From Akkermansia muciniphila (lineage in GTDB: Bacteria > Verrucomicrobiota > Verrucomicrobiia > Limisphaerales > SIAT01), in assembly GCA_945860945.1 (NCBI GenBank), contig CAMASG010000019.1, positions 1 through 40,798 of the forward strand: a DNA stretch of 40,798 bases. The letters are read 5' to 3'. Of the stretch, positions 1-40,798 are shown in pieces. Below the pieces are notes generated by a model. The model ran no database searches and had not been told where the DNA came from. It worked only from the letters and a program-made list of their open reading frames with translations. The stretch's first letter is position 1. Every line of letters starts with the position of its first letter. Made by a program: the position numbers and the translations under genes.

Positions 1-299
1 TCCTTCGTCGTGACGCGCGTGAGCAATTCACTCTTCGCCGCGTTGCCCGGCACAATGGCAACCGCGCCCGACTTCGCTGGCTTAAGCGCCACCTCGCGCA
101 CATCGAGTCGCAGTTCCGACTTGCGCGCCTTCTCATCCGGCCCGTGACACGTGAAACAGTTCTCCGAAAGAATCGGCCGGATATCGCTATTGAAATCCAC
201 CTTCAGCGGCGCTGCCGACGACATCGACGCGCCAACAACGACCAACGTCATCATTGTTCGCGCGCTGAATCGGAGACGAGGCGAGGCAGAAATCTTCAC
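1..299 (-). CDS. PSCyt1/DUF1549-DUF1553 family protein, N-terminal part (runs off left edge)
   Basis: Minus strand reads (GTG)KISASPRLRFSARTMMTLVVVGASMSSAAPLKVDFNSDIRPILSENCFTCHGPDEKARKSELRLDVREVAL..., with a CFTCH motif closely resembling the N-terminus of the 1767-4256 product. GTG at 299-297 overlaps the DUF1501 stop (GTGA); an internal ATG at 254 is an alternative start. Confidence 0.85.
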   Translation of the reverse strand, partial: MKISASPRLRFSARTMMTLVVVGASMSSAAPLKVDFNSDIRPILSENCFTCHGPDEKARKSELRLDVREVALKPAKSGAVAIVPGNAAKSELLTRVTTK

Positions 300-1762
300 G
301 CGATAATTCCCTTCACCACTTTGCCGTGCACGTCGGTGAGTCGGAAGTAACGGCCTTGAAATTTGTACGTGAGCCGCTCGTGATCGATGCCGAGCAGATG
401 CAGGACGGTGGCTTGAAAATCATGCACGTGCACCGGATCCTGCACCGCGTTGAACGCGAACTCGTCGCTCGCGCCGTAGCTGATGCCGGGCTTCACGCCG
501 CCGCCGGCCATCCAGATGGTGAACGCGTACGGATGATGATCGCGGCCCCACGTCTTCTTGTCGTCGATGTTTCCCTGACAGAATGGCGTCCGCCCAAACT
601 CGCCGCCCCAGATGACGAGCGTGTCATCGAGCAGTCCGCGCTGTTTCAAATCCTTCACCAGCGCCGCGCTCGGTTGGTCGGTGTCTTTGCACTGGATGGC
701 GAACTGCGTGGATAGATTGCGGTGATGATCCCAGCCCGCGTGGAAAAGCTGCACGTGCCGCACGCCGCGCTCCGCGAGTCGACGCGCCATCAGGCAGTTG
801 TAGGCGAAGGATCCCTGCCGCGTCACATCCGGCCCGTACATCTCGAGCACGGACTTCGGCTCCTTCGAGAAATCGGCCAACTCCGGCACGCTCGCCTGCA
901 TCCGATACGCCATCTCGTATTGGGCGATGCGCGTGAGAATTTCTGGATCGCCGAACTCGCGATGCTTCAGCTCGTTCAATTCCTTCACACCATCGAGGAC
1001 CTCGCGCCGCACCGCGCGGCTCATGCCGGCCGGGTCGTTTAAATACAACACCGGCGAACCGCTACCGCGGAACTGCACGCCCTGATATTTCGACGGCAGA
1101 AAACCGTTGCCCCAGTAGAAGTCGTAGAAAATCTGGCCGCAACTCGCCTCCTTATCGCGGCTCGTCATCACCACGAAGGCGGGGAAATCCTGCGTCGCGC
1201 TGCCGAGACCGTAGCTCGTCCACGCGCCGAGACTCGGCCGGCCCGGCTGCTCCGCGCCCGTCAGAAAAAACGTAATCGCCGGCGCGTGGTTCACCTGCGT
1301 CGTGTGCATCGAATGAATGAAACATAGATCATCCGCCACGCCCGCCGTGTGCGGCAGCAAGTCGCTGATCCACCGGCCGCTCTTGCCGTGCTGACGAAAC
1401 GGCGCGAAGGCCGGCAGGACTTTCTTGTCCTTCTGCCCCGCCGTCATCGTCGAGAGCCGCTGGTTTTTGTGGACCGAATCGGGGATCTGTTCGCCTCGCA
1501 GCTTCTCCAAGCCCGGCTTGTAATCAAACATGTCCACGTGCGGCGGCGCGCCGTTCTGCAGCAGATAAATAACGCGCTTGGCCTTCGGCGCAAAATGCGG
1601 CAACTCCGGCAGGCCGCCGAAACGCTTCGACGCGGACGCGGGCGCGGCGTGCAGCTCTTTTTCCAGCAGCGACGACAACGCTGCCGTGCCGAGGCCCATC
1701 GCGCCGCGACCGAAAAACTGCCGGCGGGTGAGATCGACTTGACGTTCTAAAAGCGGGTTCAT
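296..1762 (-). CDS. DUF1501 domain protein (sulfatase-like fold) with Tat-type signal
   Basis: 488 aa; LTRRQFFGRGAMGLGTAAL twin-arginine start; LVIWGGEFGRTPFCQ...GRDHHPYAFTIWMAGGG typical of DUF1501. Confidence 0.92.
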   Translation of the reverse strand: MNPLLERQVDLTRRQFFGRGAMGLGTAALSSLLEKELHAAPASASKRFGGLPELPHFAPKAKRVIYLLQNGAPPHVDMFDYKPGLEKLRGEQIPDSVHKNQRLSTMTAGQKDKKVLPAFAPFRQHGKSGRWISDLLPHTAGVADDLCFIHSMHTTQVNHAPAITFFLTGAEQPGRPSLGAWTSYGLGSATQDFPAFVVMTSRDKEASCGQIFYDFYWGNGFLPSKYQGVQFRGSGSPVLYLNDPAGMSRAVRREVLDGVKELNELKHREFGDPEILTRIAQYEMAYRMQASVPELADFSKEPKSVLEMYGPDVTRQGSFAYNCLMARRLAERGVRHVQLFHAGWDHHRNLSTQFAIQCKDTDQPSAALVKDLKQRGLLDDTLVIWGGEFGRTPFCQGNIDDKKTWGRDHHPYAFTIWMAGGGVKPGISYGASDEFAFNAVQDPVHVHDFQATVLHLLGIDHERLTYKFQGRYFRLTDVHGKVVKGIIA

Positions 1763-1766
1763 CGCA

Positions 1767-4256
1767 TCACTCTTTCGTAATCACTTCGTCGAGGTTCAGA
1801 ATCAGGTTGCAGAACGCGGTCCACGCAGCGTGCTCCGGCGCGGGCAGCTTCTCGTTGCGCGGCGATTCGCCGACCTTCAACAACTTCGCGGATGCAACAG
1901 GATCGGCGACGAAGGCCGTGCGCAACTTCGCAAGTCGCGCGGTGAGCACGCGTTGTTCAACCTTCGTCGGCACACGCGCAGCGGCGAGTCGGAAAGCGAA
2001 TTCGATTCGCGCCTCGTCTTTGTCAGCAGAAGCGATGACGCGTTCGGCCATCGCGCGCGCGGCTTCGACGTGCGTGGTCTCGTTCAGCGTAGCGAGCGCG
2101 TGCAGCGGCGTGTTCGTGCGCGGCGATTTCACAGCGCAGACCTGACGGTTCGCCACGTCGAAGAACATCGTCGGCCCCACAATACGCCGCCAAAAAGTGT
2201 ACAGACTGCGGCGGTAGAGCGCCTCGCCGTGATCCTGCGTGTAACGAATCTGGCCGAAAGTGGCCTCCTCCCAAATGCCTTCGGGCTGATACGGGCGCAC
2301 CGGCGGACCGCCCACCTTCTCGACCAGCAGACCGCTCACTGCGAGTGCTTGATCGCGCAGCATCCACGAAGGCATGCGAAACCGCACGCCGCGCGCGAGC
2401 AGACGATTCTCCGGATCGCGCTCGATGAGCGATGCGCTCGCCTTCGACGTTTGCCGGTAAGTGGCGCTGGTCACGAACAGCCGGTGCAGCGCTTTCACAT
2501 CCCAACCCGTGCGGAGAAATTCCGTGGCGAGCCAATCGAGCAACTCGGGGTGCGACGGCTTTTCGCCCTGCACACCGAAATCATCGACCGTCTTCACGAG
2601 ACCGTTGCCGAAGAAAATCTGCCAGTGACGATTCACCGTGACGCGCGCGGTGAGCGGATGCTCCGGCGAGACGAGCCAGCGCGCGAGGCCGAGGCGATTG
2701 GTCGCCGCTCCCGCAGGCTGCGGTGCGAGATCCGGCGGCACAGCGATAGGCACTTTGTCCGTCGGCTTGTTGTAACTGCCGCGAAGGAGCACGAAGGTTT
2801 CACGCGGCTTGGGCATCTCCTCCATCACCATCACGCGCGGGACGGATTTATCGAAACCGTCACGACGTTCGATGGCGCTACGAAGCTCATCCAGCAGCTT
2901 GCTATAATCGGGCTGCTTGGCTTTGGTGACATTCACCATCTCGCGCAAGCCGGGCAAGCCGCGCTGAGCGGCGGTCTTCTTTAATTCGGCGAGCACGTTG
3001 CCGGAAAACTCCTTCGCCGACGGCGAATCTGCCGGCAGCTTCTTTTCCTCGCGCGGGAAAATCGTCTTCTCGAGGTCGTCCACTTTGACTCCGGCCTGCT
3101 TAACCTCCTCGCGCAATCCGCTGAGTTTCGTCACCTGCTCCGGCGTGAAAAAATCGACTGACGGCGCGGTCTGGCCGTTGCCGCCGCCGCCGTTCACCGG
3201 CGTGTTGTTGAAGAAGGCGAGCAGCGAGTAATAATCGCGCTGCGAGAAGGGATCGAACTTGTGGTCGTGGCAGCGCGCGCAGCCGAGCGTGAGACCGAGC
3301 CAGACGGTCGAGAGCGTCTCAGCTTGATCGAAAAGATATTCGATGCGGTTCTCCTCGGCGATGCGTCCGCCTTCGCCGTTGATCATGTGATTGCGATTGA
3401 AAGCGGTGGCGATGCGTTGATCGAGCGTGGCGTTCGGCAGCAGATCGCCGGCGAGTTGCTCGACCGTGAAGCGATTGAACGGCATGTTCGCGTTCATCGC
3501 GTTCACCACCCAGTCGCGCCACGGCCACATCGTGCGCGTCCCGTCGCCTTGATAACCGTTCGAATCGGCGTAACGCGCGGCATCGAGCCAATCCCAAACC
3601 ATCCGCTCGCCGTAACGCGGACTCGCGAGAAGCCGGTCCACGACGCGCTCGTAAGCGGTGGCGGATTTGTCGGCGAGAAACGCGTCCACCTCCGCCAGCG
3701 TCGGCGGCAGGCCGGTGAGATCGAGCGACACGCGACGAATCAACGCTTCGCGCGGCGCTTCGGACGCGGGCTTGAGATTTTCCTTCTCCAACCGCGCGAG
3801 AATGAAACGGTCCACGTCGTTCCGCGCCCACTTGTCACTCTTCACCTTCGGCAACTCCGACCGGCGCGGCGGCTCGAAAGCCCAGTGCTTGCCCCACACC
3901 GCCCCCTCATCTACCCAACGTTTGAACAGCGCGATTTGCGCGGAGGTGAGTTTGCGTTTCGAATCCGGCGGCGGCATCAGGTCATCGGCGTCCTTGGTCG
4001 TGATGCGCTTAATCAGCTCGCTCACCGCGCTTTTGCCCGGAACCACCACGGGATCTTTCACACGAAGCGCGCTCTCTTTCGTGTCCAACCGCAGCTTCGC
4101 CTCGCGCGATTTCTCGTCCGGTCCGTGACAGTGAAAACAATTGTCCGAGAGGATGGGCAGGATGTCGCGGGCGAAATCCACCTTCGCCGGCGCGGCGCGC
4201 AAACTGCACGGGCCCGCCAGTAGAGTCACCACGATGCTAATGAAAAGCCGTGCCAT
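1767..4256 (-). CDS. PSCyt1 (planctomycete cytochrome C) / DUF1549 / DUF1553 protein
   Basis: 829 aa; signal peptide; [75 protein letters not shown]. Confidence 0.93.
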
Positions 4257-4361
4257 GTCTCGTTTATAACCCAGGAATGGACGGCCGCAAAGCGACTTCT
4301 ATTTAGCCGGCGGACGAGAATCGGCGCGAGGCATCCCTGCATTGAAGCAACAACGCGCTGC

Positions 4362-4877
4362 TCAGCCGAAGATGAACAGTGGCGCGAGCAGGTTCACGTA
4401 AAGCGCCGCGAGCAGATCATCCACCACCACGCCCCAGCCACCGCGCAACGCTTGCGCCTGGCGCACTGGCCACGGTTTCCAGATGTCGAACAGGCGGAAC
4501 GCGGCGAAGACCGCGAGTGTGATAATCCAGCCGTCCCGCGAGAACAGGAACTCCGGCGGCGGCACAAGCCAACCGCCCGCGTGGCTCGTTATCGCCTTTA
4601 TGAAAAAGAGGAACGCGAAACAGAACGGCACGGCCACAATCTCATCCAGCACAACCGAGCCGGGGTCGTGTTGTTTGAGGATGCGTTCCGCCTCACCGCA
4701 GATCCACACCGCGACCAACGCGCCCGCGGTCGCCCCGCCGAGGTAGATCCAGAAGTTGCCGGTCCGCAGCAGCAGCGCCGTCCAGAGCAATCCGCCGAGC
4801 GAACCGAATGTGCCCGGCGCAAACGGAATCCGACCGAGCCCGAATCCTTGAGCGACGAAGAGCAGGAAGGGTTTCAT
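4362..4877 (-). CDS. pgpA: Phosphatidylglycerophosphatase A
   Basis: 171 aa; GLGRIPFAPGTFGSL, DEIVAVPF, FRLFDIWKPWPVRQAQ...GGWGVVVDDLLAALY. Confidence 0.92.
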   Translation of the reverse strand: MKPFLLFVAQGFGLGRIPFAPGTFGSLGGLLWTALLLRTGNFWIYLGGATAGALVAVWICGEAERILKQHDPGSVVLDEIVAVPFCFAFLFFIKAITSHAGGWLVPPPEFLFSRDGWIITLAVFAAFRLFDIWKPWPVRQAQALRGGWGVVVDDLLAALYVNLLAPLFIFG

Positions 4878-4905
4878 CAGAGCGCGGCGGGCGAGGCTTC
4901 GTCGC

Positions 4906-5508
4906 TCACATGTCCTTCAGATAAATCTCGCGGTTGCGCCACATGTAAATCCCGCCGGAGAGAATGGTGAGGATGACCGCGAGCCACTTGGTCAACTCGG
5001 TGAAGCCGCGGCCCCACGAGATGCCGAGCACCTCGATGTTGAAGAACCACTGGCTCCACGCGCCCCATTCGTTGTGGCAGTCCATCACCAGCATCGCGCA
5101 GATGGCGATGATCTGCGTGAGCGTCTTGTGCTTGCCGTAACCTTCGGCGGCGAGCACGACGTTCTTCGACGCGGCGAGCATCCGCAGGCCGGTGATGGAA
5201 AGCTCGCGCGCCACGATAACAATCACCATCCACGCGGCGATGTTGCCGCGGCCGGTCATCGCGATGAACGCGGAGCAGATGAGCAGCTTGTCGGCGAGCG
5301 GATCCATTAGCTTGCCGAAATCGGTGATCAGCCCACGCGCGCGCGCGATGCGGCCATCCATGATGTCCGTGATGCCGGCGATGATGAAGAGCACGAGCGC
5401 GATGGTGTCGTTCACAGGATTGCGGTCGGGATGATGCCACAACACGGCGACGAGGAAGAGCCCAGTCAACCCGACCCGCGCGGTCGTGAGTTTATTGGGC
5501 AAATTCAT
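4906..5508 (-). CDS. pgsA: CDP-diacylglycerol-glycerol-3-phosphate 3-phosphatidyltransferase
   Basis: 200 aa; MNLPNKLTTARVGLTGLF; CDP-alcohol phosphatidyltransferase motif DIMDGRIARARGLITDFGKLMDPLADK. Confidence 0.95.
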   Translation of the reverse strand: MNLPNKLTTARVGLTGLFLVAVLWHHPDRNPVNDTIALVLFIIAGITDIMDGRIARARGLITDFGKLMDPLADKLLICSAFIAMTGRGNIAAWMVIVIVARELSITGLRMLAASKNVVLAAEGYGKHKTLTQIIAICAMLVMDCHNEWGAWSQWFFNIEVLGISWGRGFTELTKWLAVILTILSGGIYMWRNREIYLKDM

Positions 5509-5525
5509 CGCACCAATTATTTAAC

Positions 5526-5578
5526 GCAAAGGCGCGAAGAGGCAAAGGCGCAAATGCAGCGGACGACTCCGCCTTTGC
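5526..5578. repeat. Small direct/inverted repeat between rimO and pgsA
   Basis: GCAAAGGCGC at 5526-5535 and 5542-5551 (16-nt spacing); GCAAAGGCG (5542-5550) is the exact reverse complement of CGCCTTTGC (5570-5578). Confidence 0.7.
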
Positions 5579-5583
5579 TCAAC

Positions 5584-7281
5584 TCACGCCGGCTCGGCGA
5601 TGAGGTCGTAGTCCGTGTGGCCGACAATCTTCACGCTCGCGAATTCCCCGACGGGCAACTTGCCGCGGACGTACACGCGGCCGTCGATGTCCGGTGCATC
5701 CGCCGCGCCGCGCGCAACGAGGAATCGGCCTTTGAGCGCGATCGCATTTTTGTCCACCTCGCGGATAAGCCCGTGCTCCCACGAGCTGATGTTCGCGCCG
5801 GCGAGCTCCTTCGCGTTCGCCTCTTTCTCGACGAGCACGCGCAACGTGCGCCCGACGAACGATTCGGCGACAGCGATTGCCACCTTGTGCTGCTCGGCCA
5901 TCGCTCGCTCGCGACGCTTCTCCCGTTCCTTCTCCGAAAGCTGCGTCGCCATTTTTCCGGCGACAGTTCCATCTTCCTGCGAATAGGCGAAAATGCCGAG
6001 CCGCTCGAACTTCGTTTCGCGGATGAAACCGAGCAGCGTCTCGAAGTGCGCCTCGGTCTCGCCGGGAAATCCGACGATGAACGTCGTGCGCAGCGCGATG
6101 CCCGGGACGCCGGCGCGGATGCGCGTGATAAGCTCGCGGATGTATTGGCCACTCGTCTCGCGGCGCATCTTCTGCAGCATCCCGTCGTGGATGTGCTGCA
6201 GCGGCATGTCCACGTAGCGCGCCACTTTCGGACACTCGGCGATGGTGCGGATCAGCTCGTCCGTCCAGTGCGCGGGATGCGTGTAAAGGAGGCGGATCCA
6301 AAAGTCGCCGGGGATCGCGTTCAACTCGCGCAGCAGGGTGCAGAGCGTGGTGGCGTCCACCGGCAGCGCCTTCGCGGCGGCGTTGAACTTCTCCGGCGAA
6401 GCGATGTTACGCGAATGGTTCGGACGCAAATCGAGACCGTAGTAAGTCGAGTCCTGCGAGATGAGGTTGATCTCGCGCACACCGTCGGCGATAAGCGCTC
6501 GCGCCTCGGCCACGATGTCCGTCTGCGGACGGCTGCGGTGACTGCCGCGCATACGCGGGATGATGCAGAAACTGCACGGGTGGTTGCAGCCCTCGGCAAT
6601 TTTAAGATAGGCGAAATGCCGCGGCGTGAGGCGAAAGCGCGGCGTGGAAACGTCCGGGATATACACGGGCCGCGCGGTGACATCGAACAACGGGCCAGCG
6701 GGCGCGGGCAACAGTGACGGCGTGAGCAGCGATTTGGTGTTGCCGAACTTCTGCGTGCCGCGAATCGACTCTTCGTGGTCGTGCTTCGCGCTGCCCCGCT
6801 GTTTATCGAGAGCGGCCAGCTTCGCCGCGACCTTGGTTTTGGACGCCTTCGATTTCGATTTAGGCGACTCGATGATTTTCGCCGCGCGATGGGCGATGGC
6901 GCGCTCGACGATGTCTCCCACCTGCGTAACCTGATCAATCCCCATGAAAGCGTCCACCTCGGGGAAAAGTTTGGGCAACTCGTCACGAAAGCGCTGGGAG
7001 AGACAACCGGAAACGATGACGGCCTGCCCGCGATTGCGAGCATCGCGCAACTCAGTGGATTCGAGGATGGAATCCACGCTCTCCTCTTGCGCGGCGTCGA
7101 TGAAGGAACAGGTGTTGACGATGACGGCGTCGGCGGCCGCGGCGTCGTTGGTGATCTCGACGCCGGCCTTCATAAGCGAGCCGAGCATGATCTCGGCGTC
7201 CACGAGGTTCTTCGCGCAGCCGAGCGAGATCAGTCCGACCTTCACGGGGCGCGCGGCGATTGTGTCAATTTTACCACTCAC
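5584..7281 (-). CDS. rimO: Ribosomal protein uS12 methylthiotransferase RimO, with lineage-type insertions
   Basis: 565 aa; VGLISLGCAKNLVDAEIMLG; radical SAM CNHPCSFC; IPRMRGSHRSRP; LRTTFIVGFPGETE; C-terminal TRAM-like region. Confidence 0.95.
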   Translation of the reverse strand: MSGKIDTIAARPVKVGLISLGCAKNLVDAEIMLGSLMKAGVEITNDAAAADAVIVNTCSFIDAAQEESVDSILESTELRDARNRGQAVIVSGCLSQRFRDELPKLFPEVDAFMGIDQVTQVGDIVERAIAHRAAKIIESPKSKSKASKTKVAAKLAALDKQRGSAKHDHEESIRGTQKFGNTKSLLTPSLLPAPAGPLFDVTARPVYIPDVSTPRFRLTPRHFAYLKIAEGCNHPCSFCIIPRMRGSHRSRPQTDIVAEARALIADGVREINLISQDSTYYGLDLRPNHSRNIASPEKFNAAAKALPVDATTLCTLLRELNAIPGDFWIRLLYTHPAHWTDELIRTIAECPKVARYVDMPLQHIHDGMLQKMRRETSGQYIRELITRIRAGVPGIALRTTFIVGFPGETEAHFETLLGFIRETKFERLGIFAYSQEDGTVAGKMATQLSEKEREKRRERAMAEQHKVAIAVAESFVGRTLRVLVEKEANAKELAGANISSWEHGLIREVDKNAIALKGRFLVARGAADAPDIDGRVYVRGKLPVGEFASVKIVGHTDYDLIAEPA

Positions 7282-7358
7282 TAGCGGGTCAGCTTACGCT
7301 GCGCACACGCATCAAAGCAATCTTGGAAACTTTTGAAACGAACGAGAGGAACGGCCGA

Positions 7359-7871
7359 TTAACGCTTCCGCAGAGCGTTCGTCGGGTTCGTGGGGATGTC
7401 CAGATACTCCGGCGGCGGCGCGGCTTGGCGCAGACCGGAGCCGAGCTCGGAGAGCGGGTCGGCGGTGCTCTGCCCCTGCCAGTAGCGGAAGGCGAAGTAA
7501 CCGCCAACGAGCAGGCCGAGAATGACGACCATCGGCAGGATGATCATTAAGTTCGCTTTGCTGAGCTGAAGCATCACGGCATCGAGCACGCCACGATTCG
7601 GTGCGCCAACGCCGGAGGCTTCCTTGAACTTTTCAGATTTGCCGAGCTCGACATTGAGTGCCTCCTGCAACGGCGGCCACGGGAGCTTGAGGGCGTCGGC
7701 GTAAGCGCGGACGAACCCGCGCACGTAAATCGGCGCGGCGAAGGAATCCAGCCGACCCTCCTCCACGGCGAGCACCTGATCGCCCCGCATCTTGGTGATT
7801 TCGGCAATCTGCGGGACAGAAAGTTTCTGCTCCTCGCGAGCGAGCCGCAATTGTTCACCAACCTTTGACAT
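7359..7871 (-). CDS. Helix-turn-helix (HTH_25/RodZ-like) protein with one TM segment
   Basis: Start MSKVGEQLRLAREEQKLSVPQIAEITKMRGDQVLAVEEGRLDSFAAPIYVRGFVRAYA at 7871; TM segment LMIILPMVVILGLLVGGYFAF. Confidence 0.85.
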   Translation of the reverse strand: MSKVGEQLRLAREEQKLSVPQIAEITKMRGDQVLAVEEGRLDSFAAPIYVRGFVRAYADALKLPWPPLQEALNVELGKSEKFKEASGVGAPNRGVLDAVMLQLSKANLMIILPMVVILGLLVGGYFAFRYWQGQSTADPLSELGSGLRQAAPPPEYLDIPTNPTNALRKR

Positions 7872-7946
7872 CGGCCTGGAAAATAGGTGAACGCCGCCGG
7901 ATTTACAATCCCAGAAAACCACCCAAACGCGGCGCGCTTGGCGCGT

Positions 7947-8444
7947 TCAACCGCCCCCCTTTGCGTGCGTCTCGGGTTCGCGGCGCGTTTCGGGATGCCA
8001 CCAGCGCGACTTGTTCGACCAGTTGAGGAGATCGAGACCAGGCTTCGGCTCCTCTTCCTTCGGCCAAGTGAGCTGGCAATCCTGACAGTAAAACATCTTG
8101 GAAAAAACTCGCAACGTGACCAACAGTTCGCCCAAGGCGGGCGTGAAGAACTTGCGCGTGAACTGCGGATACTCCACGCGCGAGGCGTGGCATTACGGAC
8201 AACACACGGCCGGAGACATAACGCCATCGGGGCAGTCCCACTCCTTGATCAACCGATGCGCGTCGGCCAGATTCTCCTCCTCCACTTCCACCTTGTGCGC
8301 GGCTTGCGGCTCGGTGAGAAACCAGAATCGCTGCATTCTGGATTCGTCATAGTGTAGTGCGTGGTGTCCGGCTAATTCCAATCGGACACGCAGCGCCTCG
8401 GCTGGCTCGGGGTCGTTGAAGGTTGCAACGGTGATCAATTTCAT
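7947..8444 (-). pseudogene. DUF2007-like + zinc-ribbon protein interrupted by one in-frame TAA
   Basis: 8193-8444 gives MKLITVATFNDPEPAEALRVRLELAGHHALHYDES...DGVMSPAVCCP*. After the TAA (8195-8193) the same frame continues CHASRVEYPQFTRKFFTPALGELLVTLRVFSKMFYCQDCQLTWPKEEEP to 7947, so read-through gives a CPxC...CxxC zinc ribbon. Confidence 0.7.
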
Positions 8445-8538
8445 GGTCCAGCCGACGCCGGAAGCGGCACGAACTCAACTTGAGAGGGGAACGCCTGCAG
8501 GCCCAGCACTCGTGAAAAACCACGCGGCTTCGCGAACG

Positions 8539-11334
8539 TCAGACCAGTTGCTGATCGCCGCCGTCCGCGCCAGTGCCGTCGAGGTCGAGCAACACATCGC
8601 GCGGCTTGGCGCCGTTCGAGGGGCCGACGATACCGCGATCCTCGAGCACATCGAGCAAGCGCGCCGCGCGGCCGTAGCCGAGGCCCATCCGACGTTGAAG
8701 CAGCGAAGTGCTGGCCTTCTTCTCTTGCCGGATGACTTCGATGGCCTTCTCGATGAGCTCCTCATCCTCTTCGCTCGGCACGTTGTCGCCGTCAAAATTG
8801 CTCGCGGGCTTCTGAAGCTGATGATGGATTTCCGTCTCGTAACTCGGCTTGCCTTGCTGAGCGATGAAGTCCACAACGTTTTGAAGCTCTTGGTCGGTGA
8901 TGAGAGCGCCCTGCGCGCGGTTCAGCTTGCCCGAGCCGGGCGACAGATAAAGCATGTCGCCCTTGCCGAGCAATTTGTCGGCGCCCATCGCGTCGAGAAT
9001 GGTCCGCGAATCGACGCGGCTGGCGACTTGGAACGCGATGCGCGCGGGGATGTTCGCCTTGATGACGCCGGTGATGACATCGACGCTCGGTCGCTGTGTG
9101 GCGACGATGACATGGATGCCGGCCGCACGCGCCATCTGCGTGAGCCGCGCGATGAGCATCTCGACATCCGCCGGCGCGACGAGCATCAGGTCGGCCAGCT
9201 CGTCGATAATCACGACCACGTAACTGAGTCTCTCCGGGATGACAATCTCCTCCTCGCGCGGAACATTGATCTCCTCGTCCACCTCCACGGCAAAACCATC
9301 CGCACCGGTCTCCACCTTCTCCCTCTTGGAAATGAGCGGCAGCTCGGGCTCGCTCTGAGGAATCGGTTTGTCCTTGGAGCGATCGTTGAACGACTTGATG
9401 TTTCGCACGTTGACCCTGGCGAAAATCTTGTAGCGCTTCTCCATCTCCTGCACCGCCCAGCGCAGCGCGAGGATGACCTTCTTCGGGTCGGTGACGACCG
9501 GCACGACGAGGTGCGGCAGCACGTTGTATTGCTGCAGCTCGACAACCTTCGGATCGATCATCACGAAGCGGAGCTGATCCGGCGAGAACTTGTACAGCAG
9601 CGAGGCGATGATGGAATTGATGCAAACCGATTTGCCCGAACCGGTCGAGCCGGCGATGAGCAAGTGAGGCATCTCGGCGAGGTCGGCGATGATCGGCTCG
9701 CCGTACACGTCCTTGCCGAGCGCGAGCGGGATGCGAGCCTTTGTGTTTCGCCACGCGTCGGACTCGAACAGGTCACGCATGATGACCTTCGTTTTGATCG
9801 CGTTCGGCACCTCGATGCCGACGGAGCTTTTGCCGGGAACCGGCGCGAGAATGTTGAGCCGCTCGGCCTTCAACGCGGCGGCGAGATTGTTCGAGAGGTT
9901 GGTGATTTTCTCGAACTTCACGCCCGGCGCAGGATGCAGCTCGTAGCGCGTGATGGTCGGGCCCTTCGTGATATCGCCGAGCGCGACGTCGATGCCGAAC
10001 TGCGCGAGCGTCTGCTGCATCAGCCGCGCGTGCGCCATCAGTTCCTCCTTCGTCTCCGTCGCCTTCACCGAGAGATCGGGCATCTGGAGGAAATCGATCG
10101 ACGGCAACTGGTAATTGCCGATCATCGGCGTGGAAGCGACGGTGACCGGCTTCGGCCGGCGCGGCGCAATCTTCATCCTCGGCGTAGCAACCGGAGCCGG
10201 AGTGGAAACAGCGGCGATGGCCGGAATCTCTCCAGACGTGGGCAACACGGATTCAGCGGCGGGAGCCATCACGGCAGCAAAAGGCTCGTTTTCTTTTAAC
10301 GCGGCCTCCGTCGCCTCCACGAATTTCTCGGCACCTTTACGCAAACGCTTCTTCTCGATGGGCGGCTCGACGAGTCGCGTCTCGTCCAGATTACCAGCGG
10401 GACTGCGACCAAGAATGTCGGCAGCCGAAGCCGTACCCAACTCGCGGGCGGAGATAATCATCCCTTCGTCGGCCGGCGCGGGTTCCTTCACGGCGACAGA
10501 TTTGCGCGAGCGCGAGACGGACGCAGCGGAACCCGTCTGCGGCACGCTCAAATCACGTACCAGCGGCTCGGGCACAGGCTGCAAATCCGCGCCGAGATTG
10601 GACTTGGCGGCCGGCGCGGCGAAACCCACATCCGGCTGCTGCTCTTTCAGCCCTTTGCGCGCGCGGTCGGTGCGGTCAATCTGATCCTGCAAATCGCGCG
10701 CCTGTTTCTCCAAATCGCGCGCGCGGCCTTCCAACGTCGTCCTCTCAGCCGAGCCGACGAACTCCTCTTCCCGCGGCACAACAGTCCGGCCCTCGCGCCA
10801 CGCGTGCCATTTCTCGCGCACCCAGTCGCCGAGTTGAAAATTTGTCAGGAACAGCAAGCTGACGAGATAGACGACGAGAAAGATGATCGTCGCGCCCACC
10901 ACGTTGAAGTGGCTGAAAATATAATTGTAGAAAAACTCCCCGATGAACCCGCCGGCGTTCGAGACGCCGAGGCCATTCTTGATGCGGTCAGAGTGGGAGA
11001 GCGCGAGCGTGCAAGTGCCGCACAGCACCAACACCAACGCCCACGGCCAGCGACGCAGCAGCGGGCCGAGGTTCGGGATGAAATAGGCGAGGCCGAAGAT
11101 GAGCAGCAACGGCGGCACGAGATAGCCCGCCGCACCGAGCAGTGAAAAAAGCGCGAAAGCCGTCCACGCGCCGAATGCGCCGATCCAGTTGTGCTTCCGC
11201 GCGACCTCCGTCGAACCGAGGTCGAGCTTGTCGTATGAAAATGTGGCCAGCAATAAAAGCACCGCCACGCCGACCAAAATGATGCCGACGACGTCGCTGT
11301 GATCCTGCTGTTCCCTCCCTGGCGAATCCTTCAT
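8539..11334 (-). CDS. ftsK: DNA translocase FtsK/SpoIIIE
   Basis: 931 aa; N-terminal TM segments; PHLLIAGSTGSGKSVCINSIIASLLY; VVIIDELADLM; C-terminal gamma winged helix (DEELIEKAIEVIRQEKKASTSLLQRRMGLGYGRAARLLDVLEDRGIVGP). Confidence 0.97.
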   Translation of the reverse strand: MKDSPGREQQDHSDVVGIILVGVAVLLLLATFSYDKLDLGSTEVARKHNWIGAFGAWTAFALFSLLGAAGYLVPPLLLIFGLAYFIPNLGPLLRRWPWALVLVLCGTCTLALSHSDRIKNGLGVSNAGGFIGEFFYNYIFSHFNVVGATIIFLVVYLVSLLFLTNFQLGDWVREKWHAWREGRTVVPREEEFVGSAERTTLEGRARDLEKQARDLQDQIDRTDRARKGLKEQQPDVGFAAPAAKSNLGADLQPVPEPLVRDLSVPQTGSAASVSRSRKSVAVKEPAPADEGMIISARELGTASAADILGRSPAGNLDETRLVEPPIEKKRLRKGAEKFVEATEAALKENEPFAAVMAPAAESVLPTSGEIPAIAAVSTPAPVATPRMKIAPRRPKPVTVASTPMIGNYQLPSIDFLQMPDLSVKATETKEELMAHARLMQQTLAQFGIDVALGDITKGPTITRYELHPAPGVKFEKITNLSNNLAAALKAERLNILAPVPGKSSVGIEVPNAIKTKVIMRDLFESDAWRNTKARIPLALGKDVYGEPIIADLAEMPHLLIAGSTGSGKSVCINSIIASLLYKFSPDQLRFVMIDPKVVELQQYNVLPHLVVPVVTDPKKVILALRWAVQEMEKRYKIFARVNVRNIKSFNDRSKDKPIPQSEPELPLISKREKVETGADGFAVEVDEEINVPREEEIVIPERLSYVVVIIDELADLMLVAPADVEMLIARLTQMARAAGIHVIVATQRPSVDVITGVIKANIPARIAFQVASRVDSRTILDAMGADKLLGKGDMLYLSPGSGKLNRAQGALITDQELQNVVDFIAQQGKPSYETEIHHQLQKPASNFDGDNVPSEEDEELIEKAIEVIRQEKKASTSLLQRRMGLGYGRAARLLDVLEDRGIVGPSNGAKPRDVLLDLDGTGADGGDQQLV

Positions 11335-11351
11335 TGCCGACGCGGACTACA

Positions 11352-11969
11352 TCACGAACCATCACGATTGGAAAGCCGCAAATGCGGCGCGGAGGTACTT
11401 GAACGCTTCGCTTCGCTCAATTCGGCGGGCGTATTCAAGTTCGTGAGCTGGGCCCACGACGCGCGCGGCAAGCGCAGCCGCTTCGCGTGCAACACGCGGG
11501 CGAGCGATTGAATCGAGCGGTCGCCACGTTCGATTTGATTCTCCACTTGTGGCAACGCTTCGCGCTCGATGAAGAATGGAAATCCAACTCCTTCGCTGCT
11601 GGTTGTGAACACGCCGAACGCTTTCGCGCTCTTCGTTCGGTTCGCCTGAATCACCCGCAGCAACAACGCCGGTGTGATGAATGGCATGTCGCACGAAAGA
11701 AAGAGAACCGCCGCGGCGCGTGTGGTGGCGAGCGCGGTGAAGATGCCGCCGAGCGGACCGCAGCGCGGCACGAGGTCGCGCCGGATGACGCGCACGGGCA
11801 AACCGAGCGCTCGAGCGGCGACGCGAGCGTGGCCGAGCAGTGTCCGGCTACCAAGGCGGACGCGCGCTTTATCACGACCCATACGCACGCTTTGCCCGCC
11901 CGCGAGGATGCAGACCTCGATGGGATGGGCTCGAAGAGCGGGTTTGGCTTGGTTGGCGGCGCGCGGCAC
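11352..11969 (-). CDS. mobA: Molybdenum cofactor guanylyltransferase
   Basis: 205 aa; VCILAGGQSVRMGRDKARVRLG, CGPLGGIFTAL, LFLSCDMPFI. Confidence 0.87.
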   Translation of the reverse strand: MPRAANQAKPALRAHPIEVCILAGGQSVRMGRDKARVRLGSRTLLGHARVAARALGLPVRVIRRDLVPRCGPLGGIFTALATTRAAAVLFLSCDMPFITPALLLRVIQANRTKSAKAFGVFTTSSEGVGFPFFIEREALPQVENQIERGDRSIQSLARVLHAKRLRLPRASWAQLTNLNTPAELSEAKRSSTSAPHLRLSNRDGS

Positions 11970-12051
11970 GGGGCGAGTGTGATGGTTCTTGCCCCTCTTT
12001 TCAGCCGAAAAATAAGTTTGCCTCGGCGAGCGTCTTTGTTACGCTCCCGAT

Positions 12052-12167
12052 CCCTTTCCGCCCAAAGCGGAGAGGGTTGAACGGCCTTAAACAGTCTGCG
12101 CCCGTGTGGGTGCGGCGGCCACAATAACACCAACACAATCTCGTGTTCCGCGGGATGGTTCGTCCCG
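12052..12167 (+). promoter_or_regulatory. rpsB 5' leader with two predicted hairpins
   Basis: CCCTTTCCGC (12052-12061) pairs with GCGGAGAGGG (12067-12076) with one G-U pair; CGGGA (12151-12155) pairs with TCCCG (12163-12167); both lie upstream of the GTG at 12196. Confidence 0.45.
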
Positions 12168-12195
12168 AGACGGACTTCTAACAAAGGAAAATACA

Positions 12196-12999
12196 GTGAC
12201 CAACATCAGCACCAACATCGGTATCAAAGAACTGCTGGAAGCCGGCGTCCATTTCGGCCATCAAACCCGCCGCTGGAATCCCAAGATGAAGCCGTTCATC
12301 TTCGAAGCGCGCAACGGCATCCACGTCATCGATCTCAGCAAGACTGCCGCGCAACTCCAAGCCGCGTGCGAGTTCCTCGCTGCGACCGTCGCCAAAGGCG
12401 GCAATGTGCTTTTCGTCGGCACCAAGAAGCAGGCGCAGCAGGCCGTGAGAGAGGCTGCGGAAGCCTGTGGCCAGATGCACGTCACCGAGCGTTGGCTCGG
12501 CGGCACGCTCACCAATCTTAAAACCGTCAAGAACTCCCTCAAGCGTCTCGATACGATTGAGAAGATGGAAGCCGACGGTTCCATCAACAGTTACGTCAAG
12601 CAGGAGCAGGCCTCGATTCGCCGCGAGAAGGCTCGCCTCATCAAGAACCTCGGCGGTCTGCGTACGCTGAAGGTCCAGCCGGACGTGATGTTCATCGTGG
12701 ACGTCAAGCGCGAGCACAACGCCGTGGCCGAAGCCCGCAAGCTCAACATCCCGCTCGTCGCCATCGTCGACACCAACTGCGACCCCGATCTGGTGGACTA
12801 CCCGATCGCCGGCAACGACGACGCCATCCGCTCCGTCCGCATCTTCCTCGGCACCGTCACCGCGGTGATCGCTGGAGCCAAGGGCGAGTACGAAGCCAAG
12901 TACGCCCGCGCCAAGAAGATCTCCGAAGTCGTCGCGCCCGCTGAGATTGCTCCGGCCGCAGCCGTTTTTGCCGCTGCGCCCGCGCCTGCTGGCAAGTAA
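12196..12999 (+). CDS. rpsB: 30S ribosomal protein S2
   Basis: GTG start after AAAGGAAA; IKELLEAGVHFGHQTRRWNPKMKPFIFEARNGIHVIDLSKT; LVAIVDTNCDPDLVDYPIAGNDDAIRS. Confidence 0.97.
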   Translation: MTNISTNIGIKELLEAGVHFGHQTRRWNPKMKPFIFEARNGIHVIDLSKTAAQLQAACEFLAATVAKGGNVLFVGTKKQAQQAVREAAEACGQMHVTERWLGGTLTNLKTVKNSLKRLDTIEKMEADGSINSYVKQEQASIRREKARLIKNLGGLRTLKVQPDVMFIVDVKREHNAVAEARKLNIPLVAIVDTNCDPDLVDYPIAGNDDAIRSVRIFLGTVTAVIAGAKGEYEAKYARAKKISEVVAPAEIAPAAAVFAAAPAPAGK

Positions 13000-13010
13000 C
13001 TCCTTTCAAT

Positions 13011-13047
13011 GCGCTCCGTGCGGGCGGGTTTCCCGCCCGCCGGACGC
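13011..13047 (+). terminator. Strong hairpin in the rpsB-tsf spacer (attenuator or processing site)
   Basis: CGGGCGGG (13021-13028)-TTT-CCCGCCCG (13032-13039) core, with further imperfect outer pairing GCGCTCCGTG/CCGGACGC; no long T-tract. Confidence 0.5.
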
Positions 13048-13091
13048 TTTGGTGGATTTCCATTCCAACGAAACCCGAACCGAACTGATTT

Positions 13092-13934
13092 ATGGCTGAG
13101 ATTACTCCCGCACTCGTCGGCAAGCTCCGCGAGATGACTAGCGCAGGTCTGATGGATTGTAAAAACGCGCTCGTCGAGTCGCAAGGCGACCTTCAGGGCG
13201 CCGTGGACGTGCTCCGCAAGAAGGGCACGGCCAGCGCCGCCAAGAAAGCATCGCGTGAAGCCAAGGAAGGCGTCATCGCCCAGCACGTGACGCCCGGCGC
13301 CAAGTCCGGCGTGCTCGTCGAGATCAACTGCGAGACCGATTTCGTCGCGAAGAACGAATTCTTCGGCATCTTCTGTGCCGATGTCGCGAAGAAGTTCGCG
13401 GCCGATTCCGCCGCCGACGTTGAGACTGACCGCGTCGCCGCCGTCGCCAAGATTGGCGAGAACATCAAGATCACCCGCCATCAGCGGCTCGATGTGCAAG
13501 GGGCCGGCGCCGTCGCCGCCTACATCCACACCGGCGCGAAAGTCGGTGTGCTCGTCGAAGTCGGCTGCGGCAAAGAAGCCACCACCGCGAGCGAGGATTT
13601 CAAGCAGTTCGTCCGCGACATCACCCTCCAGATCGCCGCGGCCCATCCCATCGCCGTCAGCCGCGAGCAGATCTCGGCCGAGGTCATCCAGCGCGAAGAC
13701 GACATCGCCCGTAACTCCGACGCGCTGAAAGGCAAGCCCGCCGCCGCGATGGAGAATATCCTCAAAGGCAAACGTGAGAAGTTCTTCCAGACCACCTGCC
13801 TCATCGATCAAGGCTTCGTGAAGAATCCTGATGTGACCGTGAAAGCCCACCTCGGCGCCATCGCCAAGCAGCTCGGCGACGAGTTGACTGTACGCCGCTT
13901 CCTCCGTTTCCAAGTCGGCGAAGTTCTCGCGTAA
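13092..13934 (+). CDS. tsf: Elongation factor Ts
   Basis: MAEITPALVGKLREMTSAGLMDCKNALVESQGDLQGAVDVLRKKG; GVLVEINCETDFVAKNEFF. Confidence 0.97.
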   Translation: MAEITPALVGKLREMTSAGLMDCKNALVESQGDLQGAVDVLRKKGTASAAKKASREAKEGVIAQHVTPGAKSGVLVEINCETDFVAKNEFFGIFCADVAKKFAADSAADVETDRVAAVAKIGENIKITRHQRLDVQGAGAVAAYIHTGAKVGVLVEVGCGKEATTASEDFKQFVRDITLQIAAAHPIAVSREQISAEVIQREDDIARNSDALKGKPAAAMENILKGKREKFFQTTCLIDQGFVKNPDVTVKAHLGAIAKQLGDELTVRRFLRFQVGEVLA

Positions 13935-13963
13935 CGTAAGCGAGCCAACGAACCCATTTCACA

Positions 13964-13996
13964 CCGCGGCTCCGAAAGGGGGCGCGGTTTTTGTTT
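13964..13996 (+). terminator. Rho-independent terminator after tsf
   Basis: ACCGCGGCTCC-GAAA-GGGGGCGCGGT stem-loop followed by TTTTTGTTT. Confidence 0.8.
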
Positions 13997-14047
13997 GCAG
14001 GCTTGAAGAAACTTGGCCGCCACGCCTTTTTCTTCCCGTTGGATTGA

Positions 14048-14809
<762 letters not shown>

Positions 14810-14874
14810 GCGCAGCCGCCGCGCGAACGAACTTTTGACCGTTCTACTTTGATCTGAAATCTGAAGGAAAAATT

Positions 14875-15435
14875 ATGGCACTCGATGACATTCTGTTGGA
14901 AGCCGAAGAAAAGATGCTCAAGAGCGAGGAGCATCTCGTGCACGAACTCACTGGCGTGCGCACCGGCAAAGCCTCGCCGTCGCTCGTCGAAAACATCGTC
15001 ATCGAGGTGTATGGCTCGACCATGCGCATCCGCGAAGCGGCCACGATCACCTGTCCCGAGTCGCGCTCGCTCCTCATCCAGCCGTGGGACACCACGAACA
15101 CGCAGGCCATCGAGAAGGGCATCCTCAAATCCAATCTAGGCCTCAACCCTTCCGTGCAGGGCAAGGTCATCCGGATCAATCTCCCCGAGCTTTCCACCGA
15201 GCGCCGTCAGGAGTTCGTGAAGCTCGTCAAGAAGATGACCGAGGAAGCGCGCGTGGCGATCCGCCACAACCGCCGCGAAGCGCTCGAACTCGCGAAGAAG
15301 GTCGGCAAAGATGGCGGCGTAACCGAGGACGACGTGGAAGCCGCCGAGAAGGAAGTCCAGAAGCTCACCGACCAATACATCGGCAAGCTCGACGCCCATC
15401 TCGCCACGAAGGAGAAGGAGATCATGACCGTTTGA
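14875..15435 (+). CDS. frr: Ribosome recycling factor
   Basis: 186 aa; ELTGVRTGKASPSLVENIVIEVYGS; INLPELSTERRQEFVKLVKKMTEEARVAIRHNRREA. Confidence 0.97.
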   Translation: MALDDILLEAEEKMLKSEEHLVHELTGVRTGKASPSLVENIVIEVYGSTMRIREAATITCPESRSLLIQPWDTTNTQAIEKGILKSNLGLNPSVQGKVIRINLPELSTERRQEFVKLVKKMTEEARVAIRHNRREALELAKKVGKDGGVTEDDVEAAEKEVQKLTDQYIGKLDAHLATKEKEIMTV

Positions 15436-15502
15436 CGAGCCTTGCGCCGTCCCTTCCCCGTGTTACACTGAACAGCCTCGGGAACAATCCCGCTTAAAAT
15501 TT

Positions 15503-15913
15503 ATGCATCCCACTTTCTCAAACGAATTCGTCGAAACGAAGACCAACGAGTTGTGCCAGACCATTCTCGCGCAGCCCGATTTTGGCGACCTTTTCAAGAA
15601 GATCGAGACCTTCCTCGGCGACGAAGGCGCCAAGTACCAGTATCAAATGCTGAGCGATCGCGGCGCGATGCTGCAGCAGAAGCAGGAGAGCGGCGGCAAA
15701 GTCAGCGATGAGGAAGTCACCGACTTCGAGACGGCCCGCGCGACGTTCCTCGAGAACCCCGTGGCCAAGGATTTTCTCGCCGCGCAGCAGGAAGTCCGGC
15801 GCGTGCAGGACGCCATCCACCAGCAGATTGCCAAGACCTTTGAGCTCGGCCGGTTGCCGAAGATCGAAGACTACGATGACGGCAGTTGCGGTACCGGTTG
15901 CGGTTGCCACTAA
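15503..15913 (+). CDS. YlbF/YmcA-family protein with Cys/His-rich C-terminal tail
   Basis: 136 aa helical protein with YlbF-like organisation, ending GSCGTGCGCH. Confidence 0.7.
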   Translation: MHPTFSNEFVETKTNELCQTILAQPDFGDLFKKIETFLGDEGAKYQYQMLSDRGAMLQQKQESGGKVSDEEVTDFETARATFLENPVAKDFLAAQQEVRRVQDAIHQQIAKTFELGRLPKIEDYDDGSCGTGCGCH

Positions 15914-15926
15914 GCGACGCCAAGCG

Positions 15927-17285
15927 TCACTTCAGCAATTCCCGCAGCACCCGTCCGTCCACGTCCTTCATCTCAAGGCCGAGCAACGCCGCCACCGTCG
16001 GCGCCACATCGAGATTCGCGATCCGCTCCAAACGCGCACCGGACTTGATGCCGCGGCCCCACGCGAGGAAGACTCCATCCATCTCGCGGTCGCTGTTCAG
16101 ATAACCGTGGTGACCGGCATACACATCAGGCGTCACGTCGGACACCACCTCCTCGCCAATCGGTGAAACGTGAAAACCGTAGCCGCCTTTCGCGAGCAGA
16201 ATCAGATCGCCAATCTGCCCATTCTGTTCCGGTAATGGCAAACCGAGCGCGGGATAATCTTTCGGCTCAACAACCCGTTCGATGCCTTCAACCTTCGCCA
16301 GTAATTCCTTCAGCCGCGGCAGCACCGACGCGCGTTTCTCGGGGTTGGTCACGAAAACCATCGCGCTGCCGCCGAGCACGGAAACATACGCATCGCAGCT
16401 CGCCACCGTCGGCCCGCGGGTTTGCAGCAACCCTTCACGCCGCAGAACGATGTTCGGGCGGATGATCCGTTTGGCCGTCTTGAATCCGTGATCGGTCGTG
16501 ATGACCAGCGTCACCTTCTCCTTCAAGCCTGCGGCCTCGATGCCGTCGAGCAATTCGCGCACGCACGCATCGGCGTAAGCGAATGCCGTGTGGCTCGCCG
16601 GCGAACCGGGACCGTATTTGTGATTATGCGCGTCGGTCACCAGCAGATGGAACAGCAGCAGGTTCGGCCGGCGCGTGGTCGCGATGTGCGTGGCGGCCTT
16701 CGTCCAAATCATATCGCGCCACGCGGGATTGCGTTTGGTGAACTCGCGAAAGCCGGCCGCGTCAATCACACCCGCGGCGGCGAGCTCCTTCTCGATGACG
16801 CCGTTCGGATTCGGGATTTCCGGAAACTCCCACGTTAGCGTCATCGAGTTTGTCGTCGGCACCCAGTCCACCTGCGCGGTGCTGAGGCCGGACTTGAAGG
16901 CGAGGTCGTACACCGTCGGTACGCGCACCAGCGCGTTCTTGTCCTTCCACGGCTCGAGCTTCGGCGGCAAGCCAGCGGGCCGCAGCAGCAGACCGTTGTA
17001 AAGCACACCGTGCTTCGCGGGCGTCACGCCGGTGACGAGTGTGGTGTGGTTCGGCCACGTCACAGCGGGGTTCGAGATCGTCATCGCCTTCGCCGACGCA
17101 CCTTCGCGCGCCAACTTGCGAAGTGTCGGCACCGGCAACGTCGGATCTTCCCACAACCAGGCGGGGAAACCGTCGATCGTAATCAGTACCACCATCCGCT
17201 CTTTCGGCAGAATCTCGGCGGCGAATGCGGAGGATATGAGACATGCGCAAGCCAGCAGCGCGGCAATGAACTGTTTCATGCGCAT
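15927..17285 (-). CDS. Secreted alkaline phosphatase / type I phosphodiesterase-nucleotide pyrophosphatase family protein
   Basis: MRMKQFIAALLACACLISSAFA signal; MVVLITIDGFPAWLW; AVTWPNHTTLVTGVTPAKHGV; LVITTDHGF; AGHHGYLNSDREMDGVFLAWG. Confidence 0.9.
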   Translation of the reverse strand: MRMKQFIAALLACACLISSAFAAEILPKERMVVLITIDGFPAWLWEDPTLPVPTLRKLAREGASAKAMTISNPAVTWPNHTTLVTGVTPAKHGVLYNGLLLRPAGLPPKLEPWKDKNALVRVPTVYDLAFKSGLSTAQVDWVPTTNSMTLTWEFPEIPNPNGVIEKELAAAGVIDAAGFREFTKRNPAWRDMIWTKAATHIATTRRPNLLLFHLLVTDAHNHKYGPGSPASHTAFAYADACVRELLDGIEAAGLKEKVTLVITTDHGFKTAKRIIRPNIVLRREGLLQTRGPTVASCDAYVSVLGGSAMVFVTNPEKRASVLPRLKELLAKVEGIERVVEPKDYPALGLPLPEQNGQIGDLILLAKGGYGFHVSPIGEEVVSDVTPDVYAGHHGYLNSDREMDGVFLAWGRGIKSGARLERIANLDVAPTVAALLGLEMKDVDGRVLRELLK

Positions 17286-17377
17286 GAGCGTAGAAGGGCT
17301 GCGAACGCGCGGCAAGCGGACGGTGCATTGTGAAAAAGAAAGTTTCCGTCAACGAGCCGCCCCGCTACGCTTCGCTT

Positions 17378-18304
17378 ATGAACAACCTCTCGCGTCGTGA
17401 GTTTCTGAACTGCGCCAGCCTCGCCACCGCCGGTCTCGCCATCGCTCCGGCCAGCCACGCCATCGTACCGTTCAAACGCCTCGGCAAGCCGACCCTGCGC
17501 TTGAGCCTCGCAGCCTATTCGTTCCGCCAATTCTTCAAGGACGGTACGCGGCAGGAGAAAGGCGCTGGACCGGCGCGCACCATCGACCTCTTCCAGTTCC
17601 TCGATTTCTGTGCCGACCACGGCTGCGAAGGCGCGGAATTGACCAGCTACTTTTTCCCGAAGGAGACCGACGACGCTTTCCTGCACCGACTGCGTCGGCA
17701 CGCCTTCCTGCGCGGGCTTGCCATCAGCGGCACGGCGGTGGGCAATAACTTCACGCATCCGAAAGGCGAGGCACGCGACCGCGAAATCGCGTTAGTGAAA
17801 CTTTGGACGGATCGCGCCGCCGCGCTCGGCACAGCTCACGTACGTATCTTCGCTGGACAAAGCAAAACGCTGACGAAGGCTGACGCGGAAAAGAACATCA
17901 TCGGCGCGCTCGAAGAATGCTGCGATTACGCCGGCAAAAAGGGCGTGTTCCTCGGCCTCGAAAACCATGACAGCATCGGCACGGCGGAGAATCTCATCCG
18001 CCTGATCAAGATGATGCAAAGCCCGTGGCTCGGCGTGAATCTCGATTCGGGAAACTTCCGCACAGCCGATCCGTACACGGATTTCGAACAGGCATTGCCG
18101 TACGCGGTGAACATCCAGATCAAGACCGAGATTCGCCGAGTCGGTGCGGCCAAGTCCGAGTTGGCCGATTTACCGCGCCTCGTGAAACTGATGCGCGCAG
18201 CGAATTATCAGGGGTTTGTCGCCCTCGAATACGAGTCCGCCGAAGATCCGTTCATCGCTATTCCGCCGACGTTGCAGCAGCTGAAGAAACTCTTTGCGGC
18301 CTGA
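17378..18304 (+). CDS. Secreted sugar phosphate isomerase/epimerase (AP endonuclease-2 TIM barrel)
   Basis: MNNLSRREFLNCASLATAGLAIAPASHA Tat-like signal; LGLENHDSIGTAENLIRLI...LGVNLDSGNF; GFVALEYES. Confidence 0.88.
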   Translation: MNNLSRREFLNCASLATAGLAIAPASHAIVPFKRLGKPTLRLSLAAYSFRQFFKDGTRQEKGAGPARTIDLFQFLDFCADHGCEGAELTSYFFPKETDDAFLHRLRRHAFLRGLAISGTAVGNNFTHPKGEARDREIALVKLWTDRAAALGTAHVRIFAGQSKTLTKADAEKNIIGALEECCDYAGKKGVFLGLENHDSIGTAENLIRLIKMMQSPWLGVNLDSGNFRTADPYTDFEQALPYAVNIQIKTEIRRVGAAKSELADLPRLVKLMRAANYQGFVALEYESAEDPFIAIPPTLQQLKKLFAA

Positions 18305-18324
18305 CGAGCGACGGCGTCTGAAGA

Positions 18325-20772
18325 TCACTTCCCCGCGGTCGCGCCGGACGAACCGTTGCCGGCGTTCTTCACGTACTTATTAAACCACGCGAGCATCTCG
18401 TGCAGCGTGTGGCCGACCGACTCGCGCGCGAGGTAGATGTGCGATTCGAAGGGCAGTATTACCAATCGTGCGGTTCCGCCGTTGCCATTGATCGCGTGAA
18501 AAAGCCGCTCGCTCTGCTCGGGAAATGTGCCGGGGTTGTTGTCGAACTCGCCGTGGATCAGCAGCAACGGCTCCTTCAGCTTGTCGGCGTGCAACAACGG
18601 CGAAACCTTGATGTACGTCTCCGGCGCTTCCCACAACGTGCGGCGCTCATTCTGAAAACCGAACGGCGTGAGCGTGCGATTGTAAGCGCCGCTACGGGCC
18701 ACGCCGGCGCGGAAGATGTCCGTGTGCGCCAGCAGATTCGCCGCCATGAACGCCCCGTAGCTGTGACCGCCCACACCGACACGGCGCGCGTCGGTCACGC
18801 CGAGCTCCACCGCCTTATCCACCGCCGCCTTCGCCGCGGCGATAATCTGCGGCACGAAAGTGTCGTTCGCCGTCTTCGGATCACCTATTACCGGCAGCGA
18901 TGCGTTGTCCAGCACCGCGTAGCCCTGCAGTGCAAAAAAGAGATGCAGCGAACCGGTGAATCGCGTGAATCGGTGCGGCGAAGAAACCTGCTGAGCCGCA
19001 AGATCGCCGTCGGTGAACTCGCGCGGATACGCCCAGAGAATCGTCGGCAGCGGCTTGCCGGCTTCGTGACCGGGCGGCAGATAAAGCGTGAAAGAGAGCG
19101 GCACGCCGTCTTCGCGCTGATAGGTGACGAGCTGCTTCTTCACCGCGCGCAATTCTGGAAATGGGTCGCGGAATTGCGTGAGCGGCCGCGGTTCGCCGGT
19201 GCCGTGCAGGAAATAATTCGGCGGCTCGACCGCCGTCTCGCGGCGCGTGATGAATTCCGAACCATCATTCTTCACGAAGGCCACCACGCTCTCGTAGCTC
19301 GTGTCGTCGCAGCGGAAAACGCGCTTGGCCTCGAGTGTCGCCACATCGAGCCGATCGAGAAACGGCCGGTCGCCCTCGGACGATGCACCTTGGCCAGTGA
19401 GGAAAATCGCGCCATCCGACATGCGCATCGCACGCTTGCCGTTCGGCAACGAACGCATCAGCGGCGTGCCGGGATGATTGAATCGTTCTTGCGACGAGAG
19501 ATCCCACAGCAGGCGCGGCGCGACCTCCGTTTTATCGAGGTTGAACAGCCACGTGCGATACCAGCGCCGGCTGCTTTGGAACTCACGCAGCAACGCCGTC
19601 TGCCCATCTTCGCCCCACGTGACGGCCGAGAAACGATGTTCCATCCGCGCCATCTCACGCGGTTCATCTGCGAACGGCGCGGCCCAAAGCAGGACGCGGT
19701 CGCGACGCTCGGCTTTCGTACGCGGATCGCCGCCATCGAGCGCCTCCACCCACGCCAGCGTGGCCGGCGCAGTCGGTTGCCAGTGGTGACTACGCGGTTG
19801 ATCCACGACGCCGCCAACCGTGAGATTTTCGCCCGACGGATGCTCGGCGAGCGGCTTCACCACTTGTCCCGCGCGATCCCACACCTCGAATTTTTTTGCG
19901 AACAGCGGAATCGGCACCTGATACGAGTAGGGGCGGCGAATGCTCTCCACTAGCAGGAATCGCCCATCCGGCGACGGCTCCACGGCTGCGAACACACCCG
20001 GCTTTCCGAGCGATACGACTTGGCCCGAGCGCGCGTTCACCAACGCGAGCTGCGCCGTGAGATAGTGGTCGAACAGTTCCTCATCATGCGTGCTCTCCAG
20101 CAGATCCTGATACGTCCGTACGGGCGCAGCCTTCGCGCCAGTCTCCTGCACCGTCGGGCCGACCGGCGCCGCGGGCGCGATCGGCGGCTTCCCGCGCTTC
20201 GCCGGCACCACCTTGCAAATGATGTGCTGGCTGTCGGGCATCCATTGGAAAATCTCGCCGAACGCGCCGTTGAGCGCCGCGCCTTTCAACGCCTTCAACT
20301 GCCCGCTCTGCGCGTCGCCGATTAGCAGTTCCAATTGCGTCGAACCGAAGCGCACCACCGCGAAGAGTTTTCCATCCGGCGACCACACGGGGAAACTGAT
20401 ACGCGAACTATCCGGCAACGTCACTTTGCGTTCTTTGCCGTCGGCAAATGTCTTAAGCGTGAGCCCCACGAAGCCCGGCGCGACGTGCGGTCCGTTGTTC
20501 TGCGGATTCACGCGCTGGCCGGCCAGTCGCACCATCGGCCGCGCCAACTCGGCGATGGCGGGATGCCGCAAGCCCTGCACCAGCAGCATCCGGTCGCGCG
20601 CGGGGCTGAGCGAAATCTGCGGCGCCTCGGGCGCGGCGAGAATCTCCGCGATGTCCGCGGGCGGCTTCTGATAAACCAGCGGCGCCGCGAAAGCTGTCGC
20701 CGTGAATAGCAGCGCGAGGCAAAACGCGGACGCAGCGCGCAGAAAACGCGCGGACGTAAAGACGATGTTCAT
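18325..20772 (-). CDS. S9-family prolyl oligopeptidase-like peptidase
   Basis: Start MNIVFTSARFLRAASAFCLALLFTATAFA at 20772; GVGGHSYGAFMAANLLAHT nucleophile elbow; LIHGEFDNNPGTFP; ESHIYLARES. The ORF extends upstream to 20898. Confidence 0.9.
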   Translation of the reverse strand: MNIVFTSARFLRAASAFCLALLFTATAFAAPLVYQKPPADIAEILAAPEAPQISLSPARDRMLLVQGLRHPAIAELARPMVRLAGQRVNPQNNGPHVAPGFVGLTLKTFADGKERKVTLPDSSRISFPVWSPDGKLFAVVRFGSTQLELLIGDAQSGQLKALKGAALNGAFGEIFQWMPDSQHIICKVVPAKRGKPPIAPAAPVGPTVQETGAKAAPVRTYQDLLESTHDEELFDHYLTAQLALVNARSGQVVSLGKPGVFAAVEPSPDGRFLLVESIRRPYSYQVPIPLFAKKFEVWDRAGQVVKPLAEHPSGENLTVGGVVDQPRSHHWQPTAPATLAWVEALDGGDPRTKAERRDRVLLWAAPFADEPREMARMEHRFSAVTWGEDGQTALLREFQSSRRWYRTWLFNLDKTEVAPRLLWDLSSQERFNHPGTPLMRSLPNGKRAMRMSDGAIFLTGQGASSEGDRPFLDRLDVATLEAKRVFRCDDTSYESVVAFVKNDGSEFITRRETAVEPPNYFLHGTGEPRPLTQFRDPFPELRAVKKQLVTYQREDGVPLSFTLYLPPGHEAGKPLPTILWAYPREFTDGDLAAQQVSSPHRFTRFTGSLHLFFALQGYAVLDNASLPVIGDPKTANDTFVPQIIAAAKAAVDKAVELGVTDARRVGVGGHSYGAFMAANLLAHTDIFRAGVARSGAYNRTLTPFGFQNERRTLWEAPETYIKVSPLLHADKLKEPLLLIHGEFDNNPGTFPEQSERLFHAINGNGGTARLVILPFESHIYLARESVGHTLHEMLAWFNKYVKNAGNGSSGATAGK

Positions 20773-20897
20773 CTGCCGATGCATGCTTTCTTTGAAGGCC
20801 TCAATCATCACCTCACCGCGCGTCGGCCGCAAGCCCAAGAATCTGAAAAGACGTTGCGCTTGAGAGGCGTGTGAAAGCGCGTCATCATCCTCAGGCA

Positions 20898-22175
20898 ATG
20901 GACCGTGTCCTCATTCCGCTCTCGCTCGCCGTGCTGCTGGCGTTGACCGCTTGCCGCACGCCGGAAAAGAAGCCGGCGACTGTCATCACGCAACCGCCGC
21001 CGGTCACCGTCGCGCCCACGCCGAAACCCGCACCAACACCTCAAGTAACACCTGCACCGGCGAAAAAGGTTTTCCACAGCGAGAAACTCGCGGCGATGGA
21101 CGCCGCCATTGCACAAGCCATCTCGGAGATGAAACTGCCCGGCGGCGTTCTCTGGCTCGAACGCAACGGCATCACTTATTCAAAAGCATCCGGCCATCGC
21201 GCCATCGCGCCGCAGGCGGAACCGATGAGCGCCGACACGATTTTCGACGCCGCTTCGCTCACCAAATCCATCGCCACCGCGCCAGCCATCGCGCTGTTGC
21301 TCGAACGCGGCCGTTTGAAACTGGACGCGCCCGTGCGCGATTTTATTCCGGAGTTCAGCGGCGACGGCCGCGAATCCGTCACCGTGCGGCATCTGCTCAC
21401 GCACACCTCGGGGCTGCGTCCCGGCCTGAGTTTGGCTCAACCGTGGCAAGGCGCCGCGAAGGCCGTGCAGCTCGCTTGTGGAGAGAAATTACAATCGGCG
21501 GTCGGCACGAAGTTCGTTTACAGCGACATTAACTTCATCTTGCTCGGCGAACTGGTGCGGCGCGTGACTGGCGAATCGTTGGATGCGTTTGCGGCGCGTG
21601 AAATCTTCGGCCCTCTAAAAATGAACGATACCGGCTTCCGCCCCGGCACATCCGCGCGATCACGCATCGCGCCGACGACAGCGACGAACAATGTCTACCT
21701 GCGCGGCGAAGTGCACGATCCGACGGCGCGGCGGATGGGTGGCGTGGCCGGTCACGCGGGGTTATTCACGACCGCGAACGATCTCGCGCGTTTCTCGCGA
21801 ATGCTGCTGAACGGCGGCGAACTGGACGGCGCACGCGTGTTGCGGCCTGAAACGGTGCGGCTGATGACGAGCGTGCAATCGCCTGCGGCTGTGTCCGCGC
21901 GGCGCGGCTTGGGTTGGGACATTGATTCGCCGTACAGCGGCCCGCGCGGCAAGCTCTTCCCCATCGGCTCGTTCGGCCACACCGGCTGGACCGGCACGTC
22001 TGTCTGGATTGATCCGTTCTCGCGCACGTTCGTGATCTTTCTCGCGAACCGCAACCATCCCGCCGACGGCGGAAGCGTGGTCGCGCTCCGTTCGCAGCTC
22101 GGCACGCTGGCGGCTGAGGCGGTGGTGGATTTCGATTTTACGAAGGTGCCCGGCGCGCTTCCACGAAAGGAATGA
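20898..22175 (+). CDS. Lipoprotein serine hydrolase (class C beta-lactamase/PBP-like)
   Basis: MDRVLIPLSLAVLLALTAC lipobox; FDAASLTKSIATAPAI (SxxK); YSDINFILLGELV; GHTGWTGTSVWIDP. Confidence 0.9.
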   Translation: MDRVLIPLSLAVLLALTACRTPEKKPATVITQPPPVTVAPTPKPAPTPQVTPAPAKKVFHSEKLAAMDAAIAQAISEMKLPGGVLWLERNGITYSKASGHRAIAPQAEPMSADTIFDAASLTKSIATAPAIALLLERGRLKLDAPVRDFIPEFSGDGRESVTVRHLLTHTSGLRPGLSLAQPWQGAAKAVQLACGEKLQSAVGTKFVYSDINFILLGELVRRVTGESLDAFAAREIFGPLKMNDTGFRPGTSARSRIAPTTATNNVYLRGEVHDPTARRMGGVAGHAGLFTTANDLARFSRMLLNGGELDGARVLRPETVRLMTSVQSPAAVSARRGLGWDIDSPYSGPRGKLFPIGSFGHTGWTGTSVWIDPFSRTFVIFLANRNHPADGGSVVALRSQLGTLAAEAVVDFDFTKVPGALPRKE

Positions 22176-22209
22176 GCAGGCAGAAGAGGTCAGTCCCGAC
22201 GTGAACAGT

Positions 22210-22689
22210 TCAGTAACGCTTCTTTTTCTTCGGCACGGGCGGCAACGTTTTCTTCGCCTCGGGCTTCAATTCAATCGTCGCCGTCGGACGCCACGGTTCC
22301 TCGCGGCCGTTCACGATGAGCGCGCGTGGCAACAGCTCGATGCCGTGACCGAAGAGATTTAGCGTCACCACACCCGGCAGATACATCAAATCGTGATAGA
22401 GAAACTCGCCGGTCGGCACGGTCTGCTGCGGTGTGTCGAAGCGGATAGTGGCGGGCACGAAATTCGTCGGCACACGTTCGCCGGCGAAGATGAGTTGGAA
22501 CCGCTCCACGCCGAGCGAGGGTTGGTGGATGACGACGGCCGGAACGCCGTTCGTGTCGGCGGTGAACTCGAGCTGCCACGGCCCTTTGCGCGTGCGCAGG
22601 TGGCCATCGCACGAGTAGAACGTCGCATACGTAATCAGCGCGATGACGAAGGCGATCGCGGCGGGTTTGAGCAGGCTGTCCCGTTGCAT
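22210..22689 (-). CDS. Hypothetical membrane-anchored protein
   Basis: 159 aa with N-terminal TM; no family recognised. Confidence 0.6.
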   Translation of the reverse strand: MQRDSLLKPAAIAFVIALITYATFYSCDGHLRTRKGPWQLEFTADTNGVPAVVIHQPSLGVERFQLIFAGERVPTNFVPATIRFDTPQQTVPTGEFLYHDLMYLPGVVTLNLFGHGIELLPRALIVNGREEPWRPTATIELKPEAKKTLPPVPKKKKRY

Positions 22690-22752
22690 CGGCGCAAGCT
22701 TCGCGGGAGCGAAAGCAAAGTCAAGCGAGCGACTGCGCCCGGTCTGACAGCG

Positions 22753-23100
22753 TTACAATGGCGGCGGCGTGGTGGCGGCGCGTTTCGCTTCGTGCAGCAG
22801 GTTGAGTCCGGTGAAGAGTCCCCACAACCACGCAGCCGCGAAGAGCGCGAGTCCACTCACGGCCACGCCGAGCGGGAGCCAGAGACCGGAGAGTTCCACG
22901 ATGCCTTCGCCCATCGCTTCACGGTTCTTCAGAATCCAACCGAGCGACCAAACCGCGCCCGTGCCGGAGGCGCAGAAGCCGAGCACGGCGAGCGTGATTT
23001 GCGCCCAGCCTACCGCGCGGCTCGCGATCACCGAGCCGAGCCCGGGCAACACCAGCAGGTTGCTCAACAGACAGGCGCGTGCCTTGGCGACATCAAGCAT
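22753..23100 (-). CDS. Hypothetical membrane protein
   Basis: ATG at 23100 overlaps the upstream gene end by 8 nt; about 3 hydrophobic segments. Confidence 0.65.
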   Translation of the reverse strand: MLDVAKARACLLSNLLVLPGLGSVIASRAVGWAQITLAVLGFCASGTGAVWSLGWILKNREAMGEGIVELSGLWLPLGVAVSGLALFAAAWLWGLFTGLNLLHEAKRAATTPPPL

Positions 23101-24151
23101 TGGGCTCAGACGCAGACGGCGTGGCGCCACCGCGCACTCCGAAGAGTTCTTCGTAGGCGTTGACGTAGGCGAAGAGCATCCACGGACCGGTCACCAGTCC
23201 ACCCAGACAGAAACAGAATAGGCCGGCCATATTGATGAGGCTGGTTACGAAGACGAAGGCGAAGGTCTTCCACCAATGTTTGCCGACGACTTTCCAGCTC
23301 GTGACCATCGCCTGCCAGAAATCCATCTTGCGATCCACCACCAGCGGCAGCGTGAAAGCCCAGCGGACACTCAGGTAAATTATCGGCACAAACACCGTCA
23401 CGAGGAACACCGCGGCCGCGGCCACTACCGCTTCGGGAGATGGCTTTACTCCTTTCTCGAAATGCTCGAAACGAACACCCATCGCAAACAAGGTCGCCAC
23501 GATAAGAACGATGCCCGGCAGTATCGCGACGAAAACCAAGATGCCCTGCACAATTTGAGCGAGCACCAGATGGACGAAGTTGCGCTTGAAGCCCGAGAAA
23601 AGGTCTTCCACACCGCTCTGTTGTCCACGGGAACTCTTGATGAAGAAATAGAGCAAGCCGCCCACCAACGGCCCGCCGACTACCATGCTCGCCAGCGAGA
23701 AGATAAGGCCAAGGCAGGGAATCATCCCCAACAGTGAGATGACAATGATGATGAAGCCGTAGAGCAACACGACGCCCACGGCCACGCCGAAGTTCGCCTT
23801 CATCAAATCCCAGCCGCGGCTCATGCAATCGCCGATGTTCAGATCGAAATCGCGCGTCAACACATCGGCCGGCAGCGGCACCTCGCCCGCCGCGCTGCCC
23901 GCACTGCCACTGCCGATTGGCCGGAACCCCGATACTGGCTTAAAACCCTGCACTGGCGGTGCGCTGGCGGCACCACTCGCGCCCGGTAGCAACGCCGCCA
24001 GTTCGGGATAATTCGCCAGCGGTTGAAACGTTCCGCCTTCCTTCTGCACCTGGGTTTGGCCGTTGGCGCGCCCCTGTGCGATCCATTGCTGAATCTGCTC
24101 AAGAGCAATCGGACCGTATTCTTTGCCGTCGCCGCCGATGATTGTGTACAT
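23093..24151 (-). CDS. GYF_2 (DUF4339) domain fused to a multi-TM membrane domain
   Basis: MYTIIGGDGKEYGPIALEQIQQWIAQGRANGQTQVQKEG followed by about 6 TM segments. Confidence 0.82.
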   Translation of the reverse strand: MYTIIGGDGKEYGPIALEQIQQWIAQGRANGQTQVQKEGGTFQPLANYPELAALLPGASGAASAPPVQGFKPVSGFRPIGSGSAGSAAGEVPLPADVLTRDFDLNIGDCMSRGWDLMKANFGVAVGVVLLYGFIIIVISLLGMIPCLGLIFSLASMVVGGPLVGGLLYFFIKSSRGQQSGVEDLFSGFKRNFVHLVLAQIVQGILVFVAILPGIVLIVATLFAMGVRFEHFEKGVKPSPEAVVAAAAVFLVTVFVPIIYLSVRWAFTLPLVVDRKMDFWQAMVTSWKVVGKHWWKTFAFVFVTSLINMAGLFCFCLGGLVTGPWMLFAYVNAYEELFGVRGGATPSASEPNA

Positions 24152-24213
24152 AACTAGTCGGTTGAGTTACCCGTGCATTTTAGGTGAAGCCCGCAACGAA
24201 AGCAAGCGGTCGC

Positions 24214-25320
24214 TCAACTGTTCCGCGCGAAGATCTTGCCGGGAAGCTGCCGCACCAACCGTTTCATCTCCAAGCCGAGCAGCGTCACCGAGACCGTCGC
24301 GACGGGCAGGCCAGCGTGGCGGATAATCTCGTCAATCTGCCGTTCCTCGTGATCAAGCGCGCCGAGGATTTTCTGTTCGTCCGCAGAAAGCTCGATCGTC
24401 AACCGCGCGCCGCCTTCGCTCAATTTGCCGGCGCGATTGCTCGCGGGAAAGAGATACTCGAACTCGCTCAGGATATCCTCGACGTTCTCGCAGAGCTTCG
24501 CGCCTGTCTTGATCAGGTCGTGGCAACCTTTGCTGCGTGGCGAATCCACGCGGCCCGGCACAGCGAAAACCTGCCGGCCGTACTCGGTGGCGAGACCCGC
24601 CGTGATGAGCGCGCCACTCGTGAGGTTCGCTTCGACCACCACCGTGCCGAGCGTCATGCCCGCCACGATGCGGTTGCGGATGGGAAAACTCTGTTTGTCC
24701 GCCGGTCGGTTGAAAGGGAATTGCGTGATGACCGCGCCGGTGGCGGCGATGCGCTCGAACAGCTCGGCATTCTCTGGCGGGAAGACGATGTTGATGCCGG
24801 TGCCGAGCACAGCGATGGTCCGGCCTTTCGCCGCGAGAGCGCCCTGATGCACCGCTGTGTCGATGCCGCGCGCGCCGCCGCTCACCACCGTGACGCCCGA
24901 CGCGGCAAGTTGCCACGCGAGTTTGCGCGCCGTCTCGATACCGTAATGCGTCGTCTGGCGCGAGCCGACCATCGCCACGGCCTGCCGGTCGCGCGGCTCC
25001 ATCCGGCCTTTCACGTAAAGAACAACGGGCGGATCGTAAATCTCCCGGAGCGACTCGGGATATTCCTCGTCCAGTTGCGTGATCACGCGGCAACCGAAGT
25101 CCTCGATGCGCTTCAGTTCACCGGCGAGGTCGACGGCCTTTTCCCAATTCGAAATAGCCGAGGCGATCTCCGGACCAATACCGCGCACGCGTTGTAATTC
25201 CGTGCCGTTGGCGCGCAGAATCGCCGGCGCTTCGCCGAAGTGATCGAGCAGTTGGCGAACGCGGATGGGGCCGACGCCTTCGATGAGGTTGAGCGCGACG
25301 AGTGCTTCGTGGGGATTCAC
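24214..25320 (-). CDS. dprA: DNA processing protein DprA
   Basis: 368 aa; AMVGSRQTTHYG, SGGARGIDTAVHQGAL, VLGTGINIVFPPEN; C-terminal winged helix. Confidence 0.95.
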   Translation of the reverse strand: MNPHEALVALNLIEGVGPIRVRQLLDHFGEAPAILRANGTELQRVRGIGPEIASAISNWEKAVDLAGELKRIEDFGCRVITQLDEEYPESLREIYDPPVVLYVKGRMEPRDRQAVAMVGSRQTTHYGIETARKLAWQLAASGVTVVSGGARGIDTAVHQGALAAKGRTIAVLGTGINIVFPPENAELFERIAATGAVITQFPFNRPADKQSFPIRNRIVAGMTLGTVVVEANLTSGALITAGLATEYGRQVFAVPGRVDSPRSKGCHDLIKTGAKLCENVEDILSEFEYLFPASNRAGKLSEGGARLTIELSADEQKILGALDHEERQIDEIIRHAGLPVATVSVTLLGLEMKRLVRQLPGKIFARNS

Positions 25321-25357
25321 GTCCTACTGGTAATCCCGAACAACGGAGAGCGCAAGG

Positions 25358-26725
25358 TCACCGCGGCGGCAGCAACACGCGCCGGAGCGCATCGAGCATC
25401 CCCAACTCCGCGCCGGGCGCGACCCAGCACCAGTCGTGCAGATTGCCGTCGCGCTCTGCCCAGTGCTGCTCGGTCGGGATGTAGCCAGTCGCGCCATCAC
25501 CGTAACCGGCCACGAGCACGAACGAATCGGGGCGCAGGTTCTGAGCGGCGAGTTGATATTCCACATACGCCTCGCCGGGCAGGAGGAGAAATTGCGCGGA
25601 ACCGAAGTCAATCAACGGCACATCAATCGGCCGGCCGGCCGCACTGCGTTTGCGCCAACTCAGCCCCATCGCTGCGAGACATTGCTGGAATGGCGCGACA
25701 CCGGCCGCGAGTTTCTTCTCAAGCTCCGCCGGGGCGAAGTCGCCTTCCTCGCGCACCTTCAATTTCATCGGCGCGTTACGAAAAGCGATCGTTTCCACGG
25801 GTTGACGCTTCGTCTCACGCCACGCAGTCGCCATCGCGGCGTGAAGTCGATCGCCGAGTGCGGCGCGATTCGTGCGCGCGCCGTCGTTGTATTTTCCGGC
25901 GGTGACGTTCCCGCTGCAACCGGAGAAATAAATCTGGAACACGCCGGGCATTTCTTTTTGTCGGCGCGCGCGGGCGAGCCCCGGAAAGTCAGCGGAGATC
26001 TCACCCGTGCGGTAGTAGCTCATCGGATGCGTCGCGTAACCGCTCACAGCCGCCAACGGCGTGTCGCCGTTCCAAAAGCTCAGCGTCTTGAGCCACGGAT
26101 CAATCACGCCATCGCCGGCCTCGCGCGCCAGCACATTGCGCGTCGCGCTGCCGCGGTCGAAACTCGGTTTGCCATCCGGCAACAGATAACGGCGGTTGCT
26201 GGCGATCCGCTCCACTTTCGCCTGACCAACGCCGATATGGGTGAACCGGCGTGCTTTGAGCAACGACGCGCGCAGTGCTTCGGCGACGCGCTGCACGGCC
26301 TTCTCGTGAAACTCCAAATCGCACACGCTGCCAGCGAGTTTGCGTGCGCGTAAAATCCGCTCCGCCTCCAAATCCGCTACCGGCGCTTCGTGCTGATGGA
26401 TGGTCGTGACAAGCACGCGCACCGGTTCGGTTCCCGCCGCTTCAGCCAACGCAGCGCGCCAGCGGTCATACGCGTCGTTGCGGATTTCGCACCAATCCAC
26501 CGAGACGAACACGATTGGTTTCTCCGCACCGAGAATGACGAACCCGCGTGCGAACAACGGATCGGCGACGGACTTCGCCTGCCACGCGCCGCCCATCATT
26601 CCGTGGCCGATGGGCACGGTGACGTCGGCTTCAAAGGTCGCGAGCGAAAACTCCGCAGCCGCGAGAGAGCGGACAAAACAAATCAATGCAACGAACGGCA
26701 CGAGGCTTCGAAAAAAGGAGCGCAT
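25358..26725 (-). CDS. Neutral/alkaline non-lysosomal ceramidase N-terminal-like secreted protein
   Basis: 455 aa; signal peptide; VTVPIGHGMMGG...ADPLFARGFVI; TTIHQHEAP; YFSGCSGNVTAGKYND; LLPGEAYVEYQL. Confidence 0.8.
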   Translation of the reverse strand: MRSFFRSLVPFVALICFVRSLAAAEFSLATFEADVTVPIGHGMMGGAWQAKSVADPLFARGFVILGAEKPIVFVSVDWCEIRNDAYDRWRAALAEAAGTEPVRVLVTTIHQHEAPVADLEAERILRARKLAGSVCDLEFHEKAVQRVAEALRASLLKARRFTHIGVGQAKVERIASNRRYLLPDGKPSFDRGSATRNVLAREAGDGVIDPWLKTLSFWNGDTPLAAVSGYATHPMSYYRTGEISADFPGLARARRQKEMPGVFQIYFSGCSGNVTAGKYNDGARTNRAALGDRLHAAMATAWRETKRQPVETIAFRNAPMKLKVREEGDFAPAELEKKLAAGVAPFQQCLAAMGLSWRKRSAAGRPIDVPLIDFGSAQFLLLPGEAYVEYQLAAQNLRPDSFVLVAGYGDGATGYIPTEQHWAERDGNLHDWCWVAPGAELGMLDALRRVLLPPR

Positions 26726-26811
26726 TCCTCTGGTCTAGTGGCGCGGTGCGATGGCGGCAAGTTTCAAATGCCTTTTGACATTCGGCCGTCAAAGTTAACA
26801 ATCGCGCGAGG

Positions 26812-27750
26812 ATGGCTGTTCCGAAGGAGAATTCCCCGAAGACGACGCCCGAGCAGGCCTGTGACCTGTGCGGTGGTGTGAATCATTTGCTCTTCGCCGA
26901 GAAAGGGCGCGGCAGCAGCGCGCTGCGAACGGTCATCTGCCGCGCTTGCGGATTGGTCCACACGAACCCGCGCCCGAGTGAGCAAGCGAACGCCGACTTT
27001 TATCACAAGGATTACTGGGGCCAATACAAGAGCCAGTCCGTGCCGGATGAGGCCTTCTTCCGCCGCCGCCTTCCAAAAATAAAGCCGCTGTTGCAACTGC
27101 TCCGGCCGCATCTGCGCCCCGGCGTGAAGGTGCTCGAGGTTGGCTGCGGCGTCGGCGCGTTGCTCTGGAGCATCAAGTCGCTCGTCGGCACCGGCACGTT
27201 CATCGGCGTGGAGCCGCACGACGGCCACGCGAAGTTCGCGCGCGAAGTGAAGGGCCTCGACGTGCGCAACGCGTTGCTCGAGGAAGTGGAAACGAGTTTG
27301 CCGCGCGCACACTTCGATCTCGTCGTGATGAACCACGTGCTCGAGCACACCGTGAGCCCGACGCAGACGCTCACCACACTCAAGCAACTCCTGCGTCCCG
27401 GCGGGTTGTTCGCCGCCGAGGTGCCGAACATCGAGGCGCCCGGTTCGCGGCTCTCGCACTTTTTCCACGTGGCGCATCACCACAATTTCTCGCCGCACAC
27501 GCTGCAGCGATTAGCGGTGAAATGCGGTTTCCGTACGCGCCAAGTCTCGGAGCTCGACGGCGATTTGCCGCGCACGCGGTTGCTCGGCATCTTCGAGAAC
27601 TCCACGCCGGATCCGGATGTGGCGCTTCATTTCATCCGCGACGACGCGGACGAGCGGGCGACTGCGTTGCGCCGATACGAGCGGTGGTACTGGCTCACCG
27701 GCGCGAGCTTGCGAAAGAAAATTACCCACTGGCAGCGCCAGCGGGCGTGA
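26812..27750 (+). CDS. Class I SAM-dependent methyltransferase with N-terminal zinc-binding segment
   Basis: CDLCGG...CRACGLVHTNPRPS; VKVLEVGCGVGALLWSI; LVVMNHVLEHTVSPTQTL; PGGLFAAEVPN. Confidence 0.88.
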   Translation: MAVPKENSPKTTPEQACDLCGGVNHLLFAEKGRGSSALRTVICRACGLVHTNPRPSEQANADFYHKDYWGQYKSQSVPDEAFFRRRLPKIKPLLQLLRPHLRPGVKVLEVGCGVGALLWSIKSLVGTGTFIGVEPHDGHAKFAREVKGLDVRNALLEEVETSLPRAHFDLVVMNHVLEHTVSPTQTLTTLKQLLRPGGLFAAEVPNIEAPGSRLSHFFHVAHHHNFSPHTLQRLAVKCGFRTRQVSELDGDLPRTRLLGIFENSTPDPDVALHFIRDDADERATALRRYERWYWLTGASLRKKITHWQRQRA

Positions 27751-27786
27751 AGTCGGAATAATCTCAGCGCCGAAAGCGCGCGAGGT

Positions 27787-28407
27787 TTACTTGTCGGAAA
27801 GCTTCAGCAACTCCTCAGCGGACCACGGTGCTGTGCGGCTCTTCTCGGTGTCGCGAATCTTTTTGACTTGGTCGGGCGTGACGGCGGAGAAGGTGTGGTT
27901 CCAGTCCTTGTTGCGGCGGACGTAGCTGATGACCGAGGCGATCTGCTGGTCGGTCATGTTGTCCTTCCACGGCACCATGGCGTTGTTGAAGTCCAATCCG
28001 TTGACCTTGATCGGCCCTTGAATGCCGTGAAGCACGAGGCGGATAATGCGGTTCGGCCCTTCGGTCTTGACCCAATCGGATCCGGCGAGCGGCGGGAATT
28101 GTCCGGGCGAGCCGAGGCCGGAGGCTTGATGGCACGCGGCGCAGTTCTGACTGTAAAGCTTGCGGCCTTCGAGAAAGGCGATGCGCTCGGGATCTTTCGG
28201 CAGGAAATCTTCGAGCTGCTTGGTGGAAACGTAGGGTGCGAATACTTGAGCGGAGAATCCGCCGTCGCTCTCATCGAACTTGACCGTTCCGAAATACGCC
28301 ACGACAGCGAGGGCGACAATCACCCAGATGGGGAAGGCTCCAGCGGCGGCTTTCGGCTCAGCCGCTTCGGGCGGGAGCGATGAAAATTTTTGCGTGTCCG
28401 CGTTCAT
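27787..28407 (-). CDS. Membrane-anchored monoheme cytochrome c
   Basis: 206 aa; one TM; LYSQNCAACHQASGLGSPGQFPPLAGSDWV; 4-nt overlap with the upstream gene. Confidence 0.88.
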   Translation of the reverse strand: MNADTQKFSSLPPEAAEPKAAAGAFPIWVIVALAVVAYFGTVKFDESDGGFSAQVFAPYVSTKQLEDFLPKDPERIAFLEGRKLYSQNCAACHQASGLGSPGQFPPLAGSDWVKTEGPNRIIRLVLHGIQGPIKVNGLDFNNAMVPWKDNMTDQQIASVISYVRRNKDWNHTFSAVTPDQVKKIRDTEKSRTAPWSAEELLKLSDK

Positions 28408-29072
28408 TTCTTGGCAGGGGAATTGGTGCTGGGCGCCGAGAGCGTGGCCGGTTTGGGTTTGGTCGGCAACGGCGCCTCAAAGAGCGGCGCATCCGAACGC
28501 AGGCTGCGCAGGTAAGCAACCAGTGCGAGGGCATCGGCTTTCGGAACCATCTCGTAGCCTTCGATGCGCTTGGCTTCCACGTCCGGCAGTTTGAGGGCGT
28601 CCAGCGATGGCTTGGCGCCGATGGCGCGTTTCGTGAAGAGGAAACGATACGACGGCATCACGGAATTCTCGACCACGAGACGCGGCTTGTAGAGATGAAG
28701 GAGGTGCCAATTGTCGTCGATCTGACGCGCGCCGATGTTGGCGAGATCCGGTCCGATGCGCGAGGAGCCGAGCATCACCGGCGTGTCGAAGAGATAATCC
28801 TGCGCGACCGTGCGGCGCGCGCCCCAACCGCGGGCGATGTCCGCTCCCGGCCGCACCTGCTGCGTATGGCACGCGGCGCAGTTGTTCGCGCGATAGACAT
28901 CCGCGCCTTGCTGGGCGAGACCCGAGCGGGCGGATGGATAAATCTGACCGGTCTCCTCGATCTCGACCGGCTGGAGTTGGCCGAGCTGGAGTTGCGGCCA
29001 GACGACGAGTCCGAACCACGAGGTGGATAGCGCGGCGAAAATGCCGAACAGCAAAAGCGGGGCGTGATTCAT
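28404..29072 (-). CDS. CcoO/FixO-like cbb3 oxidase subunit II (monoheme c)
   Basis: 222 aa; YRANNCAACHTQQVRPG, RIGPDLANIGARQIDDNWHLLHLYKPRLVVENSVMPSYRFLF. Confidence 0.88.
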   Translation of the reverse strand: MNHAPLLLFGIFAALSTSWFGLVVWPQLQLGQLQPVEIEETGQIYPSARSGLAQQGADVYRANNCAACHTQQVRPGADIARGWGARRTVAQDYLFDTPVMLGSSRIGPDLANIGARQIDDNWHLLHLYKPRLVVENSVMPSYRFLFTKRAIGAKPSLDALKLPDVEAKRIEGYEMVPKADALALVAYLRSLRSDAPLFEAPLPTKPKPATLSAPSTNSPAKK

Positions 29073-30508
29073 CGGGCACCTCCGTTCGATTCAGCAGTGC
29101 AACTGGCGAGTGCGGCGCACGGGCAGAACCGGCTCGCGAGCAGCTTCACCAGATTTACCACCAAGAGCAGTGAGCTGGCCAGCCAGAGAATCTCACCGAT
29201 CGTGGTGATGCGGTAAGCCCTCATCGCTGTGCGGGAGATTTGATTGAAGTCAGCGCTCGGATCGAGCAATCCCATCCACTGCTGCCAACCGGCGAACGCC
29301 AGCGGCAGCGCTACGAGCATCACGCCCGCCACAGCGAGCTTGTGGTGCCATTTCATGGGGTTGGCGCACGGCCAATCCGCATCGGCCAACCGCGGCACGA
29401 TGTGGTAAATCGCGGCGAACATCGCCATCGAAAACGCGCCGTAGAAAGCGATGTGCTTCACCGCGGCGCTGTAGTAGGTGAATTGAACCGCTTCGCTGAT
29501 GAGCGGGTTTATCGCCATCACCAGCGTCGCCAGAAGATAGAAGACCAAACCGGACCCCGCGAAGGCCAGCACGCGGCAATCGGCGCCGAACACTCGCTGA
29601 CCGCCGGCTGTGACGTGGAGATTCCACGCCACGACGAACAGCGGGAAGATCATCAACAGGCTTGCGAAGCTGCTCATCCGCACCATCCAGAGCGGCAACG
29701 GTGCGCCGCTGTGCAGGCCGGTCCAACCGCCGAGCACGAGCAGCATCCAGAAACCGATCTGCGCGTAACCGCGGCTGTAGAGCGGGCGATTGAGCAGCTT
29801 CGGCACGAGATAGAAAATCACCGCCAACGCTGCGCCGCCGAGCCAGATTTCGCGGAGCACCGCACCCGCCCACGCGTTGATGGCCGCCTGCGCGACGCCG
29901 CGCACGGGGTTAATCAAGAGGAGGCTGTGCACGGTGAGATACGCCCACGGCAACGCAAACAGGCCCGCGAGCAGATACCACTGCGAGACGTAGCTGTCGC
30001 GCTCGCGGCGTTGCAAATAGGTCGCGACCGCGCAGAGGGCGATGGCCGTGTAGGCGGTGAGCAGCGCCGGCACTGCGTAGGACGGAAACTCAAAACCTTC
30101 GTAGCCGCTGCTGTCACCAGCGAGAATGCCGCCGACACCGACCGTCACAGCGAGGTTCCAGATGATTGCACCGAGCAACGCGACGATCGGCCGAACGAGC
30201 GGCGTGCCACCGAGGCGTGCGAGCATCCAGAGCGTGACGCCGAGAATCGCTTGAGCGGCGAATCCGAAGAGGAATGCGTTGCTGGAAGCGGCGAGGATGC
30301 GGCCGTAGGTCAACTCAGCACCGCGCACGAGCAGCAGCGGTTGGTGCATCTTGAGCGAAGCAATCAATCCGAGCGAACCGGAGGCGACCAACCAGAGCAA
30401 CGCGCTGGTGAAAAGGAACAGTACCGGGGCGCGGCACGATGCGTCCACTTCCGCGGAGGCGGCTGGGGCGTTCGCGCGCGATTCGGTTTGGGTCGAGAGG
30501 CTCATCAA
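29069..30508 (-). CDS. CcoN-like (heme-copper oxidase subunit I family) protein with degenerate ligand motifs
   Basis: 479 aa, about 12 TM; CcoN-like landmarks TYGRILAASSNAFLFGF, IFYLVPKLLNRPLYS, TGLHSGAPLPLWM, AVKHIAFYGAFSMAMFAAIYHIVPRL, but most expected ligand His are absent. Confidence 0.75.
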   Translation of the reverse strand: MMSLSTQTESRANAPAASAEVDASCRAPVLFLFTSALLWLVASGSLGLIASLKMHQPLLLVRGAELTYGRILAASSNAFLFGFAAQAILGVTLWMLARLGGTPLVRPIVALLGAIIWNLAVTVGVGGILAGDSSGYEGFEFPSYAVPALLTAYTAIALCAVATYLQRRERDSYVSQWYLLAGLFALPWAYLTVHSLLLINPVRGVAQAAINAWAGAVLREIWLGGAALAVIFYLVPKLLNRPLYSRGYAQIGFWMLLVLGGWTGLHSGAPLPLWMVRMSSFASLLMIFPLFVVAWNLHVTAGGQRVFGADCRVLAFAGSGLVFYLLATLVMAINPLISEAVQFTYYSAAVKHIAFYGAFSMAMFAAIYHIVPRLADADWPCANPMKWHHKLAVAGVMLVALPLAFAGWQQWMGLLDPSADFNQISRTAMRAYRITTIGEILWLASSLLLVVNLVKLLASRFCPCAALASCTAESNGGAR

Positions 30509-30547
30509 ACAGTCGGGTTGATCAAACAGTCAGGTTGGTGTTGCGCT

Positions 30548-30919
30548 TCACTCGAAATCAATCTTCGGCAACGGCGCGATGGATTTGTCCACGCGCTGCA
30601 GCAGGTTGCTGCGGCCGGCGGCGGGGTTGTCCCATTCCTTCACCGTGAGCTTCATCGCCTCGGCGACGGGCAGACGGACAATCTTGCGCACGGGATCGAG
30701 ACGGCCGTAGTGCGTGAGCGCCTCGGTGTTGGCGACGTTCAATTCAGCAAGCGCTTTCGCGCGTTCAGCACCGCGGGCTTCGCCAACGACTGAAGGCCGC
30801 GAGGGCGAATAGCGACTGATCACCCAACCGACGAGCACGGCGACGAGCACGACGCCGATAATCTCGCGGACGTAGCGGGACTTGGTGGCCTCTGCGGCCT
30901 TGTCAGTTCCGGTGTTCAT
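30548..30919 (-). CDS. Hypothetical single-TM protein in the ACIII/cytochrome operon
   Basis: 123 aa; REIIGVVLVAVLVGWVISRY TM near the N-terminus; between actF and the ccoN-like gene, touching the actF end at 30919. Confidence 0.75.
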   Translation of the reverse strand: MNTGTDKAAEATKSRYVREIIGVVLVAVLVGWVISRYSPSRPSVVGEARGAERAKALAELNVANTEALTHYGRLDPVRKIVRLPVAEAMKLTVKEWDNPAAGRSNLLQRVDKSIAPLPKIDFE

Positions 30920-32130
30920 TAATGCTCGGCTCCCTGATGGTCACTCGCGGTACTCGGCCCGAGCGCTTCCTCGAACCGCGGATCTTTCTGCGGGTAAGGC
31001 GCGTGGGCGTGAAAATATTTGAGGAACACGAGGGCCAGCACGCCGCCGATGAACGCCATCGAGGCGAGATCGGTCAGCGCGAGGTGGATGCCGGTCGTGT
31101 GGAACACCGGCATGATGTTGTACTGCATGTCGAGGTAATGCATCAGCCAGACCCAGATGGCCATCGGGATCATCAGCTTAAGATTCAGCTTGGCGTCGAT
31201 GCGCAGCAGCAGCAGGAACGGTCCGAAGAAATGACCGAACACGGTGATCATTCCGACCGCCCACCACGTGCCTTGTTCGCGCAGCACGTACCAGAAAGTT
31301 TCCTCCGGCATGGCCGCGTTCCAGATCAGGAAGTACTGCGAGAAATGGATGTACGCGTAGAACACGGTGAAAGCAAAGAGCAGCACGCCCATGTCGTGAA
31401 ACTGGCGGCGGTGCAGGATCGGGATGTAGCCGCGGCGCTGCATCACCATCGCGATGATGTAAGCCGTGGCGAGTGTCGTCCAGACGCTGCCGGCGAAGTA
31501 ATACACACCGTACATCGTCGAGAAGAACTGGTGCTGGAGCGACTTCATCCAGTAAATCGCCGCGAGTGTGAGCGAGAAGGCGAAGATGAAGACGCCGCCG
31601 GCCGCCCATTTGCGCAGCGCGAAAGTGCATTCCACCGAACCGGTCTCGTCCTGCTTCAGCGACCAACTGCGAAGCTTGTAGCTCAGCAGTGTCCACGAAC
31701 CGAAGAGCACGGCGGCCATGATGTAGAACGTCGGCGGGTTGAAGAGCGCGACCTTCACGTGCAACGAGTGGTCCGTGTGCGGATCGATCGTCATCCACGG
31801 ATACAGCTGCGGCGCGAGCCACGCGATCGGGATGAAGAGCAGGCCCATCACCGGCAACAGGAAAGCGATGTGCTCGAGGAAACGGCGGATCGGCACCGAC
31901 CAATTCGAATCGAACAGGTGATGCAAAATCACGAGGAACATCGACCCGAGGCAGATGCTCAGGAAGAACATGAAGGAGACCAGATAGGAATAGCCGAACT
32001 GCTTCAGGTCCGAGAATGCTCCGACGACCAACCCGATGAAGCCGGCCACGACGAGCACGTACGGCAACTTGTCCCAGCCGGATCCCTCATGGGCGACGGT
32101 AGGCGTGGCGATAGCGGCAGGTGAGCTCAT
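30919..32130 (-). CDS. actF: Alternative complex III subunit ActF
   Basis: 403 aa multi-TM quinol:cytochrome c oxidoreductase quinone-binding-type subunit; last gene of the act order. Confidence 0.85.
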   Translation of the reverse strand: MSSPAAIATPTVAHEGSGWDKLPYVLVVAGFIGLVVGAFSDLKQFGYSYLVSFMFFLSICLGSMFLVILHHLFDSNWSVPIRRFLEHIAFLLPVMGLLFIPIAWLAPQLYPWMTIDPHTDHSLHVKVALFNPPTFYIMAAVLFGSWTLLSYKLRSWSLKQDETGSVECTFALRKWAAGGVFIFAFSLTLAAIYWMKSLQHQFFSTMYGVYYFAGSVWTTLATAYIIAMVMQRRGYIPILHRRQFHDMGVLLFAFTVFYAYIHFSQYFLIWNAAMPEETFWYVLREQGTWWAVGMITVFGHFFGPFLLLLRIDAKLNLKLMIPMAIWVWLMHYLDMQYNIMPVFHTTGIHLALTDLASMAFIGGVLALVFLKYFHAHAPYPQKDPRFEEALGPSTASDHQGAEH

Positions 32131-32134
32131 AGCC

Positions 32135-32749
32135 TTATTTCAATTGCGCGCGCTCGGCGGCGGAAAGTTCGTCCTCAAATCCAAGCCGGCTGCGCTGCAG
32201 AGCGCGCAGGTAGGCAACAATCGCCCAGCGGTCGTCGATCGCGATGTTCGAGCGGTAGCCGCCCATCAAATTGCGTCCGTCGGAGATGACGTGGAAAAGC
32301 TCGCCGTCCGGCAGCTTCACGATGCGTGCGTCGTGCAGGTTCGCGACCACGCCCATCGCGCCAATCTTTTTCGTGATGCCGTTGCCGTCGCCCTGCGCAC
32401 CGTGGCACGGCAGGCAGCTGATGGCGTAACGATCGCGGCCGCGAGCGAGCAGTTGCGGCGTGACCTTCACGGGCAGAAGCTCGACGAAGTTCGTCACACC
32501 CGACACGCGGCCGGTGTTCTTCGGCGTCGAGGCGAAAGGCGTGCCGCGAGCAATCGAACCCTCAACCGGAAGCTGCGAGCTGCGGCCGTTCGGCAGCAGC
32601 GCGTTCGGCTCCTGCGGGCGAAGCTTCGGCTGCCGATCCATGTCGGGGAAAATCTCCAGTGGCGGCTTGCGCGAGATGTCCCCGCGGAAACCGAGCACGC
32701 TCACCACGAGCGTCGCGACCAAAGTCAATCCGAGCACAAAGTAGCGCAT
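32135..32749 (-). CDS. actE: Alternative complex III cytochrome c subunit ActE
   Basis: 204 aa; YAISCLPCHGAQGDGNG; GELFHVISDGRNLMGGYRSNIAIDDRWAIVAYLRALQRS. Confidence 0.88.
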   Translation of the reverse strand: MRYFVLGLTLVATLVVSVLGFRGDISRKPPLEIFPDMDRQPKLRPQEPNALLPNGRSSQLPVEGSIARGTPFASTPKNTGRVSGVTNFVELLPVKVTPQLLARGRDRYAISCLPCHGAQGDGNGITKKIGAMGVVANLHDARIVKLPDGELFHVISDGRNLMGGYRSNIAIDDRWAIVAYLRALQRSRLGFEDELSAAERAQLK

Positions 32750-32750
32750 G

Positions 32751-33281
32751 TTACTCCTCCACCTGCTCGATGTGCTTGCTGCCGGCCGTCTCCAGCAGCT
32801 TGCGGGTTTCTGTCTCCGAGTACTTGCTATCGGCCGTCTCGATGACGACGTAGAACTTGTCGTGCGTCACCTGCGCGAACCGGCGGTTCCGGAGCAGCGG
32901 ATGGTGCAGGCGCGGCAGGCCGTTGAGGAAAAGCATGCCGAAGATGGTCGCGAACGACGCGAAGAGAATCGTCATCTCGTAGCTCACTGGGAAAGCGAAG
33001 AGCGGGCTGAAGAGCGGTTTGCCGCCGACGATGATGCGGTAGTCGACCGCGTTCTGGAACCAGATCATCAGCATGCCGCCGGTGTATCCGCACACGCCGC
33101 CGATGAAAGTGAACCATCCGACGGGCGAGTTTTTAATTCCCATCGCCTCGTCCATCCCGTGTACGGGGAACGGCGTGTGGACATCCCAACTCTTGAAGCC
33201 GGCCGCGTTCACGGCGCGCGCTGCGGCCATCACGTCCGCCGGCGTGTCGAACTCCGCGATGACTCCGTAAGGCTTGCTCAT
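32751..33281 (-). CDS. actD: DUF3341 protein, alternative complex III ActD
   Basis: 176 aa; YGVIAEFDTPADVMAAARAVNAAGFKSWDVHTPFPVHGMDEAMG. Confidence 0.92.
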   Translation of the reverse strand: MSKPYGVIAEFDTPADVMAAARAVNAAGFKSWDVHTPFPVHGMDEAMGIKNSPVGWFTFIGGVCGYTGGMLMIWFQNAVDYRIIVGGKPLFSPLFAFPVSYEMTILFASFATIFGMLFLNGLPRLHHPLLRNRRFAQVTHDKFYVVIETADSKYSETETRKLLETAGSKHIEQVEE

Positions 33282-34708
33282 CAGTGGTGCCCTCCCTTGG
33301 CGCCGCCCAGCGGGTGGTGCGGATCGGCCTGCGGCGTGACGCCTTTCACTTCAGCAATCGCGATCATTGGCAGGAACCGCATAAACAACAGGAACAGCGT
33401 GCAGAACAATCCGAAGCTGCCGACGAATGTCAGAATGTCCACGTAGGTCGGGCTGAAGTAACCCCAACTCGACGGCAGGTAATCGCGGTGCAGCGACGTC
33501 ACGATGATGACGAAGCGTTCAAACCACATCCCGATGTTCACGAAGATGGAGATGATGAACACCGCCACCAAGTTGGTGCGGATTGTCTTGAACCAGAAAA
33601 GCTGCGGGCAAATCACGTTGCACGAAATCATGCTCCAGTAAGCCCACCAGTACGGGCCGAACGCGCGGTTCTTGAAGGCGTACAGTTCGTTCGGGTTGCC
33701 GCCGTACCACGCGATGAAGAACTCCATCCCGTACGCGTAAGCGACAATCGAGCCGGTGGCCAACACCACTTTGCCCATCAAATCCACGTGACGCACCGTG
33801 ATCAAATCTTCCAGACCGAACAGCGTGCGGATCGGGATCATCAGCGTCAGCACCATGCCGAAGCCGGAGAAAATCGCGCCCGCGACGAAGTACGGCGGGA
33901 AGATCGTCGTGTGCCAACCCGGCACCTGCGACACGGCGAAGTCGAATGACACGATCGAGTGCACGGAGAGGACGAGCGGGGTGGAGAGACCGGCGAGCAG
34001 CAGGTACGCCTTCTCGTAGTTGCTCCAGTGGCGGTTCGAGCCGGTCCAGCCGAGCGCGAAGAAACCGTACGCGAACTTACGCACTTTGCTCGTCGCGCGG
34101 TCACGCATCGTGGCGAGGTCGGGGATGAGGCCAACGTACCAGAAGAGGAGCGAGACCGTGCCGTAGGTCGAGACCGCGAAAACGTCCCACAGCAGCGGGG
34201 AACGGAACTGCGGCCAGAGGCCGTTGCCGTTCGGCACCGGCGCCAAGAAAATCGGCGCAAGCCAAACGCGGCCGACGTGCACGAGCGGGAAAATACCGGC
34301 GCACGCCACAGCGAAGAGCGTCATGGCTTCCGCCGCGCGATTGATGGATGTGCGCCACTTCTGACGCAGCAGGAAAAGAATCGCTGAAATCAGCGTGCCG
34401 GCGTGGCCGATGCCGATCCAGAAAACGAAGTTCGTGATGTCCCACGCCCAGCCGGCAGGCTGGTTCAGACCCCACACGCCGACGCCGGTCGAGATGAGGT
34501 AGCCAATCATCGCGAACATCATTCCCGCCACGGAGGCGCTGATGAGGAAGGCCGGCCACCACCACTTGGGCGTGGGGCCTTCGACGATGGAAGCGACGCG
34601 GTCGGAAATCCAGCCGAGGCTGCGCTGGTTCAACACCAACGGCTCGCGCTCCAGCGCCTTGGGCGTGGAGCCTTTCGTGGCCCATTTATTCTCAACGACG
34701 GGAGCCAT
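33281..34708 (-). CDS. actC: NrfD/PsrC-like membrane subunit, ActC
   Basis: 475 aa multi-TM NrfD family; [39 protein letters not shown]. Confidence 0.92.
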
Positions 34709-37700
34709 TAGTGCGCTCCTTTCTTGGCCTCGTGCCCGCTCTTGCCGTTGTCTCCGGCTTTGTGGTCAACGAACGGACTGGCGTTCTTCTCGAACTTCTC
34801 GCCAGTGTGCTCGGTGAGGCTGAACGGATATTCGTGGTAATCAGGCATCGCCGGATTCGGGTTGCGAACCTTGGCGAGATAAGTGACGCGCGCACGATTG
34901 TCGAGGAAGCCGAGCACCGCGTAGTCGCGCGCCTGCAACTTGAGCTGCGAGACGTGGCTCTTGGGATCGAGGATGTTTCCGAAAACAATCGCCTCGGCGG
35001 GGCAAGCCTGCTGGCAAGCGGTCTTCAGAGCGCCATCGCGCACGGCGACATCGCCGGAGGCTCCGACCTTCACCTTTTGGGCGATCTTGGCCTGCTCGAT
35101 GCGCTGCACGCAGAACGTGCACTTCTCCATCACGCCGCGCATGCGGACGCTCACCTCTGGGTTGCGGGCGAGCTTGAGCAACTCCCATTCATCGGACGGA
35201 CGCTTCGCGAGCGGTCCAGCGTAAAGGTTCTCAATCGGGCGCTTATTGTAATCGAAGAAATTGAACCGGCGCACTTTCCACGCGCAGTTGTTCGAGCAGT
35301 AACGCGTGCCGATGCAGCGGTTGTAGGTCATCAGGTTGAGACCTTCCTCGTCGTGCACGGTCGCGTTGACGGGGCAAACAGTCTCGCACGGGGCATTCTC
35401 GCAATGCTGGCAGAGCATCGGCTGGTTGACGACCTGCGGTTCGTCGATCCAATCGAGCTTGACCTGATCCACGTCCGTGCCGGTCTCGTTGCGCTTGAGA
35501 TTCGGCAGGCCGGTGAAATAACGGTCGATGCGCATCCAGTGCATCTCGCGGCCGCGGATCACTTGATCCTTGCCGACGATCGGGATGTTGTTCTCGCTCT
35601 GACAAGCGATGACGCACGCCGAGCAGCCGACGCACATGTTCAGATCAATCGACATGCCCCACTGATGCACATCGCTCTTGAGCGTGGGGTGGGTGGTGTA
35701 CGGATGCTCGTAAATCGGGAGCGGCAGGCCGGTCTTCGGATCCACCGGGATGTGCTTGGCATGGGCTGGCGAATCCAGATCCATATTCTTCGCGAAATCC
35801 GGCTTCTTATTGAACTGCGCCAGATTCGCCTCGCGCACGATCGGACGGCCTTCCATCGACCAATGATCCTGCGTGCAGGCGAACGGGGAAACGGAACCGG
35901 TCTTCGAAAGTGTCGCGCCCGCGGCGAAGTGGACCGCCGTCGTGGTGCGGAGCTTGTAGGCGTTGAAGCCGACCGTGTCCTGCTTCAGGAAATCCGCGCC
36001 GCGGCTGCTGCTGCCGCCGGGGATTCCGGGGCGCATCGGATTGTTGCTCGGCTTGAAATTGGCGATGCGACCTCCCTTTTCGCGGCCGTAGCCCAGAGCG
36101 ATGCCGACGGTGAAATCCGCTTGGCCGGGCTGAATCCAGATCGGGCCCTTCACGCTGCGCACGCCGAGCTTGAGATCGACCACGTCGTTGTTCTGAACAC
36201 CGAGCGCGGCGGCCGTCTTGCGGCTCATCAGCACCGCGTTGTCCCACGTGATCTTCGTGATCGGATCAGGCAACTCCTGCAGCCAGCCGTTGTTCGAGAA
36301 CCGGCCGTCGTCGAGGCTGTAGTCGCGTGTGAAAATGACTTCGAGATTGTCCACGCCCGCCGCCTTCGCAGCCACGCTGGCCGCCACCGGCACCACCACT
36401 TCGTTCAGCACCACATCCACCGGCTTGGCCGTGCTGCCGGCGAGGAAGCCGTCGTGCAGGAACCTCTTCCACTTCTCCTCGGTGTTGCCGCCGTTGGAGA
36501 GCGCCTTGAACGTTTCGCGCGTGAGATCGTAAGGCTTGGTCGCGGCGAGACCCGCGAGGCGCGCGAGCACTTCGACCTCGGTCAATCCGTCAAAGAGCGG
36601 CGCGATGAGCGGCTGCACCGGGACCAGCGTGCCGTCGCTCGTCCGGGCGTCGCCCCACGTCTCGAGATAATGCGCGGCGGGCAGATGCAGAGCCGCACCG
36701 GCAGCGAACGTCTCATCCTCGTAATATCCGAGGCGGACGACGGTCTTGGCCTTCTTCTGCGCGGCGGCCCAGTCGAGATCCGACGGAGCGTTGTAAGCGG
36801 GGTTGCCACCGAGAATCACGAGCGTGGAAACTTGGCCAGCCTTCAACACCCCAGCGAGCGCGTTCAGGTTGTCTTCGGACGGCGCGGGCGCGGGCAGGAA
36901 CTGGACGGTCTTGCCGTTGTTGCCGAGCGCGGCGTTGATGGCGTGCGCGAAAAGATGGACGGCGAGCGGCTGGCGATGGCCGGCGAGCACCAGCGAGCTG
37001 CCCTTGTGCTTGAGCAAGTCATTCGCGCATTCCTCGGCCCACTTCTGCTCGTGTGCGCTGAAACCCGCGGGCCAATTCACTGCCTGTCCGCGGGCCTTCG
37101 CGAGAACGGCGGCGGCGAGCACAGCCACGCCCGACGCAGCAATGCGCAGACGATGATCGGCGTTCGCGCCGGTCTGGCTCATCAATGGCTCGGCCACGTA
37201 AAGCCGGTTCATCTTGTCGCCCGGCTTAGAAATCTTGCGGCCCTTCGCGAAGTCACGGATCGAACGCTGCGCGTCCTCTTCGCCGCCGATGAAATCGCAA
37301 TCGAGCGAGAGGATCACCTCCGCCTTGTCGATCTGCGGATACGGGCGCACGTCCTGACCGTACGCGGCGCGAGCGGAGGCGCGGTGGATGTCGAAGTCCA
37401 CGGGCTCATAGACGAACCAGCGGGCCTTCGGGAACTTCTCGGCGACGAGCTGCTGCACGCGCGTGCGCGTCGGCGAATTACTCCGCTCGAAGAGGAAACA
37501 GAGGCCTTCGCCCCCATTCGCGGCGGCGGCGGTGGAAAGCGCGGACAGCTTCGCCAGCGCTTCCTCGCGGGAGATTGTTTTGCTCTCGGCACGGAAATTG
37601 CGCGCACGATCGGCGTCGTAAAGATTGAGCAGCGAAGCCTGCGCGAACACGTCCGTGCCGCCGGTGGCCTGCGGGTGTTCCTTGTTGCCTTCGACCTTCA

Positions 37701-38064
37701 CAGGCCGGCCGTCGTGGGATTTCACGAGCAGCGGCACCGCACCCGCGCGCGTCGGCATCGACGTCGCGTAATACTGCGCCACGCCGTGGATGTACCCTTC
37801 GGGCTGCTTGGTGAACGGGACAATCTTCTCGACCGGCCGGCGGCAACCGGTGCCGATGAGTCCGAGACCGGCCAGCGCGAACGGCGCGGCCATTAGCTTG
37901 ATGAAATCGCGGCGGGTGCTCTCGTCCTGCAGATCGCTCGCGCCAGAGGGGAACTCGCGCGTGGCCCAGTCCTTGAACTCGGGAGTGTCGGAGAGTTGCT
38001 CGAGGCTGCGCCAATAGACGACGCCGTTATCCGGCTCTGGAGAGACAGGGGGAATCGTTTTCAT
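34708..38064 (-). CDS. actB: ActB: molybdopterin-oxidoreductase-like plus Fe-S ferredoxin fusion
   Basis: Start [50 protein letters not shown] Tat/lipobox; [44 protein letters not shown]...CQQACP. Confidence 0.95.
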
Positions 38065-38711
38065 CGATGGCAGGCGGAGCAATTCTGCGAGGCGTTGACC
38101 TTCCAGTCGTGGACGAACTTCGCGCCATCACGCTGGGCAAAGCCCGGTGGTGCCTGCCAATTGAGGTTATACACTTGGTCGGGCGGACGAATCTTCTCAG
38201 CAGGGTTGCGGTGGCAATCGACGCAGAAGCTCATCGAGAGCGGCTTCTCGTGCCGCACCTCGTCCATCTTGTCGACGCGCCCGTGGCAATGCACGCAGCT
38301 CACACCGCGGTTCACGTGGACCGAGTGGTTGAAAAACACGTAGTCCGGCGTCTTGTGAATCTGCGTCCACGCGATCGGCACGTTGTTGGAATAGCTGTTG
38401 CGCACCAGCGTCAGCTTCGGATCATCCTTCAGCACTTGGTTGTGGCAGTTCATGCACGTGCTCGCCGCCGGCACGTTCGAGTACCACGATTTCTCCACGC
38501 CGTTGTGGCAGTAGCGGCAGTCGAGGCCGAGTTGGCCCGCGTGGATCGTGTGCGAGAACGCCACCGGCTGCACCGGCTGGTAGCCGACGTTCGCGTACTT
38601 GTTGGTGAAGTAGTAGGTCACGCCGGCCGCCGCCGCGCCACCCACGAGCACCGCACCGGTGATGAGCCACACCGGCAACCGGTTCGTCCACTTTGGAAAA
38701 ATATCAGACAT
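38061..38711 (-). CDS. actA: ActA: pentaheme cytochrome c (cytochrome c3-like)
   Basis: Start MSDIFPKWTNRLPVW; five CxxCH motifs (CRYCH, CMNCH, CVHCH, CVDCH, CSACH); ATGA overlap with actB. Confidence 0.93.
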   Translation of the reverse strand: MSDIFPKWTNRLPVWLITGAVLVGGAAAAGVTYYFTNKYANVGYQPVQPVAFSHTIHAGQLGLDCRYCHNGVEKSWYSNVPAASTCMNCHNQVLKDDPKLTLVRNSYSNNVPIAWTQIHKTPDYVFFNHSVHVNRGVSCVHCHGRVDKMDEVRHEKPLSMSFCVDCHRNPAEKIRPPDQVYNLNWQAPPGFAQRDGAKFVHDWKVNASQNCSACHR

Positions 38712-38765
38712 GCCAAAAAATAGCGGGGCGAAGCCTAGCGGCATCCAGCGCGAGCGCAAGCCGTT

Positions 38766-38783
38766 TTGTGATTTTTTTCACAA
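38766..38783. promoter_or_regulatory. CRP/FNR-superfamily-type operator upstream of actA
   Basis: TTGTGA-N6-TCACAA perfect palindrome, 55 nt upstream of the actA ATG. Confidence 0.65.
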
Positions 38784-38978
38784 GCGCCACAAGAAAGTAG
38801 CCCGCGTCACACAGCGTATCGCCCCATCTGATGGCCCGATGCAGGGAGAATCACGCCGAGTGATGGCAGCACGGGATTCTCCCGCGGTCGCTTTCTGCCG
38901 GTGAAACGTGGCCAATCTACCTCAAGCCCCCATTCGCGCAAGACCGAGTTATCCACGCCCCCTCCGCAAAAAGAAAAA

Positions 38979-38999
38979 GACCGAGGGTTCACCTCGGTC
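38979..38999 (-). terminator. Intrinsic terminator of the small-protein gene at 39042-39431
   Basis: Perfect 8-bp stem GACCGAGG (38979-38986)/CCTCGGTC (38992-38999), 5-nt loop; minus strand continues into TTTTTCTTTTT (38978-38968). Confidence 0.88.
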
Positions 39000-39041
39000 C
39001 GACTGCCCTGCACATCTCAGCCCCGCACCACCTCAACCACC

Positions 39042-39431
39042 CTACGCCGCCGCGGCCGCATCCGGCGGCAACGCCTCCCCTTCAGGCCCCTTGCGGGTCA
39101 GACCACTGCTCCGCTCGTCATATGGCACATAGCCCATCGCACGATACAGCGCCGAGTTCGGCCCGAACGCCGGGTCCGCCTTCACCCCATCCACCACGCG
39201 ACGGCAGAACTCCGCCAACACCGCGTCCTCCAAATCGCGCCCCTTGGCCGCCAGCTCCCGCTGCAGCTCGGCCAGCTCGATGACCTTCCGCGCGTCCTCG
39301 CTCTTCCCCCATTGCACGAGGAACGCCGCCAAGGTCAACCCGCCGAAGCTGGCCTCCTTCGCCACTTCATCCCACGCCTTCAGCATCTTGTCCGCCCGCT
39401 CTTTGATGTATTTGTTGTTGATGTGTGCCAT
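39042..39431 (-). CDS. Small uncharacterised protein, predicted mostly helical
   Basis: MAHINNKYIKERADKMLKAWDEVAKEASFGGLTLAAFLVQWGKSEDARKVIELAELQRELAAKGRDLEDAVLAEFCRRVVDGVKADPAFGPNSALYRAMGYVPYDERSSGLTRKGPEGEALPPDAAAA; own terminator. The ORF extends to 39488. Confidence 0.75.
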   Translation of the reverse strand: MAHINNKYIKERADKMLKAWDEVAKEASFGGLTLAAFLVQWGKSEDARKVIELAELQRELAAKGRDLEDAVLAEFCRRVVDGVKADPAFGPNSALYRAMGYVPYDERSSGLTRKGPEGEALPPDAAAAA

Positions 39432-39439
39432 AGTTTTGT

Positions 39440-39469
39440 CTAGTTCTTGGTTTTGGGACTTTCGGCCAT
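39440..39469 (-). other. Putative leader mini-ORF MAESPKTKN*
   Basis: GAGGAG-N5-ATG with good Shine-Dalgarno spacing; 9 codons, TAG 8 nt before the ATG of the 39431 gene. Confidence 0.35.
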
Positions 39470-39578
39470 TTACGCTCCTCGGAGTCATTCCTTAAGCGAT
39501 ATTATTATCATGCCAGAATATTGCTTCTAAAACAAGATTTAAATGCCTCATAACAAGACTATTACAATTCTATTTTGC

Positions 39579-39607
39579 TTGACTTTTAATCAAAGTTCCG
39601 GTCTAAA
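39579..39607 (+). promoter_or_regulatory. Candidate sigma70-like promoter toward the repeat array
   Basis: TTGACT (39579-39584)-17 nt-TCTAAA (39602-39607) in an AT-rich spacer. Confidence 0.35.
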
Positions 39608-39614
39608 TCCTCAT

Positions 39615-39641
39615 CCCAAACCCCCGCCCCGCCGTCCCCCC
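39615..39641 (-). other. Canonical G-quadruplex motif
   Basis: Minus strand GGGGGG-ACGGC-GGGG-C-GGGGG-TTT-GGG fits G3+N1-7 x4. Confidence 0.7.
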
Positions 39642-39691
39642 TCGAAACAATCCCTATTCTGAGCCATACTGTCTCACTTTTGGCTCTTTTG

Positions 39692-40005
39692 GGTCGAAGT
39701 TTCGACCTTGTGAACGTGTTCCTTGACCTCGCGAGCGTGTTCCCAAGGTCGATGAACGCGTTCCTTGAGTCCGTGAACGTCTTCACAGCCTCTGTGAAAG
39801 CTTTCGTAGAGTCGCGGAACGCTCCCACTGAGACACGGAATGCGTTCACAAGGTCGAGGAACACGTTCACTGACTCAGTTGAAGCCTTCACAAGGTCAAG
39901 GAACGCGTCCGCAAGGACCAAGAATCGAAGAGAAAGGCCTAAAATAACGACTTTTAGGGCTGGGAACGGCTTCGGAAGAGGCAAGCACGGCTCCGGAGGC
40001 TTTTA
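39692..40005. repeat. Degenerate 21-bp tandem array (about 14 units from 39712) with palindromic cores
   Basis: Units start at 39712, 39733, 39754, 39775, 39796, 39817, 39838, 39859, 39880, 39901; phase is kept through decayed units at 39922/39943 to GAACGGCTTC at 39964 and GCACGGCTCC at 39985. By-eye consensus GAACGCGTTCACAAGGTCGAG. Boundary palindrome GGTCGAA-GT-TTCGACC at 39692-39707. Confidence 0.9.
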
Positions 40006-40120
40006 GGGGAAATTACCTGCCTCACGGAACAGGATGGTTCAAAGAGCAGAGGTTCGCAGATCCCGTTCCCTCGAACTTCTCGCTTCTCTCGGATTGGTTT
40101 CAAACTCTACACTCGCGCAC

Positions 40121-40798
40121 GTGAAATCCATTCTTCGCAGTCTGAACCGTTCGCTGTTCCTCGCCGTGCTGTTCCTTGTCGCTGGCCACGCCGCGTTCGC
40201 CGCGAGTCTGGCGTTGCCGCGCAGCACACCGGAGGCGCAGGGCGTTTCCTCCGCCAGCATCCGGGCGTTCATCGAGGCGGCGGATAAGCAGGTGGACACG
40301 ATGCACAGCTTCATCCTCGTGCGGCACGGGCACGTGGTCGCGGAGGGTTGGTGGAAGCCGGAATCGGCGGAGAAGCCGCACGTGATGCATTCGCTCAGCA
40401 AGAGCTTCGCCTCGACGGCGGTGGGGTTGGCGGTCGCGGAGGGAAAGCTGAGCGTGGATGATCCGGTGTTAAAATTCTTTCCGGAAGACGCGCCGGCCGA
40501 GCCGTCCGCCAAACTGAAAGCGATGCGCGTGAGGGATCTTCTCACGATGTCCACGGGGCATCAGACGGAGCCGAAGTTCACGCCGGACGCGTCGTGGGTG
40601 AAGACGTTTCTCGCGCATCCGGTGGAGCACAAGCCGGGCGCGCATTTCCAATACAACTCGCCGGCGACGCATATGTGCTCGGCCATCGTGCGCAAGGTGA
40701 CGGGCGAGACGGTGCTGGATTATCTCAAGCCGCGCCTGTTCGAGCCGCTGGGCATCGAGAAGCCGGAGTGGGGCAGCAGTCCGCAGGGCAACACGCTC
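40121..40798 (+). CDS. Secreted serine hydrolase (class C beta-lactamase-like), truncated by the right edge
   Basis: GTG start; MKSILRSLNRSLFLAVLFLVAGHAAFAASLALPRSTPEAQGVSSASIRAFIEAADK...HVMHSLSKSFASTAVGLAVAEGKL (SxxK)...YNSPATHMCSAIVRKVTG. Confidence 0.88.
   Translation, partial: MKSILRSLNRSLFLAVLFLVAGHAAFAASLALPRSTPEAQGVSSASIRAFIEAADKQVDTMHSFILVRHGHVVAEGWWKPESAEKPHVMHSLSKSFASTAVGLAVAEGKLSVDDPVLKFFPEDAPAEPSAKLKAMRVRDLLTMSTGHQTEPKFTPDASWVKTFLAHPVEHKPGAHFQYNSPATHMCSAIVRKVTGETVLDYLKPRLFEPLGIEKPEWGSSPQGNTL

Follow-up and report, generated by a model that had tools for sequence, protein, structure and literature searches.

The gene at positions 29069..30508 on the minus strand of the window, that is, of the whole stretch of 40,798 nucleotides that was analysed, encodes a CcoN-like membrane protein that lacks the haem and CuB ligand set of a haem-copper oxidase. 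We call this protein and its orthologs N. The active site has been lost and yet the gene has been kept within the cluster of the alternative complex III (ACIII); therefore, N is probably now a structural holder for electron-carrying cytochromes. The reading that we favour, and consider probable, is that N is a cofactor-free membrane scaffold which seats the two cytochromes encoded downstream, O and P, at ACIII. It starts from what we observed regarding the lost ligands, the fold, the operon, the haem motifs of O and P, the selection on the gene, the recurrence of the loss and the presence of another oxidase. To our knowledge, it is very unusual for a haem-copper oxidase fold to persist with no complete metal site.

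Regarding its identity, the open reading frame of the window N has 479 aa and begins with TTG followed by ATG. It matches the COX1 family PF00115 of Pfam with 124 bits (cut-off 34.8), whereas the ccoN equivalog of NCBIfam, TIGR00780, gives it just 83 bits against a cut-off of 583, which the act-linked relatives with full ligands also miss, at 220-246 bits. The AlphaFold (AF2) model has a pLDDT of 92.2, a pTM of 0.92 and 12 membrane helices, and its top PDB matches in Foldseek are the CcoN chains of cbb3 oxidases (3mk7_A, TM 0.86, 2.2 A). By fold and descent, N is a member of the haem-copper oxidase superfamily, and the Pfam score, the quality of the model and the conservation of the protein rule out a chance frame or frame artefact. 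Compared with the cbb3 CcoN (3mk7), N is alike in fold, helix order, loop landmarks and CcoO-like partner, but it differs in having no haem/CuB ligand set and in scoring far under the ccoN cut-off. The locus differs too, with no CcoI alongside and a mono-haem P.

The seven catalytic positions were defined on the CcoN of Pseudomonas stutzeri (3mk7), namely H60, H207, Y251, H257, H258, H345 and H347. Aligned to these, the window N has S, A, G, H, S, V and H, which leaves at most two of the six ligand His that a functional haem-copper oxidase carries (the H257-like and the H347-like). None of the metal sites is complete: the loss of H60 breaks the low-spin haem pair, one of the three CuB His is left, and neither the His of the high-spin haem nor the Tyr remains. 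Y251 is a Gly, and the residues aligned with T215, Y237 and S240 of cbb3, which we take to be proton path residues, are replaced; these three positions fall from at least 95% to 11-27% in the ligandless set, in about two thirds of which H60 has become Ala or Ser. The two remaining His are no family feature, as H257 is retained in 9% and H347 in 19% of the ligandless set, and a same-genus relative (L004) has Y instead of the H257-like His and keeps the H347-like one. Furthermore, column conservation among the ligandless N revealed no alternative conserved membrane pair of His, Met or Cys. Judged from its residues, N is unable to reduce oxygen by the known mechanism, and in the model its metal sites are gone and its fold is intact.

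A first-pass annotation, made without database searches, had already described most of this from short motifs, every one of which is present in the translation. It held that the fold landmarks persist, as the COX1 match and the TM of 0.86 to 3mk7 bear out, that most haem/CuB ligands are lost, that the HH pair is cut to one His (the H257-like is kept and H258 is S) and that the b3 ligand is lost (H345 is V and the H347-like His is left). The profile alignment and the AlphaFold mapping of ligands that it proposed gave the same picture: the COX1 profile matched and the ccoN profile failed, and a confident CcoN fold has no complete metal site. His at all six ligand positions in a structural alignment, which it had named as the contrary case, was not seen (S, A, H, S, V, H).

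N belongs to a ten-gene operon, actABCDEF-X-N-O-P, that runs on the minus strand from 38759 down to 27787. It comprises ActA, a penta-haem cytochrome c with five CxxCH (38061..38759; translation and synteny), ActB, a fused molybdopterin-like and iron-sulfur protein (34708..38082; sequence and synteny), the NrfD-like subunit ActC (33281..34708; PF03916, 75 bits), ActD (32751..33281; PF11821, 216 bits), the mono-haem cytochrome c ActE (32135..32749; PF13442 and synteny) and ActF (30919..32130), which matches the solved ActF 6f0k_F with an E value of 1.9e-58. The Pfam matches, the 6f0k_F match and synteny thus give the complete ActABCDEF set of ACIII. Between ActF and N lies X (30548..30919), a small protein with one apparent membrane helix, syntenic in most loci and without a family match in Pfam, NCBIfam or PDB. 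Downstream of N are two membrane-anchored mono-haem cytochromes c, namely the FixO/CcoO-like O (28404..29072; PF02433, 99 bits), with CAACH and VMPSY, and P (27787..28407; PF00034, 64 bits), with CAACH. The overlaps N/O and O/P are 4 bp each, the downstream start lying on the upstream stop.

The haem motif of O is intact. Unlike the di-haem CcoP of cbb3, P has just one CxxCH, and it scores 40 bits with the ccoP model TIGR00782, under the cut-off of 180. CxxCH is present in 89 out of 89 O beside ligandless N, in 85 out of 85 beside ligand-complete N and, reading whole frames, in every detected P. Eight loci with an apparently haem-less O turned out to be an artefact of start choice, since the whole frames all show CxxCH. 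The CcoO-like neighbour with CxxCH and VMPSY had been recognised in the first-pass annotation, which also tied N to ACIII; the subunit is indeed genetically fixed there, in an operon conserved across order and class, and this gene order suggests that N, O and P would be a physical part of the complex. The 4 kb downstream contain CcoI, the copper ATPase that serves in assembling cbb3, in 8 of the 71 ligand-complete loci and in 0 of the 75 ligandless ones (Fisher p 0.0025, in a test that ignores shared ancestry).

A homologue of the window N was found in 53 of 58 relatives, and nearly all the loci read show the same operon. At the level of the class, the N profile was matched by 235 of 286 genomes, a count that includes ordinary CcoN; 60 further loci from the class and 80 named loci were read, and the act-N-O-P order is kept in most genomes searched of order and class. 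Among the 179 act-linked N (those with ActF just upstream), 87 have all seven residues, 91 have 0-3, and the only intermediate keeps six, with H207 changed to Arg. The proportion 87:91 is no population frequency, because loci were chosen by their score, and the named ones with patterns drawn from ligand-complete members, which biases these named loci to such forms. The point of this count is the near absence of intermediates, rather than the ratio. The ligand-complete orthologs, which the first-pass annotation did not foresee, share the operon slot of N in related bacteria; they occur in many lineages of the class and, act-linked as well, in records titled Planctomycetota (L174, L177 and L219), Planctomycetes bacterium Pan216 being among such records. 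A C-type oxidase linked to ACIII has been described for Verrucomicrobia (Refojo et al. 2010, as cited in PMC8498564). The window N is its direct homologue, in the same slot after actABCDEF, but the window N and about half of the 179 act-linked copies have no metal ligands. In the open-access literature, which our search covered, we found no report of a ligandless CcoN beside ACIII.

Regarding the origin of the ligandless copies, a first N tree, built without the ligand columns, pointed to a single loss. The full N tree requires 2 state changes, the O tree 7 and the P tree 12, whereas the ActC+ActD+ActF tree requires 18, of which well-supported branches force 14, and the single-gene trees of ActC, ActD and ActF 18, 18 and 19. 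When the long rows are thinned, the N data favour three mixed clades by likelihood (e.g. L123+L125+L132+L154) and another mixed clade is recovered outright, and AU tests on N do not reject mixed clades (p 0.67-0.76). The single loss was therefore judged a long-branch effect: given the Act, O and P trees and the AU tests, we read the two-change N tree as long-branch attraction and infer that wholesale loss of the active site occurred repeatedly, with around 18 state changes on the Act trees. The change counts alone give no direction, and a regain of seven residues is not credible; N or N-O-P may, however, also have been transferred in place. The clearest recent case is L132, with AAGVNQQ, while its ActCDF sister L123 keeps the seven residues. 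A history of one or two ancient losses, after which an N-O-P module passed between lineages, would be compatible with a scaffold function and would account for the low counts of the N, O and P trees. Nevertheless, we consider such a history quite unlikely, since the ActC, ActD and ActF trees each need 18-19 changes, the thinned N data favour three mixed clades in addition to the one recovered outright, and N, O and P are contiguous with the act genes.

The gene is also under constraint. The three pairwise comparisons among the window gene and its two copies from the same genus give a dN/dS of 0.15-0.19 for N, and of 0.08-0.17 for O, P and ActF. Close pairs of ligand-complete N mostly show 0.03-0.12, and therefore the constraint on the window N is relaxed yet present. 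Nearly all ligandless N are open frames of around 464-506 aa, with lengths near 489 aa. These open frames and the dN/dS rule out a pseudogene, and on this sequence evidence N is a maintained pseudoenzyme, with its active site lost and purifying selection acting on it; the repurposed, non-oxygen-reducing role read by the first-pass annotation agrees with the ligand loss, the retention in the operon and the selection. That N is a decaying remnant, retained by its position among useful genes, is the least credible of the readings, for nearly all copies are open at that length, dN/dS stays at 0.15-0.19 and the gene is kept across dozens of families, even though the ligand positions vary freely even within the window genus and N outpaces its neighbours in ligandless lineages. 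The rise in entropy in ligandless N is 1.02 bits in the periplasmic half versus 1.29 in the cytoplasmic half (p 0.0003), on a topology assigned from the model helices and the known family orientation; this milder loss of conservation fits a docking role, although the effect is modest.

As to what N does, the first-pass annotation had proposed a relay or anchor. The anchor is favoured by the fold, the operon and the haem motifs of O and P, all of them kept, whereas the relay is unsupported, because neither haem has axial ligands and no conserved His/Met/Cys pair replaces them. An N binding haem through other ligands, as electron relay or sensor, is very doubtful for the same lack of a sufficiently conserved column and the change of H60 to Ala or Ser in most ligandless members; it could draw on the H347-like His kept in the window genus and on the small subclade of L116, L124, L126 and L127, the only one that keeps the low-spin haem pair H60/H347 and has lost the binuclear site, and whose members may still carry one haem.

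The other oxidases of these genomes bear on a further possibility, in which N is a specific adaptor that links ACIII with an aa3-type oxidase, the three together forming a supercomplex. The window genome has one other haem-copper oxidase, of aa3 type, on a separate contig (C12), and cytochrome bd was not found in it. By hand tally, another PF00115 protein occurs in 63 of 64 genomes with a ligandless copy; the 64th, G016, has cytochrome bd. In G064 (99% complete) a ligand-complete N is the only haem-copper oxidase and there is no bd. A ligand-complete N can thus be the sole oxidase of a genome, whereas no ligandless N was seen without a further oxidase. The adaptor is suggested by the order act-N-O-P-aa3 COX1 in pMMO-bearing genomes (Methylacidiphilum- and Methylacidimicrobium-type) and several others, and by the known ACIII-caa3/aa3 supercomplexes (PMC5928083, PMC8361435). 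However, aa3 genes lie downstream in 10 of 71 ligand-complete and 14 of 75 ligandless loci (p 0.51), and thus ligand loss is not significantly tied to a downstream aa3 gene, nor does gene order pinpoint the destination of the electrons. Moreover, the aa3 genes of the window genome sit on another contig and G016 has bd alone. Such a bridge would be a specific version of the scaffold, to which gene order gives no advantage over the general version, and we regard it as unlikely.

In the general scaffold, N would derive from a C-family-like (CcoN-like) oxygen reductase linked to ACIII, in which its ancestor was the catalytic subunit. N no longer has the ligands of the two haems (b and b3) and of CuB, and the cross-linked Tyr and the proton-channel-type residues are lost as well; what it retains are the fold, the place in the operon and the partner cytochromes. 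N would then hold the mono-haem O and P next to ACIII, extending the haem wire, so that O and P could carry the electrons leaving ActA/ActE to a genuine oxidase elsewhere (the aa3-type one in the window genome) or to other acceptors. The supercomplexes of Rhodothermus marinus and Flavobacterium johnsoniae (PMC5928083, PMC8361435) likewise join an oxidase-fold protein and cytochrome c carriers with ACIII genes, but there the oxidase is active. The NrfD-like ActC and ActF (PMC8076601) are cofactor-free membrane anchors of redox subunits, as N probably is, although they are unrelated to N in fold and origin and interact with quinones. We give about even chances to the broader proposal that an oxygen-reductase core became a cofactor-free ACIII subunit recurrently, at least 14 times in one class, N, O and P being standing extra subunits of the verrucomicrobial ACIII that feed interchangeable oxidases. 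The class-wide recurrent loss, with complete and ligandless copies in sister lineages, is a natural experiment on the roles of oxidase subunits beyond catalysis.

Verrucomicrobial methanotrophs have been credited with a cbb3 oxidase beside ACIII (PMC8498564, PMC6688271), and the act-adjacent 'cbb3' of Methylacidiphilum kamchatkense has been tied to high oxygen affinity (PMC6688271). In all six pMMO-bearing genomes of the class that were examined, whose Methylacidiphilum- or Methylacidimicrobium-type labels rest on the pMMO genes and the class, the act-linked N is ligandless (SESSHFV or ADAAHQT). The other COX1-family proteins of one of them, G069, are two of around 430 bits, two of around 250-267 bits and a NorB with a NorC-like gene next to it, none with a strong CcoN-like profile match. 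Because of these two results, the published cbb3 is very probably the ligandless N. Genomes annotated with this oxidase may therefore have none, and surveys of oxygen affinity by gene name would miscount it. The pMMO-bearing loci, when read with long context, show N-O-P followed by an aa3-type COX1, and in G085 ActF and N are around 7 kb apart.

Some minor observations concern single lineages. The pattern with all catalytic residues bar H207, which is Arg, belongs to L105 (G154), whose ActCDF sister L144 is wholly ligandless; it may be a loss that has just begun, or else an error in the sequence. L253, L255 and L256 have a further CcoN-like, ligand-complete protein with the motifs GHAHLVMFG and FIHDL, and ActF was not detected in the short loci read. 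The act operon of L280 (G136) has a gap of more than 4 kb between ActB and ActC, and its branch in the Act tree is very long. The ligandless loci L146, L147, L153, L237 and L246 carry a second gene for a mono-haem cytochrome c, placed between ActF and N. Finally, in at least 18 ligandless loci (L068, L082, L059, L060, L077 and others) O carries, after CxxCH, an insertion of around 60-85 aa, absent from all measurable ligand-complete loci and from the window O, that resembles the C-terminal domain of ribosomal L7/L12 (PF00542, up to 26.3 bits, cut-off 25.9).
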